Source: Arcticibacter tournemirensis
GTDB lineage: Bacteria > Bacteroidota > Bacteroidia > Sphingobacteriales > Sphingobacteriaceae
DNA length: 64,000 nt
Direction: 5' to 3'
Assembly: GCF_006716645.1 (NCBI RefSeq)
Contig: NZ_VFPL01000001.1
Location: forward strand, 4,526,001-4,590,000
The notes below the pieces were generated by a model. It ran no database searches, had not been told where the DNA came from, and saw only the letters and a list, made by a program, of their open reading frames with translations. The first letter of the stretch is position 1; every line of letters starts with the position of its first letter. Of the stretch, positions 1 to 64,000 are shown in pieces. Made by a program: the position numbers and the translations under genes.

Positions 1-286
1 CACCTCCAGTTTTTTCTTTCAAACTGTTTACTTTTTCTTTTTTTGCTTCCTGGATGGTATTCAAGTCACGATATTGCTGCGTAATAATATCTCTAACCTT
101 GTTTGCTTTAGCCTGATCAGCAAGATTAAGCGTAATTACTATTTTATCGGCACGTTGTGTAATCGCACGCGTGTACTCTGCCGCTTTATCCTCCTCCTTC
201 TTCTTCTGTTCCTGTGCCTTCAAACCCACAAACAATCCTATTGTCATGATAAAGCAAAGAGACACTACTTTTACCCATTGATTCAT
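1..286 (-). CDS. DUF3826-type exported protein, 3' part cut by window edge
   Basis: Reading the minus strand from an ATG at 286 gives an open frame of 95 codons that runs off the window. It starts with a signal peptide (MNQWVKVVSLCFIMTIG..., Ala-Gln cleavage region near residue 25). A charged stretch (EQKKKEEDKAAEYTRAITQR) and a helical segment with KVRDIITQQYRDLN follow. This resembles the start of DUF3826 proteins, which occur in Bacteroidota pectin-degradation loci and have no known activity. It lies 32 bp downstream of the isomerase-like gene on the same strand, so it is probably the last visible gene of that operon. The family call rests on remembered sequence pattern only. Confidence 0.6.
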   Translation of the reverse strand, partial: MNQWVKVVSLCFIMTIGLFVGLKAQEQKKKEEDKAAEYTRAITQRADKIVITLNLADQAKANKVRDIITQQYRDLNTIQEAKKEKVNSLKEKTGG

Positions 287-318
287 ATATTCAGATCTAT
301 GTTTTAAACTGTGATTGA

Positions 319-1938
319 TTATTCGAATTTGACATCTCCGCAGAAGTGAACTTCTATTCCAAGTTCAGCAAGCGCAGCTGCTTTTATGCGGCACGCCTCA
401 TGCGCCTTTGCCTTATCAGAGGCATACACCACCTGGATATGGTTCGCCTTGTGACGTGCCATCATCTGATCGCGTGTTACCCCGTCAAGCACTGCATGCA
501 TGATCGGCCATTGCGGATTGGTTTCTTTCCATCTTCGCTGTGTTTCCTCTTCAGGCAGAAGTACGCACTCGCCGACGCCGAGATCACAATGTAATTTATT
601 GTTCATTACAAAAACACGACTCCACACTATCGGCCCAGGCTTGCTTACCCCCTTTAGAGTTCCGCCACCAAACGGGAAAAACATAGGCGGTTGCCTGTCG
701 CTTGCAGCTCCTTTGTACCCATTAATAAAGTGAGATGCAGGTGCAGCCCCCGATATCAGAAGTACCCAAACAAAGTCATCTATTCCATTCCCCTGGAAAT
801 GCTCTCCCCAGCGAATGTCATGCAAGGTATTGTCACCCTGCATTCCGAGTTCTTTCCACAATAGGTAGGTGATCAAACCATCTAAACCGGCACACTCATC
901 TACTTCGTTAAAATGAGGAAGGGCACTCCCGGCATACAACACATCCCCGGACTCCGACACAACCGGAGGACGGTCAGTGTTGTTCAACAACCCTTCTGTA
1001 AGGTCGCTCGCCACTGTAAGATCTTTCAATCCCTGCTGATATTGAATACCAATGGTATCGCAACCAAAATTATCTGCAATGCGTAACGCAGCGATATACA
1101 TTTTGCATTGCTCAAGGGTCTGTTCCCTTGTCAAGTCAGACTTCGGATCTTCTCCCCAGTTGAAAGTCATCCCCTTGTCCAGCATCCAGTTTAAAACGGC
1201 TTCTGCTTCTTCGGTTTTTACCTTAAGCATGGCAGCATACAAGGCGGACTGACTTAGTCTCTCTTTAAATATTCCGGTCGCATGAAGCAGATCATCAGGG
1301 ACAATTGCATTGTACATCCCCATACACCCCTCATCAAAAACTCCCATGATCGACTTCTTAGCTTTAAGCTTTTTTGCAAACTCACGTCCCGCAGTCTCCT
1401 CCTTAACGGGGATCTTCACAAGATCAAAATCCTTCACATGACTCTGATCATGCCTGATCTTGCCGGTCGACAACCATTCACTCAATCTTTCTACGAAGAA
1501 TGCATCATCAAAGTTTCGGCTCCATAGAGTACTATATACGACCCCTGCTTTTGTTAACGAACCGTTCAGATTTAGCATTCCCACAAGTCCCGGCCACATA
1601 CCGCTCCAGTTTGCTACAGTCAGTATCGGCCCCCTATGCGTGGTAAGTCCGGCAAGTACATGATGAGAATATTGCCAAACGCTTTCTGCAACAATTATTG
1701 GTTGATCCGGATCAACGTTTCTAAACACCTCCATGCCCATCTTCTGGGAATCAATAAAGCCGTGCTTTTTAACAGCGTCATACAGATGAGCTCTACGCAC
1801 TTTCCACCCTTGCTTTTCAATCGCAGCGGTAAGGGCTTGCTCCATTGCATCCTGCGTTGCCCAGCAGTCCTGATTAGCTGAAAGTCTCAAATCGCCACTT
1901 GCGACAAGTAAAACTTCTTTTATTTTTCCTTCCAACAT
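319..1938 (-). CDS. L-fucose/L-arabinose isomerase-like protein
   Basis: 539 aa, no signal peptide, so cytosolic. It has the layout of the L-fucose isomerase superfamily: an N-terminal Rossmann-like half ([18 protein letters not shown]) and a C-terminal half with an Asp/Glu-rich segment ([15 protein letters not shown]). E. coli FucI is slightly longer (about 590 aa). Isomerases of this group convert an aldose such as L-fucose to its ketose in the presence of Mn2+. The exact sugar cannot be read from sequence, and some homologues in glycan loci are only annotated as isomerase-like. The neighbouring GH95 alpha-fucosidase or alpha-L-galactosidase, the symporter and the aldolase suggest that it handles a released deoxy- or L-sugar. 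It is divergent from the AraC gene. Confidence 0.7.
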
Positions 1939-2240
1939 AGTATAAAAATTTGAAAAAACAGTAATGCTGATCCAGTCGTCTTAACCAATCGACTTCGAGA
2001 ATATTAGTCTTGATAACCCCTTTCGTTATCTCAATTACTTATTAGAATGACCGGATATCCTTAAGTTTATAACGCACTATCGCTCTCTAACAAAGCATAG
2101 TCATCAACACAAATATGCGTGGCTGTGTAATACTATTGTTGCAGATTGTTATCCTATTTTTATACGATCTTACCATCAACATTCCGCTCAAATTCAGTAT
2201 CATTGCAGTCCGTTAGTGCAAGGCGGATAATAGATAGAGT
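1939..2240. promoter_or_regulatory. divergent intergenic region between isomerase-like gene and araC-type regulator
   Basis: 302 bp separate the two divergent start codons. It must hold promoters for both directions and is the natural place for binding of the adjacent AraC protein. I see no perfect TAnnTTTG box and no convincing long direct or inverted repeat, so no operator is assigned. Confidence 0.35.
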
Positions 2241-3116
2241 ATGAAGCCTTTATTTCATAAAGTCCCGGTTAAACTTCAAAATTCATTTAGCATAAGGCAT
2301 GATGTGGCCTCTAATTTTGGAACGGTCTGGCATTATCACCCCGAACTTGAAATACAGTATGTGATTAAGGGAGAGGGGGTCCGCTTTATCGGCGATAACA
2401 TCAGTAATTTCTCATCCGGAGAGCTTATCCTGCTCGGCGAGAATCTGCCACACACATGGAGATGTAATGAGACTTACTTCCAGCCTAATTCTCAACTCGA
2501 AGTTGAAGCCATAGTCATACACTTCCTTCCCGACTGCCTCGGCAAGGACCTGCTTAATCTCCCTGAAGCATATCTTATCCCGAAGCTCTTCGAAAAAGCA
2601 AAACAAGGGATGGTTATTCAGGGTAAAACACGTGAAAAGTTGAGCAAGCTTCTTTTTTCAGCCATTAATGCCACTAATCTCGACAGGATTATCGTTCTTC
2701 TTTCTATTTTGAAAACGCTCGCAGAGACGAATGAATATTCCACTATCACTACCAGTCAGCATACTTTTACCCAATCGTCAGAATCTGATAATATCCGCCT
2801 GAATAAAGTTTATAACTACACGTTGTCGCACTATAAAAAAGAGATCAGTTTAGAGGAGATCTCTTCTTTAAGCAATCTTAGTGTTACCTCATTCTGCCGG
2901 TACTTTAAGCTGATGACGAAAAAAACGTATTACGACTTCTTAATCGAGATTCGGATTAGCCACGCCTGCAGAGCGCTTATTGAGGATAAATTGCCCACAG
3001 AGGTGATTTGTTTTGAATGCGGCTTCAACAATGTTTCAAACTTCTACCGGCACTTTAAAAAAGTGACCGGAATAACGCCGCTCGATTATAAAAGAACGTA
3101 TTTGAATAAGCTGTAG
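2241..3116 (+). CDS. AraC family transcriptional regulator
   Basis: 291 aa. The N-terminal half is a cupin-like sensor (HYHPELEIQYVIKGEG at about 33-48, then GELILLGENLPHTW), the usual sugar-binding fold of AraC regulators. The C-terminal 100 residues form the double helix-turn-helix (LEEISSLSNLSVTSFCRYFK, then VICFECGFNNVSNFYRHFKK, ending in GITPLDYKR). It is the only plus-strand gene in the first 19 kb and sits divergent from the isomerase-like gene and convergent with the aldolase. It is therefore the probable local regulator of the carbohydrate locus. The effector is unknown. Confidence 0.9.
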   Translation: MKPLFHKVPVKLQNSFSIRHDVASNFGTVWHYHPELEIQYVIKGEGVRFIGDNISNFSSGELILLGENLPHTWRCNETYFQPNSQLEVEAIVIHFLPDCLGKDLLNLPEAYLIPKLFEKAKQGMVIQGKTREKLSKLLFSAINATNLDRIIVLLSILKTLAETNEYSTITTSQHTFTQSSESDNIRLNKVYNYTLSHYKKEISLEEISSLSNLSVTSFCRYFKLMTKKTYYDFLIEIRISHACRALIEDKLPTEVICFECGFNNVSNFYRHFKKVTGITPLDYKRTYLNKL

Positions 3117-3126
3117 ATGAGTTGCG

Positions 3127-3200
3127 GGTTCTGTGTTGTGTGTTGAAGGAAACAAAGACTATAAAAGACTCCTGCAACCTGGAACACGCAACACAGAACC
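3127..3200. terminator. inverted repeat between convergent genes
   Basis: GGTTCTGTGTTG at 3127-3138 is perfectly complementary to CAACACAGAACC at 3189-3200, with extra partial pairing inside the 50 nt loop. It fills the 88 bp gap between the convergent AraC and aldolase genes. A bidirectional transcription terminator is the likely role, but there is no long T-run. Confidence 0.5.
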
Positions 3201-3204
3201 TAAA

Positions 3205-4140
3205 CTAAAACTCATACTTCAAATCCAGCTCCTGCTGCAGATGATTGTATTTTTGTAAAAGTGCCTCTATTTCCTTTGTAACAGACTGAGTAAACTCCCC
3301 CACTTTCCTCCGTGTAAAGGTAGAAATATTCAGTCCGCGCTTTTGCAGGAAGTATTTGGATACCACAGGATATACATTGTGCATGACATCCATATTGTCT
3401 ATTAAAAATTGCTGAACTTTTACTACTTCCTGCTGTAGAGAAGGATCATTATAATTATCGCATAACCAAACGATCAGTTCTGGAAAGTAGTTCCCCTGGA
3501 TGCAGGATAGTCCGGCTGATCCGGCCCTTAAGGAATCTACGGCATGCACCATATACGCATCATAGAGGCCAAATTCAGGGTATTTTTCTGTGGCTTTCAG
3601 CTTTTCTTTTATCTGGTTCAGATCCAGACAGGTATCTTTATGGTAAATCACCCTTCCTGTTTCAACAAATGACTGAAGCTGAGCAGCAGAAAGAACACGT
3701 TTATAAGGCACCGGACATTCATAAAAGCCGAGAGGAATTCCAGGGGTGAGATCTAGTAGCTCAAATACCCGTTCATTAAAGATATCGTCGGATTCCTGCT
3801 CCCCAGCAAGAAGACTGCTGATCATGATCACTGCCTGAATACCGGTATCATGTACCTGCTTGACAAAGTCTGCCTGCTTAGAAATCGTCCCCCCGAAGGT
3901 GCCGGTTGCAACGACAGGAACCTTCCCATTCACTGCCTTAACAACATGTTTGATTGCCTCAATGCGTTCCTTATCGCTCAGCTCGAACATCTCACTCGAC
4001 AGACAGTTGGCAAACAGCCCCGCCGCCCCTGCTTCCAGATACACCTCTGTAAGCTCTGTTAAAACGTCGTAATCTATTTCTCCATTATTCTTAAAAGGCG
4101 TTAGCATTACCGGAATAAATCCCTTCTTCTTATTTTCCAT
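3205..4140 (-). CDS. dihydrodipicolinate synthase/N-acetylneuraminate lyase family aldolase
   Basis: 311 aa, the normal size of a class I pyruvate-dependent aldolase TIM barrel. The Schiff-base lysine is probably K168 in VIYHKDTCLD, and the catalytic tyrosine Y140 in GFYECPVPYK corresponds to the YxxP motif of the family. A dapA role in lysine synthesis is unlikely because the gene sits among sugar-degradation genes, 55 bp from a sodium symporter. A better guess is cleavage or formation of a 2-keto-3-deoxy sugar acid or a sialic-acid-like sugar. The substrate is not visible from the sequence. It is expected to be co-transcribed with the symporter upstream of it. Confidence 0.8.
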   Translation of the reverse strand: MENKKKGFIPVMLTPFKNNGEIDYDVLTELTEVYLEAGAAGLFANCLSSEMFELSDKERIEAIKHVVKAVNGKVPVVATGTFGGTISKQADFVKQVHDTGIQAVIMISSLLAGEQESDDIFNERVFELLDLTPGIPLGFYECPVPYKRVLSAAQLQSFVETGRVIYHKDTCLDLNQIKEKLKATEKYPEFGLYDAYMVHAVDSLRAGSAGLSCIQGNYFPELIVWLCDNYNDPSLQQEVVKVQQFLIDNMDVMHNVYPVVSKYFLQKRGLNISTFTRRKVGEFTQSVTKEIEALLQKYNHLQQELDLKYEF

Positions 4141-4195
4141 TTATATATTTTAATCTATTTCTTTCTTCTTCCGGTAATGCAGGCTATATCCTCAC

Positions 4196-5779
4196 TCAGC
4201 TTTCCACCGTAAATTCCCTTCTCTTGCGAAGCCTGGTAAGAAAAACACCTACAAGAAATATCGTCAGCGTTCCTATTACGATGATCATGTTAATATGAAG
4301 AGGATTCCTGAGATATCCATATTCGTCAGGAATACTACCAGAAAATGTCATCCATACAATCACCAGAATTCCAATGATGGTTGCCGTTAGCGCCTCGTAA
4401 TTGCCGCTTTGTTTGCTGATAATCCCCAAAAGGAACAAGCCAAGCATGCCTGCTGCAAATATTCCAGACAACTGCCACCAAACGTCCAGGATACTCTTCA
4501 CCCCGATCATTGCAATTCCGGTTCCCATACCCAGCAAACCAAATGCAACCGTAGCAATGTGCAAGAGCTGCATGGTTTGTTTTTCTTTGATATCTTTCTT
4601 AAAATATCGCTTATATATATCCACAGAAAAGACTGTGGCCGATGCATTCATTCCCGAGCTAATGGTACTCATTGCGGCAGAGAGGATTGCCGAAACAATC
4701 AAACCCACCAATCCGGCTGGTATTTTGGTTACCATAAAATGAGGCATTACCTTATCTCCATAGTCTGAAGGCTGCAATGTGGCAGCAACCTGTACAATCT
4801 GCTCATGACTGGCATTCAATGGCAATCTCTCGGCTGCAACCTGCTGCCGTATCCCTTCAATTAATTCGGGATGAACCTGGTAGTATGCGAACAGACAGGA
4901 GCCGATAATAAAAAACAATAGTGATGCCGGAACATATAACCATACACACAGCCACACAGACTTTGATGCTTCTGCTGCCGACGTGGCGGTATGATATCGC
5001 TGAATGTAATTCTGATCCATCCCGAAGTTGTTCAGATTTATAAAGAATCCATACAACAGGATCACCCAGAACGATGCTGTCGTAAGATCGGGGGCAAAGC
5101 TTCCTAAACTAAATTTTCCGTTCTGCTGACCTATCTCAACAATCTTCGATACTCCACCCGGCATCTCTACGATAATCAGGTAAAGGATCAGTGCGGCGCC
5201 AAGAGTCTTGATCACTCCCTGAACTACTTCTGTCCAGATAACCGCCTCTATTCCTCCTAATACAGTATAAATAATTATGCAAATACCCATTACCAGCATA
5301 ATGGCCGACATGGAATATCCCGTTAATGCCTGTAAACTTAAAGCGATACCAAAAAAAATGGATCCCATTCTGGCCAGCTGCGTCAGCAAAAAACAAATTA
5401 CGGCATACGTTCTCGCCCAGGCACCAAAACGGTGTTCCAGATGCGTATAGGCCGAGATCTCTCCGGTAGCACGATAAAAGGGTACAAAAAACTTCGATGC
5501 TACCCAGGCAGCAAAAGGCATGGAAATACTAAAAACGAATGAGTTCCAGTTGGCTCCAAAAGCTTTTCCGGGCACACCTAAAAAGGTGTTACTACTTAAA
5601 AACGTTGCATAAATGGACATTCCTATTGCCCATCCCGGAATTAAGCCCGATGCTTTGGTAAACTGTTCTGAATTTTTATTTTTCCTTGAAAAATAAACAC
5701 CAACGAGGATCATCCCCAGAAGATAAGTTGCTATAACAGCAAGATCGAAAATTGGAAGGTTCTTCATATTAATCGTCAA
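4196..5779 (-). CDS. sodium:solute symporter (SSS family)
   Basis: 527 aa with about 13 predicted hydrophobic helices. The start is LAVIATYLLGMILVGVYFSR, followed by a conserved early helix region with ATFLSSNTFLGVPGKAF. Other family-like stretches are YTVLGGIEAVIWTEVVQ and AAMSTISSGMNASATVFSVD. SSS proteins import sugars, sialic acid, organic acids or vitamins with Na+ across the inner membrane. Its position upstream of the aldolase suggests that it imports that enzyme's substrate or the monosaccharide released by the nearby hydrolases. The substrate cannot be named from sequence. Confidence 0.88.
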   Translation of the reverse strand: MTINMKNLPIFDLAVIATYLLGMILVGVYFSRKNKNSEQFTKASGLIPGWAIGMSIYATFLSSNTFLGVPGKAFGANWNSFVFSISMPFAAWVASKFFVPFYRATGEISAYTHLEHRFGAWARTYAVICFLLTQLARMGSIFFGIALSLQALTGYSMSAIMLVMGICIIIYTVLGGIEAVIWTEVVQGVIKTLGAALILYLIIVEMPGGVSKIVEIGQQNGKFSLGSFAPDLTTASFWVILLYGFFINLNNFGMDQNYIQRYHTATSAAEASKSVWLCVWLYVPASLLFFIIGSCLFAYYQVHPELIEGIRQQVAAERLPLNASHEQIVQVAATLQPSDYGDKVMPHFMVTKIPAGLVGLIVSAILSAAMSTISSGMNASATVFSVDIYKRYFKKDIKEKQTMQLLHIATVAFGLLGMGTGIAMIGVKSILDVWWQLSGIFAAGMLGLFLLGIISKQSGNYEALTATIIGILVIVWMTFSGSIPDEYGYLRNPLHINMIIVIGTLTIFLVGVFLTRLRKRREFTVES

Positions 5780-5910
5780 ATAAATCAGATTTATTTGATC
5801 CGTTCAAATTCGTTAGTTTTTACTGTTAAAGCACCGATCATTAAGTACAAAACTACTTTTGGATGTCTCACTAATCATATAGCATTTTTTCAAGCTATTG
5901 TAGGATATTA

Positions 5911-6207
5911 GCATTCAGTATCAAGACACAAGTATCAAGTATCAAGACGTACGACGTCAGTGTCAGGAAAGTATCAGGACACAAGTATCAAGTATCAAGA
6001 CGTACGATTTAAGAAAGAATTAAGAGACAATCCCTGGAACCGCATGAAGAATCTTGATACTGATGCCGGATATTTGATACTTGCAAACTGTATCTTGATA
6101 CGTGGTACCCATATCTTGATACTAATATCTTGATACTTGTATCTTGATACCTGATACTAATATCTTGATACTAACATCTTGATACTTGATACTTCTATCT
6201 TGATACT
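5911..6207. repeat. intergenic TATCAAG/CTTGATA repeat block with complementary arms
   Basis: The 431 bp gap between the symporter start and the GH2 stop is largely repeats. The left arm has a perfect 30 bp direct repeat at 5925-5954 and 5978-6007. The right arm (about 6050-6205) has about ten copies of ATCTTGATAC in the opposite orientation. An 18-mer at 5930-5947, repeated at 5983-6000, is perfectly complementary to 6177-6194. A transcript from either strand could fold into a long stem. No protein is encoded here. Confidence 0.85.
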
Positions 6208-6210
6208 CAA

Positions 6211-9200
6211 TCACTGCACATCAAGCCCCGAGACACTCAAACCCTCTGCGTCAACAGAAATAAGCCTAACCTTATAAGTCCCCGCATTGATCATGGAACC
6301 GGTGGATGTTGCAAAATAATTCCATTTACCTGTCTTGCTTGGCGCAAGTGCTATCATCTCTTCTTTCATTAGCGTACCATCGGCAGCGAGCAATTGTAGC
6401 TTTGCGATCAGGTCGTGAGAAAAAATGTTGGCATATTTAACGGTAAGGGAGTAAGTATCAGCCACCCCTACTGATATCGTCCATTCGAGGGTATCTCCTG
6501 ATGCCTTTTTAAACGTTATTGCATCTTTTTCATTTACCGTCGTCTTAATGATGCCGGCAGTCATCGCAGCCAGCGGAGCTTTATAGCCATTTACCGGTTT
6601 CAGATCATAGGCCGGAGCTATTGTTGTTGCAGGCAGAACTGCAATGGTGTACATAGGGGCGCCCTCTTTGTTCTTTCCCAACTCAACTAACTGTCCCTTT
6701 TCCACTCTTCTACGGTATACTTTGAATCGGTGATTCTCGCTATCCGTGATGAACGACTTCGTGTCTTCATATCCGTTCATCCAGGAAAGCAGAGGCTCCT
6801 TCTCTTCCAGTCCGATAAACACATCAGCAACGGTATCAACCCTAAATACTGCAGAAGAAGCGGACGACAGTGATTTCGCGGAAGGGGTTTGAATCCATTC
6901 GGCCCCGTAAAGGTTGGAAGGCAAAGAAGAAAAAGCGGTGCCCGCATCCGTGTAGAGTTTATCTCCTGTGTTAAGCCAGGTCTGAGCCGAAAAGCCAGAG
7001 GCCTTTCCCTCCCGGACTTTCAAGTCACTGATCAGAGCAGGCGACCCCAATGCGGGCTTTACTGCTTTATCTGCCGACGCGATGGCGATGGCCGAGATTA
7101 ACGCCTGACCAGAGGCTACTTTCGGGAAAGAAACAACCAACAAGCCGCCTGTTACCTTCACCCTGGCGGTTTTTTTAAGCGCTCCATCATGTCCAGCTTC
7201 TTTCCAGATATCCAGGTTTTGTATAACCGTATTGCCGTTCACGGCCACATCAAACAGGCGCCATCCGGTACAATCGAGGCCGCCGCCCGTTCCTAACCAT
7301 GGCTCTGTAAAATAGAATTCCACCATGTATTCACCGTCCGGCACCGGAAACTCGTAAGTTAACTTGTCGCGTCCATAGCGAAAGCTCTGAAAGAGTGACC
7401 AGTCGGCAGTACCTTTAATCGGATCATTTGTCTTTCTCTGACTGGCGAAGAACGCCGGCATACCGGGGTAGTCTTCGGTCCACGACTTCGATCCCCATGT
7501 TTGTTTTTCAGTTCGTCTACGGTCTGCTAACCATATGTTACCATTTTCATCCCTATAGTCAGGGCCTCCGCAGTTCACCCTATAGAGGTAGTTATAACCC
7601 TTTAGAGGTGCGGTCAACGGCTTTGCGTCTTTTAAAAAGGCATCAAAGTAAGGAGCCTTTGGAAGATGATGTAAAACGATGTAATCTCTGGCAACTTCCT
7701 TTCCGCCGACATACCCAACAGCATATAATACATTGTATTTTATGTCTGCTCCATCCCACTGAAAATGAGTTCCTATGCCATTTCTTGTCCGTCTGCCTAA
7801 CGACTGGTCATTCACATCGTTAAAAAGCTCTACTTCATCACAATTTGAATATACAGTAATGCTATCTTTTTTGCCTGGAGTGGTCCAGCGGTCGGGCCAG
7901 GTATGAGATACAATATAAACCATTGGTTCTTTATCCTTAGGCGCATAATTCGCTCTGAACATATAATATACGTCCAGCGGTTCCTCCCAGGGAGTTAAGA
8001 GTCCTTTGTAATTTACCGGACCAACACGATCTATCTCCCGCAAGCCTTCGCCTCCCTGAACCCTTCCGGGATTGTCATGCGATGTAAACAGCCAGAAATA
8101 ATGGCCGCTTGTTTTATCCTTAACAGATTCGGCAAGCCTCACCTTCGTTTCCATTAGCTGCGTCATCCGATCCTCGCTATAAGCTCCGTTTTGATTAAAA
8201 GGGCCTTCTGTATGAAGATCCAAAGTCCGCCAGGCTCCGTATTCTCCGATTAAAACCTGTCGTTGAACATCATCCGCATAGGTGGCAGGGTTTCCGCCAT
8301 AGGTCCCTGTCCAGTTCTGCGGAACATCCCAATCGGTTCCCTTTCCTCCGTTGCAGGTGGTAACTTTCCGTTGAGAGGAAGCAGTTGGATCAAGCCGACG
8401 GATCAGCTCTGTACATTCACGTGCAAAATCTTCGGGAAGAGTGCTTTCATTTTCAAGCCCCCAGAGTACTACAGAAGGACTATTCCGCCTTTCTTTCACC
8501 CAGTCGGTCAATAAGTCTTTAAAGTTTTTCCTGAATTCTGGATTATCAAACCAGATATGGGCAGCCATCTGCGGCCACCACAGGATGCCCAATTTATCCC
8601 AATATTCCTGGTATCGAAGGTTATGAGGCTGATGCGCATCGCGGAACGAGTTAAACCCGGCTGCCTTCATTTGCATTACCCGAGAGTGAACCTGCTCTGC
8701 GCTGAAGGCATGGCTCTGGCCTATTAAATGCTCGTACTCCGCTATTCCATTAATAAAGACCGGTTTACCGTTGAGGTAAAAGCGCTTATCATCGGAGCTT
8801 CTGCCCACAGGCCAGCTTATCCACCGTATACCATAGGGCGTTGAGATGCGATCTGTTATCTTTCCGTTTTCTCTGATCTCAGAAACAAGCGAATAAAGGT
8901 AAGGATCCTCAAGCGACCATAAACGGGGAGTCCGGATTTCCGGAGTTTGCTGCCTGAATGTAAAAGTCTCTCCGGCAGCAATCTTTCTCCCGGCATGGAG
9001 TTCGGCGATCAGCTTTCCCTCCTTTGTTAAAAGGCGGTTAACAATGCTCACTGATTTAGCCTCTTTACTATAGTTCTTTACTTCTGTTTCAACATGAAGT
9101 TTTGCAGATTTTTCGGAGATAGTGGTATCATTCCAGATGTGAACGCCAAAAGGTTCAATTCTCACGGGATTGGTAATCAGAAGATGTACTGGCCGGAATA

Positions 9201-9753
9201 TACCCATTGGCTGCGACCCTTCCGAAAAACCTCGCTCCTCCGAACAGCCGCCGCACACCCAGGGAAGATCCCGTATCTGCGCAGGATGATCTGCCTTAAC
9301 AGCGAGAACGTTTACAGAGTTATCTTTATGAATAGTTTCAGTTACGTCGAGAGTAAAGGATGTTCTTCCCCCTGCATGCGATCCTACTTTCTTACCGTTT
9401 AACCACACAGTTGCGTAAGACCCAACACCTTCGAACCAGAGAAAATATCTCTGCCCCTCACCTTTGGATTTAACGCGGAAGGATTTACGATACCATGCGT
9501 ATCCATGGCGGTTTCCATGCATGAGTCGCCTGTATCCGCCGTATTCATCCCAGTTATGAGGGACATCTACCCTCTTCCACCCTTTGTCATTGAATACCGT
9601 TCTTTCAAAGCCGGCATAAGCGTCTTTGCTGGTATCATTAGCCGCTGTCAGCCAGTTATCGCTGAGGGAAATGGATTTACGTCTCTCCTTCTGCGCCGAC
9701 GCAGACCGTACTATAACGTTTACAAAAAGAAAAACAAGAATGAGATGTCTCAT
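6211..9753 (-). CDS. exported GH2 family glycosidase with malectin-like domain
   Basis: 1180 aa. It has a signal peptide (MRHLILVFLFVNVIV...SASAQ), a GH2 sugar-binding jelly roll (about 28-195), an Ig-like domain, and a TIM barrel with the acid/base Glu in WGLENES (E436) and the nucleophile in LIGEYGAW (E504). A malectin-like carbohydrate-binding region follows (starting near YLYRVNCGGPDY), and the C-terminus probably contains another beta-sandwich. GH2 enzymes release beta-galactose, beta-glucuronic acid, beta-mannose or arabinose. The large C-terminal extension is typical of Bacteroidota versions. The protein is probably periplasmic. It is preceded by the GH95 gene on the same strand (183 bp gap). 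Confidence 0.88.
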   Translation of the reverse strand: MRHLILVFLFVNVIVRSASAQKERRKSISLSDNWLTAANDTSKDAYAGFERTVFNDKGWKRVDVPHNWDEYGGYRRLMHGNRHGYAWYRKSFRVKSKGEGQRYFLWFEGVGSYATVWLNGKKVGSHAGGRTSFTLDVTETIHKDNSVNVLAVKADHPAQIRDLPWVCGGCSEERGFSEGSQPMGIFRPVHLLITNPVRIEPFGVHIWNDTTISEKSAKLHVETEVKNYSKEAKSVSIVNRLLTKEGKLIAELHAGRKIAAGETFTFRQQTPEIRTPRLWSLEDPYLYSLVSEIRENGKITDRISTPYGIRWISWPVGRSSDDKRFYLNGKPVFINGIAEYEHLIGQSHAFSAEQVHSRVMQMKAAGFNSFRDAHQPHNLRYQEYWDKLGILWWPQMAAHIWFDNPEFRKNFKDLLTDWVKERRNSPSVVLWGLENESTLPEDFARECTELIRRLDPTASSQRKVTTCNGGKGTDWDVPQNWTGTYGGNPATYADDVQRQVLIGEYGAWRTLDLHTEGPFNQNGAYSEDRMTQLMETKVRLAESVKDKTSGHYFWLFTSHDNPGRVQGGEGLREIDRVGPVNYKGLLTPWEEPLDVYYMFRANYAPKDKEPMVYIVSHTWPDRWTTPGKKDSITVYSNCDEVELFNDVNDQSLGRRTRNGIGTHFQWDGADIKYNVLYAVGYVGGKEVARDYIVLHHLPKAPYFDAFLKDAKPLTAPLKGYNYLYRVNCGGPDYRDENGNIWLADRRRTEKQTWGSKSWTEDYPGMPAFFASQRKTNDPIKGTADWSLFQSFRYGRDKLTYEFPVPDGEYMVEFYFTEPWLGTGGGLDCTGWRLFDVAVNGNTVIQNLDIWKEAGHDGALKKTARVKVTGGLLVVSFPKVASGQALISAIAIASADKAVKPALGSPALISDLKVREGKASGFSAQTWLNTGDKLYTDAGTAFSSLPSNLYGAEWIQTPSAKSLSSASSAVFRVDTVADVFIGLEEKEPLLSWMNGYEDTKSFITDSENHRFKVYRRRVEKGQLVELGKNKEGAPMYTIAVLPATTIAPAYDLKPVNGYKAPLAAMTAGIIKTTVNEKDAITFKKASGDTLEWTISVGVADTYSLTVKYANIFSHDLIAKLQLLAADGTLMKEEMIALAPSKTGKWNYFATSTGSMINAGTYKVRLISVDAEGLSVSGLDVQ

Positions 9754-9936
9754 ATTGTGCTAGCTTTTTAACTCTGTAAATCACATCAGGAAGTTATTGA
9801 AAAGGTGCATTCAACTAATCCTGAAGCAGAGAGTATATCTTAACAACTGATTAAAACGACAAGGCTTGAGCAAGTCTGCTGCAAGCAGACCTGCCAGCCG
9901 TGTCTATTACTAACCAATTAACCAAATTGCAACATT

Positions 9937-12765
9937 TTAAAATTTAACTAAGGCTCCATTCAACCTGTACTTTCCGCCCTTTGTTGTTTTAAAGTTCACA
10001 TTCTTGTCACCGTAGCGCACACTGCAGTCATTGCCCGCCTTTGAGATTATCTCAGCGTACTGCAGTCGTCCCGACTTCCAGGAAAAGTTCAATTCAAAAC
10101 CACCCCTGGCGCAAATACCCTTAATCTCACCATCCGGCAGCGCCGAAGGCAAGGCAGGAAGAAGATCAATTACACCATTCTGGCTCTGAAGCAGCATTTC
10201 CGCTATACCAGCCGCTCCTCCGAAGTTTCCGTCGATCTGAAATGGTGGATGAGCATCAAAGAGGTTCGTATAAGATCCGGCTCCTCCCTTTTCTGCCGGA
10301 CTGATCAGCATTTTAACCAGATTAAAAGCATGATCGCCTTCCCTGAACCTCGACCATAAGTTTATCTTCCAGCCGAGGCTCCATCCCGTCGCGGCATCGC
10401 CTCTGTATATCAGAGATTGCCTTGCCGCTTTCATTAAAACGGAAGATGTTTCCCAGTTTATTTCGTTTCCCGGATAGACAGCCCATAAATGGGATACGTG
10501 CCGGTGTTTGTTTGTAGTATCATCTTCGTCCTCCAGCCATTCCTGTAACTGTCCGTATTTCCCAACCTGATTAGGCGCTATATCTTTATATTTTCGCTGA
10601 AGAGTATCAGCGAATGATTTGTCAGTCTGCAGAATAGACGCAGCCTCTATGCAGTTTTTAAACAGGTCCCGAATGATCTGATGATCCATAGCCGGTCCTG
10701 CTACCAGTCCCCCCTGCTCGGGCGAGTTTGATGGGGTGCTGATCAACCATCCCGTTTTAGGGTCCCTGATCAAAAATGTATTAAAGAATAAAGCAGCGTC
10801 TCTCATTACAGGATAAGCCCGGTTTTTAAGGAATTCTTTATCCTGCGTAAACACATAATGTTCCCAGAGATGATGGCATAACCAGGCGGCGCCGCTTACC
10901 CAGATCCCGTGGTTAGAGGCGTTAATCGGTGCTGTACCCCTCCATAGATCGGTATTGTGGTGCAATACCCAGCCCGGGGCATTGTAATGCATCCTGGCTG
11001 TCGTCGAACCGGTTTCCCGTAGTTCATCAATCATATCGAATAACGGTCCGGCCATAGGCGACAGATTCAGGATCTCCGACGGCCAGTAATTCATTTCCAA
11101 ATTGATGTTAGTTGTATACTTACTTCCCCACGGAGGGGTTAAAAGGTCATTCCATATCCCTTGCAAATTAGCAGGCCGCGTACCAGGTCGTGAGCTTGAG
11201 ATCAGCAAATATCTGCCATACTGAATATAAAGAGCGGCGAAAGCTGGGTCGGCTGAAGAAGCAAACTCTTCAAGCCTTTTGTCCGTCGACACATCAGTCT
11301 TAAGATCAGGTCCGAAGCCTACAGAGAAGGTGTTAAAATATTTCTGATATTCCTTTATATGGGCGTCTTTTATACTTTCATAGTCCTTTGCTGCAACAGA
11401 AGTCAAAGCGTTTTTACAAACAGCGGCAGGATCGCCTGATACATCGTTGTACCGCCTGTAATTAGTTCCGGCGCTAAGGTATAAGGTCACTTGATCAGCC
11501 CCGCTTACATTCACTTTGTCTCCGGTTACCGACACCTTCCCTTTAAGCGACACTACCCGCAAATAACTTTCGCCTCTCAAAGCGCCATTCCTCACTTTCA
11601 ATGAAAGGGCCAGGGTGTGGTCGTCAATTTTCTGCACAGCCGAATTTTTATGGGGACTGCTCAGAGCTGCCTCAAAGCTAACACTCCGCGGCTTGTCGGC
11701 TTTTATATGAATTACGATAACCTGGTTGGGCTGACTCGCAAAATACTCCCGTGTAAAGGTTGTTCCATTAATTTTATAGGTCGTACGTGCAACAGCGTTC
11801 TGCAAATCAAGTTCACGCTTGTAGTTTTCGGTTTTCTCATGCCCCTGAAAAGCAAGGACTACATCACCAAATGGCTGGTAATCTGCCTGAAACCTTGGTA
11901 CAGCAGGAGGTTCATCATTCTGAACCAGATATTTCCAGTTTCCATTCAATGGAATTCCAGTACTCTCAGCTTCACCTTCAGGATAAACCAACAGCTTGCG
12001 TGATACATCTTTATATCCAACTAACCCACCCTTGTCGTAGTAATTGAGAACCTGAACCGCGATATAGTTTTTTCCTTTTCTTACGTTACTTGCTTTAATC
12101 GTGTACTTCCGTCCTGCCCCCGCATCGTCCATACTTCCAATCAGTTCACCATTAACATATGTAAAGTCCTGGTCGCGGATCTTGCCAAGATCGATAATCA
12201 GATTTCGCCCGGTCCATTTTTCCGGCAACTCAAACGTTGTCCTTAACCATACAGCCCCATCCAATCCCTGCCATCCTGCCGCTTCCCATCCTTCGGATAC
12301 TGGCACGGGCATATCTTTCCACTTGCTGTCATCATAACTGATGGTTGCCGGATTGGCTGAAAGGCCCTTCATGGCACGCATTTCCCTGAACCAGGCTTCC
12401 TTGTTCCCCTCACCCGACATTGTTCCCATAAACTTTTCAGCTGCCAGCTTCTCGGCTTCATCCTGCTTCCCTTCAAAAAGAAGTTGCCGTATTTTCGGCA
12501 GGTAAGCCGAGGCCCCTTCCCTGCTGTAAGTTCTTGGCTCTCCGGTCCAGAGTGTTTCCTCGTTAAACTGGATCCTGTCCTGCGCCGGACCAGCAAAGAT
12601 CATCGCACCAAGTCTGCCGTTACCAATAGGCAATGCATCCGTCCATTTAACAGCTGGTTTATTATACCATAGCTTTAAATGCTGCCCATTAAGGGAAGCC
12701 GACAGCATCAATGCGGCCACAAGCAACTGGAATTTCCGGAAACCGGATAAATGAAGTACTGGCAT
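9937..12765 (-). CDS. exported GH95 family alpha-L-fucosidase/alpha-L-galactosidase with inserted jelly-roll domain
   Basis: 942 aa with a signal peptide ending near SLNGQ. The GH95 N-terminal domain begins LWYNKPAVKWTDALPIGNGR with RIQFNEETLWTG. The (alpha/alpha)6 barrel carries HHNTDLWRG, STPSNSPEQGG (general-acid Glu region) and PPFQIDGNFGG (Asp region), the expected catalytic motifs. At about residues 120-290 the N-terminal domain is interrupted by a galactose-binding jelly roll (GLDGAVWLRTTFELP, VNGELIGSMDDAG). That is why it is longer than the roughly 800 aa typical of the family. GH95 enzymes remove alpha-1,2-L-fucose or L-galactose from plant glycans. The gene lies between GH28 and GH2 genes on one strand. 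Confidence 0.88.
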   Translation of the reverse strand: MPVLHLSGFRKFQLLVAALMLSASLNGQHLKLWYNKPAVKWTDALPIGNGRLGAMIFAGPAQDRIQFNEETLWTGEPRTYSREGASAYLPKIRQLLFEGKQDEAEKLAAEKFMGTMSGEGNKEAWFREMRAMKGLSANPATISYDDSKWKDMPVPVSEGWEAAGWQGLDGAVWLRTTFELPEKWTGRNLIIDLGKIRDQDFTYVNGELIGSMDDAGAGRKYTIKASNVRKGKNYIAVQVLNYYDKGGLVGYKDVSRKLLVYPEGEAESTGIPLNGNWKYLVQNDEPPAVPRFQADYQPFGDVVLAFQGHEKTENYKRELDLQNAVARTTYKINGTTFTREYFASQPNQVIVIHIKADKPRSVSFEAALSSPHKNSAVQKIDDHTLALSLKVRNGALRGESYLRVVSLKGKVSVTGDKVNVSGADQVTLYLSAGTNYRRYNDVSGDPAAVCKNALTSVAAKDYESIKDAHIKEYQKYFNTFSVGFGPDLKTDVSTDKRLEEFASSADPAFAALYIQYGRYLLISSSRPGTRPANLQGIWNDLLTPPWGSKYTTNINLEMNYWPSEILNLSPMAGPLFDMIDELRETGSTTARMHYNAPGWVLHHNTDLWRGTAPINASNHGIWVSGAAWLCHHLWEHYVFTQDKEFLKNRAYPVMRDAALFFNTFLIRDPKTGWLISTPSNSPEQGGLVAGPAMDHQIIRDLFKNCIEAASILQTDKSFADTLQRKYKDIAPNQVGKYGQLQEWLEDEDDTTNKHRHVSHLWAVYPGNEINWETSSVLMKAARQSLIYRGDAATGWSLGWKINLWSRFREGDHAFNLVKMLISPAEKGGAGSYTNLFDAHPPFQIDGNFGGAAGIAEMLLQSQNGVIDLLPALPSALPDGEIKGICARGGFELNFSWKSGRLQYAEIISKAGNDCSVRYGDKNVNFKTTKGGKYRLNGALVKF

Positions 12766-12798
12766 GGTTATTATTTTTTGCTTTCAGAATCAGCTATA

Positions 12799-12838
12799 AA
12801 CTTTGACTTTCAACTTTTGACTTTCAACTTTTAACTTT
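12799..12838. repeat. short tandem repeat of a CTTTCAACTTTTGA-like unit
   Basis: The gap between the GH95 start and the GH28 stop contains about three degenerate copies of ACTTTGACTTTCAACTTTT. It is another member of the short intergenic repeats seen across this window. Confidence 0.6.
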
Positions 12839-12840
12839 AC

Positions 12841-14481
12841 TCAAAACGCAGTCACTTTTTCCTTTACCGATATATCCTGAATTACAGGTGTTTTCACGTT
12901 TCTCAGATTATTATTTTTCAAAACGATTCCCTTCGTCTGTTCTCCACTAAGCTTCAGAAATATCTCTGTTCCTGATACAGGAAATGAATTATAAAAAAAG
13001 GCATCTTCTGTATTGGTTAAGTCAGCGATAGCAACACCAGGAAGAGGAGTAAAGGACTTTAAACCATCCACAACTAGGGTCTTTACATTTTCTGACTTCA
13101 AAGCCGGACCCTTTTTTGTATTAATATGAAGATTATGCATCTCTATGTTTGCAGCGTTCTTTATCTGAAATCCTGTTTCTGCATCCATGTTCATATCGTT
13201 GAAAGAAATGTTCTCTACAGGCATTTCCTCCAGTCCGTTTATATAACAGGCTTGTTTAACTCCAGACGCAGTGATATTGCTTAAATGAATATTCCTGAGC
13301 CTGGGGGTTCTTTCTGAAACAAGCTCAGGTTGTGTTTTAGCATACTGCATGTCGAGCACAATCGCCTGTTCCTTTATGTTCTTCATGATAATATTATCCA
13401 CCCTGATCTCTTCCACTACCCCACCTCTGCCTCTGGCTGTTTTAATCCGTATACCCCTGTCGGTTCCATCGAAAACACAATTGGATATCGTGATCTTCTT
13501 CACATCTCCCGACATTTCACTTCCTATTACCACCCCTCCATGGCCCGACAACATCGTACAATTGGTGATGGTATAATTCTCTGCCGGCATAGCCATTGCT
13601 CTCCCCGGTTTATCTTTTCCCGATTTGATGGTAATGCAATCGTCACCTACGCTGATATGGCAATTCGATATATGAACATACTTGCACGATTCAGGATTAA
13701 TGCCGTCCGTGTTAGGAGAGTGCGGGTTATTTATCGTCACTCCGGTTATCGTTACGTTTTCGCAAAACTCCGGATTTACCGTCCAGAAAGGCGAGTTTAT
13801 AATGGTTATTCCTTCGATCAGCACATTCTTACAATACATCGGCTGAATGAAAGGGGGGCGGAGGAAGCCTCGTTTCATTTGTTTTGGATCGTCAGGAAGA
13901 AGGATGGTCTTGTTCAGATCATCGAACATATACTGCCATTTTGATCTTGGCTGCCCTTCCTTGTACCCTTCTACAAAGTCCCACCACTTCTTTCCGTGAC
14001 CATTAATTAATCCTCTGCCTTTAATGGTTATATTTTCCGCTTTATACGCATAAAACAAAGGAGAAAAACTGGTAACATCGACTCCTTCGTAGCGACTCTT
14101 CACCATTGGAAGGTAGTGATCAAAGTTATCGCTGAAATGAAGTTCCGCTCCGGCTTCAATAAAAATAGTGATGTTGCTTTTAAGATGAATTGGCCCGGTC
14201 AGATATTTCCCCGCCGGAAAATAAACAGTGCCCCCTCCGGCTTGCGCAGCCGCATCTATAGCCTTCTTCACAGCATCCGTAACCAGCTTGCTGCTGTCGT
14301 TTTTTGCCCCGTACTTCAATACATTATAATATTGCTGAGCCGAAGCAGTCATTGTAAAAAACAACAATAACAAACACCAAATTAGCTGTTGGCTATTGGC
14401 CATCAGCAATTGGCTGGCTGGCTTTCGGCTATCAGCTATCAGCAATCGGCTTTTATATTTACGTATAGTTTTAGTATGCAT
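12841..14481 (-). CDS. exported GH28 family polygalacturonase
   Basis: 546 aa right-handed beta-helix. All four GH28 signatures are present: SPNTDGINP, SVGDDCITIKSG, SGHGGVVIGSE and RGIRIKTARGRGG. These supply the three catalytic Asp residues, the His, and the RIK substrate-binding site. It should hydrolyse alpha-1,4-galacturonosyl or rhamnogalacturonan linkages. The N-terminus is odd. A basic stretch (MHTKTIRKYK) is followed by residues coded by an intergenic-type repeat (SRLLIADSRKPASQLLMANS) before the hydrophobic core WCLLLLFFTMTASAQ. A shorter start at 14403 is possible but would lack the basic n-region, so I prefer 14481. Confidence 0.9.
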   Translation of the reverse strand: MHTKTIRKYKSRLLIADSRKPASQLLMANSQQLIWCLLLLFFTMTASAQQYYNVLKYGAKNDSSKLVTDAVKKAIDAAAQAGGGTVYFPAGKYLTGPIHLKSNITIFIEAGAELHFSDNFDHYLPMVKSRYEGVDVTSFSPLFYAYKAENITIKGRGLINGHGKKWWDFVEGYKEGQPRSKWQYMFDDLNKTILLPDDPKQMKRGFLRPPFIQPMYCKNVLIEGITIINSPFWTVNPEFCENVTITGVTINNPHSPNTDGINPESCKYVHISNCHISVGDDCITIKSGKDKPGRAMAMPAENYTITNCTMLSGHGGVVIGSEMSGDVKKITISNCVFDGTDRGIRIKTARGRGGVVEEIRVDNIIMKNIKEQAIVLDMQYAKTQPELVSERTPRLRNIHLSNITASGVKQACYINGLEEMPVENISFNDMNMDAETGFQIKNAANIEMHNLHINTKKGPALKSENVKTLVVDGLKSFTPLPGVAIADLTNTEDAFFYNSFPVSGTEIFLKLSGEQTKGIVLKNNNLRNVKTPVIQDISVKEKVTAF

Positions 14482-14490
14482 AATCCTTAT

Positions 14491-14526
14491 TTCTATTTCT
14501 CGTTACTTTGCATCCAGTCTTGATAC
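14491..14526. repeat. 36 bp intergenic repeat, copy A
   Basis: This stretch starts TTCTATTTCTCGTTACTTTG. It is identical over 36 bp to 16360-16395, and the similarity continues with small indels to about 14556. Both copies lie in the 3'-flanking DNA of minus-strand glycosidase genes. Confidence 0.85.
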
Positions 14527-14565
14527 CTGATACTTGCTACCTGATACTATCTCACAACCCACATC

Positions 14566-16113
14566 CTACAACTTCCCCCTCACCGCCTTCAGCTTTGCAG
14601 AGCTAATCACTTCCTTCCCATCGGCAAAAACCCTCAGGCCTTTTCCTTTTCCGTATTTCTTTCCTGTCTTATCCCAGAGAATGGTAAGTTTCTTCCCATG
14701 ATATAATACGTTATCAAGGCAGAACCAGTCCCATTGCCCTTCAGGGATCAGAGGATGCAGCTCGAGAATATTATCTGGTCTCGGCTTTAATCCCACGAGG
14801 TCGCTGATAACAAGGTCACAAAATCCTGAATGGTTATAAAAGCGGCTTCTCGGGTTATCCCCTTTAAGCCAGTTTCCATTCTTTTCATCCTGGTATTCGC
14901 CGATATACGTTCTGCCGTTCATAACGTGCGACATGGCATATTTATGAAGTTCATCATAAAATACCTTAGCGGTCATCTTGCCCTGTTTCGAATAATTACT
15001 TAACAGGTTCGACAAGCCCTTTAATGTTTGAGTAGTAGCAAATGGCCATACGGCGCCATCCCACTCACAACCATGGCCAGATCCCCTGGTCCTGAATGTT
15101 GGTTCACGACGTTCGGCAGTAGTCAGTCCCCATGGCGCATTAAAGCCTGCAGTGTCTATGATCTGATCCCATGCCCGTGCATACACAGATTTGTCGGCAG
15201 GAAGGTTAAAGTACCATGGTATAAAACCTATAGCTTCTCTTGGTGCAAGATTACCGTCTTCCTTCAGCGCAAGGAAGAAAGAAGCGCTATCGCTCCAGAG
15301 GCTGTCGACGATCATTGTATTCAGCATCGCGGCCTTCCGCTCATACACAATCTTAAGGCTGTCATTATTCGTCATCGAAGCCATTTTAGCAAGAGCTACG
15401 GCATTGCCATACATATAGCTATTAATAGATGGTCTGCGGTTCTTCACTTTCCTGCCGCCGCTTACCGACTCTTCCATGCCATCTTTTACATCATATTGCC
15501 AAAACATGCCTGAGGGTAACTGTTTTTCCGACTCCCACTTCCGGTAATCAGCATCCAGTTCGGGAACCAAACCAGTTATGAACTTTTTATCCTGATTAAC
15601 AAGATAACGGTTGTAGATAGCATCGTCCACCCAGCTGCTGAAGGCATGGAACCGCGGTGCAGGGAATGTTTTATCTTTTAATACCCAAAAGTTGATATAC
15701 TGATCAATATACTGCTGATTATGTAACCAACGGCCTTCGTATATATGATGGCCAAGCGCACAACTTATCGCATTAAACTTTCCGGCATGCTTTACCGGAG
15801 TAATGAACTCAGTAAAAATAAACCCTGCGGGGGTTTCCTTCAGATGCTTCCGGAACGTCCACCACCTGTAATAGTAAATTTTTTCTATTGCTGAATCGGG
15901 ACACTCAAAAAGCGGAGCGTTTGCTGCAATCCAGCTGGCTGCCTGTGCATTGGGAATAAAGTTTTTTACGTCCTCGCTATCCAGAGAGTTAAAATACCTG
16001 GTATACCTTTCCAGTAAACCAGTTCCAACCACACTACTTTTCTTCTGCCCATAAACACTCGCTCCTGTAATCACCAGAGCAACGAATCCTAAAAGTTTAA
16101 ATGTCTTTATCAT
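14566..16113 (-). CDS. exported six-hairpin glycosidase (MGH1-type / trehalase-like fold)
   Basis: About 515 aa. I chose the start at 16113 because it gives a clean signal peptide (MIKTFKLLGFVALVITGASV). The in-frame Met at 16140 lies in repeat DNA. The body is an (alpha/alpha)6-type glycosidase with FHAFSSWVDDAIYNRYL, GMFWQYDVKDGMEESVSGG, GLTTAERREPTF, GCEWDGAVWPFATTQTL and SRFYNHSGFCDLV. The WDGAVWP motif recalls GH63/GH37 and mannosylglycerate-hydrolase-like proteins. The substrate cannot be assigned. The context (GH28, GH95 and GH67-like genes on the same strand) suggests a role in pectic oligosaccharide breakdown. Confidence 0.75.
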   Translation of the reverse strand: MIKTFKLLGFVALVITGASVYGQKKSSVVGTGLLERYTRYFNSLDSEDVKNFIPNAQAASWIAANAPLFECPDSAIEKIYYYRWWTFRKHLKETPAGFIFTEFITPVKHAGKFNAISCALGHHIYEGRWLHNQQYIDQYINFWVLKDKTFPAPRFHAFSSWVDDAIYNRYLVNQDKKFITGLVPELDADYRKWESEKQLPSGMFWQYDVKDGMEESVSGGRKVKNRRPSINSYMYGNAVALAKMASMTNNDSLKIVYERKAAMLNTMIVDSLWSDSASFFLALKEDGNLAPREAIGFIPWYFNLPADKSVYARAWDQIIDTAGFNAPWGLTTAERREPTFRTRGSGHGCEWDGAVWPFATTQTLKGLSNLLSNYSKQGKMTAKVFYDELHKYAMSHVMNGRTYIGEYQDEKNGNWLKGDNPRSRFYNHSGFCDLVISDLVGLKPRPDNILELHPLIPEGQWDWFCLDNVLYHGKKLTILWDKTGKKYGKGKGLRVFADGKEVISSAKLKAVRGKL

Positions 16114-16140
16114 CTTATTTTGGCAATTGGTTTTTGGCAA

Positions 16141-16424
16141 TTGGCTTCATTCATAATTCATAGTAATTTAGCTATTAGCAATCGGACATCAGATATCAGC
16201 TTTTTGCTTTCCGCTTTGAGCTTTATCAGGCTATCAGCAATCGGCCATCAGCTTTCTGCTTTCCGCCTTAAGCTTTCTGCTTTATTCATAATTCATAACC
16301 CATAACTCGCAATTACTTACCGCTTTCTCCCGATACTTGTGTCTTGATACCTGATACTATTCTATTTCTCGTTACTTTGCATCCAGTCTTGATACTTGCT
16401 ACTTGATACTATCTCTCGCAACCC
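16141..16424. repeat. intergenic repeat cluster including copy B of the 36 bp repeat
   Basis: About 280 bp without a gene. It contains several copies of GCTATCAGCAATCGGC-like modules (about 16165-16280), a run of CATAATTCATAACCCATAAC (16287-16310), TGTCTTGATACCTGATAC, and the 36 bp repeat copy B at 16360-16395. It thus mixes at least three of the window's intergenic repeat families. Confidence 0.8.
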
Positions 16425-19181
16425 CTACTCAAACAACCAGTCTATATCTCTTTTGCTTTCCGGCACTCCAATTCCCGCATCATATAATCTTATACGTTCA
16501 TTATCATCTATAAAGCCTAAAATCACACAAGTTCCTTTCGCAAGCGTAAGCGTATGTGTTCCCGGCTTGAAGGAATAACTGTGAATGTTAAGAGGCGCCA
16601 TTCCATCTAAAGCAAGTGCATTAGCGATCTTTATCTCAGACTGACCATACTCGTTTGCTGTAGCGTCATGTTCAAGATCAGGAGGTGGCAGAAAACCCGG
16701 AGCTTTACTATTGAAAAAGCCAACCAGAAGCTTAACAGCCTTACCCGTTGTAAACTTAATTGCAGTGCCCTTTGATTTTTGCAAAGACCTGTTTATTTTA
16801 ATACCCCGGAGTCCAGCGAGTTCTTTTGCAAAACCGGTAATTTTGGCTGTGGTATCCCGAAACACCTGTTCACCTGTATTAATGGTAAAGTAGCCTTCGG
16901 TATCAGACAGCACCTTCACATCGGCGTTTTTAAAAGGATGTATCATTTTGCCCTTTCCCGCCGATTTATCCGATTTCAGAGAATCTATACTTCTTTTAAA
17001 ATGTATAAGCTCCTCCTCAAACCGTGGCAGCACTTCAACCCATGTCTTATAAGTAGCATCCACCCCCCTTACCGGTATTTTCCGCTGGCTGGTTTGCATG
17101 CTGTTTGCATATAAATAGGTATCTTTTGTTAATTCTGTCAGCTTTCTATAGTGCTTCACACTATTTTCGAGAAAAGGAAGAGCTTTTTCAAGATCTGCAA
17201 CATCGTTAGAATACTTATATTTTAACACCAGCAAGGCAGCGCGTACTTTTTCTGCATAAAAACCAGCTAGCTCGTTATAGCAGTGCACATCATTCCTTAG
17301 TCTGGTAAATTCGTCGTTATCTTTTGAAACGGCAGTTGCTGCTTTGTCGATCGCTTCTACGGCTTTTCGTCCATGCTCCGTTACTTCAGCCGCAACCTGA
17401 ACGGGTGTTTCACCAATATGCTTTTGGCCCTTCCATTCCTTCTCCGCATACTCTATGATCATCTCGCCCTCAGGAGCTTCCGATTCATACATCAGCGTAA
17501 ACAAGCCATAACGGAAGGGATTGATCAGCTGCGTCATAAACATTCCCAACGTTAAGGTCTGTCGATTTCCGTCGGTTATTCCATACCGTCTTAAAAGTTT
17601 GGGAGCGATCTCGCCCGTCTGCTCATAGGCTTCCAGGATGTCCTTCCCTTTATTCAGATCTGTCCCGTACTTCGTGGAAAGTAAACCCGACCAGTAATTT
17701 ATTTCATCAGCTCTGTCCCGACGACAATTCCAGGCATAACGGGCCCATGTTTTATACCATATCCAGTCGCGGTCGGTTTGCAGTAAGCGCCCCTTTACAT
17801 TATCTGCAGCATAAGGCCAGTCCCAATAAGATGCCTGCGGATAAAGATGCAGACCGTTGGCTTCATAAACATCATGCATTGCCTGAACGGACTTTTGAAT
17901 GAAGTCGGCTGAGCCATAACGGAAGGGCTCCAGATTTGCGAGGATATGCACATTCTCGATATGTACCGTACCAATCCTGCTCAAACTGCGGTGCAGGTCG
18001 GCCCATTTGCCCCTTGGAGTATATGTGGTTAATGCCTCGCCATTATACTTCGCCATGGTATAAAGATTTTTATAGAGAGGCAAGGCTGCTTTCATCACCC
18101 GCGGCGCATCAGTATCATGAACTCTCAGTACGATTGGGGGTTCTTTACTTAGCCCGAGAGACTTCATACCATCCTGAACACCGGGAATAATCGTTTTTGT
18201 AAACCAATCTACATCATCCTGCCCCACGCCCTCCATAGCCTCGCCGAGTGTAATGAGCAGGCCTACGTTAGGATACTTTTCTACGAAAGCAGCAATAGAT
18301 TTACGGGTGTAATCAGCTATAACTGGCAAGATCGGACGGTTCCTGTCCTGCGTCTTTATCTGATGCTTCTCGGCGAAAGGTTTCGATACGATAATATTAT
18401 AGAACATTTGGATTACCCATATACCCCTTTTGTCTGCCTCTTCTGTAAGAAAGCGGAACATTTCCTCGTTCTTTCTGAACGTTGCGTCGTCTACTTCAAC
18501 AGCATAGGGATATTCCTTTAGCTTCACCAGGGAGGCGAAAGGATGACCATTCCAGAGATATAAAGAGTTATACCTGTTCTCAACCATCATGTCCAGATAT
18601 TTTACCCAGAGCGCCTTGTCATAGAACCAGGGGAAAGATTCAGGAGTATAAGGATACTCATAAACACCCCTTCCCGGAAGTAACGCCGGTTTCTGAACAC
18701 CTATACAGGTACCCCGCAAAACCATCTCCGGTTTGTCGGTGAGGGATATATTTTCCGGAATTTTGCCCGAGGAAGCAATGCGTTCGGCTAATTCCATACA
18801 GCCATACAAGGCTCCGGAATCATCAAACCCATTGATAACAAGTCGATTCTTACTGAAAGAAGATATTGCAAACCCCTCTTTCCCAGTTGCTTTAACAGCG
18901 AGTCGCATGTTCTGAACTAATGCATCCGAAGATCTGCCAACGGCTATTACTACGCCATTCCCAGAAATCTTATCCTGTCTCAATACGGAAACTGTATAAC
19001 CTACTCCTTTCAATACTCCTGAAAGTTTCTCTGCACCGAATTTCATCCTGGCACTTGCTGCAGAAGGAATTACCACAGTAACTTTTTGTGCCTTTTCTGC
19101 AGCATTTGCAGAAAACATCTCTCCTGTAGCAAGAAAAACAACAATAAAAAATGTAAGAAATAAACGTATGGAGCCCTTCAT
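16425..19181 (-). CDS. exported GH67-like alpha-uronidase (alpha-glucuronidase/alpha-galacturonidase type)
   Basis: 918 aa with a signal peptide (KGSIRLFLTFFIVVFLATG). A small N-terminal alpha/beta domain (about 30-140, with VVIAVGRSSDALVQ and NRLVINGFDDSGALYGCME) resembles the one that precedes catalytic barrels in GH67 and GH20. The barrel then starts with RYNSLYLWNGHPFASL and includes LLITLGEAMEGVGQDDVDW and YPQASYWDWPYAADN. A long helical region and a C-terminal beta domain (FKPGTHTLTLAKG) follow. I recall similar Bacteroidota proteins annotated as alpha-glucuronidase or alpha-D-galacturonidase. The precise uronic acid is uncertain. It is the first gene in the minus-strand hydrolase row. 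Confidence 0.7.
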   Translation of the reverse strand: MKGSIRLFLTFFIVVFLATGEMFSANAAEKAQKVTVVIPSAASARMKFGAEKLSGVLKGVGYTVSVLRQDKISGNGVVIAVGRSSDALVQNMRLAVKATGKEGFAISSFSKNRLVINGFDDSGALYGCMELAERIASSGKIPENISLTDKPEMVLRGTCIGVQKPALLPGRGVYEYPYTPESFPWFYDKALWVKYLDMMVENRYNSLYLWNGHPFASLVKLKEYPYAVEVDDATFRKNEEMFRFLTEEADKRGIWVIQMFYNIIVSKPFAEKHQIKTQDRNRPILPVIADYTRKSIAAFVEKYPNVGLLITLGEAMEGVGQDDVDWFTKTIIPGVQDGMKSLGLSKEPPIVLRVHDTDAPRVMKAALPLYKNLYTMAKYNGEALTTYTPRGKWADLHRSLSRIGTVHIENVHILANLEPFRYGSADFIQKSVQAMHDVYEANGLHLYPQASYWDWPYAADNVKGRLLQTDRDWIWYKTWARYAWNCRRDRADEINYWSGLLSTKYGTDLNKGKDILEAYEQTGEIAPKLLRRYGITDGNRQTLTLGMFMTQLINPFRYGLFTLMYESEAPEGEMIIEYAEKEWKGQKHIGETPVQVAAEVTEHGRKAVEAIDKAATAVSKDNDEFTRLRNDVHCYNELAGFYAEKVRAALLVLKYKYSNDVADLEKALPFLENSVKHYRKLTELTKDTYLYANSMQTSQRKIPVRGVDATYKTWVEVLPRFEEELIHFKRSIDSLKSDKSAGKGKMIHPFKNADVKVLSDTEGYFTINTGEQVFRDTTAKITGFAKELAGLRGIKINRSLQKSKGTAIKFTTGKAVKLLVGFFNSKAPGFLPPPDLEHDATANEYGQSEIKIANALALDGMAPLNIHSYSFKPGTHTLTLAKGTCVILGFIDDNERIRLYDAGIGVPESKRDIDWLFE

Positions 19182-19389
19182 TTAATTAATCCTTCTGGTT
19201 TGTGTGCGTTATTACTTAAGCTGCTATTCGGTTAGTATTAGCAGTATTCAAAAGTAGTACAAGAAACAAAAGTATTTCTGTACCATTTTCACAACATATT
19301 GTATAATCTTATCAGAGGTCAAAGAGCGGGGGGACAAATATTTAAAACTGCATATCCACCATCCTTGTTTATTACAAAAACAACTGATC

Positions 19390-19695
19390 ATGAACACAAC
19401 ATCCCGCTTCTCAGATATTATTGGTTCTGAAAAACCTACATTGGTTGACTTTTCGGCAGAATGGTGCGGCCCTTGTAAAGCGATGGCCCCAATCCTCACC
19501 GAGCTGAAAGAACAGATGAAAGACCGTCTTACAATCCTTAAAATAGATGTCGACAAGAACCCTTCAGCAGCCAATGCATACGCTATACAGGGAGTACCTA
19601 CATTAATTCTTTTCAAAAAAGGAGAAATAAAATGGCGGCAGTCAGGAGTTGTAAGCAGTAACCAATTGCAGCAGGTTATAAATATCTATTCCTGA
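19390..19695 (+). CDS. trxA: thioredoxin
   Basis: 101 aa, the length of a classical cytosolic thioredoxin. The redox motif WCGPC is at residues 25-29, the cis-proline motif is GVPTLI, and there is no signal peptide. It reduces protein disulfides using electrons from thioredoxin reductase. It is divergent from the GH67-like gene and 43 bp upstream of an unrecognised small gene on the same strand. It is probably one of several thioredoxins in the genome, so the symbol marks the family, not proven orthology. Confidence 0.9.
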
Positions 19696-19738
19696 AAACA
19701 TTTTTCCATATACATCTATTATCTTGTAATACTAAAAT

Positions 19739-20053
19739 ATGGATCAATCTGTTTTCCTTTTGGTACAAGACTCACATAATGCCTGCAGAGAAGTCATCAG
19801 GCATCGCGATGGAGATTTACGTATAAAAGTATATTGCCTCGGGCAGGACGGATTTGAACCCGACCCGGATGAGCTGCAGTTTTACGGAAATGACAATGGA
19901 AATCTACTTGCTTTTGAAACATCGGGCTACGACGGATCAGACCCTCTTTTAGTGATTGAAGCAATCCGATGGTATGCCGACTATATTGATAACCCCCGCA
20001 TGGAGATACTCGCGGAAGATCCCCGCATTTCTGACGCCGATACAATCTATTAA
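19739..20053 (+). CDS. unrecognised small acidic protein
   Basis: 104 aa, rich in Asp and Glu, with no signal peptide or membrane helix. It contains QDGFEPDPDELQFYGND and LLVIEAIRWYADYIDNPR, and the end is very acidic (RMEILAEDPRISDADTIY). I do not recognise the family. It follows the thioredoxin gene by 43 bp, so it may be co-transcribed with it, and it is closed by a GC-rich hairpin. The orderly codon use and the downstream terminator support a real gene. Confidence 0.65.
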   Translation: MDQSVFLLVQDSHNACREVIRHRDGDLRIKVYCLGQDGFEPDPDELQFYGNDNGNLLAFETSGYDGSDPLLVIEAIRWYADYIDNPRMEILAEDPRISDADTIY

Positions 20054-20079
20054 GTAACGATTTGGGATATAAATACAGA

Positions 20080-20106
20080 AAGGCCGCTCTTTTACAGAAC
20101 GGCCTT
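20080..20106 (+). terminator. hairpin terminator after the small acidic-protein gene
   Basis: AAGGCCG (20080-20086) pairs perfectly with CGGCCTT (20100-20106) around a 13 nt loop, 26 bp after the stop codon. The T-tract after it is weak (scattered T around 20117-20130). Confidence 0.6.
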
Positions 20107-20134
20107 GTAAGGGATTCCTTTTATTCTTTTGCCG

Positions 20135-20218
20135 TGCCCGAGACGAGATTCGAACTCGTACACCCAAACGGGCGCCACCCCCTCAAAGTGGTGCGTCTAC
20201 CAATTTCGCCACCCGGGC
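20135..20218 (-). tRNA. tRNA-Leu (anticodon GAG)
   Basis: 84 nt on the minus strand. The acceptor stem GCCCGGG pairs with CTCGGGC. The D-arm is TGGCGAAATTGGTAGACGC. The anticodon stem-loop CCACT-TTGAGGG-GGTGG has GAG in the loop. There is a long class II variable arm, and the T-loop is GTTCGAATC. The discriminator is A, and CCA is not encoded. Confidence 0.95.
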
Positions 20219-20246
20219 ATTGCATATTTAAGAACTGTTCCTTTGA

Positions 20247-20331
20247 TGGTGACCGGAGAGAGACTCGAACTCTCAAGGGAATTCCCAACGGCTTCTGAGA
20301 CCGCAACGTTTACCAATTTCGCCATCCGGCC
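20247..20331 (-). tRNA. tRNA-Leu (anticodon CAG)
   Basis: Minus strand. The acceptor GGCCGGA pairs with TCCGGTC, with one G-T pair. The anticodon arm GCGGT-CTCAGAA-GCCGT has CAG. A class II variable arm and the T-loop GTTCGAGTC follow. CCA is encoded at 20247-20249. It lies 28 bp upstream of the other tRNA-Leu in the direction of transcription, so both are probably processed from one transcript. Confidence 0.95.
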
Positions 20332-20379
20332 ATAAAGGACTGCAAATATATGATCTTGATCCGAAAGTTCAAATGAAAT

Positions 20380-21153
20380 TTAGAGATTATGAGAAAGCTC
20401 AAGAGTTAAGCCATCATAAGCAAGTTCGATTCCCTCGGGCAATTCCCTGTTCACATCCTGATGCCTCCCCATATTGTGACTGATATGAGTGAAGAACGTT
20501 TTCTCTGCCTTTATTTCCTGTGCAAAGCTTATAGCCTCATCCAGTGTAAAATGTGAAATATGGCTAGCCCTCTGAAGCGCATTAATCACCAGTACTTTCG
20601 TACCTTTTATCTTTTCCATTTCCTTAGGCGCAACCGATTTTGCGTCGGTGACATAAGTAAATTCCCCTATTCTAAAACCCAACACAGGTAGTCTGTAATG
20701 CATTACTTCAATCGGCAGAATGTCGGCTCCCGCAATAGAAAAAACACTTTCACCAATATCATGAAGGTTAATGAGCGGAACACCAGGATATTTCTTTTCT
20801 GAAAAAGCATAATAAAACTCGCGTTTAAGGGCCTCTTGCACCCGGGGACGGGCGTATACATCCATCGCCCGCTGCTGCCGGTAATTAAATGCTCTCACAT
20901 CATCCAAGCCAGCTATGTGATCTTTATGTTCATGTGTAAGCAATATCGCGTCGAGCGACTTCACTTTCGCCCGGAGCATCTGAAATCTGAAGTCTGGCCC
21001 CGTGTCGACCACAATAGTCTTTTGATTAATCTGCAACATAACAGAGGTTCTCAACCGCTTGTCGCGGGGATCCTCAGACGTACACACAGAGCAATCGCAA
21101 CCAATAACGGGGACCCCCTGCGATGTTCCTGTTCCTAAAAAAGTAATAATCAC
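20380..21153 (-). CDS. MBL-fold metallohydrolase (PhnP-like)
   Basis: 257 aa. The start TFLGTGTSQGVPVIGCDC with a further CxxC-like Cys (SVCTSEDP) and the metal motif LTHEHKDHIAGLDD are typical of the PhnP/RNase Z branch of the beta-lactamase fold. The motifs VMHYRLPVLGFRIG and FFTHISHNMGRH supply the further metal ligands. Relatives include phosphoribosyl 1,2-cyclic phosphodiesterase, but no phn genes are nearby, so the substrate is open. The start codon overlaps the end of the 91 aa gene by 4 nt (ATGA), indicating translational coupling. Confidence 0.88.
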   Translation of the reverse strand: MIITFLGTGTSQGVPVIGCDCSVCTSEDPRDKRLRTSVMLQINQKTIVVDTGPDFRFQMLRAKVKSLDAILLTHEHKDHIAGLDDVRAFNYRQQRAMDVYARPRVQEALKREFYYAFSEKKYPGVPLINLHDIGESVFSIAGADILPIEVMHYRLPVLGFRIGEFTYVTDAKSVAPKEMEKIKGTKVLVINALQRASHISHFTLDEAISFAQEIKAEKTFFTHISHNMGRHQDVNRELPEGIELAYDGLTLELSHNL

Positions 21154-21425
21154 AATTGCAGAGATGTTTGTTTTAAATGATACAAAAATTGCTTCTGTTT
21201 TTCGTCAAGCAGGTTTTCACTTATGGGTATCTGCTGTAACAACTCTGCTAATGAGTTTATTTTACTCTCAAGAGAAGAAAACTTATTGACTACCACCACT
21301 TTGCTGTTTTCCAGCAGACAGGCGGCAGTTTTAAAGTTCCCCTTTTCATAACGTACCTTATAGTCCAGCGCTTTCAGTAATAGCTCCAGCTTATCAAGTG
21401 TATACTGGGTGTATGAGAGTGGCAT
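21150..21425 (-). CDS. small conserved-type protein of unknown function
   Basis: 91 aa and mostly charged. It has a short Leu-rich N-terminal helix (YTLDKLELLLKALDYKV) and the segment YEKGNFKTAACLLENSKVVV, then a helical C-terminus. I do not recognise a named domain. It sits 8 bp after the lolA stop codon and overlaps the MBL hydrolase start by 4 nt, so it is the middle gene of a three-gene minus-strand operon. The tight spacing supports a real gene. Confidence 0.75.
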   Translation of the reverse strand: MPLSYTQYTLDKLELLLKALDYKVRYEKGNFKTAACLLENSKVVVVNKFSSLESKINSLAELLQQIPISENLLDEKQKQFLYHLKQTSLQL

Positions 21426-21433
21426 AACATAAA

Positions 21434-22084
21434 TTATCTAAGATCAACAACCTCTACCCCCGGATGTTTTCGGGGATCAAACGTAAAGATAGTCTCCGGA
21501 ACCTTTACATTAGGGGTAAAAGTTTTGATAGTATATGTATAATGACTTCCGTTTTTATCAAAGATCAAAGCTTTACTTATCCTCTTCGTCTGTTTATCGA
21601 TAGTAAGTCTCACCTTGAAAAATGACTGCTTGCTGTCCAGCGGACTCAGGTCAATAACATGATAGACCTTCGAACTTTGCTTTACATCTCCGGTGTAAAG
21701 ATATTTAAATCCTTTCTCATAAATGGTAAATATCTTTGCAGGATTGAGCGCTTTGCTGCTATTATCTACGTCGCTTAACTGAACTTCTTTGTCGCTTTTC
21801 AAATAAGTCCACTGACTCTTACCGTCACTGATCAGCTCCTGATCTTTCATCGTAACATGATACTTATTTGCTTTGGGCCGCGTATACAATGTCCCGGGGA
21901 CGGTTTGGTTAATATTTGCCTGAGGATTATTGATTGTATAAGTAAAATCCGTCTTTATTATATTGTAGGAAGAATATTTCTTGCTCACTTCAGCGAGAAT
22001 TGCCTTGGCTTTTGTATCGGTTTGTGCCAGTCCTGTTATCACACATCCTGTTATTAAAAAGGCACTTATAATAAATTTTCTCAT
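21434..22084 (-). CDS. lolA: outer-membrane lipoprotein carrier protein LolA
   Basis: 216 aa with a signal peptide (RKFIISAFLITGCVITGLAQ). The body has the LolA pattern: FTYTINNPQANINQTVPGTL, LYTRPKANKYHVTM, then DGKSQWTYLKSDKEVQLSDV, and alternating strands to KVPETIFTFDPRKHPG. LolA shuttles lipoproteins through the periplasm from the inner membrane to the outer membrane. It lies downstream of ftsK on the same strand with a 193 bp gap, an arrangement I recall from other Bacteroidota. Confidence 0.88.
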   Translation of the reverse strand: MRKFIISAFLITGCVITGLAQTDTKAKAILAEVSKKYSSYNIIKTDFTYTINNPQANINQTVPGTLYTRPKANKYHVTMKDQELISDGKSQWTYLKSDKEVQLSDVDNSSKALNPAKIFTIYEKGFKYLYTGDVKQSSKVYHVIDLSPLDSKQSFFKVRLTIDKQTKRISKALIFDKNGSHYTYTIKTFTPNVKVPETIFTFDPRKHPGVEVVDLR

Positions 22085-22277
22085 TGGTATTTATTTGTTG
22101 TTATATCTACACCAGCTTTCGTTACAAATTATCGCGCGTTCAAGCCCTTCTCTTTGTCTCTTTATTAAAGAGACAGCAATTATGCTAATTGGTTTAACAT
22201 TAATCAAAAGTGAGCCGAACTTTATACAGGCATGACAGACAAAAGATGAGAGCCATACCTTCTGCAAAGCCATATCG

Positions 22278-24878
22278 CTATTCATTATTCAGATTATCCA
22301 GGAATTGTTCCAGGGCATAATCGTCAGGCAATAACACCTCACGGGCTTTACTGCCTTCAAAAGGTCCAACTACTCCGGCGGCCTCCAGTTGATCAATTAT
22401 GCGTCCGGCCCGATTATACCCCAGCTTCAGCTTTCGCTGAATAAGGGAAGTTGATCCCTGCTGATGCAATACTATAAGGCGCGCGGCATCTTCAAACAAT
22501 GGGTCACGGTCATTGGGATCAAAATCCTTGACACTTCCGCCTTCACCGCTCTCATCAACATATTCGGGTAGCAGCCATGCAGATGAGTATCCCCGCTGCT
22601 CTCCTATGAAATCAGAAATACGTTCTACCTCGGGCGTATCTACAAATGCACACTGAAGACGTATCAGGTCGCTCCCCGTAGAGAGAAGCATATCTCCCCT
22701 TCCTATCAGCTGATCGGCACCGCCCGAATCCAGAATGGTCCGTGAGTCTATCTTGGAAAGCACTCTGAAAGCCAGTCGTGCAGGGAAGTTGGCTTTAATA
22801 GTACCGGTAATGATATTGACCGAAGGCCTTTGAGTAGCAATTACAAGATGTATACCAACGGCACGTGCCAATTGTGCTAAACGGGCGATTGGCGTTTCTA
22901 TCTCTTTCCCGGCAGTCATCATTAAATCGGCAAACTCGTCGACAATTAAAACGATGAAAGGCAGAAAGCGGTGTCCCTCTTCAGGATTCAGACGTCTGTT
23001 TATAAACTTCTGATTATATTCCTTCAGGTTACGTACATGGCCATTCTTCAGCAGGTCATACCGCTGGTCCATTTCAATACAAAGTGAATTTAATGTATTG
23101 ATAACCTTTTTGGTATCGGTAATGATCGCATCCTCCTCTCCCGGAAGCTTCGCAAGAAAGTGCCTTTCTATCTTCTTGAAAAGAGTAAGTTCTACCTTTT
23201 TGGGATCTACCAGCACAAACTTCAGCTGAGAAGGATGGAGTTTATACAACAACGAAACCAGAATGGCATTTATCCCTACAGACTTACCCTGGCCTGTTGC
23301 TCCTGCCACCAGCAAGTGAGGCATTTTAGCAAGATCGGCTATATACACCTCATTCGATATCGTTTTTCCAAGCGCAATCGGAAGATCCATGTGCGTATTT
23401 TGGAACTTCTCTGTGGCCATAACGGAACGCATAGCGACCATTTCCGGCTGTTGATTTGGAACCTCAATACCAATCGTTCCCTTTCCTGGCATCGGTGCAA
23501 TGATACGTATACCCAGAGCTGCGAGACTAAGCGCGATATCATCCTCAAGATTTTTAATTTTGGATATACGTACGCCCGGTGCAGGTATGATTTCATATAG
23601 GGTAACCGTGGGACCGATAGTAGCCTTAATCTTATCAATCTCTATATTATAGTTATTGAGAGTTTCGACGATCTTGTTCTTATTAGCTTCAAGTTCCTCT
23701 GTGCTCACTGATATCTTATTAGACCGGTGATTCTCCAGAAGGTCGAGATGCGGATACACATACGAAGAAAGATCGAGCTTCGGATCGTATTGCCCGAACT
23801 GCTCAACCAGATCTTTTGCGGTCTTTTCTTCAGCAGTCCTTTCTATTGTAAGTTCGGGTTCAGGCTTAGACACTTCAGGCTTAATATAATCCGAATCAGC
23901 AGGAACAAACTTTGGTACATTTAAGGCTGTCGCAGCTGCAGCCGTTTCAAGTGGTACAGTCCGAGGCACTACCGTTTCACCAGCAGCAGAAAATGTCGTT
24001 TCTACAGGAGGTACGATCCTTTCCTGCTTTAACGTTGTACTTTCGCTTCCTTCAGCAAACTTTTCTTCTGCAAGTGTTTTCTCTCTTCTCCTGTTATTCA
24101 AAGGGAACTCTACCGGCTCCGACTTTATCTCATCTTCCAGCTCAATCTCATCAGGCACAGCCGGAACTTCCAGCACTGTTTTTTTCTCCCTTGCCGGAAT
24201 TTTAAAATCAATATTATAGGCAATAATCAAGACCGTCAATGCGGCAAACCCAAGTAAGCCTGCAATGCCAGCATTCCCAATCTGAGCCTGCAGCAACCGG
24301 TTTGTCCAGAACCCAAATTCACCCTCAAGAAAATGCGGGTAATCTGAAGTAAAGCTGTGGAAAAAAGCCAACGTTAAGGAAATGAATATTAAAAGAAAAA
24401 ACGAATACCCAAGGGCTTTAGAAATGGATACAACATGAACTTTAAAAAGCAGGCGGTAACCAATAATAAATAGTATCGCTATGAAAATAAAGGATGCAAC
24501 CCCAAACCATTCGTAAATAAACTGGTGGGATAGCAAAGCACCAAATTTTCCGAGCCAGTTTTCAACTATAGGCGTTTGAACGTCAGACTTTGCAAGCTCT
24601 TCGCTGGTTTTGAAAAGATTACTCCAGCCACCGTTGACATCGAGCACATAACTTTGGTCCTCTTCCCAGGTAAACAGATAAGAGCAAAAAGCAACCATGA
24701 AATAGAGTGAGAGCACCAGGAAGAATAATCCCAGTATCTTAACTACTCTCCCGTTGTTAAAAGTAAATTTTGGTAAGCTCTCGGCTTTCTCCTTCACTAA
24801 GCGCTCCCGTCCCGACCCTCTCGGCCTTTCCTCATCCCTAAAACTATTTGATCTGAACTGATTTCCTTTTACCGGCAT
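22278..24878 (-). CDS. ftsK: DNA translocase FtsK/SpoIIIE
   Basis: 866 aa. The N-terminus carries about four membrane helices (from LGLFFLVLSLYFMVAFCSYL to about residue 220). A charged, Pro/Glu-rich linker follows (about 225-360). The motor domain has Walker A GATGQGKSVG (near residue 515) and Walker B FIVLIVDEFADLMM. The C-terminal gamma winged helix (STSLIQRKLKLGYNRAGRII) would recognise KOPS-like sites. FtsK pumps chromosomal DNA through the septum during division and activates XerCD. The linker is short compared with E. coli FtsK (about 1330 aa), which is usual in this phylum. Confidence 0.95.
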   Translation of the reverse strand: MPVKGNQFRSNSFRDEERPRGSGRERLVKEKAESLPKFTFNNGRVVKILGLFFLVLSLYFMVAFCSYLFTWEEDQSYVLDVNGGWSNLFKTSEELAKSDVQTPIVENWLGKFGALLSHQFIYEWFGVASFIFIAILFIIGYRLLFKVHVVSISKALGYSFFLLIFISLTLAFFHSFTSDYPHFLEGEFGFWTNRLLQAQIGNAGIAGLLGFAALTVLIIAYNIDFKIPAREKKTVLEVPAVPDEIELEDEIKSEPVEFPLNNRRREKTLAEEKFAEGSESTTLKQERIVPPVETTFSAAGETVVPRTVPLETAAAATALNVPKFVPADSDYIKPEVSKPEPELTIERTAEEKTAKDLVEQFGQYDPKLDLSSYVYPHLDLLENHRSNKISVSTEELEANKNKIVETLNNYNIEIDKIKATIGPTVTLYEIIPAPGVRISKIKNLEDDIALSLAALGIRIIAPMPGKGTIGIEVPNQQPEMVAMRSVMATEKFQNTHMDLPIALGKTISNEVYIADLAKMPHLLVAGATGQGKSVGINAILVSLLYKLHPSQLKFVLVDPKKVELTLFKKIERHFLAKLPGEEDAIITDTKKVINTLNSLCIEMDQRYDLLKNGHVRNLKEYNQKFINRRLNPEEGHRFLPFIVLIVDEFADLMMTAGKEIETPIARLAQLARAVGIHLVIATQRPSVNIITGTIKANFPARLAFRVLSKIDSRTILDSGGADQLIGRGDMLLSTGSDLIRLQCAFVDTPEVERISDFIGEQRGYSSAWLLPEYVDESGEGGSVKDFDPNDRDPLFEDAARLIVLHQQGSTSLIQRKLKLGYNRAGRIIDQLEAAGVVGPFEGSKAREVLLPDDYALEQFLDNLNNE

Positions 24879-25506
24879 TTTTTGCGGTTTTAAACCGACA
24901 AATATACGAAAGTTTTTAGTTGATAAGACGGGTCCGGAAAGGGCAATCCAACCACCGTTTAACCATATTAAAACATACCTGTATAGATTCGCTCCGCTAT
25001 CCCGACGGATTATTAAAGAATATATATATTGGTAACATTTCTGTGTTCAATAGGTCCCGGAGAATCTACTGCTTGAAATTCTCAATTGTACCGCCTCCTG
25101 TTATCCCCAGGCTATGCCCTGAGTATCAATATTGCCCCACTTCTGCTAATGAATCTCTACTGTGAGTCTACCTTTTTACCCAAAAGGTAGACTCACTATA
25201 CGCTGAGTCACCCTGATGTGAAGGAATACAGATAGCCAGGGGATATGCAGTAGCAGACCACTCCCGGAGCCTCCCGGCTCCGGGCCATGCCCTTGCCGGG
25301 ATTGCCAGAACAGCTCAAACCAAAGGAAATCAAGCGCTTAGTTTAAACTGATTATAAATTACAAATACCTGTTTCATCTTTTTGCAGTTCTTATCAACTT
25401 TACTTTACATCAGCTAAAGCCGCCGACCTCCGCATCGTGTTACCGTCCTAACCCTGCCCTGTGCCAGCTGCTGATGGCTGAAGCAATTTAAAAAAGGAGA
25501 AAATAT
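24879..25506. other. 628 bp gene-free region with two perfect hairpins
   Basis: No credible coding frame was seen. Hairpin 1 pairs GTGAGTCTACCTTTT (25162-25176) with AAAAGGTAGACTCAC (25182-25196): 15 perfect bp, 5 nt loop. Hairpin 2 pairs CCCGGAGCC (25263-25271) with GGCTCCGGG (25276-25284): 9 perfect bp, 4 nt loop. CCAGGCTAT near 25107 and ATAGCCAGG near 25232 could close a larger structure around hairpin 1. The region may encode a structured RNA or be a relic of mobile DNA, since a truncated gene follows it. Confidence 0.55.
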
Positions 25507-25665
25507 ATGGCAGTAATCGATAGTAAAGGCGGCATCCACGGCACAGCAGGCTCCGTGGTATACCGCAGCTACGGGGGAATGAACATCGTTCAGAGCCGTC
25601 CCCGGCGCTTCAAACAAACAGAGGCCAGCCATTACCGAGTTATTGTCATACTGACGGCATTCTAA
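25507..25665 (+). pseudogene. 52-codon remnant of a Bacteroidota conserved small-protein gene
   Basis: An ATG at 25507 has a strong ribosome site (AAAAAGGAGAAAATAT). It opens MAVIDSKGGIHGTAGSVVYR, then SYGGMNIVQSRPRRFKQTEA, and stops at 25665. As I remember them, Sphingobacteriaceae proteins that start with this Gly/Val-rich pattern and QSRP...KQT (DUF6266-like) are about 200 aa and continue as an (S/A)xxFG-type helical repeat. Here the frame diverges right after the QTEAS position. I read it as a 5' fragment whose rest was lost, though a short expressed peptide is not excluded. Confidence 0.55.
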
Positions 25666-25738
25666 CGGTATGCTTTCAGGCGGTCAAATCTGCCTTAGCT
25701 CATCCTGTTAAATCATTACATACAGAATAGAAGAAGCT

Positions 25739-25960
25739 TTAAAAGTCCCATATCCTGGTTCTGATCCGTTTCATATAATTGCGGATCCCCAGAACAAAAG
25801 CTGCCAGGAAATAAAATATAAGCGGAAATCCTACGGCAAGAAAAGATGAATAAATGAAGAACAGGCGGATTTTGGAGATAGACATGTCAAACCTTTCGCC
25901 AAGGTAGGTTGAAACTCCAAAAGAGTATTTTTCAAAGAAGGCGATAATTCGTTGTATCAT
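25739..25960 (-). CDS. PspC-domain small membrane protein
   Basis: 73 aa. The N-terminal part (STYLGERFDMSISKIRLFFI) is the PspC pattern, followed by a transmembrane helix (LAVGFPLIFYFLAAFVLGI) and a basic tail. PspC-type proteins act in envelope-stress signalling in enterobacteria; in Bacteroidota the role of such short versions is not established. It starts one base after the DUF2851 stop, so it is the second gene of a two-gene operon. Confidence 0.8.
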   Translation of the reverse strand: MIQRIIAFFEKYSFGVSTYLGERFDMSISKIRLFFIYSSFLAVGFPLIFYFLAAFVLGIRNYMKRIRTRIWDF

Positions 25961-25961
25961 A

Positions 25962-27239
25962 TCAATCGGAATTTATAATCTTAGCTCCGACAGCACAAAA
26001 TAAACAATTTTTTTTGTCACACCACGATTTTTTTAATTGCAATAAAGCCTGGGACCTGTCGGCATTTCCACACGCTACTCCTATTTCATTAAACCGTTTG
26101 GTTATATGATTTGTTTCAGAGGGCAGATTTTCCAGAATATCTACTGCTCTGCGCATAAGATTCTCATCATCAATATACTTTCCATAACTAAAAATCATTA
26201 CAGCAACGGTATTTATAAGAATGTTATTGATAGCTTCCTGTCCTAATTGTGGGGATACACCAGTGCTAACCTTACCAAGCCGATAGTGATTGTCCCAATA
26301 GGGATTGGGGCGCAAACCTTTAAAAAGATCCGCAATTTTTTTTGTTTCCTTAATCTCAAGGATCTGTGAGAATAGCCTCGTCGATTTGAGAATCAGGGCG
26401 GAAAACTGTGCTATCCGTAGTGTAGGGAAGTTCTGAGGCCTGAGCCGAAGAAACTTCCATAAATAGGAATCGATAGGTTTCAGCGAATACTTCTTCTTCA
26501 AAAAGTGATATTCTTTGGTAAGCAACGATGTGTATACGTCTTGTTGTTCTTCGTTCAAAAGGCCTGCCTGGCCAAAAAGCAGTGCTTCAGTTTGAAGGGG
26601 ACTATTTTTATGCTTGCCAAGTATCTGCTGAGGAAGGGATCTCGCCAGGAGTTCGAAAGGAAGTGCATTTACTTTGAGTCCGAAGTTTCGGGCAATCTGT
26701 ATGTAAAAGGCATCATCCCAGCTCCCTTTACATTCCTTTACCAGTGCAAAGATGCCAGAGGACTTTTCTTCCAGGCGTTCTATGAGCATTCTGGACAACC
26801 AGTTACCAATATAAATTTCATCTACCTGTCCCATTTGCTTTTCACAAGGTATCCAGCTTAGATTTTCCATCAGCATATGGTAACGTTTTTCGATCCCGGG
26901 TATTATATAGCTTTTTAGCTCCAGCGTCGGCGGCTCTGTCCCATCGTTCCTTAACACGGACTTATCATGTTCGTAAACTATATGAAGTACTACATTATTG
27001 TAAGCCTCATCCTGACCATGTTTGTGGCGCTCCCAATCGGAAGACTGAATGTGCACCTCTGCATTTCCTGCCCACAGCGTGTTATTAATGCGAACTTTTA
27101 CATCACTAAAGTCCGGACCGGCATCCTTATTATAAATTCCTGGTGTTATAATTTCGACAGGTTCGGAGTAAATGGTTTTTAAGTCCTTCTGACTAAACTG
27201 CCTGAATTTCCATATAAAACAGATAAAGTCCTCGGTCAT
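25962..27239 (-). CDS. DUF2851 family protein
   Basis: 425 aa, no signal peptide. The start MTEDFICFIWKFRQFSQKDL and the segment GPDFSDVKVRINNTLWAGNA (about 39-58), followed by EVHIQSSDW, are characteristic of DUF2851, a widespread Bacteroidota family without an assigned function. The C-terminus has a cysteine cluster (SWCDKKNCLFCAVGAKI) that could bind a metal. The GPDFxDVxVxI and HIxxSDW motifs suggest a nuclease-like core, but that is speculation. It is in an operon with the PspC gene. Confidence 0.82.
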   Translation of the reverse strand: MTEDFICFIWKFRQFSQKDLKTIYSEPVEIITPGIYNKDAGPDFSDVKVRINNTLWAGNAEVHIQSSDWERHKHGQDEAYNNVVLHIVYEHDKSVLRNDGTEPPTLELKSYIIPGIEKRYHMLMENLSWIPCEKQMGQVDEIYIGNWLSRMLIERLEEKSSGIFALVKECKGSWDDAFYIQIARNFGLKVNALPFELLARSLPQQILGKHKNSPLQTEALLFGQAGLLNEEQQDVYTSLLTKEYHFLKKKYSLKPIDSYLWKFLRLRPQNFPTLRIAQFSALILKSTRLFSQILEIKETKKIADLFKGLRPNPYWDNHYRLGKVSTGVSPQLGQEAINNILINTVAVMIFSYGKYIDDENLMRRAVDILENLPSETNHITKRFNEIGVACGNADRSQALLQLKKSWCDKKNCLFCAVGAKIINSD

Positions 27240-27242
27240 TTA

Positions 27243-27396
27243 TAGTTATGAGTTATATGTTATGAGTTATGAGTGATTTAAGCCACCGGGGTACGTAAAA
27301 CCTCCTGTTATATAAAACAAATATGAAGAGCCTAAGGTTTAAAAACAGCTGATTTCTAATACACCTAACTTATAATCCATAATCCATAATTCATAA
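27243..27396. repeat. intergenic GTTATGAG/CATAATTC repeat arms
   Basis: The left part (27243-27276) reads as repeats of GTTATGAGTTAT. The right part (27362-27396) reads as repeats of CATAATCCATAATTCATAAC, broadly the complementary composition. It separates pyrF and DUF2851, both minus strand. No gene is visible. Confidence 0.65.
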
Positions 27397-27399
27397 CCA

Positions 27400-28215
27400 C
27401 TAAAGCCACGCAGCCATTTCCTGCTGGACCTTCTTCGCTTCCCGTCGTGCAGCCTCCGCGAAATCCTCTCCCGAAGACGCATAAATAATAGCACGCGATG
27501 AATTAACGAGTAGTCCGCAATCCTGGTTCATCCCAAATTTACAGACATCATCCAGGCTTCCTCCCTGAGCGCCTACTCCCGGAACCAAAAGAAAGTGGTT
27601 AGGCACATGCTTCCTTATAGTAAGGAAGGCCTCTCCTCTTGTCGCTCCCACAACAAACATCATATTTTCATCAGAGCCCCACTCTTTCGCTGTATTTAAC
27701 ACCGATTCAAACAACATCCCGCCTCCATCTGAAGTTAAAAACTGAAAATCCTTGCTTCCCTGATTGGAAGTAAGAGCCAGAAGAATCACCCATTTATCTT
27801 CAAAGCTGAGGAAAGGTTTAACAGAGTCGGCGCCCATATAAGGCGCCACGGTCACAGAGTCGAAGCTCATTCCGGAAGATCCCGGATCAAAAAAGGCCTT
27901 AGCATACATTTCCGAAGTATTGCCGATATCGCCTCTTTTAGCATCTGCTATGCTGAAGCAGTCTTTCGGGAGATATTCAAAGGTTTTAATGAGGCTTGTC
28001 CAACCCGCAAGACCACGGCTTTCATAAAAGGCTGTATTTATTTTATAGGAAACGCAGAAATCTTTTGTCGCATCAATAATCTTCTTGTTAAACTCAAATA
28101 CAGGATCTTCTGTATCCAGAAGAGAATTTGGAATCTTGTCAATATCTGTATCCAGTCCGATACATAAAAAAGACTTTTTAAGCCTTATCTGATCAATCAA
28201 TTGTTCGCGTTTCAT
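27400..28215 (-). CDS. pyrF: orotidine 5'-phosphate decarboxylase
   Basis: 271 aa, matching the longer type 2 OMP decarboxylases. Motifs are [14 protein letters not shown], the substrate-Lys region [13 protein letters not shown], the catalytic [11 protein letters not shown] (Asp-Lys-Asp network), [33 protein letters not shown] and [12 protein letters not shown]. It catalyses the last step of UMP synthesis. It stands alone, transcribed away from rho. Confidence 0.95.
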
Positions 28216-28557
28216 ATTTTATTACTGGTAAAGCCTGCTCCTGGTAATCAAAAAAACATTCATATTGAAGCCATTGGCTCCGTAATGAATACGCATAGCA
28301 CAAAATAACGAAGTCATCCTGCTTCGTAAAAAGAGGTGTGCAGTTTGCGACACAAAGAAACCAAAACAATAAAGGGCACGAAAATTTTTTTTATTTTTTT
28401 GCTATTTCGAAATTATTGCAGTACAATTGTGCCGTTATCTCAGAATGTTATCCTAAACATCGCAGAAAATTCATAACGATTTCTTTAAAATGTTTTTTCT
28501 CTGATTGTTGCGGATTTACTCTTACAAACAAAATCCTATATAATATTTCAAAATTGA
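28216..28557. promoter_or_regulatory. 342 bp divergent region upstream of rho and pyrF
   Basis: It holds the promoters of pyrF (minus) and rho (plus). An A/T-only run at 28383-28400 is followed by a long AT-rich leader to the rho ATG. No exact TAnnTTTG box was found. rho is self-limiting in other bacteria, so the long leader could contain a Rho-dependent attenuator, but I see no specific element. Confidence 0.35.
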
Positions 28558-30270
28558 ATGGAAATTACTGAATTGAACGACAAGCTTGTGTCTGAGCTTC
28601 GTGAGATTGCCAAATCCTTTGGTATCGAAGGTGCTGATACTTTGCGAAAAGCCGAACTTATAAATAAAATCAAGGAGCAGCAATCACTTATTGAAGCTGC
28701 CCGTCAGAGTGAACCAGTTGCCGAAGTTGAGCCAGCGATAGAAGAAAAGCCAAAAAAAAGGGCACGCACTATAAAAACAAAAGCAGAAAAACAACCGGAG
28801 TCATCTTCAAGTACGTTATTTGACGCGCCGGCAGAAACTCCTTCAACGGAGCCAGCTCCGGCAGAAGCAGCGCCAGAAGTAGCAACGAAGGCTGAAGCTT
28901 CGCCTGCTGAAACCACTCCTGCAGAAAATACAGCGCCTCCTGCCAGGCCAAGAAGGCAGATCACGTTAAAAAAACGTACAGAAGCTGATATAGAAGCTTT
29001 CGAAGCAGCTCAACAAGTAGCTCCCGAAGAAAGACCTTCCTCTGCAGCAAGCAGATTTAGCGCTGCCAGAGCCTCTGAAAGAAGTACTGACAGCAGAGCT
29101 CAGGAGGCCAGAGCGCAGGAAGCTGCTGGCCTTTCCCCTGCTACCAATTTAGACTTTGACAACGTCATTGTAAATGAAGGTGTGCTTGAAATAATGCCCG
29201 ATGGCTATGGTTTCCTCCGCTCTTCCGATTACAACTATCTGACGTCTCCTGACGATATTTATGTTTCGCAGTCTCAAATTAAATTATTCGGGCTCAAAAC
29301 AGGCGATACTGTAAGAGGAAGTATAAGGCCTCCAAAAGAAGGTGAAAAATATTTTCCATTAGTACGTGTAGAAGCTATCAACGGACGGATTCCGGCTGAG
29401 GTAAGGGACAGAGTGCCTTTTGATTACCTTACGCCCCTTTTCCCTTTAGAAAAGCTGAATCTGTTCATGGATACAAGCCATAACTCAACAAGGATCATTG
29501 ACCTGTTTACTCCAATAGGTAAAGGCCAGCGCGGACTGATTGTTGCGCAGCCAAAGACAGGAAAAACCATGTTACTGAAGGATGTGGCTAATGCGATTGC
29601 AAAAAATCACCCTGAAGTGTACCTCATTATCCTTCTGATCGACGAACGTCCTGAAGAAGTAACTGATATGGCAAGAAGCGTACGTGCTGAAGTTGTTTCG
29701 TCGACATTTGATGAACCTGCAGAGAGACACGTGAAGATTGCTAACATTGTGCTTGAAAAAGCAAAAAGAATGGTAGAATGCGGGCATGATGTTGTTATCC
29801 TGCTGGATTCTATTACACGACTGGCCAGGGCCTATAACACCGTTGCTCCGGCTTCCGGAAAAATCCTTTCTGGTGGTGTTGATGCAAATGCACTTCATAA
29901 ACCAAAACGTTTTTTCGGAGCTGCACGTAATATAGAAGACGGCGGATCTTTAACTATCCTGGCTACCGCCTTGATAGACACTGGTTCTAAAATGGACGAA
30001 GTGATCTTCGAAGAGTTTAAAGGTACCGGTAACATGGAACTTCAGCTCGACCGCAAATTATCTAACAAAAGGATATTCCCAGCAATTGATCTTACTGCCT
30101 CAAGTACCAGAAGAGATGATCTTCTGCATGACCGTGAAACACTCCAGCGTATCTGGATACTCCGGAATCACCTTGCCGACATGAACTCCCAGGAAGCTAT
30201 GGAATTCCTGCTTGGACAAATGAGAGGCACAAAATCAAACGAAGAATTTCTTGTTTCAATGAATAGTTAA
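28558..30270 (+). CDS. rho: transcription termination factor Rho with long acidic N-terminal insert
   Basis: 570 aa versus about 420 in E. coli. It starts with a Rho_N (SAP-like) domain ([20 protein letters not shown]). A low-complexity Ala/Glu/Pro/Thr insert (about 45-195) precedes the RNA-binding cold-shock domain ([20 protein letters not shown]). The RecA-like ATPase has Walker [14 protein letters not shown] (near residue 330), Walker [18 protein letters not shown] and the Q/R-loop region. It terminates unprotected RNA as a hexamer. Enlarged Rho N-termini are common in Bacteroidota and have been linked to RNA binding or condensate behaviour. Confidence 0.97.
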
Positions 30271-30312
30271 GACAAAGTGCAGGCGAATAGGAGAAAGTGT
30301 AATACTCTTTCT

Positions 30313-30320
30313 TACCTTTG
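30313..30320 (+). promoter_or_regulatory. Bacteroidota -7 box upstream of pssA
   Basis: TACCTTTG matches the TAnnTTTG -7 consensus and ends 22 bp before the ATG at 30343. No clear -33 TTG is present. It supports the ATG at 30343 as the start over the longer frame beginning at 30277. Confidence 0.55.
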
Positions 30321-30342
30321 CGCCTGCACTTGTACTTTTTAC

Positions 30343-31035
30343 ATGAAAAAACACATACCAAATGCAATTACTTGTTTCAACTTGTTTAGCGGATGTGTTG
30401 GTATTGCCTTTGCATTCAATAACAACCTCATCTATGCAGGCTATGCTATAATTATTGCAGCCCTCTTTGATTTTGCAGATGGTTTAATTGCCCGGGCTCT
30501 CAGCGTTTACTCAATTCTGGGTAGGGAGCTTGATTCTCTGGCTGACGTGATCAGCTTTGGACTGCTGCCTTCGGTAATTGTTTACCAGTTATTTCTTGCG
30601 GCTCCTCAACTGGGCGAACTGAGTATTTACTTAAATTACTCTGCCTTTATGATCACTATCTTCTCGGCACTCAGGTTAGCTAAATTCAATATTGATGCCC
30701 GCCAGACGGATCATTTTATCGGACTGCCTACTCCGGCAAATGCGTTGCTGGTTGCGTCTCTTCCTATGATCATATCTGAAGCAGGAAGCTTTTGGTCGAG
30801 CTATATTTTAAATCCTTACTTCCTTTTTATCTTCAGCATTGGAATGGGCTTCCTGCTGGTCATGGAAGTACCACTGATATCGTTAAAATTTAAGTCTTTC
30901 GCTCTCAACGAGAACCTCCTACGCTACATTTTACTATTTTCTGCAGCCCTGCTCATCGTGCTGTTTAAATTCGTCGCCGTTCCGTTTATTATCTTTATCT
31001 ATATCGTTTTATCGGTTATTCAATTTAAGTTTTAA
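30343..31035 (+). CDS. pssA: CDP-diacylglycerol--serine O-phosphatidyltransferase
   Basis: 230 aa when started at 30343 (MKKHIPNAITCFNLFSGCVG). A longer frame upstream would run through the promoter. It carries the CDP-alcohol phosphotransferase motif DG-x2-AR-x8-G-x3-D-x3-D (from FADGLIARA to ELDSLAD) and about seven hydrophobic helices. It makes phosphatidylserine, the precursor of phosphatidylethanolamine, in the inner membrane. It follows rho by 72 bp but has its own promoter box. Confidence 0.92.
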   Translation: MKKHIPNAITCFNLFSGCVGIAFAFNNNLIYAGYAIIIAALFDFADGLIARALSVYSILGRELDSLADVISFGLLPSVIVYQLFLAAPQLGELSIYLNYSAFMITIFSALRLAKFNIDARQTDHFIGLPTPANALLVASLPMIISEAGSFWSSYILNPYFLFIFSIGMGFLLVMEVPLISLKFKSFALNENLLRYILLFSAALLIVLFKFVAVPFIIFIYIVLSVIQFKF

Positions 31036-31156
31036 GTAATAGGTTTTAAGTAGTAAGTTCTAAGTAATAAGTTCTAAGTAGAAAGTAATACGTTCTAAGT
31101 GATACGTATTGAACGATACATTTCTGATCAATTTCTAACCTATAGGCATTACGCGC

Positions 31157-31229
31157 AACTCATAACTCATAACTCATAACTCATAACTCATAACTCATAA
31201 CTCATAACTCATAACTCATAACTCATAAC
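31157..31229. repeat. tandem AACTCAT repeat (about ten 7-bp units)
   Basis: 73 bp of uninterrupted AACTCAT units (10.4 copies) lie in the gap between convergent pssA and folK-hpt. It is preceded (31036-31110) by degenerate TAAGTAATAAGTTC repeats. A 7-bp perfect tandem array of this kind could vary in copy number by slippage. Confidence 0.9.
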
Positions 31230-31232
31230 GCC

Positions 31233-32105
31233 CTACCCTTTCCCCTGAAGGTCGTCTTTTATTTTCTGAAGACCGGCGTAAAGAGACTCGCAGGAGACCT
31301 TTAACTGGCTCACCTTTTCCTCTATCTCTTCGGTATGATCAAGATTGCGGGCCTTACGTTCAATTTCAGCCATTTGCTCCTTTGCTGCTTCCACACCCAT
31401 AAAGGCCAATGTTGGTTTAATCTTATGAGCCACGTCTCCGGTAACTTTCCAATCTTTTTCCTGAATTGCTTTATCCAATTGATCAAAATAGACCGGAGTT
31501 TGCTCCATAAAGATGTCGATCATATCAATAATAAACTCGGCATTTCCATCCGCAATATCATTAAGATACGAAAGATCAATATCAAAAGTAGTTTTGTTAA
31601 TATCCTGGGGCATATTGTTATTATCAGATTCCACTTGTACGTATAAATCGTCAGAAAGTTCGGATAATAGCTCTTTTATCTTCTTCCCTATTAAAGGATG
31701 AACCATGTCGGGCGCTATCTCGCATAGTGGCGCTAATGCAAATCTTCTTTCCTGCATTAAGGGGTGAGGGATAACCAGATCGGGTTCGTTAATGATTTCA
31801 TTCTCATAAAGAAGAATATCAATATCAAGCGTTCTGGACCCCCATTTTTGAACTCGTTCGCGACCCAGAGATTTTTCTATGGCATTTACAGTGAACAAAA
31901 GGTCGCGCGGCGAAAGACTCGTAGACACCTGTAAAGCCTGATTCAGAAATTCAGGAAGCCCGGTATTGCCCCATGAGGCAGTTTGATAAATGGAAGATGA
32001 CTTTTCTATCGGACCTATTTCTCTTTCAATCAAGAGGGCCCCCTCCCGGAGATAAGAGTGTCGGTCGCCCAGATTACTTCCCAGCAACAAATAAATATTT
32101 CGCAT
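31233..32105 (-). CDS. folK: HPPK (FolK) fused to a C-terminal Hpt phosphotransfer domain
   Basis: 290 aa from the ATG at 32105 (MRNIYLLLGSNLGDRHSYLR). A longer frame to 32174 has no family support. Residues 1-160 are a complete 6-hydroxymethyl-dihydropterin pyrophosphokinase: SSSIYQTASWG, FLNQALQV, RTLDIDILLY and PHPLMQERRFALAPL. Residues about 170-290 form a four-helix Hpt domain with phosphorylatable His227 in DVAHKIKPTLAFMG. FolK works in folate synthesis; Hpt domains relay phosphate in two-component systems. One frame spans both. An internal Met165 (NNNMPQDIN) could give a separate Hpt protein. It is divergent from sppA. Confidence 0.9.
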   Translation of the reverse strand: MRNIYLLLGSNLGDRHSYLREGALLIEREIGPIEKSSSIYQTASWGNTGLPEFLNQALQVSTSLSPRDLLFTVNAIEKSLGRERVQKWGSRTLDIDILLYENEIINEPDLVIPHPLMQERRFALAPLCEIAPDMVHPLIGKKIKELLSELSDDLYVQVESDNNNMPQDINKTTFDIDLSYLNDIADGNAEFIIDMIDIFMEQTPVYFDQLDKAIQEKDWKVTGDVAHKIKPTLAFMGVEAAKEQMAEIERKARNLDHTEEIEEKVSQLKVSCESLYAGLQKIKDDLQGKG

Positions 32106-32191
32106 AAACCTAATTCGGGCTTGTAACGTTTCAAATATATTGATATCTATTGTATACTTGCATATATTAAACACTATAAGATTAGCTTTCG

Positions 32192-33958
32192 ATGAAAGGA
32201 TTTTTTAAGATTGTTTTCGCTTCAATGGTAGGATTTATCCTGTCGGCCATTGTTTTGGGTATTCTTTTTATTGCCATTGTCGTGGGAATTGTTTCTGCAA
32301 CCGATGGCGAGAAGGTGACGGTGTCGCCCAACTCCGTTATTCATATGTCTCTCAATGACCAAATTGTAGAGAGAACATCAAAGAGTCCTTTTGACGAGCT
32401 TGAACTTACGGGACTTCAAACCAATAAGAACATGGGGTTAAACGACATCTTATTGGCACTCAAGCGTGCTCAGACCGACGATAACATCAAAGGGATCTAT
32501 CTTGATGTCTCTGGAGTACAGGCAGGAATGGCCACAGTAGAAGAAATAAGAAATGCTCTGATCGACTTTAAAAAGTCGAAGAAGTTTATCCTGGCTTACA
32601 GTGAGGTATATACACAGGGCGCCTACTATCTGGCTTCGGTAGCAGACAAGGTTTATATCAATCCGGAAGGGATCCTCGAATTTACAGGATTCAGCTCGCA
32701 GGTTACCTTTTTTAAGGGAACAATGGAAAAACTGGAAATTGAGCCGCAGATCATTAAGGTAGGCACATATAAAAGTGCAGTCGAACCATTTATTCTGGAT
32801 AAGATGAGTGATGCGAACAGGCAACAGGTCACTTCTTTTGTGGGCTCTATGTACGATCATTTCCTAACGCGAATCGGTGCTGCCAGAAGCATCAGTAAAG
32901 ATTCGCTGTTTGCCATAGCAAACCAGCTGAAGGTTAGGAACGCTTCAGACGCCGTAAAGTTGAAACTGGTGGATGGACTTCGCTATAAGGATCAGGTAAT
33001 TGACGAACTTAAAAAGCGTACTGGTACCGATAAGAAAGACGATGTTAAAGCTGTTTCTCTTGCAGGCTATATAAAAAACAATACGGTTGAAGATGGTGAT
33101 ATCAACAACAGAATTGCAGTTGTTTATGCTTCAGGAGAAATAACTGGCGGAGAAGGCGATGACGAAACAATCGGATCAGAACGTATTTCGCGCACCATTC
33201 GTAAAGTGCGAACAGATGATAAAATAAAAGCTGTGGTATTTAGGGTTAACTCTCCCGGAGGAAGCGCCCTGGCATCTGATGTAATATGGAGAGAAATAGC
33301 GCTTACAAGAAAGGTTAAACCTGTGATCGTTTCAATGGGTGATGTCGCTGCATCGGGAGGTTATTACATCGCCTGCGCTGCCGACTCCATTTTTGCTGAA
33401 CCCAACACAATCACCGGCTCTATCGGTGTATTCGGAATCATACCTAACATGCAGAAATTCTTCAACAACAAGCTGGGGATTACTTTTGATGGTGTTAAGA
33501 CTGCCGAACATGCCGACCTTGGTACGGTTACCCGTCCGCTTACGGATGCCGAACGCTTAATTATTCAGGCCGAAGTTAACCGGATATACGGCACCTTTAC
33601 AAAAAGAGTGGCCGATGGCCGGAAAAAGACCCAGGAATATATCAACCAGATCGGGCAAGGCCGCGTTTGGAGTGGTTCCGAAGCGTTAAAAAATGGTTTG
33701 GTAGATCGTCTTGGTGACATCGACGATGCCGTCGTATCTGCTGCAAAAATGGCTAAGCTAACAGACTATAAACTAGTTTCCTATCCAACCCAAAAAGATC
33801 CGCTTGAATCCATATTCAATACGGGAGAGGATAAGCTTAAAGAGCATTTTACGAAAATGCAATTAGGAGAACAGTATCAATATTACAAACAACTCAAGGA
33901 TGGTTTGCGCTTTACAGGTATCCAGGCCCGGCTTCCTTATAACATCACTATTAAGTAG
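32192..33958 (+). CDS. sppA: signal peptide peptidase SppA, long (67 kDa) type
   Basis: 588 aa with one N-terminal membrane helix (about 7-33) and two tandem ClpP-like domains. The general-base Lys is expected at about K194 (GTYKSAVEP) and the nucleophile Ser at about S388 (GDVAASGGYYIA), as in the E. coli long form where the dyad spans both repeats. It degrades remnant signal peptides in the inner membrane. The start is 86 bp from folK-hpt, divergent. The 3' side has a large inverted repeat. Confidence 0.94.
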   Translation: MKGFFKIVFASMVGFILSAIVLGILFIAIVVGIVSATDGEKVTVSPNSVIHMSLNDQIVERTSKSPFDELELTGLQTNKNMGLNDILLALKRAQTDDNIKGIYLDVSGVQAGMATVEEIRNALIDFKKSKKFILAYSEVYTQGAYYLASVADKVYINPEGILEFTGFSSQVTFFKGTMEKLEIEPQIIKVGTYKSAVEPFILDKMSDANRQQVTSFVGSMYDHFLTRIGAARSISKDSLFAIANQLKVRNASDAVKLKLVDGLRYKDQVIDELKKRTGTDKKDDVKAVSLAGYIKNNTVEDGDINNRIAVVYASGEITGGEGDDETIGSERISRTIRKVRTDDKIKAVVFRVNSPGGSALASDVIWREIALTRKVKPVIVSMGDVAASGGYYIACAADSIFAEPNTITGSIGVFGIIPNMQKFFNNKLGITFDGVKTAEHADLGTVTRPLTDAERLIIQAEVNRIYGTFTKRVADGRKKTQEYINQIGQGRVWSGSEALKNGLVDRLGDIDDAVVSAAKMAKLTDYKLVSYPTQKDPLESIFNTGEDKLKEHFTKMQLGEQYQYYKQLKDGLRFTGIQARLPYNITIK

Positions 33959-33961
33959 ATG

Positions 33962-34290
33962 TTGTAGGATGTGAGTTGACGGTTGAAGGTTGTAGGTTGT
34001 GAGATGCGAGTTGTAAGATGTGAGTTGTAGGTTGTAGGTTATAGGTTGTGAGTTATGAGTTATTGATATTGCTGTTGCGGACGGTGGGCTGATTCATGGA
34101 AGTTTACAAAAAGGCTACTGGAAACGCTAATAACAATGCAGGACTTGCCATCCCAAAGAGCAACGCGCAACCTGCAATCACTTGTAACTTATATCATACA
34201 ACTTACATCTCCCTTCATGCAACATGCAACTTACAACTCACATCTTACAACTCACATCCTGCAACCTGCAACTCACATCCCACAACTCGG
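33962..34290. repeat. large intergenic inverted repeat (GTTGTAGG / CCTACAAC modules)
   Basis: The left arm (33962-34062) is GTTGTAGGTTGTGAG-like repeats. The right arm (34185-34290) is CAACTCACATCCTGCAAC-like repeats of complementary sequence. GTTGTAAGATGTGAGTTGT (34010-34028) is perfectly complementary to 34233-34251. It fills the gap between the convergent sppA and permease genes, so it may end transcription from both sides. No gene is seen. Confidence 0.85.
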
Positions 34291-34293
34291 ATC

Positions 34294-35373
34294 TCAAAAC
34301 ATCTTCTTCAGCTTTTCAACGATTCCGGTCTTTTTCCCCGACTTCGATTCGCCTCCTATCAGGTAGGCGTAAGGTTTTAAAGGGACCACGTTATCGCAGA
34401 TAATTTTAGTAACGCCCAGCAGCGGGATAGCAAGTACCATCCCGGCAATGCCCCATAAAAGTTCTCCAAGCACAAGGGCAATAATCGTAAAGAGAGGATT
34501 GATATTTACTTCAGCACCCACAACCAGGGGCTCAATAATATACGTCTGAACAAACTGGATCACTAAATAAGTGGCAATAACGCCCAGCACAAGCCCGCTG
34601 CCCTCTCCCTGCGATACAGCCATTAATACAGCGATCCCGGTCCCGGTAAGGTTCCCGATAAAAGGGACGATTTCAAGCAGGCCGCATAGTACTGCGAAGA
34701 AAATGGCGCTTTTGAGTCCTGCTATTGAAAATCCAATACTATACAGGACCCAGAGCATTACAATCATTACCGACAATCCCGAAAGGTACTGGTAGGCCAC
34801 TTTTGCCGATTCGCTGATCACTTTCTCCGTCTTCTCCATCTCGTCAACGGGAACGAGTTTCAATATAAACCCTTTGATACGTTTTCTGAAAAAAACAAAG
34901 AGGAAGGTATACACAACAACCAAAACAAAATCTACGAGGAACCCCATCAGACCGGTAACCATACTGGTCATCCTTCCACTACTGCTTTTCTGCTGCTGTT
35001 CCAGAATTTCCCTTTGTTTCTCGGCTGTAATCCCTACAGCAGTGCTCAGAAAACTCTGTGCGCGCTCCAGCATCCTGGCTACCTGCTGCTTCATTTCAGA
35101 CACATCTTTTGCCAGATCTGAAACCTGCCATATAATGAGAGAAATAATTCCGGCAACTATCAACAGCAATCCAACAATACAAATCACAGTTGCAAAGCCC
35201 TTATGAAGTCCCTTCTCCTCAAGCTTCTGTGTGGATGGCAAAATAAGGGTGGCAAACAATCCTCCAAAGGTTAAGGGAATAAGAAATTCGCGGGCGTAAT
35301 ATAGTCCGGAAAAAATGAGGAACAGGAGTAACAGGATCTGTACCGGTTTCGCTATGGTTATTTTTTGTGTCAA
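34294..35373 (-). CDS. AI-2E family (PerM-like) permease
   Basis: 359 aa with about eight hydrophobic helices. It starts KPVQILLLLFLIFSGLYYAR and has LIPLTFGGLFATLILPSTQK. The later conserved region (PFIGNLTGTGIAVLMAVSQG, EPLVVGAEVNINPLFTIIAL, LLWGIAGMVLAIPLLG) is diagnostic. The family includes Na+/H+ antiporter-like and putative autoinducer-2 exporters; the function in this organism is unknown. A central coiled region (KDVSEMKQQVARMLERAQSF) separates the first helices from the rest. It is convergent with sppA and divergent from the PolX-like gene. Confidence 0.88.
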   Translation of the reverse strand: MTQKITIAKPVQILLLLFLIFSGLYYAREFLIPLTFGGLFATLILPSTQKLEEKGLHKGFATVICIVGLLLIVAGIISLIIWQVSDLAKDVSEMKQQVARMLERAQSFLSTAVGITAEKQREILEQQQKSSSGRMTSMVTGLMGFLVDFVLVVVYTFLFVFFRKRIKGFILKLVPVDEMEKTEKVISESAKVAYQYLSGLSVMIVMLWVLYSIGFSIAGLKSAIFFAVLCGLLEIVPFIGNLTGTGIAVLMAVSQGEGSGLVLGVIATYLVIQFVQTYIIEPLVVGAEVNINPLFTIIALVLGELLWGIAGMVLAIPLLGVTKIICDNVVPLKPYAYLIGGESKSGKKTGIVEKLKKMF

Positions 35374-35482
35374 CGCTGATAAAACACAATTGAAATACCT
35401 AATGTTTGCACTTCCGATAAATTGCCCTGGTATGCTTTTATGTATTTTGCATATAAAAGCAATTTATCTATGTTTGAAAAAT

Positions 35483-37162
35483 ATGGAGAACAAGACCATA
35501 GCAAGGACTTTAAGACTGCTGAGCCAGTTAATGGAAATTCACAATGAAAATCCATTCAAAGTTAAATCCTTCTCATCTGCTGCTTACACTGTTGATAAAC
35601 TCCCCTACCCCCTGTCTAAGAAGACTTTAGCCGAGATCGAGAAGATTAGCGGCATTGGTAAAAGCACGTCGGCAAAGGTTTGGGAGCTGTTACAGACCGG
35701 AGAATTGCAGGAACTGGAGGACTTCCGGAACCGGACTCCAGAGGGAATAATTGAAATCATGAGTATCAAAGGCCTTGGTCCTAAAAAAATACTGGTGATC
35801 TGGAAGGACCTTGAAATAGAAAATTTGGGGGAGTTATTGTACGCATGCAATGAGAACCGCCTGATTGAAGCTAAAGGTTTCGGACTTAAAACTCAGGAGG
35901 AAATAAAGAAGGCCATTGAATTCAAGATGGCTAGCAGCGGTCGTTTCTTATATGCTCACGTTCACGAACTGGCAGAACAACTGCTGGCCCGGCTTAAACA
36001 ACTGTTCCCTTCCCGGCAAATCTCTTTTACAGGTCCTTACCGCAGAAAATGTGAGATTATTGACAACATTGGTGTACTGATTGCCATTCCGCTTAGCGAT
36101 AGCATTTACGAAAAAATAAATGAAATACCCGGGCTGGCGGTCACCGAAAGGAAAGAAAATGCACTCGTAGCAGTGAGTCCGGCAGGAATATCGCTTCAAA
36201 TTTCTTTTTGTAATGAAGCAGACTTTGTAAAAGAGCTGCTGATACAAACCGGAAGTTCAGAACATATAGACGAACTGATCAAACGTCTCGATAATAATAT
36301 ACCGGCAGCTGCCAATGAAGCAGAAATCTACAGTAAAGCCCGGCTCTCTTTTATAGAACCCGAATTACGGGAAGGCCGGGGAGAATTCAGCCTGGCTGAA
36401 GCAGAGAAGCTACCTCAACTATTGGAGTATGCCGATCTTAAAGGAATGCTGCACTGCCACAGCACCTGGAGCGATGGAGTAAATACGTTAAAAGAAATGG
36501 CCGAATATTGCCGTGATGAACTAAAACTACAATATCTGGGCATCAGCGACCATTCAAAAACAGCATTCTACGCCAAAGGACTGAGTGAGGAAAGGGTACT
36601 GGCACAACACGAGGAAATAGCGCAGCTTAATCAGCAGCTTGCACCTTTTAAAATATTTAAAGGGATCGAATCGGATATACTGTTCGATGGATCACTGGAC
36701 TATTCTCCCGAAATTCTTGCGACATTCGATTTTGTGGTAGCTTCTATACATTCTGTATTCAGAATGTCGGAAGAAAAGGCTACGTCCCGACTTATTAAAG
36801 CGATTGAGAACCCCTATACAACTATCTTAGGGCACCCAACAGGGCGTTTACTTCTCTCGCGGAGTGGATACCCTGTAGATTTCAAAAAGGTAATTGACGC
36901 ATGTGCGGCGAACGGAGTGGTAATCGAAATAAATGCAAATCCGCTTCGTTTAGATTTGGATTGGCGATGGCATCAATATGCAATTGAAAAAGGCGTAATG
37001 CTTTCGGTCAACCCCGACGCTCACAGTAATAAAGGATTTAATGATAGCCGCTATGGGGTACTTGCTGCCCGAAAAGGAGGGTTATCTTCAGGGAACTGCC
37101 TGAATATCCTGAACCTTGATGAAATCAGCAGCTTTTTCAAGGACAGAAAGTTGGTTAACTAA
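35483..37162 (+). CDS. polX: PolX-like protein: degenerate X-family polymerase domain plus intact PHP domain
   Basis: 559 aa from the ATG at 35483 (MENKTIARTLRLLSQLMEIH). A longer frame upstream looks non-coding and overlaps the permease. HhH motifs (KISGIGKSTSAKVWEL, SIKGLGPKKI, AKGFGLKTQEE) come first, then the polymerase fingers/palm, then a PHP domain from about 320. PHP metal ligands look complete: MLHCHSTWSDG, GISDHSKT, KGIESDIL, SIHS, LGHPTGR and NPDAHS. In the palm the usual GDID metal motif reads D194-N195-I196-G197 (PYRRKCEIIDNIGVLI). The third Asp position (VDLR) reads S237 (GISLQIS). Polymerase activity is therefore doubtful, while PHP 3'-5' exonuclease activity is plausible. Confidence 0.88.
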   Translation: MENKTIARTLRLLSQLMEIHNENPFKVKSFSSAAYTVDKLPYPLSKKTLAEIEKISGIGKSTSAKVWELLQTGELQELEDFRNRTPEGIIEIMSIKGLGPKKILVIWKDLEIENLGELLYACNENRLIEAKGFGLKTQEEIKKAIEFKMASSGRFLYAHVHELAEQLLARLKQLFPSRQISFTGPYRRKCEIIDNIGVLIAIPLSDSIYEKINEIPGLAVTERKENALVAVSPAGISLQISFCNEADFVKELLIQTGSSEHIDELIKRLDNNIPAAANEAEIYSKARLSFIEPELREGRGEFSLAEAEKLPQLLEYADLKGMLHCHSTWSDGVNTLKEMAEYCRDELKLQYLGISDHSKTAFYAKGLSEERVLAQHEEIAQLNQQLAPFKIFKGIESDILFDGSLDYSPEILATFDFVVASIHSVFRMSEEKATSRLIKAIENPYTTILGHPTGRLLLSRSGYPVDFKKVIDACAANGVVIEINANPLRLDLDWRWHQYAIEKGVMLSVNPDAHSNKGFNDSRYGVLAARKGGLSSGNCLNILNLDEISSFFKDRKLVN

Positions 37163-37174
37163 GGAAGGAAAAAA

Positions 37175-38134
37175 TTGAAAATACTGGTTATTCGTTTCAG
37201 CTCAATAGGCGACATCATTTACACTACTCCAGTTATACGCTGTATTAAACAACAGCTGCCGGACGTTGAATTGCACTATCTTACCAAGAGCAATTTTAGT
37301 TTTATAGTCGATAACAATCCTTATATCGACAAGCTTTTTTTACTAAAATCGCCCCTGGATGAAACGATTAGCGACCTCAGGAAAGAAAAATACGACTATA
37401 TTATTGACCTTCACAATACACTCCGTTCGTCCATTGTTAAGCTGAAGCTGGGCGTTAAATCGTCTACTTACAAAAAGGAACGGTTGAAAAAATGGCTCGC
37501 CATCCGGTACAAAATTAATCTTGTGAAGCCGGTGCACCTTGTAGACCGCTACCTTAAAACGGTAGAATTCCTTGGCGTGAAGAATGATAATCTTCCCGTT
37601 GACTATTTTCTGCAGGGTGATTTTGACCTGCAAAAACTGCTTCCTCCCGGTTACCAGCAACAGTATATTGCTTTTATCATTGGAGCCACTCATTTTACCA
37701 AAAGGATGCCTAATGAGAAGGTAATTGAACTTTGTCGAAAACTGAATTTTCCCGTTGTACTATTAGGTGGAAAAGATGTAGCTGCAAACGCTGAGGTAAT
37801 AGCAGAAGCAGTAGGATTAAAGATTTTTAATGCCTGCGGCACAATCGGTTTTAACGAATCGGTATATCTCGTTAAAAACGCTCACAAAGTAATTGGCTTT
37901 GACACCGGTCTTACCCATATTGCCGAAGCTTTTAATAAACCCATTGTTTCCATTTGGGGTAGTACAGTACCCGAACTGCTCGGGGTTCAGCCATATCATG
38001 TCGACGAAGTTTACGAAGCTGGCGTTGCTCTCCCCTGCCGGCCCTGTTCGAAGTTTGGCAGGCGGAAGTGCCCGCTCGGGCACTTTAAATGTATGTACGA
38101 CATCGACCTCAATAAAATAGCTGATTTTATTTAA
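37175..38134 (+). CDS. glycosyltransferase family 9 (heptosyltransferase-like)
   Basis: 319 aa, starting with TTG at 37175 after a good ribosome site (AAGGAAGG). The protein begins LKILVIRFSSIGDIIYTTPV, a classical GT9 start. Further motifs are YDYIIDLHNTLRS, IIGATHFTKRMP and VIGFDTGLTHIAEAF. The C-terminus has a CRPCSKFGRRKCPLGHFKCM cysteine cluster as in LPS heptosyltransferases. It probably adds a sugar from a nucleotide donor to the LPS core on the cytoplasmic face. It is 12 bp after polX and is closed by a hairpin terminator. Confidence 0.9.
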   Translation: MKILVIRFSSIGDIIYTTPVIRCIKQQLPDVELHYLTKSNFSFIVDNNPYIDKLFLLKSPLDETISDLRKEKYDYIIDLHNTLRSSIVKLKLGVKSSTYKKERLKKWLAIRYKINLVKPVHLVDRYLKTVEFLGVKNDNLPVDYFLQGDFDLQKLLPPGYQQQYIAFIIGATHFTKRMPNEKVIELCRKLNFPVVLLGGKDVAANAEVIAEAVGLKIFNACGTIGFNESVYLVKNAHKVIGFDTGLTHIAEAFNKPIVSIWGSTVPELLGVQPYHVDEVYEAGVALPCRPCSKFGRRKCPLGHFKCMYDIDLNKIADFI

Positions 38135-38194
38135 TTTCTTATACCGTTTAGTGTCATAGGGACTCTTTCTAAAGAAGATTTTCTTATAATTGTG

Positions 38195-38219
38195 CAGCCC
38201 GGTTTTGGGCTGTCTTTTT
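38195..38219 (+). terminator. rho-independent terminator after the GT9 gene
   Basis: CAGCCC (38195-38200) pairs with GGGCTG (38207-38212) over a 6 nt loop (GGTTTT), followed by TCTTTTT. It ends 9 bp before the sixA-like ATG, so the phosphatase gene must use a promoter at or beyond this hairpin, or read-through. Confidence 0.8.
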
Positions 38220-38228
38220 AATATCCGG

Positions 38229-38726
38229 ATGAAAAAAATACTTCTTGTTCGTCATGCCAAATCCGACTGGGAAAATTCTGAATTACAAGATTTTGATCGG
38301 CCTCTTAACAGGCGGGGACAAAAAAATGCTCCTGAAATGGCGGGCAGGTTACTTAAAGCAGGGTTGATTCCCGAAATATTAGTTACAAGCCCCGCATTAC
38401 GTGCGCTAACTACAGCAGAGTGCTTTGCAGACGTGCTTAGCATTGAACGATCCGCAATCATAAAAGAGCCACAGATCTACGAAGCCTCCTCATCAACTCT
38501 TTTAAACATCATTAACTCGCTTGATAATAAACATCACTTCGCCGCACTGATTGGCCATAACCCCGGTCTAACTAACCTTGCCGTTAATCTCTGCGATAGT
38601 GATATATACAATATCCCGACATGTGGAATGGTGCTTATACATTTTCCTTTCGACCAATGGGATATGATTAGTTACTGGACAGGCGACCAGAAACTGTATG
38701 ATTATCCTAAGAATGTTGCGGAGTAA
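38229..38726 (+). CDS. SixA-type histidine phosphatase
   Basis: 165 aa from the ATG at 38229 (MKKILLVRHAKSDWENSELQ). The catalytic RH(A) motif is at residues 8-9 and the second His is in LIGHNPGLTNLAV, the pattern of the SixA branch of the phosphoglycerate-mutase-like family. SixA in E. coli removes phosphate from phosphohistidine of phosphotransfer proteins. The presence of an Hpt protein 6 kb away is suggestive but not evidence of partnership. Its last 20 bp overlap the end of convergent dprA. Confidence 0.88.
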   Translation: MKKILLVRHAKSDWENSELQDFDRPLNRRGQKNAPEMAGRLLKAGLIPEILVTSPALRALTTAECFADVLSIERSAIIKEPQIYEASSSTLLNIINSLDNKHHFAALIGHNPGLTNLAVNLCDSDIYNIPTCGMVLIHFPFDQWDMISYWTGDQKLYDYPKNVAE

Positions 38727-39816
38727 AAGATAACTTGTACATTTTACCTGGCAGGGCAATTGCAATTCCGGTCATTTCGAGCGAAAGCAGAATCATTGTA
38801 AGTTTGCTGTGAGGCAGCTGTGCAAGGATTGAGATTTCGTCAATAGCTATAGTACCCTTCTGCATCAGGATATCAACAACCTTCTTTTCCTCCACAGAGA
38901 GATTTAGGGGGAGACTGAGTTGTTTTTGTTCCTGTTGTTCTTCAACCTCCCATCCCATCAGGTATTCGATATCTTTGACGCCAGTTATCAGGTTTGCCCT
39001 GTTGGTTTTTATCAGATAGTTGCATCCCGAAGAATATTCATCCTGAACACGCCCTGGAAATGCAAACACATCGCGATCATACGAATTAGCAAGTTCCGCA
39101 GTAATCAGCGCACCTCCGTTCACAGCGGCTTCAACAATGATCGTTGCATCGGCAAGTCCCGCTACAACGCGGTTCCTTTTAGGAAAGTTCTCCCTGTCGG
39201 GATTTGTCCCTGATGGAAACTCGGTGAGCAGCCCTCCATTGCTCATCATTTTTTCGGCTAAAGGCCGGTGCTGGGCGGGGTAAATACGGTCGAGCCCATG
39301 TCCTACCACTCCTACGGTAGGAATGTCCTGCTTTAAACAAGCCCTGTGCGCTATTCCGTCAATGCCGTAGGCAAGGCCACTTATCACAACAACATCGTGC
39401 TTCTTCAGATCAGCCACCAACTGGTCCGTTAATTCTTTCCCATAAGAAGTTGCATTCCGTGTACCAACTATGCTGATTATCCTGCTGCTATTGAGATCTG
39501 CATTCCCCTTGTAGTACAACAAAACCGGGGCATCATAACAGTTTCGCAGTCTCGAAGGGTATTCTTCTGACGTATAGAAAAGCATCCTGATTTTGTACTT
39601 TTCGACGAAAGCAAGCTCCTTTTCCGCTCGTGTTAAACAATCTTTTGCGTGGATATTGCCGGCAGTTTTAGGTCCGACACCAGGTATTGCCATTAATTGA
39701 GCAGGCTTCGCTTTAAATACAGATTCTGCATCTCCGAACTGATCCAGTAGATTGCGGGCTGTTACCACTCCAACTCCCGGAATAAGGGTAAGCGCTATTT
39801 CATATAAGGAAGGCAT
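38707..39816 (-). CDS. dprA: DNA-processing protein DprA (Smf)
   Basis: 369 aa. It has an N-terminal helix-hairpin-helix (LTLIPGVGVVTARNLLDQFG; IPGVGPKTAGNI). The Rossmann-like core has IVGTRNATSYGKELT, ISGLAYGIDGIAHRA, GHGLDRIYP and FPKRNRVVAGLADATIIVEA. A C-terminal winged helix (KGTIAIDEISILAQLPHSKL) follows. DprA loads RecA on incoming single-stranded DNA during natural transformation. It is the last gene of the GT2-sigma-rsmG-dprA operon, 7 bp after rsmG, and ends tail-to-tail inside the sixA-like gene. Confidence 0.96.
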   Translation of the reverse strand: MPSLYEIALTLIPGVGVVTARNLLDQFGDAESVFKAKPAQLMAIPGVGPKTAGNIHAKDCLTRAEKELAFVEKYKIRMLFYTSEEYPSRLRNCYDAPVLLYYKGNADLNSSRIISIVGTRNATSYGKELTDQLVADLKKHDVVVISGLAYGIDGIAHRACLKQDIPTVGVVGHGLDRIYPAQHRPLAEKMMSNGGLLTEFPSGTNPDRENFPKRNRVVAGLADATIIVEAAVNGGALITAELANSYDRDVFAFPGRVQDEYSSGCNYLIKTNRANLITGVKDIEYLMGWEVEEQQEQKQLSLPLNLSVEEKKVVDILMQKGTIAIDEISILAQLPHSKLTMILLSLEMTGIAIALPGKMYKLSFTPQHS

Positions 39817-39823
39817 AAAACAA

Positions 39824-40456
39824 CTATTGAGCAGGGAAATAAACTACAAACTTTGTTTCAAAGAAATCTTCTGAAAAATAAGAACTTAAAGAGAACAACT
39901 TAACTTGCTTTAAGCGGCTCTCTTTAATCTCTTCCTCCAGGTCGCCTCCTTTCAGGTATAACACGCCATTCGGTAAAACATTACCCGACTTCGTTTCAAA
40001 TTTACCCCGTATCCAGGGATAAAAATCACCTAAACGAGTAACCGCTCTCGACACTATAAAGTGAAATTTCCCGTCAATCTGCTCCGCCCTGGCATGGCTT
40101 GCCTTAATATTTGTTAATCCTGCCGCCTTCGAAATTTCGTTCACCACCTTAATCTTTTTGCCAATAGAATCTACCAGGTGGAATGTGGTCTCGGGAAACA
40201 AAATGGCCAATGGTATCCCCGGAAACCCTCCGCCAGTCCCTACATCCAGCACCTTCTCTCCCGGCAAAAACGGCATCACTTTAGCTATTCCAAGAGAATG
40301 AAGAACATGCCGCAGATATAAACTTTCAATATCTTTTCTGGATATAACATTTATCTGGGCGTTCCATAGGATGTATAACTCCTCAAGTTTGTCAAATTGT
40401 TCTTTCTGTGCCGTGCTGAGACCAGGGAAGTAGTGATAAATAATGTCAGAAGTCAC
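39824..40456 (-). CDS. rsmG: 16S rRNA (guanine527-N7)-methyltransferase
   Basis: 210 aa. SAM-binding motif KVLDVGTGGGFPGIPLAILF, then FHLVDSIGKKIKVV and FHFIVSRAVTRL, are typical of RsmG/GidB. It methylates G527 of 16S rRNA; loss gives low-level streptomycin resistance in other bacteria. Its start overlaps the end of the sigma-factor gene by 11 bp, so translation is probably coupled. Confidence 0.95.
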   Translation of the reverse strand: MTSDIIYHYFPGLSTAQKEQFDKLEELYILWNAQINVISRKDIESLYLRHVLHSLGIAKVMPFLPGEKVLDVGTGGGFPGIPLAILFPETTFHLVDSIGKKIKVVNEISKAAGLTNIKASHARAEQIDGKFHFIVSRAVTRLGDFYPWIRGKFETKSGNVLPNGVLYLKGGDLEEEIKESRLKQVKLFSLSSYFSEDFFETKFVVYFPAQ

Positions 40457-41057
40457 TTGGGTTGGTTTTTTTCCTTCGGTTTAAAATATTAGCCATCAGA
40501 TCGCGCGCCCTGAACAACTGGGCCTTCACTGTACCTAACGGCAGGTCGAGCTGCTGTGCTATCTCTTCATAAGAAAGTTCATCGAAATATCGCAGCATAA
40601 TCAGAGTTCTGTATCTCAAAGGAAGCTTATCAACAATAAGTTTGATGGCCTCGCTTTGTTGCTTCTTTATAGATTTTTCCTCTGGATTTAACACATCCGA
40701 TTTGATCTCCAGCTGTCGTTCCTCCCCCTCGTCGGTGAGCGTATGGATGGAAACCATGTTTATTCTTTTTTTCCGGATAAAATCAATGCTATTATTCGTG
40801 GCAATACGGAAAAGCCAGGTACTAAAGGCAAAGTCCGGTTTATACTTCTCAATATTCTCAAAGGCTTTGGCGAAGGTTTCAATAGTTAGATCCATAGCAT
40901 CATCCTTGTTATTCACCATCTTCAGCGCCATGAAATAAATAGAGTCCTTATACCGCTGCATAAGATCGGCATACGCTTTCTGATCACCTTCTTTTGCCCG
41001 TATAACGAGATTAAAGTCATTAACCGCATTGGCCGAAAAACTTGGATTTACTTCCAT
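40446..41057 (-). CDS. RNA polymerase sigma-70 factor, ECF type
   Basis: 203 aa with only sigma regions 2 and 4. Region 2 is DLMQRYKDSIYFMALKMV, DAMDLTIETFAKAFENI and FAFSTWLFRIATNNSID. Region 4 is LPLRYRTLIMLRYFDELSYE, then EIAQQLDLPLGTVKAQLFRA. No anti-sigma gene is adjacent. It is embedded between a GT2 gene (10 bp overlap) and rsmG (11 bp overlap), so it is likely a constitutively expressed or post-translationally controlled factor. I recall a similar sigma-rsmG neighbourhood in other Bacteroidota. Confidence 0.92.
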   Translation of the reverse strand: MEVNPSFSANAVNDFNLVIRAKEGDQKAYADLMQRYKDSIYFMALKMVNNKDDAMDLTIETFAKAFENIEKYKPDFAFSTWLFRIATNNSIDFIRKKRINMVSIHTLTDEGEERQLEIKSDVLNPEEKSIKKQQSEAIKLIVDKLPLRYRTLIMLRYFDELSYEEIAQQLDLPLGTVKAQLFRARDLMANILNRRKKTNPSDF

Positions 41058-42172
41058 TTGACTTTTTTCTTAAATAAAGAAATAATGCTTAACACGATAA
41101 TAAAAAAATTATAAGACAAATCCAATGCCGGAAACCACCAGAGCAGGTCTTTATTATTTAATTTTTTTGCAGTGGGATAATAAACTATCAGTTGAACAAG
41201 CAGTCTCACGAGGTAAATCCCTAAAAGCATCCACCATTGCGCCTTCAAAACAATCAAGACAAACAATAATAAATAAAACAAGCCGGCAGACGCTGCCTGC
41301 ACAGACAGGATTACTTTGTCGCTCTTCTTATACGCTTTGCCAGCGCCCATGTGGCGAATCTTTTGTTTCCAGTAAGAAGACCAGGTTCTTTTTGGCCACG
41401 ACCATACCTGGCTTTCGGGACGGATTTCTATGACTGTATTCTCCCTGGTGGAATTTTGATTCACAAACAGGTCATCATCTCCCGACGGAATATGTATATG
41501 AGAGGCGAAACCTTTATTTTTAAAGAAAAGCGATTTAGTATAACTGAGGTTACGGCCTACGCCCATATAAGGGTGTCCTGCAAGGGCGAACGACAGGTAA
41601 TTTATCGCCGTATTAAAAGTTTCAAACCGTATAAAAGCATTCAGAAAGCCCTTCCCCCTGAAATATGGCGAGTAGCCCAAAACAATCTCCGTATTCTTTA
41701 CGAAATTCTGCTGCATCATATTTATCCATTCTGCACTTGCCGGACGACAATCGGCGTCTGTAAACAACAGATGTTCGTTTGACGCCGCCTTTATACCTAA
41801 AGTAACAGCGAATTTCTTCCCGTGTTTAAAGCGATCGTGTTCCTTAATAGTCACCACCTTAAGATGCGGATATTTTTGCGACAACTGCCGCAACACGAGA
41901 TCTGAATCGTCGGAAGAGCAATCATTTACAACTACCACTTCAAAAGAAGGATAGTCCTGCTCGAGTACAAGCGAAAGATTCTCTTCGAGGTTCTTTTCCT
42001 CATTGCGGGCACATATAATAACAGAAACAGGAAGCTGCGGGTGCTCACTGTCAGCCGGGTCTGTCCTCTTATATGAGCGCAACCGCCCATGCATCATCAC
42101 GATAAAATATAACTGAATAATAAAAGCGGCCTGTAATAGTATAAAAACAAATAAAAATACGTAATCAGTCAA
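41048..42172 (-). CDS. membrane glycosyltransferase family 2
   Basis: 374 aa. An N-terminal membrane helix (FVFILLQAAFIIQLYFIVMM) is followed by a GT2 GT-A domain (PVSVIICARNEEKNLEENLS; VVVNDCSSDDSD; LLFTDADCRPAS as the metal DxD; GDDDLFVNQ and WSWPKRTWSSYWKQKIRHMG as the acceptor-side EDD/QxxRW equivalent). At least two C-terminal helices follow. It is probably a polyprenyl- or lipid-linked surface glycan transferase at the inner membrane. It is the first gene of the four-gene operon with the sigma factor, rsmG and dprA. The acceptor is unknown. Confidence 0.88.
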   Translation of the reverse strand: MTDYVFLFVFILLQAAFIIQLYFIVMMHGRLRSYKRTDPADSEHPQLPVSVIICARNEEKNLEENLSLVLEQDYPSFEVVVVNDCSSDDSDLVLRQLSQKYPHLKVVTIKEHDRFKHGKKFAVTLGIKAASNEHLLFTDADCRPASAEWINMMQQNFVKNTEIVLGYSPYFRGKGFLNAFIRFETFNTAINYLSFALAGHPYMGVGRNLSYTKSLFFKNKGFASHIHIPSGDDDLFVNQNSTRENTVIEIRPESQVWSWPKRTWSSYWKQKIRHMGAGKAYKKSDKVILSVQAASAGLFYLLLFVLIVLKAQWWMLLGIYLVRLLVQLIVYYPTAKKLNNKDLLWWFPALDLSYNFFIIVLSIISLFKKKVKWK

Positions 42173-42214
42173 TGGTGTATAATTTATTGGGCAAAGGTAA
42201 GCAAAAGGCAGCTG

Positions 42215-42350
42215 AATGGGTTATGAATTATGGGTTATGAGAGATGGGATGTGAGATATGAGATATTAGTACTGAGAGCTGCAAGTTGATTGCTGATCGC
42301 TGATACCTAACTGCCAATTGCTAAAAGCCAACGCCAAAAGCTGAAAGCTT
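42215..42350. repeat. mixed intergenic repeats upstream of tgt
   Basis: 42219-42275 reads GGGTTATGAATTATGGGTTA-like units changing to GAGATGTGAGATATGAGATA-like units. 42283-42350 has TGCTGATCGCTGATACC, CCAATTGCTAAAAGCC and AAAGCTGAAAGCTTTT. At least two intergenic repeat families found elsewhere are juxtaposed here. Confidence 0.7.
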
Positions 42351-42355
42351 TTAAC

Positions 42356-42363
42356 TACCTTTG
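42356..42363 (+). promoter_or_regulatory. -7 box immediately upstream of tgt
   Basis: TACCTTTG ends only 9 bp before the tgt ATG at 42373. A start site about 6-8 nt downstream would leave almost no 5' UTR. It also rules out the in-frame TTG at 42361, which lies inside the box. Confidence 0.6.
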
Positions 42364-42372
42364 CGTGTTAAA

Positions 42373-43503
42373 ATGAAATTCAGATTAGAAGTAACAGATA
42401 AGCTTTCTAAGGCCAGAGCGGGCGAGATTAGCACGGACCACGGGACTATTAAAACTCCTATCTTTATGCCAGTGGGCACCGCCGGCTCCGTAAAGGCCGT
42501 GCATCAGAGGGAGCTGAAAGAAGATATAGAAGCACAGATTATATTAGGAAATACGTATCACCTATATCTAAGACCGGGGTTAAATACGCTTGAACAGGCC
42601 GGAGGGCTCCATAAATTCAATGGATGGGACAAACCCATTCTCACCGACAGCGGCGGGTATCAGGTATATTCACTTACAGAAGTACGAAAAATAAAGGAAG
42701 AGGGAGTAACATTCCGCTCTCATATCGACGGATCAAAACATCTGTTTACTCCAGAAGCAGTGATGGATATACAGCGTACCATCGGAGCGGATATTATCAT
42801 GGCTTTCGATGAATGTACACCTTATCCTTGCGAATACAACTATGCAAGCAAGTCGGTAGACATGACCCACAGGTGGCTAAAACGCTGCTGCGAGCGGTTT
42901 GACTCTACAGAACCAAAATACGGGTATTCCCAAACACTCTTCCCTATTGTACAAGGCTCGGTTTATAAAGATCTGCGCGTAAAATCTGCAGAGGTGATCG
43001 CTTCTTTTGAACGGGAAGGGAACGCTATAGGCGGTTTATCGGTAGGTGAGCCGGCCGAAGAGATGTACGAGATGACTGACCTTGTGTGCAATATCTTGCC
43101 TAAAGACAAGCCACGCTATCTCATGGGAGTAGGGACACCGGTAAACATCCTCGAAAACATTGCTTTGGGGGTTGATATGTTCGATTGTGTAATGCCTACC
43201 CGGAATGGTCGCAACGGCATGCTTTTTACAAGCGAAGGCGTCATAAATATCCGGAACGAAAAGTGGAAGAACGACTTCTCCCCCATTGGTCCCGGCAGTG
43301 ATCTTTTTGCAGATATTACTTACTCAAAAGCTTATTTACGTCATCTTATAACATCTAAAGAGATATTAGGTGCCCAGATCGCAACACTCCACAATTTGCA
43401 TTTTTACCTTTGGCTGGTAACGCAGGCAAGAGAAAAGATCATATCCGGCGAATTTTACGAATGGAAAAACAAAATGATAAAAAAGCTTTCTCAACGTTTA
43501 TAA
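42373..43503 (+). CDS. tgt: queuine tRNA-ribosyltransferase
   Basis: 376 aa, the expected size. The start segment MKFRLEVTDKLSKARAGEIS, the catalytic-site region PILTDSGGYQVYSL (Asp near residue 90), MAFDECTPYP, the substrate loop GGLSVGEPAEEMYEMTD and VDMFDCVMPTRNGRNG (nucleophile Asp region) are all present. It swaps G34 for preQ1 in GUN-anticodon tRNAs. It is first in a three-gene run with 4 bp and 3 bp gaps to the LptF/G permease and EamA genes. Confidence 0.96.
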   Translation: MKFRLEVTDKLSKARAGEISTDHGTIKTPIFMPVGTAGSVKAVHQRELKEDIEAQIILGNTYHLYLRPGLNTLEQAGGLHKFNGWDKPILTDSGGYQVYSLTEVRKIKEEGVTFRSHIDGSKHLFTPEAVMDIQRTIGADIIMAFDECTPYPCEYNYASKSVDMTHRWLKRCCERFDSTEPKYGYSQTLFPIVQGSVYKDLRVKSAEVIASFEREGNAIGGLSVGEPAEEMYEMTDLVCNILPKDKPRYLMGVGTPVNILENIALGVDMFDCVMPTRNGRNGMLFTSEGVINIRNEKWKNDFSPIGPGSDLFADITYSKAYLRHLITSKEILGAQIATLHNLHFYLWLVTQAREKIISGEFYEWKNKMIKKLSQRL

Positions 43504-43507
43504 TAAG

Positions 43508-44599
43508 ATGGGCAACGGATTTATCAAAATAATAGACTGGTATATTATTAAAAAATACCTCGGTACGTTCGTATTCACCTGCGCTATTTTTACAGTAGTA
43601 TGTGTGGTATTTGATGTTTCTGAGAAGCTCGACGACTTTCTCAAGCGTTCCGCTCCGTTTTCGAAGATCCTTTTTGAGTACTACGCCGGATTTATTCCCT
43701 TCTATCTGAACTTCCTTTCACCCTTGATCAATTTTATTGCAGTTATCTTTTTCACAGCAAAAATGGCTGATCAGACTGAGATTGTTCCGATCCTTAGCGG
43801 AGGTGTGAGCTTCAAAAGGTTCCTGTGGCCTTATTTCATTGCTTCTTGTCTTATCTTTGTGGTTACACTTGTTGCTAACCTGTATGTTATTCCACATACT
43901 AATAAGCTGATGATCGGCTTTGAAAATATCTACATCAAGCCCGTTTCTGACAATTCAAAAACAGAAACGCACATGCAGATCGATAAGAATACGTATGTAT
44001 ATATCAAGAGCTTTGATAACGTTCAGAAGGTCGGATATACCTTTATCATGGAGAAATTTAACGGCGATCAGCTGGTAGAAAAACTGATGTCAGACCGCAT
44101 TGTATGGGACTCTTTGAAGAGGAAATGGAGCATTGAAAACTACTCCATAAGGACGGTTAACGGACTGAAAGAAAAAATGATCTCCGGAATGAAGAAAGAC
44201 ACCACTCTTGACATGCGGCCTGTCGATTTTCAGGTGTACGATAATATATACTCTGCAATGAGTATGAAAGAGCTTAATTCACGTATTGAGAAAGAAAAGA
44301 TACGGGGAACCGGGGTGATGCAGCTTCTTGAACTCGAGAAATACAAGCGGTTTATATCCCCTCTGTCGGCGTTTGTCCTTACGCTCATGGGGGTATCTCT
44401 ATCTTCACGAAAGGTACGTGGAGGGATTGGTCTGCCGCTTGGTATCGGTATCTTTTTAAGCTTCACATATATTCTTTTCATCCAGTTTTCAACCATGTTT
44501 TCCTTAAAAGGAGGCTTACCTCCTATTATTGCTGTGTTCATTCCTAATATACTATTCGGTGCCCTCGGAGTTTATCTGATGATAAAAGCGCCTAAATAA
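43508..44599 (+). CDS. LptF/LptG family permease (YjgP/YjgQ)
   Basis: 363 aa. There are three N-terminal helices (from GTFVFTCAIFTVVCVVFDVS), a periplasmic beta-jellyroll middle (about 130-265), and three C-terminal helices (PLSAFVLTLMGVSLSSRKVR, GIGLPLGIGIFLSFTYILF). With LptB it forms the ABC transporter that pulls LPS out of the inner membrane. In Bacteroidota a single such permease often follows tgt, and I cannot tell from sequence whether it is LptF or LptG. Confidence 0.92.
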   Translation: MGNGFIKIIDWYIIKKYLGTFVFTCAIFTVVCVVFDVSEKLDDFLKRSAPFSKILFEYYAGFIPFYLNFLSPLINFIAVIFFTAKMADQTEIVPILSGGVSFKRFLWPYFIASCLIFVVTLVANLYVIPHTNKLMIGFENIYIKPVSDNSKTETHMQIDKNTYVYIKSFDNVQKVGYTFIMEKFNGDQLVEKLMSDRIVWDSLKRKWSIENYSIRTVNGLKEKMISGMKKDTTLDMRPVDFQVYDNIYSAMSMKELNSRIEKEKIRGTGVMQLLELEKYKRFISPLSAFVLTLMGVSLSSRKVRGGIGLPLGIGIFLSFTYILFIQFSTMFSLKGGLPPIIAVFIPNILFGALGVYLMIKAPK

Positions 44600-44602
44600 A
44601 CC

Positions 44603-45514
44603 ATGTTAAAATCACATTCTTTAAACCGCAATCTGCTGGTATTGCATGCTACTGTTATGATATGGGGCTTCACCGGCATTCTTGGTAATCTCATTTCAAT
44701 TTCTGCAACCCACCTGGTATGGTATAGAGTGCTCATCGCCTTTATTACGCTGCTAATCTATTTCAGGGCTACAAAGACTCCCTTCACGGTCACGAAGAAC
44801 GCCTTCTTTAAGCTCATTTTTACGGGTGCTATTGTAGGGGCTCACTGGATATTTTTCTTTCAGTCGATCAAGTCATCTAACGTGTCGGTAGCATTGGTTT
44901 GCCTTTCTTCGGTGACTCTTTTTACCGCCATATTAGAACCCATTTTCAGCAAAAAAAAGATCTCAAAACTGGAGATATTTACCGGGCTGATGATCATCAC
45001 AGGCATCACTTTAATCTTCAAATTTGAAACGCGATATGCTGTCGGGATCAGCTTCGGACTCCTGTGTGCTTTCTGTGCCAGCCTCTTCTCAATCATCAAT
45101 TCAAAGCAGGTGCAAAACCGGCCTGCGCCGGTTATCAGCTTCTATGAAATGGCGGGTGCCTGGGTGTGGATTTCACTTTATCTGGCGCTTACCGGAGGCT
45201 TTAATTCGTCAATGAAACTACCCCTTTCCGACATCATATATCTGCTCATTCTGGGTACTATTTGCACCTCTCTTGCATACGTTGCGGGGGTCTCTGTGAT
45301 GAAGGAATTGTCAGCGTTCAGAGTTGCCCTGATCACCAATCTTGAGCCCGTTTACGGCATCATCCTGGCCTTCATTTTCTTTGGAAAAAGAGAGCATATG
45401 ACTGCCGGTTTTTACGCCGGTTCTCTTATCATTCTGTCTTCTATCTTCCTGTATCCTTACATCCGTACGAAGATCGAAAAACGGCGAATGAGCAAGCAGA
45501 TGCTGCCGGGGTAG
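44603..45514 (+). CDS. EamA/DMT family transporter (RhaT/YdcZ type)
   Basis: 303 aa with ten predicted helices in two EamA repeats. Repeat 1 starts LHATVMIWGFTGILGNLISI. Repeat 2 starts near SFGLLCAFCASLFSIINSKQ and includes TSLAYVAGVSVMKELSAFRV, then LITNLEPVYGIILAFIFFG. DMT exporters carry amino acids, nucleosides or other metabolites; the substrate here is unknown. It is the last gene of the tgt operon, 3 bp after the permease, with a strong terminator about 95 bp downstream. Confidence 0.88.
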   Translation: MLKSHSLNRNLLVLHATVMIWGFTGILGNLISISATHLVWYRVLIAFITLLIYFRATKTPFTVTKNAFFKLIFTGAIVGAHWIFFFQSIKSSNVSVALVCLSSVTLFTAILEPIFSKKKISKLEIFTGLMIITGITLIFKFETRYAVGISFGLLCAFCASLFSIINSKQVQNRPAPVISFYEMAGAWVWISLYLALTGGFNSSMKLPLSDIIYLLILGTICTSLAYVAGVSVMKELSAFRVALITNLEPVYGIILAFIFFGKREHMTAGFYAGSLIILSSIFLYPYIRTKIEKRRMSKQMLPG

Positions 45515-45608
45515 GGGAGGAGTTTAGTACACTAAGTGTAGTCAAAAAACGCTTCCGGAACAGAAGAGAATAACTTCACCAAACAACATTTCATCAGGCC
45601 AATTTATT

Positions 45609-45643
45609 GAGGCGTACCAGAGAAGAAGGGGTACGCCTCTTTT
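45609..45643 (+). terminator. rho-independent terminator of the tgt operon
   Basis: GAGGCGTACC (45609-45618) pairs perfectly with GGTACGCCTC (45630-45639) over an 11 nt loop and is followed by TTTT. It is the strongest simple terminator in the window. Confidence 0.9.
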
Positions 45644-46191
45644 AATTTTCAGCATTTTTGATTCGTAGCCCAGCGAGTCAACAAAGACAAAACGACAGCA
45701 TCTTCTGCAGTCCCGCTCATCTTGCGGAGTAGCTCCGCTTAAACAGATTCCCGTTAAATATTCATCTCCAATATCGATCCGGCACTAATCATTCTTTTGT
45801 GCGAGGGCCTCTGGCAATCTAAAATCTCCCGGGCGTAAAGGAGCCTTTGAAATCAAAATACAAGTCGGCTGATCGCAACAGAAGTCAGCGATATGGGGGA
45901 GCTCTTCTTCGTCTCTAATGCAACTGTCCAGCCGCCTGTATAGATTCGGCGAGATTGCTTTTCGGCAAACCATCTTCAATTCACGACGCTGTTTCAGACT
46001 TAATTAGCCAAGCGTCCGTTTTTCTCGAAAAAAAGTGGTAAATTAAAGTTTTTAAAAGAAAATCATAGGATCAACTATTTTATATAACACACAAAATATC
46101 TTTTGATTAAAGCTTAACAACTCAATTAAAATATAATATTAAAAAACTTGTTTTTTGCTCTTTCGACTAAAATATTTAGCAATCAATTAAA
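45644..46191. other. gene-poor stretch ending in AT-rich promoter region
   Basis: No supported gene. A 64-codon minus-strand frame at 45785-45979 has no features I recognise. The last 150 bp before 46192 are strongly A/T-rich and presumably contain the promoter of the following gene, but no exact -7 box is present. A 14-mer, CCTGTATAGATTCG, also occurs near 24978 in another gene-poor gap. Confidence 0.4.
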
Positions 46192-49050
46192 ATGACCTGT
46201 AAATTACGACATATACATTTTTTAATCAGGAATATAACACTAATTACATTAATCTTTAGTTATCATAGTCTAAACGCCCAGGTATTCAATTCAGATCAGA
46301 ACCCTCCCTCCCTTAAATGGAGCCAGATAAACACAGAAAATTTCCAGATCCTCTATCCTACCCCCTTTGAAACTGAAGCGCAACGGATGGCATCCGTACT
46401 GGAAAACATCATATCCAGGGAAGCATATTCACTGAATAAGAAACCCAGGAAGATCTCTGTCATTCTTCAGAACCAAGGTACCACGTCCAATGGTTTTGTT
46501 CAATTGGGCCCCCGGCGTTCAGAGTTCTACACCACCCCGTCCCAGAGCTTCGACTACCAGGACTGGCTAAATAGCCTGGCCGTGCATGAAATGCGGCACG
46601 TTGTTCAGTTTGACAAGTTGACAGGTAAACTCAATGCTCCTTTTTTCGAAAAACTTGCATTGGCAGTTTTCGGCATTACCCTCCCACCCTGGTTCTATGA
46701 AGGCGATGCTGTTGGTACCGAAACTGCCCTAACCCATGCAGGCCGGGGAAGGATACCCGAGTGGGCACTAATCATGAGAACGAATACACTAAGCGGAAAA
46801 AAATTCAGCTATTCCAAGGACTTCTTCAACTCTTACAAAGACCTTACTCCCGGCTATTACCAGCTTGGATTTTTCATGAATACGAAGCTCCGGAGAGACT
46901 TCGGAACCGGCATAACAGATAGTATCATGACCCGGATTTCGAAGAACCCTCTACGGCCATATAGCTTCAGTAATTCGGTGAAAAAATACACGGGTTTAAG
47001 CACCCGGCAACTGCATGATTCGACCATCTCAGAGCTAGGTAAATTATGGTATCAGCAGACTGAAAAAACGGCCCCTCTGGATTACCCTGCAATCAATAAA
47101 AGAAAGAGTAATACTCCCGAACATTATCTGCTCCCGGCAGCGATTCCCGGCGACAAGATTTTAGCGTTAAAACAGAGCAAGGCACGTACGCCGGCGATTG
47201 TAGAAATAGACTCCGCAGGTCGCGAGCGAAGGGTAACAGATATAGGTTTACAGGAGGTGGCATGGTTTAGTTATTCGGCTGGTAAACTTGTATGGGACGA
47301 GTCACGTTTTGATCCGCGCTTTCATCAGCGGTCGTTCAATGTTATCAATATTTTTGACATGCAAACACGACGGGCAAAACAGCTCACTCATCGCACCCGC
47401 ATGTTCGCCCCTACCCTGTCGCCCGACGGCAAAACTATTATCGCAGTCGACATCTCCTACTCGAACAGGATTTCACTAAAGTTAATGGATGCCGCACGGG
47501 GAAAAGAGATCCGGATTTACAACAGTCCGGAAAACTACATGCTTCAAATGCCGGCCTTCAGTCCCGACGGCAAAACCGTAGTTGTGGTAGCTGTCGCAAA
47601 AACCGGCAAGGCCCTTTTCGAACTCAATCTTGAATCGGGTACGTTCTCTCCGCTCTTCCCCTTTCAGCTTCAGGAAATCCTTCGCCCGGTCTATGCCGGC
47701 AGACAGATCCTCTTCAAGGCTCATTACAACGGAATCGACAACATTTACCGGTTCAACCCCAATGACAGGCAGATATATCAGCTCACATCAGCCCGATTTG
47801 GCGCTTTTAATCCCTCCTACGACACGATCTCCCATAAGTTAATACTGAATACCTTTTCGGGACGCGGATACGATATAGCGGCTTTAAATTACTCCGATAC
47901 CTCCGGGCAGAATATCAGCACGATAAAAAACACTTTTATCGACTACGCAGCACCCTTATACGACCAGGAAGGCCACAGCAATGTATTCGACAGCATTCAG
48001 CATAAAACTTATCCGGTAAAACGATATCACGAGTTGAGCAATTTGTTCTACTTCCACAGTCTTGTGCCGGTTGCGGAAGAAAATCAGTTCTTCGACGACT
48101 ATAATGTTGGGATCGAAATGCAGTCGGACAATAAACTGAACACGCTGAGTTTCTACTCCCGCTACCAGTACAACAACGCTCTGCGTAAAAGTGAGTACCT
48201 CACCGGATTTAACTACAAACGCTACTTCCCTATCTTCAGCATCGATTATATTAACCGTCCCCGGCTGATATACCGCCGCGTGAATCAGGCGGGTAAAACT
48301 GTTTTAAGCCCGGTTACCTGGCGCGAGAATGAGATAAAGGCCGAAGTGACCTTTCCTTTTACCCTAAACCGGTTTAACAATAATTATAGTTTTGGATTCA
48401 AAACCGGCACAAGCTATACCAACCGGTACGGTATCGAAAACGGCATGCCTTCGCTCTTAAAAACGCTTGAATATCCCATGCATTACCAGTTTTACGCCTC
48501 GAGGAACAATCGCCGGAGCTCCCGTGATCTTGCGCCGCGTTGGGGACAGAATATCACGCTCACTTACCGGAACTATCCCTTCGAAAACCGCGTGGAAGGC
48601 GAACTATTCACCCTTCGAAGCACCTTTTACTTCCCCGGCCTTGCTTCCAACCACTCTTTTCAGGCTGCTTTCAACTACCAGCACGGTGATGGAAATTATG
48701 TAAATACAGTAGATATCCCGAGGGTAAGCGGCTACAGTTACCTTAGCCCGATTGGGAATACACGCAACACGCTTCTTCTGGACTACAGGCTACCTTTGCT
48801 TTACCCCGACTGGGAAGCAGGGCCACTTGCATTTATCAAACGCATTAAGGGCGGTGTTTTTGCCGATTTCGAAAATATCGGAAAGGGCGACGCCTTCTCT
48901 CCCCGCTCCTACGGCGCTGAACTCAGAGCGGATATGAACCTGCTCCGCTTTTATCTTCCTAATTTTGATGTTGGAGGAAAAGTGATATTTTTAAATGAAA
49001 AACCACGCCAAAATCCGATATTCGAATTTATGGCTACTTACAGCTTTTAA
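46192..49050 (+). CDS. predicted metalloprotease / TolB-like beta-propeller / outer-membrane beta-barrel protein
   Basis: 952 aa with a signal peptide (LITLIFSYHSLNAQ). At 30-290 there is a zinc-peptidase-like domain: HEMRH at 132-136 (LAVHEMRHVVQFDKL) and a downstream Glu in PPWFYEGDAVGTETAL (E170), the gluzincin arrangement. At about 300-610 there are TolB/PD40-type propeller repeats (FAPTLSPDGKTIIAVDISYS; MPAFSPDGKTVVVV). From about 640 to the end, amphipathic strands finish in FEFMATYSF, a C-terminal aromatic as in outer-membrane barrels. The combination suggests a surface or periplasmic peptidase anchored in the outer membrane. The function is unknown. Confidence 0.8.
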   Translation: MTCKLRHIHFLIRNITLITLIFSYHSLNAQVFNSDQNPPSLKWSQINTENFQILYPTPFETEAQRMASVLENIISREAYSLNKKPRKISVILQNQGTTSNGFVQLGPRRSEFYTTPSQSFDYQDWLNSLAVHEMRHVVQFDKLTGKLNAPFFEKLALAVFGITLPPWFYEGDAVGTETALTHAGRGRIPEWALIMRTNTLSGKKFSYSKDFFNSYKDLTPGYYQLGFFMNTKLRRDFGTGITDSIMTRISKNPLRPYSFSNSVKKYTGLSTRQLHDSTISELGKLWYQQTEKTAPLDYPAINKRKSNTPEHYLLPAAIPGDKILALKQSKARTPAIVEIDSAGRERRVTDIGLQEVAWFSYSAGKLVWDESRFDPRFHQRSFNVINIFDMQTRRAKQLTHRTRMFAPTLSPDGKTIIAVDISYSNRISLKLMDAARGKEIRIYNSPENYMLQMPAFSPDGKTVVVVAVAKTGKALFELNLESGTFSPLFPFQLQEILRPVYAGRQILFKAHYNGIDNIYRFNPNDRQIYQLTSARFGAFNPSYDTISHKLILNTFSGRGYDIAALNYSDTSGQNISTIKNTFIDYAAPLYDQEGHSNVFDSIQHKTYPVKRYHELSNLFYFHSLVPVAEENQFFDDYNVGIEMQSDNKLNTLSFYSRYQYNNALRKSEYLTGFNYKRYFPIFSIDYINRPRLIYRRVNQAGKTVLSPVTWRENEIKAEVTFPFTLNRFNNNYSFGFKTGTSYTNRYGIENGMPSLLKTLEYPMHYQFYASRNNRRSSRDLAPRWGQNITLTYRNYPFENRVEGELFTLRSTFYFPGLASNHSFQAAFNYQHGDGNYVNTVDIPRVSGYSYLSPIGNTRNTLLLDYRLPLLYPDWEAGPLAFIKRIKGGVFADFENIGKGDAFSPRSYGAELRADMNLLRFYLPNFDVGGKVIFLNEKPRQNPIFEFMATYSF

Positions 49051-49052
49051 CC

Positions 49053-49331
49053 ATGAGTGGGAAAACAATTTTCATTATCGTTGCGACTGTTCTCGTGACG
49101 ATCGTACTGATGAATAATACAGAAGAGATTGACTTCTGGATTTTTGGAATAGCTAAAATCCCGAAACTTGCAATCCTGGGTGCGATGTTTGCCATAGGGT
49201 TTGTCCTGGGAGTAATGGCAGCCAGGCCACGCAAGCAGAAAATAATCGTAAACGACCATTCTTCAACAACAGCCGAACCCGACGATTATCAGCCCAAACT
49301 AAGCGACGAAGACAGAGACTATATTAGTTGA
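49053..49331 (+). CDS. LapA-domain (DUF1049-like) small membrane protein
   Basis: 92 aa with two hydrophobic helices: IFIIVATVLVTIVLMNNTEE and LGAMFAIGFVLGVMAAR. The NNTEEIDFWIFGIAKIPKLA linker between them is the LapA pattern. In E. coli LapA/LapB act in LPS regulation and envelope assembly. The C-terminal tail is acidic. It begins 2 bp after the upstream protease-barrel gene stop, so both are probably co-transcribed. Confidence 0.82.
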   Translation: MSGKTIFIIVATVLVTIVLMNNTEEIDFWIFGIAKIPKLAILGAMFAIGFVLGVMAARPRKQKIIVNDHSSTTAEPDDYQPKLSDEDRDYIS

Positions 49332-49348
49332 CAAGGGACGATGGAAAG

Positions 49349-49380
49349 TTGTCAATTGTCAATTTAATATTCTACCTTTG
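49349..49380 (+). promoter_or_regulatory. promoter of the cobalamin operon
   Basis: A -33 element TTG (49349-49351), a 21 bp spacer, and a perfect -7 box TACCTTTG (49373-49380). Transcription would start about 5-8 bp later, directly ahead of the B12 riboswitch. Confidence 0.75.
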
Positions 49381-49385
49381 CAATG

Positions 49386-49545
49386 CTTTTGGTTTCCGGT
49401 GTAATAACCGGGATTAAAAGGGAATCCGGTGTAAGTCCGGAACTGTCCCGCAGCTGTAAGCTCCATTAACCAGGTCCACCCTATGTCACTGTATTTGAAA
49501 ATACGGGAAGACAGGCCCGAGGGGAGTAAGTCAGAAGACCTGCCA
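49386..49545 (+). ncRNA. cobalamin (B12) riboswitch
   Basis: Conserved core elements in order: CCGGTGTAAGTCCGGAACTG, TCCCGCAGCTGTAAGC, CGGGAAGACAGGCCC and the B12 box AAGTCAGAAGACCTGCC (49528-49544). It lies about 107 bp upstream of the receptor start. Binding of adenosyl- or methylcobalamin should reduce expression of the uptake operon. No obvious T-tract terminator follows, so control may be at translation or through Rho. Confidence 0.95.
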
Positions 49546-49651
49546 TAGCACGATAGATTCATAGCTTTCGGGGATTGAAGCTGGAATGAAAATACTCGTC
49601 GTATTTCCATTGTTCATTTCCTTCCCCCTGCTTAAATAATTACTCATTAAC

Positions 49652-51706
49652 ATGAAATCAGGGCGAGGACTTACTTCTTACAGACTGACGTATATTTTAT
49701 GTCTGGCGCTTTTTTCAGGAAGCATCGCCTCGCATACAGAAGTCTTTGCTCAAGCCATTACGCCGAACGCCAAAAATCGATTCTCCACAAACGATACACT
49801 TAAGGAAGTACAAATAAAGGGGATCAAACCCAGCCTCCGTCATACCTCAATTACCCCTGTTCAAACACTCGCCGGACAGCAGCTTGAAAATCTGAACAGC
49901 TTATCCGTTGCAGATGCATTAAGATTCTTCTCGGGAGTACAAATAAAAGATTACGGCGGCATCGGAGGCTTAAAAACGGTCAACATTCGCAGTCTCGGCA
50001 GTCAGCATACCGCCGTATTCTATGACGGCATTCAACTCGGCAACGCGCAGGACGGGGAAATAGACCTGGGAAGATTCTCGCTCGACAATATCGAAGAGAT
50101 CGACCTGTATAATAGTCAGCGGAGCAGCATCTTTCAGCCCGCGAGAGCTTTTGCAGCAGCCAGCAGTATTTACCTGCAGTCCAAAATCCCGGTTTTTAAA
50201 AACAACGATCGCGATCACGTGAGGGCCGCTTTCAAAACAGGCTCATTCGGACTGTTTTCACCATCACTGGCCTGGCAGCACAAAATAAGCAATAAGATTT
50301 CCAGCACGTTCAGCACAGAATGGCAAAGGACCGACGGCCGGTACAAGTTCAGGTATACCAATTCAGTATACGACACCACTGCCGTCCGTCAGAACGGCGA
50401 CACCGAAGCTTTGCGATTAGAAGGAGGCTTGCATGGGTCGTTTGCCGACAGCAGCGAATGGTCTGTTAAAATCTTCCAGTATTTTTCAGAAAGAGGACTT
50501 CCCCGTGCCATCGTCAGAAATAATTTTGAATCACGCGACAGACAATGGGACCGCAATACTTTTGTCCAGGCATCCTGGACCAGCCGCAGCAACGGGCCAT
50601 TTCAGCTGATGCTGAACGCGAAATATGCTCACGACTATATGCGGTATCTACAGCCCGGATACGACAATATCGAAGGATCCATGGATAACCGGTACAGACA
50701 AAAAGAATTTTATGCCTCAGCTGCCGGCCGGTACAGCTTAAATTCATTGCTGGACATCGCTCTGTCAACAGATCTCCTCGTTAATGACATGAGTTCTAAC
50801 ATGGCTCATTTTTCTTATCCTGCCAGATACACGAGCCTGACAGCGCTGGCATCCGAATTCCACTCCGGGCGTTTCAGAATGCAGGGAAGCCTTCTGGGCA
50901 CACTGATTAATGAAACAACAGAGCAAAATGCTGCTGCAGGAAATAAAGAGAAGCTAAGTCCCGCTTTTACTGCTTCATGGCAGCCATTTCCGCAAAATAC
51001 ACTCTTGCTGAGAGCTTTTTACAAGGACATCTTCCGGATGCCTACCTTTAACGATCTTTATTATACCTTTTCGGGCAACACCGCCCTTCGGCCTGAGAAT
51101 ACCAAACAATACGATGCTGGCTTCACTATCCTGAAACATCTTAGTTCGCGTTTCTGGCAAAGCATTTCCCTTCAGGCAGACGCTTACTACAATCACGTAA
51201 AAGACAAGATCGTTGCTGTACCAGGCGAGAATATCGCTACCTGGATGATGATGAACCTAGGCGAAGTCAATATCAAAGGAGCGGAAGTAAACATGACAAC
51301 TTCGGCAAAAGCCGGTAAAACCTCGTTAAATGCAACGCTGGCTTACACCTACCAGCAGGCTCTTGACGTAACCAGCGCCTCCGACTTTAACTATCGCCAT
51401 CAAATCCCTTATACTCCCGAACACTCCGGGTCCTTCATTTTAAATGCCACACGCGAAAACATCTCCTTAAACTACAGTTATATCTATACGGGAGAACGGT
51501 ACAGTCAGAAGGCTAATATTCCCGACAACTATATGGAACCCTGGTATACACACGACATATCAGCATCGGGAGGCTTCAAAACAAAGAAGATCGTTTATAA
51601 GGCCACCGCGGAAGTGAACAATCTTTTTAACCAATATCGTGATGTGATTTTGAACTTCCCGATGCCGGGCCGGTCATACCGCTTCACATTAAGCATGAAC
51701 TATTAA
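49652..51706 (+). CDS. btuB: TonB-dependent cobalamin receptor, BtuB-like
   Basis: 684 aa with a signal peptide (YILCLALFSGSIASHTEVFA). A plug domain (about 48-170: SVADALRFFSGVQIKDYGGI, VNIRSLGSQHTAVFYDGIQL, NIEEIDLYNSQ) and a 22-strand-type barrel follow, ending SYRFTLSMNY. The substrate is inferred from the B12 riboswitch in its leader, not from the protein. It starts a four-gene operon with 6 bp to the next gene. It would import cobalamin into the periplasm using TonB energy. Confidence 0.9.
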   Translation: MKSGRGLTSYRLTYILCLALFSGSIASHTEVFAQAITPNAKNRFSTNDTLKEVQIKGIKPSLRHTSITPVQTLAGQQLENLNSLSVADALRFFSGVQIKDYGGIGGLKTVNIRSLGSQHTAVFYDGIQLGNAQDGEIDLGRFSLDNIEEIDLYNSQRSSIFQPARAFAAASSIYLQSKIPVFKNNDRDHVRAAFKTGSFGLFSPSLAWQHKISNKISSTFSTEWQRTDGRYKFRYTNSVYDTTAVRQNGDTEALRLEGGLHGSFADSSEWSVKIFQYFSERGLPRAIVRNNFESRDRQWDRNTFVQASWTSRSNGPFQLMLNAKYAHDYMRYLQPGYDNIEGSMDNRYRQKEFYASAAGRYSLNSLLDIALSTDLLVNDMSSNMAHFSYPARYTSLTALASEFHSGRFRMQGSLLGTLINETTEQNAAAGNKEKLSPAFTASWQPFPQNTLLLRAFYKDIFRMPTFNDLYYTFSGNTALRPENTKQYDAGFTILKHLSSRFWQSISLQADAYYNHVKDKIVAVPGENIATWMMMNLGEVNIKGAEVNMTTSAKAGKTSLNATLAYTYQQALDVTSASDFNYRHQIPYTPEHSGSFILNATRENISLNYSYIYTGERYSQKANIPDNYMEPWYTHDISASGGFKTKKIVYKATAEVNNLFNQYRDVILNFPMPGRSYRFTLSMNY

Positions 51707-51712
51707 AAGAGA

Positions 51713-52858
51713 ATGACGATGAGAAAGATCAAACATATAAAATTACTCCTCCTGTTTGCCCTGATTACAGCGGTGCTTTCCTCCTGTCGCAAGGATCCTA
51801 AGGTAACACCTGAAGAAATTACCGGGATATCAGATCCTGACCTGGCTCAAAAAAGCAGCTTTTACCTTTTAAATGAGGGAAACATGAACATGAACAAGGC
51901 CTCTCTCGATTTCTTTGACCATCAGACAGGCGTTTACAGGAGGAATATTTTTGAATATACCAATCCCGAAATCACAAAAGGGCTCGGAGATGTAGGCAAC
52001 GATATCGGCATCTATGGTTCCAAATTATATATCATTGTCAATAACTCCCATCAGGTTGAAGTATTAAATGCACAGACCGCAAAGCATATCGGCACGATTG
52101 ACATTGTGAACTGCCGGTATATCACATTTTATAACGGCAAAGCATATGTGAGCTCGTATCAGAGCCGCATTGAAGGAAACAGCTCTGCGAACGGATATGT
52201 GGCAAGGATCGATACCGCCAGCTTACAAATAGAAAAAACTGTTACCGTGGGCCGCCAGCCGGAAGAGATGGCAATTACAGGAGGAAAACTATATGTCGCT
52301 AATTCCGGCGGGTACGACCCCGGACAATACGAAAGTACTCTTTCTGTAGTTGACCTTAACAGCTTTACCGAGATAAAGCGGATTGACGTAGCCATCAATC
52401 TTCATCGTGTAAAGGCCGACAAATACGGTGACCTCTATGTTACTTCGAGAGGCGACTCTTACAATATCCCTTCAAAGCTTTTTGTAATTGATACCGGTAC
52501 AGATGCAATCAAAAAGACATTCGACATAGCAGCTACCAACCTCTGTATCGATAATGATCTGGCTTATATCATTGGGGTGCAGTTTAGCTACCCGCTTCAG
52601 AAAAACACCATCTCTTATGCCGTTCTGAATGTAAAAGACGAAAGCATTGTAAGCCGGAATTTCATTACCGACGGTACGGAACAAAGCATTGTAAGGCCTC
52701 AGGGCATAGCAATCGATCCTTATACAAAAGACATCTACGTTACAGATGCCAAAGATTTTGTTACGCCAGGTACTCTTTACTGCTTTGATCGAAACGGCCG
52801 CAAAAAGTGGTCGGTATTTACCGGGGACGCTCCCGCACATTTCGCATTTATAAATTAA
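51713..52858 (+). CDS. BtuG-like beta-propeller surface lipoprotein (first of two)
   Basis: 381 aa. The signal peptide ends in lipobox LSSC (LLLLFALITAVLSSCRKDPK), so it is a lipoprotein. The body is YncE/DUF5074-like beta-propeller repeats: DIGIYGSKLYIIVNNSHQVE, YNGKAYVSSYQSR, RIDTASLQIEKTVTVGRQPE, EMAITGGKLYVANSGGYDPG and SVVDLNSFTEIKRIDV. In Bacteroides, BtuG lipoproteins of this kind cap BtuB and bind cobalamin with very high affinity. Position right after the riboswitch-controlled receptor supports that role. A second in-frame Met at 51719 is equally possible as start. Confidence 0.88.
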   Translation: MTMRKIKHIKLLLLFALITAVLSSCRKDPKVTPEEITGISDPDLAQKSSFYLLNEGNMNMNKASLDFFDHQTGVYRRNIFEYTNPEITKGLGDVGNDIGIYGSKLYIIVNNSHQVEVLNAQTAKHIGTIDIVNCRYITFYNGKAYVSSYQSRIEGNSSANGYVARIDTASLQIEKTVTVGRQPEEMAITGGKLYVANSGGYDPGQYESTLSVVDLNSFTEIKRIDVAINLHRVKADKYGDLYVTSRGDSYNIPSKLFVIDTGTDAIKKTFDIAATNLCIDNDLAYIIGVQFSYPLQKNTISYAVLNVKDESIVSRNFITDGTEQSIVRPQGIAIDPYTKDIYVTDAKDFVTPGTLYCFDRNGRKKWSVFTGDAPAHFAFIN

Positions 52859-52875
52859 ACACTATATATTTTATT

Positions 52876-53958
52876 ATGAAACAACGACTATTACCCGCAC
52901 TGTTTATCCTTTCGCTGGCGCTTTTTCAATCATGCAAAAAAGACCGTGATGAAACTCCAAAAGAAAAAGAGACAGTGGGGATGTATGTACTTTTTGAAGG
53001 ATCGTGGGGACAGAATAACAGTGGAATAGCCTGGTATGATCTAAGAACCGGTCAGTCTGACGCAAATTATTTCAAAACCGTAAATGGTCGCAATTTGGGA
53101 GAAAGTGCCCAGGATCTTAAGCTATATGGAAATAAAATGTATTGCGTTGTATCAGGAACTCAGGGCGAGAAAAAATCATTTCTTGAAGTGATAGATCCTC
53201 TCACCGGAAAATCGATTAAACAAATTCCATTTTTTGATGCCAACTCCGAGTATATGCCCCGCTCTATCGCTTTCGCAGGAGGCAAAGCTTACGTTTCAGG
53301 CTTTGATGGCTATATTAGCCGGGTAGACACTGCGTCGTTAACTATTGACAGCCGGTTGTCGGCAGGACGCTTTCTGGAAGGAATTACTATATCAAACGGA
53401 AAATTGTATGCAGCGAATTCAGACTATAATTATTCCGGAGACGAAACAACTGTATCTGTTGTAGACATAGCCTCGTTTAAAAAGTTATACGAACTGGAAG
53501 TTGGTTCTAATCCCACAAAAATGGCGACATCTGAAAATGGCGATGTTTATGTGGTGCTTGCAGGCACTACTGCCAACGCTCCTGCATTTAAAAGGATCGA
53601 TAGCAAAACAGATAAAGTCACGGCATCTTACAATTACTTTGTTGGATCAATGGCTGTCTCCGGAACGCGCGTTCTATTGAATGTAAACCCCTACAGCACT
53701 CCCGAAATCAAACCATTTGATATCACCTCAGGCGCTCTCGGTTCCAACTTCATTACGGATGGCATCAAGGTTGACATTCCATACAGCATCAGTATCAATT
53801 CGCTTAATGGAGATGTCGTAATAGGTGATTCAAAAAGCTATTCATCTGCATCTGGTGAAGCACTCTGCTTTTCCTCAGAAGGAAAGCTGAAATTTAAATT
53901 CACTACAGCTGCTACCAATCCCAATCACACCGTATTTATCTATGGCAACAAACAGTAA
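52876..53958 (+). CDS. BtuG-like beta-propeller surface lipoprotein (second copy)
   Basis: 360 aa from the ATG at 52876. The signal peptide MKQRLLPALFILSLALFQSC has lipobox FQSC. Propeller repeats parallel those of the preceding gene: DLKLYGNKMYCVVSGTQ, AFAGGKAYVSGFDGYISRVD, TASLTIDSRLSAGRFLEGIT, ISNGKLYAANSDYNYSG and VSVVDIASFKKLYELEVG. The copies are clearly related but diverged, so this is an old tandem duplication or a co-adapted pair. It may bind a different corrinoid or form a second contact with the receptor. It lies 17 bp after the first copy. Confidence 0.87.
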   Translation: MKQRLLPALFILSLALFQSCKKDRDETPKEKETVGMYVLFEGSWGQNNSGIAWYDLRTGQSDANYFKTVNGRNLGESAQDLKLYGNKMYCVVSGTQGEKKSFLEVIDPLTGKSIKQIPFFDANSEYMPRSIAFAGGKAYVSGFDGYISRVDTASLTIDSRLSAGRFLEGITISNGKLYAANSDYNYSGDETTVSVVDIASFKKLYELEVGSNPTKMATSENGDVYVVLAGTTANAPAFKRIDSKTDKVTASYNYFVGSMAVSGTRVLLNVNPYSTPEIKPFDITSGALGSNFITDGIKVDIPYSISINSLNGDVVIGDSKSYSSASGEALCFSSEGKLKFKFTTAATNPNHTVFIYGNKQ

Positions 53959-53965
53959 TAATCAT

Positions 53966-54844
53966 ATGAAAAAAACTACCATTCACCTATTGATTCCGCT
54001 GCTATTGATCTTTGTGGTTATTAACGGCTGCAAAAAAGAAAGCGGCATTGACGGATCGGATGAGGCACCAATACGGCCCATAACGTCCGGCAGCAATGCC
54101 TATGTTACCACTTTATTTGAATACCTGCCAGCACCCGGTCAGCTGGTAAACACCAATGCCGGCACTACTGCCGCTGCAGAAAGCATACTTAGCAAAAAAG
54201 GTCTCATCTCGCTCGGGGCATGGGGAGGGAGTATCGTCCTCGGTTTTGACCACACTGTCGTCAATGAATCCGGCAAAGACGATATTATTCTGCTCGGGAA
54301 CGCAAGTACCATTTTTGCAGAACCTGGAGTAGTATGGGTGATGCAGGACGAGAACGGTAATGGCAAACCAGATGATACCTGGTATGAGCTGGCAGGAAGC
54401 GAGTACGGCAAAACAGGATATATACGTAATTACTCTATTACTTATACTCGTCCGAACCCGGCCGGCGATGTGTCGTGGACAGATAACAAAGGAAATACAG
54501 GCTTTGTTAAAACGAATTCCTCCCATACTCAGCCTTACTATCCTGAATGGATCACTGCGGACAGCTATACAATAACCGGAACGTTGCTACCAGGCAACAA
54601 TATCGACGACAGCGTTCCTACCTTCATCAAAAGTCTCCCATTTGAATTTGGTTACGCGGACAATACACAAGGAGGAGATAAAATCGACATCGACAGGGCC
54701 GTAGATAAAGACGGCAAAAAAATCAATCTTAAAGGTATTGATTTTATTAAAATCCAGACGGGGGCACAATACAATATGGGATGGCTGGGAGAATTGTCAA
54801 CCGAGCTGCAGGGAGTAGCCGACCTAAGCCTGTATAAAGAATAG
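53966..54844 (+). CDS. surface lipoprotein of the cobalamin operon, function unknown
   Basis: 292 aa from the ATG at 53966. The signal peptide MKKTTIHLLIPLLLIFVVIN leads to lipobox INGC. The mature part is a predicted beta-sandwich (ISLGAWGGSIVLGFDHTVVN; EPGVVWVMQDENGNGKPDDT; WYELAGSEYGKTGYIRNYSI). The segment DENGNGKPDD looks like a Ca2+-binding loop. Similar genes accompany BtuB/BtuG loci in Bacteroidota and are annotated only as cell surface proteins. BtuH is one known accessory lipoprotein of such loci, but I cannot claim orthology. It starts 7 bp after the second propeller gene and ends the operon. Confidence 0.8.
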   Translation: MKKTTIHLLIPLLLIFVVINGCKKESGIDGSDEAPIRPITSGSNAYVTTLFEYLPAPGQLVNTNAGTTAAAESILSKKGLISLGAWGGSIVLGFDHTVVNESGKDDIILLGNASTIFAEPGVVWVMQDENGNGKPDDTWYELAGSEYGKTGYIRNYSITYTRPNPAGDVSWTDNKGNTGFVKTNSSHTQPYYPEWITADSYTITGTLLPGNNIDDSVPTFIKSLPFEFGYADNTQGGDKIDIDRAVDKDGKKINLKGIDFIKIQTGAQYNMGWLGELSTELQGVADLSLYKE

Positions 54845-54994
54845 ACGATTGTCAAATAAAAAAGAAGAGATAAGGCAAACGCGACAAGAAGTTTCAGACG
54901 GGAGGGCTATAAGTTTCCAGTCAGCAGACGAAGAACTTCTCCTGTTTTGATCTTATTCTATTACACTATTACAATTGAGCAACGAAGTACAGGT

Positions 54995-55099
54995 TCACCA
55001 GATTATTACTTTAATAATGGCATAAAGTCCAACAGCAAGGATAACCGCTTCAACTGCAATAGTAAACTTGATCACTGATTCGAAAATTCTATTTTTCAT
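54995..55099 (-). CDS. possible 34-aa membrane miniprotein
   Basis: The minus-strand frame from the ATG at 55099 reads MKNRIFESVIKFTIAVEAVI, then LAVGLYAIIKVIIW, and stops. It is one hydrophobic helix after a short basic-amphipathic start, in an otherwise gene-free 452 bp gap. There is no homology evidence. The regular transmembrane pattern and the position below a perfect inverted repeat make it worth listing. The rest of the gap (54845-54994 and 55210-55296) shows nothing I can name. Confidence 0.4.
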   Translation of the reverse strand: MKNRIFESVIKFTIAVEAVILAVGLYAIIKVIIW

Positions 55100-55160
55100 A
55101 TCAGGTTTTGATTAGTTAATTCACTATAAAAGTAGAATATCACAATCATATTCACAAACA

Positions 55161-55206
55161 CAAAACGCACAAAACAAACTGATTTTCAGCCATTTTGTGC
55201 GTTTTG
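55161..55206. repeat. 14-bp perfect inverted repeat
   Basis: CAAAACGCACAAAA (55161-55174) and TTTTGTGCGTTTTG (55193-55206) are separated by 18 bp. It lies downstream of the GH20 stop (minus strand) and about 60 bp upstream of the 34-aa frame. It could be a terminator for the GH20 gene or an operator; no T-run follows on the minus strand. Confidence 0.75.
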
Positions 55207-55296
55207 CATATTCAGCAATTATTCGCGTAAAAACCTGCGATGAATGCTATATAACGACTTCTCTCTATGCTTTATCGCAAAGAATCGAACCGCTAA

Positions 55297-57234
55297 TTAT
55301 TGCTGCCTCTGTCCCTGGGTTCTTTGCAGCTTAATTTTATCCTGAAGGTCTTTTATCGGATAATTTATCATTCTTCCAACGGGCTTATTTCCCCGGTATG
55401 TAATTACCTTTAACATCACGGCATCTTTAGGCGCTATTAAAGGCGTAGTATATTTTGGATAAAAGTGATCGGGAAACGAGTTGTCAAAAGTGTAATATAT
55501 ATCAAGGCCGCTTACTTCTGTGCTCATATGGATTTGCAGCTGCTTATCAGGAGTAACGCTTGTTGAGAAAATCGGCTCGTAAACACTGGGTGCATACTTG
55601 ATCTCGGCCTGATCGAAACGCGCGAAATGTTTTTCTACCCTGTTAAAGAAATAGTCCCAGTTTTTCTTTCCTTTTTGCGACCAAACCGACTCAGAAATAG
55701 CGAAAGCCCTGGGCCAGGTCATGTATTGGGCGTGCCGCATGTTATAAATTTGCTCGGTCCACAAGTTAGCCTGCCCTCCTTTGATATATTGCTCATCAAC
55801 ACTGTCGGGAAGTGGCTCAAACTGGTATGCCTTGTTTAAGCGAAGGGATGCATAAACCTTAGGTTCAATTGCCGCATCGCCCTGCATATAGTCGAGATAA
55901 GCAAAGGTTGTGGGGCTCATAACCACCTCATGTTTCATTTTCGCAGCTTCTGTCCCGCCTTTCATCCCTCTCCAGCTCATAACGGCAGCACTTGGCGCTA
56001 ATCCACCCTCAAGGATCTCATCCCAGCCCATAAACTTTTTTCCCCTGGATACTACGATCTTTTCAAGACGTTTCTCAAAATATCCCTGAACCTCTTCCAT
56101 GTTTTTCAGGTTATTTTCCTTAGCCAGCGCTTTAATAGCCTCGTTCTTCTCCCAGAAATTCTTCGGACACTCATCACCTCCCATATGGATATATTCGAAA
56201 GGGAAAAGTGCAGCTACTTCTGTTACTACATTATCTAAAAACTCGTATACTTTTTCATTCGCAGGGCACAGCGTGTTATCGAGAAGCGCTATCGGGGGCG
56301 CTCCGCGCGACCAGTCCATTATCTTTTCACCCGATCTAACCTTGTACTGATCTGCACCAGGAGTACAAGATAATTCCGGATAGGACGCTACGGCAGCAAG
56401 ACTATGTCCGGGGACGTCAATCTCGGGAAGAATATCAATAAAACGTTCCTTCGCGTACCTGACAAGTTCTTTTATATCCTCTTGTGTATAGAATCCACCA
56501 TAAGTACGCGGTTCGTTAGGCAGCGGCGGCGTAAAGTCGCCAAAATACCCTACCTTTTTCACATTCCATGCACCAACCTGTGTAAGTTTAGGATAACTCT
56601 TTATTTCAATACGCCATCCCTCGTCGTCGGTAAGGTGTAAATGCAGAAGATTAAACTTGTAACGTGCCATCTGGTCGATATACTGTTTCACATCTTCCTT
56701 TGTGAAAAAATGGCGGGCTACATCAAACATGAGGCCTCTCCATCCAAATCTTGGATAATCTGTAATGGTTGCACAAGGCACCTGCCACTTCAGATTCAGA
56801 AGCTGATCTTTGCTCTCCACTTCCTTTGGAAATAGCTGAAGGAGTGTTTGTACTCCATAAAACAAGCCCGCAGGCTGATTTGCTTCGATCTTCACTTTCT
56901 CTTCGGATACATTCAACCTGTACCCTTCTTTACTTAGTTCTGTATCTTCTTTGCGCAGCAGGACCAGTTCAATGTTGCTGTTTCCCGAGTGACTGACAAC
57001 AATGTTTTTCCCGGTAACACCTAATTTCTCTTTAAGATAAGCAGCTACCTGCATGCTTTCCGCATTGCTGGAAGCTTTAATCGTGGTCTTTTCAGGTAAA
57101 ACAAAAGTTCCCGTATGTTCTACTATGCTAACAGGTTCGGGAATGATAGCAATTTTTCCGGACGACGTTTGTGCTGATGCAGTAAAGCCAGCATAAACAA
57201 AGAGAGCTGTAAGAATTCGCTTTTTTAATAACAT
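55297..57234 (-). CDS. exported beta-N-acetylhexosaminidase, GH20 family
   Basis: 645 aa with a signal peptide (RILTALFVYAGFTASAQ). A GH20b N-terminal domain (about 30-150) precedes the TIM barrel: PRFGWRGLMFDVARHFF, HLHLTDDEGWRIEIKSYPKL, DILPEIDVPGHSLA and the catalytic Asp-Glu pair in YIHMGGDECPKNFW. MGWDEILEGG and GGQANLWTEQI follow, with a C-terminal beta domain. It removes terminal GlcNAc or GalNAc from glycoconjugates, chitobiose or peptidoglycan fragments in the periplasm. It is divergent from the Gfo/Idh/MocA gene. Confidence 0.93.
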   Translation of the reverse strand: MLLKKRILTALFVYAGFTASAQTSSGKIAIIPEPVSIVEHTGTFVLPEKTTIKASSNAESMQVAAYLKEKLGVTGKNIVVSHSGNSNIELVLLRKEDTELSKEGYRLNVSEEKVKIEANQPAGLFYGVQTLLQLFPKEVESKDQLLNLKWQVPCATITDYPRFGWRGLMFDVARHFFTKEDVKQYIDQMARYKFNLLHLHLTDDEGWRIEIKSYPKLTQVGAWNVKKVGYFGDFTPPLPNEPRTYGGFYTQEDIKELVRYAKERFIDILPEIDVPGHSLAAVASYPELSCTPGADQYKVRSGEKIMDWSRGAPPIALLDNTLCPANEKVYEFLDNVVTEVAALFPFEYIHMGGDECPKNFWEKNEAIKALAKENNLKNMEEVQGYFEKRLEKIVVSRGKKFMGWDEILEGGLAPSAAVMSWRGMKGGTEAAKMKHEVVMSPTTFAYLDYMQGDAAIEPKVYASLRLNKAYQFEPLPDSVDEQYIKGGQANLWTEQIYNMRHAQYMTWPRAFAISESVWSQKGKKNWDYFFNRVEKHFARFDQAEIKYAPSVYEPIFSTSVTPDKQLQIHMSTEVSGLDIYYTFDNSFPDHFYPKYTTPLIAPKDAVMLKVITYRGNKPVGRMINYPIKDLQDKIKLQRTQGQRQQ

Positions 57235-57376
57235 AATCTGAGCTTATAAAGTCTGTGTGCGCCCACAAGATAAGTTCTTTTAAGGAAATTGCAAAATACA
57301 AAGAACTTAAGCTAGCTTAGTATTGTTTACTGAATATCAATGTATTGCTCATGTAACCTCCTTAACCATGATTTTT

Positions 57377-58492
57377 ATGAAAAACAACAGCAGGTATACC
57401 AGAAGAAGCTTTTTAAGAACCTTATCCTATTCCGCCGGAACTCTGGCGCTTATGCCCGCCTTCAAATCGCTGGCGGCTTGCTCCTTACCCGGTAAAGATA
57501 AAAGACTAGGCATAGCGCTGGTTGGGTTAGGGGGATACAGCGGCGGACAACTGGCGCCTGCTCTGCAGGAGACAAAAAACTGTTACCTCGCAGGGATAGT
57601 AACCGGCACTCCTTCCAAAGCCGACAGCTGGTCGAAAAAGTATAATATCCCCGGCAAGAACATCTACAACTATAACAACTTCGATTCTATTGCCGACAAT
57701 CCGGACATCGACATCGTCTATGTGGTATTGCCTATTTCGATGCACAAAGAGTTTACCATCAGGGCGGCTCAGGCAGGCAAACACGTGATCTGCGAGAAGC
57801 CTATGGCTTTGAACGCCGGCGAATGTGCCGAAATGATTGCTGCATGTAAGAAAGCAAACAGGATGCTGTCTATCGGATACCGGCTACATTTTGAACCGCA
57901 CAATATCGAGATGATGCGGCTTGGTCAGAAAGAAATATATGGCAAGGTTACTTCCATCGACACCGGAAACGGCTTCACTTACCGGGGAGATCCTAATGCC
58001 TGGCGGTTAAAAAAAGCGCTGGCTGGCGGAGGCGGCCTGATGGATATGGGAGTTTACAGTATCCAGGGATCCAGATATAGCCTTGGCAAAGAACCTCTGT
58101 TTGTAAAAGCAACCGAAGAAAAAACCAATCACGAGCTTTTCCGTGAAGTAGACGAAACCGTCTTCTGGGAACTCGAATTTCCGGGCGGCATATTAGCCAA
58201 GGGAAAATCGAGCTACAACAATAACTGGGGATACCTGAAGGTAAAGGCGGAAAAAGGGACTTTCGGACTAGAGCCGGCATTTGGATACGGAGGCATCAGG
58301 GGAAACTCACCTGCAGGAGAAATGAATTTTCCACAGATTAATCAGCAGGCCTTCCAAATGGACGACTTTGCCCGGTGTATCCTTCAGAAAAAGCCAACGA
58401 GAGTACCCGGCGAAGAAGGCATGAGAGATATGAAAGTAATTGATGCTATTTATAGAAGCATTGCCTCGGGCAAGAGAGAAAGAATAGTATAA
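57377..58492 (+). CDS. Tat-exported Gfo/Idh/MocA family oxidoreductase
   Basis: 371 aa from the ATG at 57377. Three codons upstream, an ATG at 57368 is also possible. The N-terminus has a twin-arginine signal (SRYTRRSFLRTLSYSAGTLA). The NAD(P)-binding domain then has GIALVGLGGYSGGQLAPALQ, and the family motif is CEKPMALNAGECAEMI. The second domain includes GGGGLMDMGVYSIQGSRYSL. Such periplasmic enzymes oxidise or rearrange sugars with tightly bound NADP, as in glucose-fructose oxidoreductase. The neighbouring GH20 suggests an amino-sugar or glycan role; the substrate is unknown. Confidence 0.9.
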   Translation: MKNNSRYTRRSFLRTLSYSAGTLALMPAFKSLAACSLPGKDKRLGIALVGLGGYSGGQLAPALQETKNCYLAGIVTGTPSKADSWSKKYNIPGKNIYNYNNFDSIADNPDIDIVYVVLPISMHKEFTIRAAQAGKHVICEKPMALNAGECAEMIAACKKANRMLSIGYRLHFEPHNIEMMRLGQKEIYGKVTSIDTGNGFTYRGDPNAWRLKKALAGGGGLMDMGVYSIQGSRYSLGKEPLFVKATEEKTNHELFREVDETVFWELEFPGGILAKGKSSYNNNWGYLKVKAEKGTFGLEPAFGYGGIRGNSPAGEMNFPQINQQAFQMDDFARCILQKKPTRVPGEEGMRDMKVIDAIYRSIASGKRERIV

Positions 58493-58573
58493 AAAAGACA
58501 TCGCACGCCACACAAACGTTACCACAACACCTGTTTCTTTCTCCTGCAAACACGGAACAATTTTATTTTTTTG

Positions 58574-58581
58574 TAGCTTTG
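58574..58581 (+). promoter_or_regulatory. -7 box of the toxin-antitoxin operon
   Basis: TAGCTTTG matches TAnnTTTG and lies 26 bp before the antitoxin ATG. The T-rich DNA before it has no clear -33 TTG. Confidence 0.55.
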
Positions 58582-58607
58582 GGTAACTTCATTAAACAGG
58601 TGCGGAT

Positions 58608-58802
58608 ATGGAAATTACAATAAAAATAGATAAGCGGAGCAAGCAGGCAAAAGCGTTCTATGAATACCTTAAGACGCTTCCGTTTGTTGAGTTGGGAGAA
58701 CCACGTTATAATAAAGATACTGAAATAGCGATTAAAGAAGCTAAATCAAGAAAGACATCCAAAATCTCGCTTGAGGATTTCAGAAAAGAACTTTATTCCT
58801 AA
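58608..58802 (+). CDS. antitoxin of a YafQ-type toxin-antitoxin pair
   Basis: 64 aa, charged, with a ribbon-like start (MEITIKIDKRSKQAKAFYEY) and a helical C-terminus (KTSKISLEDFRKELYS) that probably wraps the toxin. No named domain is certain. The TAA stop and the toxin ATG share one base (TAATG), the usual antitoxin-first coupling. The N-terminal half probably binds its own promoter DNA. Confidence 0.8.
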   Translation: MEITIKIDKRSKQAKAFYEYLKTLPFVELGEPRYNKDTEIAIKEAKSRKTSKISLEDFRKELYS

Positions 58803-59077
58803 TGTATCAACTTGAACAGACAGGAAAGTTTAAAAAGGACATTAAACTCGCTAAAAAGCGTGGTTTGGATATGCGCCTGCTCGATGAGGTCGTTACTCAA
58901 CTGGTCGAAAAAGGTGAGCTTCCAAAACAAAATAGGTCCCACAAATTAACAGGTAATTATAAAGGATTTTGGGAATGCCACATCCAGCCCGACTGGTTAT
59001 TGGTATGGGCCCAAGACGATACCATTAGGCTCATTACACTAACGAGAACTGGTACACATCGTGACTTATTTTTGTAG
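58802..59077 (+). CDS. type II toxin, YafQ family mRNA interferase
   Basis: 91 aa. It follows the YafQ/RelE fold: TGKFKKDIKLAKKRGLDM, SHKLTGNYKGFWECHIQPDW, LLVWAQDDTIRLITLTRTGT and HRDLF. The active-site set known from E. coli YafQ (three His and one Asp) is visible as H47, H60, D64 and H86. It cleaves mRNA on the ribosome when not neutralised. The stop lies 12 bp from the end of convergent hrpB. Confidence 0.9.
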   Translation: MYQLEQTGKFKKDIKLAKKRGLDMRLLDEVVTQLVEKGELPKQNRSHKLTGNYKGFWECHIQPDWLLVWAQDDTIRLITLTRTGTHRDLFL

Positions 59078-59089
59078 GGACACCACATA

Positions 59090-61576
59090 TCACTTCCTCC
59101 TTACCCCGCTCACAGCTTCCGCTTTTAAAGGTTCCTCTGGCCATGAATGCTTAGGATATCGTCTCTTTAATTCCTTTCGCACCTCGAAATAGGCATTTTC
59201 CCAGAAGCTCCTCAGATCAGAAGTCACCTGTACAGGTTTAAATCCCGGCGACAACAAGTGAAGTACCACGCCCTGTCGGCCTTCATTTATCTTTGGCGTA
59301 TCCAGCATACCGAAAACCTCCTGCAGCCTTACTGCTAAGACGGGCAACGCCCCGTCGGCATGGTATTTTAATTTCACCTGAGAACCACTGGGAACACGGA
59401 TACTTGAAGGTGCAAGATGATCGAGAGTGACCTGCATCTCATAAGGGAGGCTTTGCTGAAGCACCTGCACTAAATTTATCCGTTTCAGATCCTCTGTTTT
59501 CTTGACCTGAGGCAAATAAGATGAGAGCCACCTCTTGTTATTTTCAAGCAACGCCGCCGTACTCACATCCGGCCAATTTTCTTCCGGCCGCCAGAGACGC
59601 AGGCTCATTACCCGGTTCTGCCATTGTTCGGTTTCTTCTGTAAAGTTCAGCAAACCCTCGCCTTCTGCTTTGAGCGCCTCCGACACTGCTTCTATAACCA
59701 GTTCCTGGTCGGGCGACATCATTTGCCGCGATTGCAGAACAATACTTCCGATCCTCAGATCCCTGGTCGCCACGATACCTCCTTTGCGGGTATCCCATAG
59801 TACCGTATCGCTCTCTGACGCTATATCAACCAGATCATTAGCATTCACCGGGGCCGCAAGGAAGATCTTTCCAATGCCCTTACGAGCGTCGAGCTGGGCG
59901 ACAGCTAACCAGTGTTCATGGGCGAGGTCGTCTTCAGTACTCACTGCAGCGGTCTTTCCGTTAGCGAGCTGAAACTGCCCTGTATGACCAGGCCTGGCGC
60001 AGGCGATACGTTCGGGGTAGGCGTATGACAACAGCAACCCGGTTGCATAAGGATCGTTCGTTCGGTTATCCTCATCAACTCTGAATAAGCGCCGGTAAGA
60101 CGAAGCTATCTTCTCGATATTATCCATCCTTCGTTCTTTACGACGCTCCTGCCGGTGTCTTCTCAGCGCTTCAACCCTCAGGTTGATATCGATGTTACCT
60201 TCCTTTTCGAGGGGGTCTCGCTCTTCAAGCAAAGCAGCCAGGTCGGTAGCTAAGGCAAGGTTTTCAGTACCCGAGGCCATTGCCAGCATATGAGCGATGC
60301 GCGGATGACAGGGCAAAGCATGTATCCGCTTTCCATGCGGGGTGATCTTATTGTCTTTAAGCGCATTCAGCTCATGGAGGATTTCATTCGCCCGCGCTAA
60401 GGCAGCAGCCGGAGGCGGCGTCAGCCACGTCAGCTGAAGGATATCTTTCACGCCCCACTGTACCATGTCGAGTACCAGGGATGCGAGATCAGCCTCAAGG
60501 ATCTCCGGAGTACGATATGGCGCCATTCTTTCCTGCGTTGCTAATGACCACATACGATAGCAGGTACCTGGACTAAGTCTTCCTGCTCTTCCGGAACGCT
60601 GGTCGGCTGAGTCGACTGAGATCTGCGAGGTCTTTAACCCCGACAGTCCCGACTTTGGATCAAAAGCCTGACTTCTTCCGAGTCCGCTGTCCACTACGAT
60701 CTTTATGCCTTCTATGGTTAAGCTGGTTTCAGCAATCGATGTCGCCAGAACCACCTTTCTTTTACCCGAGGGATCGGGCATAATAGCTGCATTCTGTTCT
60801 GCAAATGAAAGCTGACCATACAAGGGATGGATACCAATATCTCTGAGCTGTCTTTTCAGTAAGGCTTCGCATTTTCTGATCTCGCCCTGCCCGGGAAGAA
60901 ACACGAGAACATCCCCCTCCCTCTCCGCTATAGCGCGAACAACGGTTCGTGCGCATACTTCCGGCAGTTGCTGCAAATCCTGCTCGCCTGTATAGATAAC
61001 ATCTACCGGATACATACTTCCTTTGCTTTCGACCACAGGGGCTTCCAGTAACCCGGCCAGGCGCGGAATATCAAGGGTGGCCGACATGACCACGATCCGC
61101 ATATCGGGGCGTAGCACCTGCTGCGTCTCCCGGCAGAGAGCCAGCGCGATGTCGGCATGGATGCTTCTTTCATGAAACTCATCAAAAATCACCAGTCCGA
61201 TATCTTCGAGGGCATTATCACTGTGAAGCATTCTTGTGAGTATCCCCTCTGTTACCACTTCAATCCGTGTTTGAAAAGATGTTTTATTTTCAAAACGGAT
61301 GCGGTATCCTACAGTCTGGCCGGGTTGTTCTCCTAATAAGGAAGCCATCCTGTTTGCGATAGTCCCCGCAGCTAAACGCCTCGGCTCGAGAATAATCATT
61401 TTCTTATCTTTCAGCCAGGGTTCCTGAAGTAATGCCAAAGGAAGGACAGTACTTTTCCCGGCACCCGGAGGAGCGCTTATGATGAGCGTGTTATTAGTGG
61501 CAAGACTACTGCTTACGGAAGGAATGATTTCTGTAACCGGAAGTCCTGTTTTATAGGGATCAAAATTATTGCGCAT
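59090..61576 (-). CDS. hrpB: ATP-dependent RNA helicase-like protein HrpB
   Basis: 828 aa from the ATG at 61576 (MRNNFDPYKTGLPVTEIIPS). A longer frame to 61618 would run through a perfect -7 box. DEAH-type motifs: SAPPGAGKSTVLPL (Walker A), VIFDEFHERSIHAD, VMSATLDI, LVFLPGQGEIRKCEAL, ATSIAETSLTIEGIKIVVDS and DQRSGRAGRLSPGTCYRMWS. HrpB C-terminal domains then extend to the end. Its biological role is poorly defined even in E. coli. It is a single gene with its own promoter and converges on the toxin gene. Confidence 0.94.
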   Translation of the reverse strand: MRNNFDPYKTGLPVTEIIPSVSSSLATNNTLIISAPPGAGKSTVLPLALLQEPWLKDKKMIILEPRRLAAGTIANRMASLLGEQPGQTVGYRIRFENKTSFQTRIEVVTEGILTRMLHSDNALEDIGLVIFDEFHERSIHADIALALCRETQQVLRPDMRIVVMSATLDIPRLAGLLEAPVVESKGSMYPVDVIYTGEQDLQQLPEVCARTVVRAIAEREGDVLVFLPGQGEIRKCEALLKRQLRDIGIHPLYGQLSFAEQNAAIMPDPSGKRKVVLATSIAETSLTIEGIKIVVDSGLGRSQAFDPKSGLSGLKTSQISVDSADQRSGRAGRLSPGTCYRMWSLATQERMAPYRTPEILEADLASLVLDMVQWGVKDILQLTWLTPPPAAALARANEILHELNALKDNKITPHGKRIHALPCHPRIAHMLAMASGTENLALATDLAALLEERDPLEKEGNIDINLRVEALRRHRQERRKERRMDNIEKIASSYRRLFRVDEDNRTNDPYATGLLLSYAYPERIACARPGHTGQFQLANGKTAAVSTEDDLAHEHWLAVAQLDARKGIGKIFLAAPVNANDLVDIASESDTVLWDTRKGGIVATRDLRIGSIVLQSRQMMSPDQELVIEAVSEALKAEGEGLLNFTEETEQWQNRVMSLRLWRPEENWPDVSTAALLENNKRWLSSYLPQVKKTEDLKRINLVQVLQQSLPYEMQVTLDHLAPSSIRVPSGSQVKLKYHADGALPVLAVRLQEVFGMLDTPKINEGRQGVVLHLLSPGFKPVQVTSDLRSFWENAYFEVRKELKRRYPKHSWPEEPLKAEAVSGVRRK

Positions 61577-61582
61577 GCGCTG

Positions 61583-61590
61583 CAAAGATA
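61583..61590 (-). promoter_or_regulatory. -7 box abutting the hrpB start
   Basis: On the minus strand TATCTTTG ends 6 bp before the ATG at 61576, so transcription is predicted to begin at or within a few bases of the start codon. Confidence 0.5.
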
Positions 61591-61618
61591 CAGGGAAATC
61601 ATTTTTAATGTGAAGCAT

Positions 61619-62043
61619 TCCTTTGGTTGATCAATATCATCACCCCTTTAATCTATCTGAAGAATTTGCAAGGAAGCTATAGCAGGGGCTTCACTGAGAG
61701 TCGGAATGCTTCCGTACATTAGCCCGGCTGGCTTCGGCACGGCTATGGGATTTCTTCTACAGTTCTTCTAAAAAATCCAATACCCAGACCGAAGCCAGGC
61801 AATACCCAGCCAGAAGGTGAGTAGTTGCCACTACGAACATGGTCAGGAAAAGGTCCCCAATTTGTCAACAATGCTGCCCAGCTCATACCCTGGTTTGGCT
61901 ATCTTCGGTACAGACAGCCACTCGCTCCCGTGCTTCTTCGGTTTTTGTCGAAGAAGCACAGGAGGAAGACAAAGCATGGTCGCTAAGTGAGTGCCGACCA
62001 CTCCGAACCCTTTCTGAAGCGGGTCCGAAGCGAACGTCAAAAT
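61619..62043. other. gene-free region with two inverted repeats
   Basis: CTGGCTTCGG (61730-61739) pairs with CCGAAGCCAG (61791-61800), with inner GGATTT/AAATCC pairing, giving a 71 nt hairpin. GTGCTTCTTCG (61930-61940) pairs with CGAAGAAGCAC (61949-61959) over an 8 nt T-rich loop. A 125-codon minus-strand frame (61843-62220) crosses the riboswitch and is not credible. The hairpins may be terminators or parts of a structured RNA. Confidence 0.5.
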
Positions 62044-62074
62044 TTGCATATAAACACAAGTTTGGATAAGTTTG
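62044..62074 (+). promoter_or_regulatory. promoter of the fluoride-response unit
   Basis: A -33 TTG (62044-62046), a 20 bp spacer and a perfect -7 box TAAGTTTG (62067-62074). The predicted start (about 62079-62082) coincides with the first base of the fluoride aptamer. Confidence 0.8.
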
Positions 62075-62078
62075 CGGA

Positions 62079-62131
62079 ACGGAAATGGTGTCTTCCGACT
62101 TAACCGCCCTAAAAAGCTGATGGCGCCTGCA
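62079..62131 (+). ncRNA. fluoride riboswitch (crcB motif)
   Basis: Core elements of the crcB motif occur in order. P1 is GGAA (62081-62084) with TTCC (62093-62096), enclosing ATGGTGTC. The linker AACCGCC (62102-62108) comes next, then GCTGATGGCGCCTGCA (62116-62131). The loop GGTGTC (62086-62091) can form a six-pair pseudoknot, with G-U pairs, to GGCGCC (62122-62127), as in known fluoride aptamers. The P3 stem is weak (short GC pairing around CCTAAAAA). It lies 60 bp upstream of a CLC-F gene, which strongly supports the call. Confidence 0.87.
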
Positions 62132-62141
62132 AAATTCAATC

Positions 62142-62160
62142 CGGGAAGGTTTACTTCCCG
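62142..62160 (+). promoter_or_regulatory. candidate expression-platform hairpin
   Basis: CGGGAAG (62142-62148) and CTTCCCG (62154-62160) form a perfect 7-bp stem with loop GTTTA between the fluoride aptamer and the clcF ATG. No T-run follows. The aptamer strand CTTCCG (62092-62097) could compete with CTTCCCG for the same partner, giving a possible switch. Confidence 0.55.
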
Positions 62161-62190
62161 CGAACAATTTATTTGTAGGCAACAATCAAA

Positions 62191-63585
62191 ATGACAGCAA
62201 GAAATATAGCATCCGAACAATTCCCAATCTTAAAAAACCTTGTACGATGGACTGTAATGGTGATTCCGGTTGCTATTGTGACGGGAAGCATGGTCGCGTT
62301 GTTCCTCTGGCTGCTCCATTCGGTTACTGATATCCGTTTTAATAATCCATACCTCTTATTTTTTCTGCCTCTGGCCGGACTGCTTATACATATAATCTAT
62401 AAGGGTATCGGGCAATCGTCGGAAAAAGGAAATAATCTGATCATCGACGAAATCCACAGTCCGGGAGGAGGAATTCCGAAACGGATGGCCCCTATCGTAT
62501 TGTTGTCAACGGTGCTCACTCATCTATTCGGAGGCTCGGCAGGTCGCGAAGGAACGGCAGTCCAGATAGGCGGCAGCATTGCCCAGATGTTCGGAAGCTG
62601 GTTTAAGCTGCAAAAGAAGGATATGACCATTCTGCTTACTGCCGGTGTAGCGGCTGGATTCGGTGCTGTTTTCGGAACGCCGCTGACAGGAGCGATCTTT
62701 GCAATGGAGGTATTGACCATCGGACGTATTCAATACGATGCCCTGCTGCCTTGCCTCATCGCCAGCATTGCAGGCGACGCAACGGTAAGCGCCTGGGGAA
62801 TTCATCACACTACGTATCATATTGATGTTTTTCATTCAGCACCGGGACTGTTCTCTTCTTATTTGTCACCCGATTTCTATCTGCTTTTGAAGGTAATTAT
62901 TGCCGCTATTGCCTTCGGTCTGTCGTCTTATCTTTTTTCTATACTTGTATACGGGATCAAAAATTTCTTTGTCAGCAGGTTTACCATAAAGTGGCTGATA
63001 CCGGTAACCGGGGGACTTATTATCATCGGATTAACGTACGTTACCGGTAAACCAGATTATCTGGGCCTGGGCGTTGATTCGCAATATGCCGGTGCGGTAA
63101 CTATACCATCGGCTTTTAAGGCTGGTGGGGCGGATACATGGAGCTGGCTTTGGAAAACCCTTTATACATGCCTGACCCTTGGAACAGGCTTCAAGGGCGG
63201 CGAAGTGACTCCTTTGTTTTATATCGGGGCAACCCTGGGCAACACGCTTTCTATTTTACTGGATGCCCCCGTGGGCCTTTTTGCGGCGCTGGGTTTTATC
63301 GCTGTATTTGCAGGAGCCACCAACACGCCTTTGGCCTGCACCATCATGGGCGTTGAATTATTTGGTAGCGAGTACATCATTTTTTTCGCGACGGCCTGTT
63401 TTGTTGCTTACTTCTTCAGCGGACATTCGGGAATCTACAGCTCGCAGCGCATTGCCGTGCCTAAAATCCTTAATTCACGTTTTTCTGAAGAAACTTCACT
63501 CTCTGAATCGAACCAGCGAAGGGGTCGGCGCATGCGATGGAAGTTAGCGAAGTATATCGTTGCTTTAAAAAATAGAAGGGGATAA
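62191..63585 (+). CDS. clcF: CLC-F type fluoride/proton antiporter
   Basis: 464 aa CLC protein without C-terminal CBS domains. The selectivity motif is GNNLIIDEIHSP (80-91) instead of the chloride-type GSGIP, and the gating-Glu motif is GGSAGREGTAVQ with GREGT instead of GREGP. The later motif GTGFKGGEVTPLF carries a second Glu (E338) and Thr (T340). From memory, these three changes are those described for fluoride-exporting CLC-F proteins. The gene follows a fluoride riboswitch. It should export F- in exchange for H+ across the inner membrane. It would easily be misannotated as a chloride channel. Confidence 0.9.
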   Translation: MTARNIASEQFPILKNLVRWTVMVIPVAIVTGSMVALFLWLLHSVTDIRFNNPYLLFFLPLAGLLIHIIYKGIGQSSEKGNNLIIDEIHSPGGGIPKRMAPIVLLSTVLTHLFGGSAGREGTAVQIGGSIAQMFGSWFKLQKKDMTILLTAGVAAGFGAVFGTPLTGAIFAMEVLTIGRIQYDALLPCLIASIAGDATVSAWGIHHTTYHIDVFHSAPGLFSSYLSPDFYLLLKVIIAAIAFGLSSYLFSILVYGIKNFFVSRFTIKWLIPVTGGLIIIGLTYVTGKPDYLGLGVDSQYAGAVTIPSAFKAGGADTWSWLWKTLYTCLTLGTGFKGGEVTPLFYIGATLGNTLSILLDAPVGLFAALGFIAVFAGATNTPLACTIMGVELFGSEYIIFFATACFVAYFFSGHSGIYSSQRIAVPKILNSRFSEETSLSESNQRRGRRMRWKLAKYIVALKNRRG

Positions 63586-63616
63586 TAATTACACAGCCAG
63601 TCGACACAAAACGCTT

Positions 63617-64000
63617 CTAATTGTTTTTACTATATCCGTTAAAGATCCAGTACCCCCCTGAGTCTTTCCGGTATTGAACTTCATAGTATTCACCTTCAAT
63701 TGAGAGATTAAAGCTAAAGGACTGCGCCGAACGATCGGTGGGAATATACTGATAAAGGATACCGTCTGCTACCATTTCAATAGCATCTCTCAATTCATCC
63801 CGCTCAATAATGATACGGAGTTCGATATCTGTAAGTTCGAAGATGAGGTTTTGGAAGCGGTGGACGCTAAAAGATTTCGAAAGGACTGTTTTACCGTCCT
63901 TTATGATCTCAAAATTGTCGCCCGTGTGTCTGATATGCCAGGAAGGCAACGACTCTATACTGAACAGACTATGGGCGCTTTCAAAAAAGCCCAGCATCAA
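63617..64000 (-). CDS. unrecognised protein, start at or beyond window edge
   Basis: About 126 aa are visible; an ATG at 63997 may be the start, or the gene may continue outside the window. No signal peptide or membrane helix. It contains FFESAHSLFSIESLPSWHIR, IIKDGKTVLSKSFSVHRFQN and a C-terminal strand-rich part (GEYYEVQYRKDSGGYWIFNG). I do not recognise the family. It is convergent with clcF (31 bp gap). Confidence 0.6.
   Translation of the reverse strand: MMLGFFESAHSLFSIESLPSWHIRHTGDNFEIIKDGKTVLSKSFSVHRFQNLIFELTDIELRIIIERDELRDAIEMVADGILYQYIPTDRSAQSFSFNLSIEGEYYEVQYRKDSGGYWIFNGYSKNN

Follow-up and report, generated by a model that had tools for sequence, protein, structure and literature searches.

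The 64,000-nucleotide stretch of Arcticibacter tournemirensis DNA analyzed here (hereafter, the window) holds a sequence resembling a fluoride (crcB) aptamer in front of a CLC-family gene, and the question raised by this arrangement is whether the leader senses fluoride and, if so, at which step of gene expression it would act.

Fluoride aptamer and promoter

The Rfam covariance model of the fluoride riboswitch, RF01734, matched positions 62072-62136 over its full length (model positions 1-64), scoring 46.1 bits where the gathering score is 34, with an E-value of 1.3e-9 for the whole window. The aptamer proper lies at 62080-62128 of the forward strand, as do all the leader features given below, and contains each of the parts that the initial annotation had pointed out: a P1 of 5 bp, CGGAA/UUCCG (62080-62084/62093-62097), the core motifs AACCGCC (62102-62108) and GCUGAUG (62116-62122), and a pseudoknot of six pairs, two of them G-U, between GGUGUC (62087-62092) and GGCGCC (62122-62127). 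The pseudoknot covaries among relatives. By the covariance model, the window aptamer is a fluoride riboswitch, its response to fluoride being a prediction. P3 (62106-62107/62116-62117) has two of the four pairs of the Rfam model and had been called unusually weak, which holds against the model but not among relatives, as a simple pattern found a two-pair P3 in 39 of the 128 leaders that it could parse (5 of the 133 were unparsable). To judge from these leaders, a reduced P3 is tolerated within the lineage, and as a peculiarity of this locus it was ruled out.

The promoter proposed for the unit is present in all its elements, namely a -33 TTG (62044-62046), a spacer of 20 nt by sequence inspection, and a -7 element, TAAGTTTG (62067-62074), which ends 6 nt 5' of the first GG of P1. 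TAAGTTTG fits the consensus TAnnTTTG. From the position of this box, the transcription start is predicted at about 62080, at P1. A scan for the usual sigma-70 promoters found none at the leader, as would be expected for a promoter of the Bacteroidota type. Among the leaders with a -7-like box, which was loosely defined in this survey, 56 TTG-to-box spacers of 15-25 nt were counted, 40 of them 19 or 20 nt long, and 98 of 124 leaders have such a box no more than 20 nt from P1, compared with 8.4% of mononucleotide shuffles. The absence of a leader before the aptamer, also presented as unusual, is therefore real here but shared by those 98 leaders, and an aptamer at +1 was ruled out as an oddity.

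The downstream gene and its putative product

The gene at 62191-63585 (forward strand) encodes a protein of 464 aa that matched the Pfam family PF00654 with an E-value of 2.6e-71. Its best structural matches were the CLC-F structures 6d0j, 6d0k, and 6d0n (E 5.6e-57 to 5.9e-56, 193-197 bits), and the 196.6 bits of 6d0j compare with 38.6 bits (E 4.6e-9) for the next CLC structure, 3nd0, and 34.7 bits for clcA (3ejz). Three NCBIfam chloride-channel models also matched, far under their cut-offs. The motifs GNNLI, GREGT, and GGEVT, noticed earlier in the translation, begin at residues 80, 118, and 336, and both functional glutamates are kept (E120 in GREGT and E338 in GGEVT, equivalent to the gating glutamate E118 and to E318 of 6d0j). 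As described in an excerpt of PMC12035849, the extra glutamate E318 of 6d0j is missing from the chloride CLC, and the chloride-coordinating serine is replaced by M79 in 6d0j. In the window protein, N81 of GNNLI aligns with this M79. An asparagine at the equivalent site occurs in proven CLC-F proteins. The alignment with the CLC-F structures extends over residues 25-421, with both key glutamates present in the window protein, unlike 6d0k, in which the first one is changed; the differences from 6d0j are the motif (GNNLI instead of GMNLV) and the greater length (464 vs 421 residues). These comparisons support a CLC-F fluoride/proton antiporter rather than a chloride CLC, a protein that would move fluoride. 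Together with the covariance model match, they bear out the earlier reading of the locus as a fluoride sensor followed by a CLC-F exporter.

Among relatives, 80 CLC loci were named, mostly from Mucilaginibacter and Pedobacter, with 62-74% identity. Among the plasmid relatives, the 10 listed of 55 (e.g., H1, NZ_CP055154.1) carry the annotation "voltage-gated chloride channel family protein", a label that is misleading if they are CLC-F.

A helix competing with the pseudoknot

In the minimum free energy folds of the window leader, the sequence following the aptamer core pairs with the region just upstream of the start codon. This helix, P4, joins a 5' arm, GCCUGCAAA (62125-62133), to a 3' arm, UUUGUAGGC (62172-62180), that ends 10 nt before the AUG; it has nine contiguous pairs, one of them G-U, and its arms covary in relatives (see below). 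A predicted extension pairs C62183 and AUCA (62185-62188) with the conserved UGAUG of the aptamer (62118-62122) and reaches to 2 nt from the AUG. The fold of 62118-62193 has an energy of -27.9 kcal/mol (z -4.87), and none of 200 shuffles was as stable. Enclosed by P4 is a 7-bp hairpin, CGGGAAG/CUUCCCG (62142-62160), which the initial annotation had correctly described as lacking a T-run, the longest between 62128 and 62190 being 3; for this reason the hairpin was ruled out as a terminator. The same annotation had taken it as the platform by which the aptamer may control translation or Rho access, and had missed P4; of its two proposals, the comparative data favor translation.

GCC 62125-62127 belongs both to the 5' arm of P4 and to the 3' half of the pseudoknot strand, which makes P4 incompatible with the bound aptamer. 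When the aptamer was barred from other pairs, the mean probability of being unpaired rose from 0.07 in the free RNA to 0.44 for the 3' arm of P4, and from 0.50 to 0.67 for the region -20 to +6 of the window. The AUG itself is unpaired with a probability of 0.86 in the free RNA vs 0.64 with the aptamer blocked, so that only the region before it closes. After removal of GCC, a pairing UGCAAA/UUUGUA is still possible (-15.3 vs -23.8 kcal/mol), and the opening may therefore be partial. Averaged over 66 leaders, the value for the region -12 to +6 rose from 0.38 to 0.51, with an opening in 62 of them. The accessibility change predicted by these models is modest.

Conservation and covariation of P4 in relatives

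For comparison, 133 leaders (126 distinct) were assembled. In the family survey, 253 of 399 genomes had an RF01734 match; the best matches were listed, and 30 loci and 40 stretches were taken from these, so that the sample leans towards well-scoring aptamers. From a survey of other families, in which 36 of 247 genomes had a match, 21 leaders over the cut-off were included and the second match of one genome (G419) was left out. Five leaders below the cut-off (L115 and L178-L181) were dropped, and one near a contig end (L158) was treated separately with mononucleotide shuffles, by which it showed no clear P4.

The best helix using at least two pseudoknot bases was equaled in no more than 5 of 100 dinucleotide shuffles in 75 of the 126 leaders. 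Once 14 leaders of a single genus (g14) had been set aside, the remaining 112 formed 78 clusters, and in 61 of the 78 cluster representatives no more than 10 of 100 shuffles were as good. Pairing is kept between arms that differ in sequence, for example CCUGCAAA/UUUGCAGG, CCUGAUUAAA/UUUAAUCAGG, GUCUACUUUAA/UUAAAGUAGAC, and GUCUGUUUU/AAAACAGAC. Covariation was scored on the 58 distinct arm sets that 72 of the 78 representatives supplied. The alignment favors P4 in two ways, as each leader entered with its best register and the six representatives that offered no usable helix were omitted. In this alignment, 89.9% of the P4 cells were paired (72.2% after shuffling), the covariation score was 0.520 (0.215 after shuffling, and at most 0.127 when the alignment was slid), and 95 cells had changed on both sides (36.4 in shuffles), with the shuffled and slid alignments as the null. 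Six of the eight P4 pairs had changed on both sides, a number also reached by 126 of 500 shuffles.

Because the alignment set leans towards P4, all 78 representatives were also put through a less constrained test, in which each arm could pair wherever it fitted best, both in the leader it came from and in foreign ones. Of 36 distinct arms, 32 paired better in their own leader than in foreign leaders on average; the share of foreign leaders that were as good had a median of 11%, and it was 5% or less for only 8 of the 36. For the window arm the result was moderate, as 10 of 35 foreign leaders paired with it at least as well. This last figure would suit the alternative of an intact aptamer without any switching, with P4 as leftover complementarity and a constitutive exporter; so would the position of the AUG, 10 nt past the arm and predicted to be mostly open in both states. 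The nine contiguous pairs kept in the window and their z-score argue against it, and we regard a constitutive exporter as unlikely.

The individual positions are also informative. At position 4 of the pseudoknot, the bases of the P1 loop, the strand, and the P4 arm read G/C/G in 60 of 72 representatives and A/U/A in 8, the latter from three families (f1, f29, and f50); two of the other four (L046 and L073) keep the strand C and have an A in the arm, where the start codon is AUG, not GUG. In these sequences, when the strand base changes from C to U, both rival partners usually follow, as a switch predicts. Position 3 is looser, since 10 of the 72 keep the pseudoknot pair and lose the P4 pair.

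In the other families, P4 passed (no more than 10 of 100 shuffles as good) in 9 of 20 leaders, or 9 of 21 counting L158, and two of these nine (L170 and L172), in which the 3' arm lies within the coding sequence, are doubtful. Four leaders of another family (L160, L167, L171, and L174) have the start 15-20 nt 3' of the pseudoknot and no clear P4, and may switch in a different way.

In the 14 CLC leaders of g14, no P4 was found near the start. There, the P3 strand AACAGGC can pair with GCCUGUU of the sequence AUG-CCU-GUU. Codons 2 and 3 are CCT and GTT in all 14, though the leaders were chosen by that very motif, and those genes also encode Pro and Val most often by CCT and GTT, while AACAGGC is invariant. 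Given this selection, these common codons, and this invariance, the candidate pairing is only a lead. A search of L183 for a tRNA or tmRNA near the second g14 aptamers found neither.

Start codons and reading frames

In 68 of the 78 representatives, an ORF of 30 codons or more starts between -5 and +12 nt relative to the point where the 3' arm of P4 ends: inside the arm in 26, at 0-2 nt in 21, and at 3-12 nt in another 21, the distance in the window being +10 nt. The frames opened in the arm were followed in the 30 CLC leaders whose arm has GTG or ATG at its end, six others without a CLC motif being set aside. The frame opened in the arm reaches the CLC start in 29 of the 30, compared with 0 and 2 of 30 for the other two frames, counts that include near-identical leaders (e.g., L040-L042). 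Of those 29 frames, 13 continue into the CLC and 16 stop within -10 to +15 nt of its ATG, a stop window that was set after the leader ORFs had been seen. The 16 short leader ORFs (L036, L038, L046, L062, L068, L075, L078, L080, L083, L084, L099, L102, L103, L106, L108, and L111) start with GTG or ATG at the P4 arm end, stop on or near the CLC start, and have little conserved protein sequence. This frame result would be hard to explain unless the arm starts are used, and their use in relatives would place control at translation, directly or via coupling.

The same results bear on control of transcription, in which P4 or the inner hairpin would serve as a terminator, like the Bacillus cereus switch. 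The terminator stem of published transcriptional switches, also named P4, does use the pseudoknot strand (an excerpt of PMC13273304), and a run of at least five T near or before the P4 arm end in 15 of the 78 representatives could permit termination. In the window leader, however, T-runs are short and no intrinsic terminator was called on the forward strand, and the starts inside the arm in relatives, with the frame test, favor a translated start over a terminator, which we consider improbable.

A Shine-Dalgarno (SD) sequence within the P4 arm was also considered and judged unlikely, since the AGG there mirrors the CCU of the aptamer strand. This AGG ends 11 nt before the AUG in the window, and in the leaders with GUG in the arm it abuts or overlaps the start codon; where it lies 5-7 nt from the AUG (e.g., L126), SD use is conceivable.

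Taken with the parts of the leader, its mutually exclusive pairings, and the covariation in relatives, the frame evidence for starts inside the relatives' P4 leads us to regard the window unit as, quite probably, an ON-switch that responds to fluoride and acts at the initiation of translation. Transcription would begin at P1. Without fluoride, P4 would form, UGAUG would pair up to 2 nt before the AUG, and with its initiation region structured, the exporter would be little translated. With fluoride, the strand would be held in the pseudoknot, P4 would lose its first three pairs, and the initiation region would open; the exporter would then remove fluoride. That fluoride drives this exchange of pairings, with an effect on translation in A. 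tournemirensis, is what we infer. Rho termination is a usual consequence of blocked initiation. It is possible, though not likely, that poor translation without fluoride also leads to early termination within the exporter gene and to a change in mRNA level, which fits the structures found here and would be a layer atop P4.

For the relatives, we lean, with some reserve, towards a wider form of the translational switch: in Sphingobacteriaceae-type Bacteroidota and some other families, the aptamer strand would pair directly with the bases around the start codon, and a GUG start would often lie within the helix; in some of the leaders, the gated start would open a short, poorly conserved ORF, and control would reach the exporter by translational coupling; and one genus would have exchanged this platform, in its CLC units, for pairing of the P3 strand with AUG-CCU-GUU, with its PAP2 units keeping P4.

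Genome context

A second RF01734 match lies on the reverse strand of the main contig of A. tournemirensis (467147-467213). It is followed by nine genes (L189, G000:C1:459000-468800), in order: PAP2, metallophosphoesterase, a 136-aa ORF without a Pfam match, enolase, inorganic pyrophosphatase, CLC, DUF190, CrcB, and universal stress protein. The PAP2 phosphatase of this cluster has a GTG start inside the P4 arm, and its CLC, which is CLC-F-like, is 67% identical to the window CLC over 456 aa; two further CLC-family genes are present in the genome. Fluoride is known to target both enolase and pyrophosphatase, which are often associated with fluoride riboswitches (excerpt of PMC11139923). The window unit is thus a stand-alone exporter in a genome with a larger fluoride cluster, and its description as an autonomous sensor-exporter stands as to sensor and exporter, with "autonomous" to be softened. 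A relative (G081) has the riboswitch followed by PAP2, an EamA-like gene, enolase, and CLC, where the names PAP2 and EamA are our reading of the sequence.

By pattern, 38 of the 80 CLC loci of relatives lack an aptamer, and 25 of these have an enolase motif upstream and look like later cluster genes; three of the 38 contain a CUGAUGGCGCC core, and the count therefore includes pattern misses. One locus (L131, G376:C330:132200-133720) carries two fluoride riboswitches separated by about 0.8 kb; after each of them, the first ATG opens a short ORF of 65-68 codons, and these may be duplicated or broken genes.

Elsewhere, the window contains a cobalamin riboswitch (49373-49561, forward strand, 113.4 bits), two tRNA genes close together (20135-20331, reverse strand), a HrpB-type ATP-dependent helicase (59090-61618, reverse strand), and an ORF for a YafQ-type toxin (58608-59077, forward strand; PF15738, E 7.2e-33). 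The ORF before the toxin encodes 64 aa, had no Pfam match, and is perhaps its antitoxin.

Relation to known riboswitches

Like the RF01734 family, the window unit has P1, the pseudoknot, the conserved core, and a CLC-F-type gene downstream; it differs in its two-pair P3 and in the position of the aptamer at +1 of a Bacteroidota-type promoter. In an excerpt of Hertz et al. (2026, PMC13273304), the fluoride riboswitches of Burkholderia pseudomallei and Pseudomonas syringae are named translational, and covariation models are given for transcriptional ones, in which the pseudoknot strand is common to P4; no word beginning with Bacteroid- was found in the main text. The window leader resembles the P. 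syringae and B. pseudomallei switches in having no termination, and their platform presumably uses the pseudoknot strand likewise. Unlike them, it would mask the start-codon region, in a phylum without SD sequences, and in its relatives the start lies inside the helix. With the transcriptional switches it shares a pseudoknot and P4 that are mutually exclusive and both covary, but it has no poly-U, and its 3' arm ends near the start codon.

According to an excerpt of PMC6847099, Bacteroidetes are without SD sequences, and the structure near the start codon is one of the factors on which their initiation depends. A preprint cited in PMC7366714 deals, by its title, with TPP riboswitches of Bacteroides that regulate transcription or translation, so that a translational riboswitch is by itself nothing new in this phylum. 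Among the matches listed in our literature search, no title or abstract opening described start-codon masking by fluoride switches in Bacteroidota. The unit of aptamer and CLC-F gene is known in kind, and the finding that these leaders would add, supported by reading frames and covariation, is the start-masking platform.

Translational riboswitches are usually explained by hiding of the SD sequence. If the reading proposed here is true, this one would act on the start-codon region itself, in a simple system with a known ligand, a likely pump, and an easily scored phenotype. It would also predict the platform for many fluoride switches of the family, given the proportion of its genomes with a match, and would offer small fluoride-inducible parts for hosts without SD sequences.
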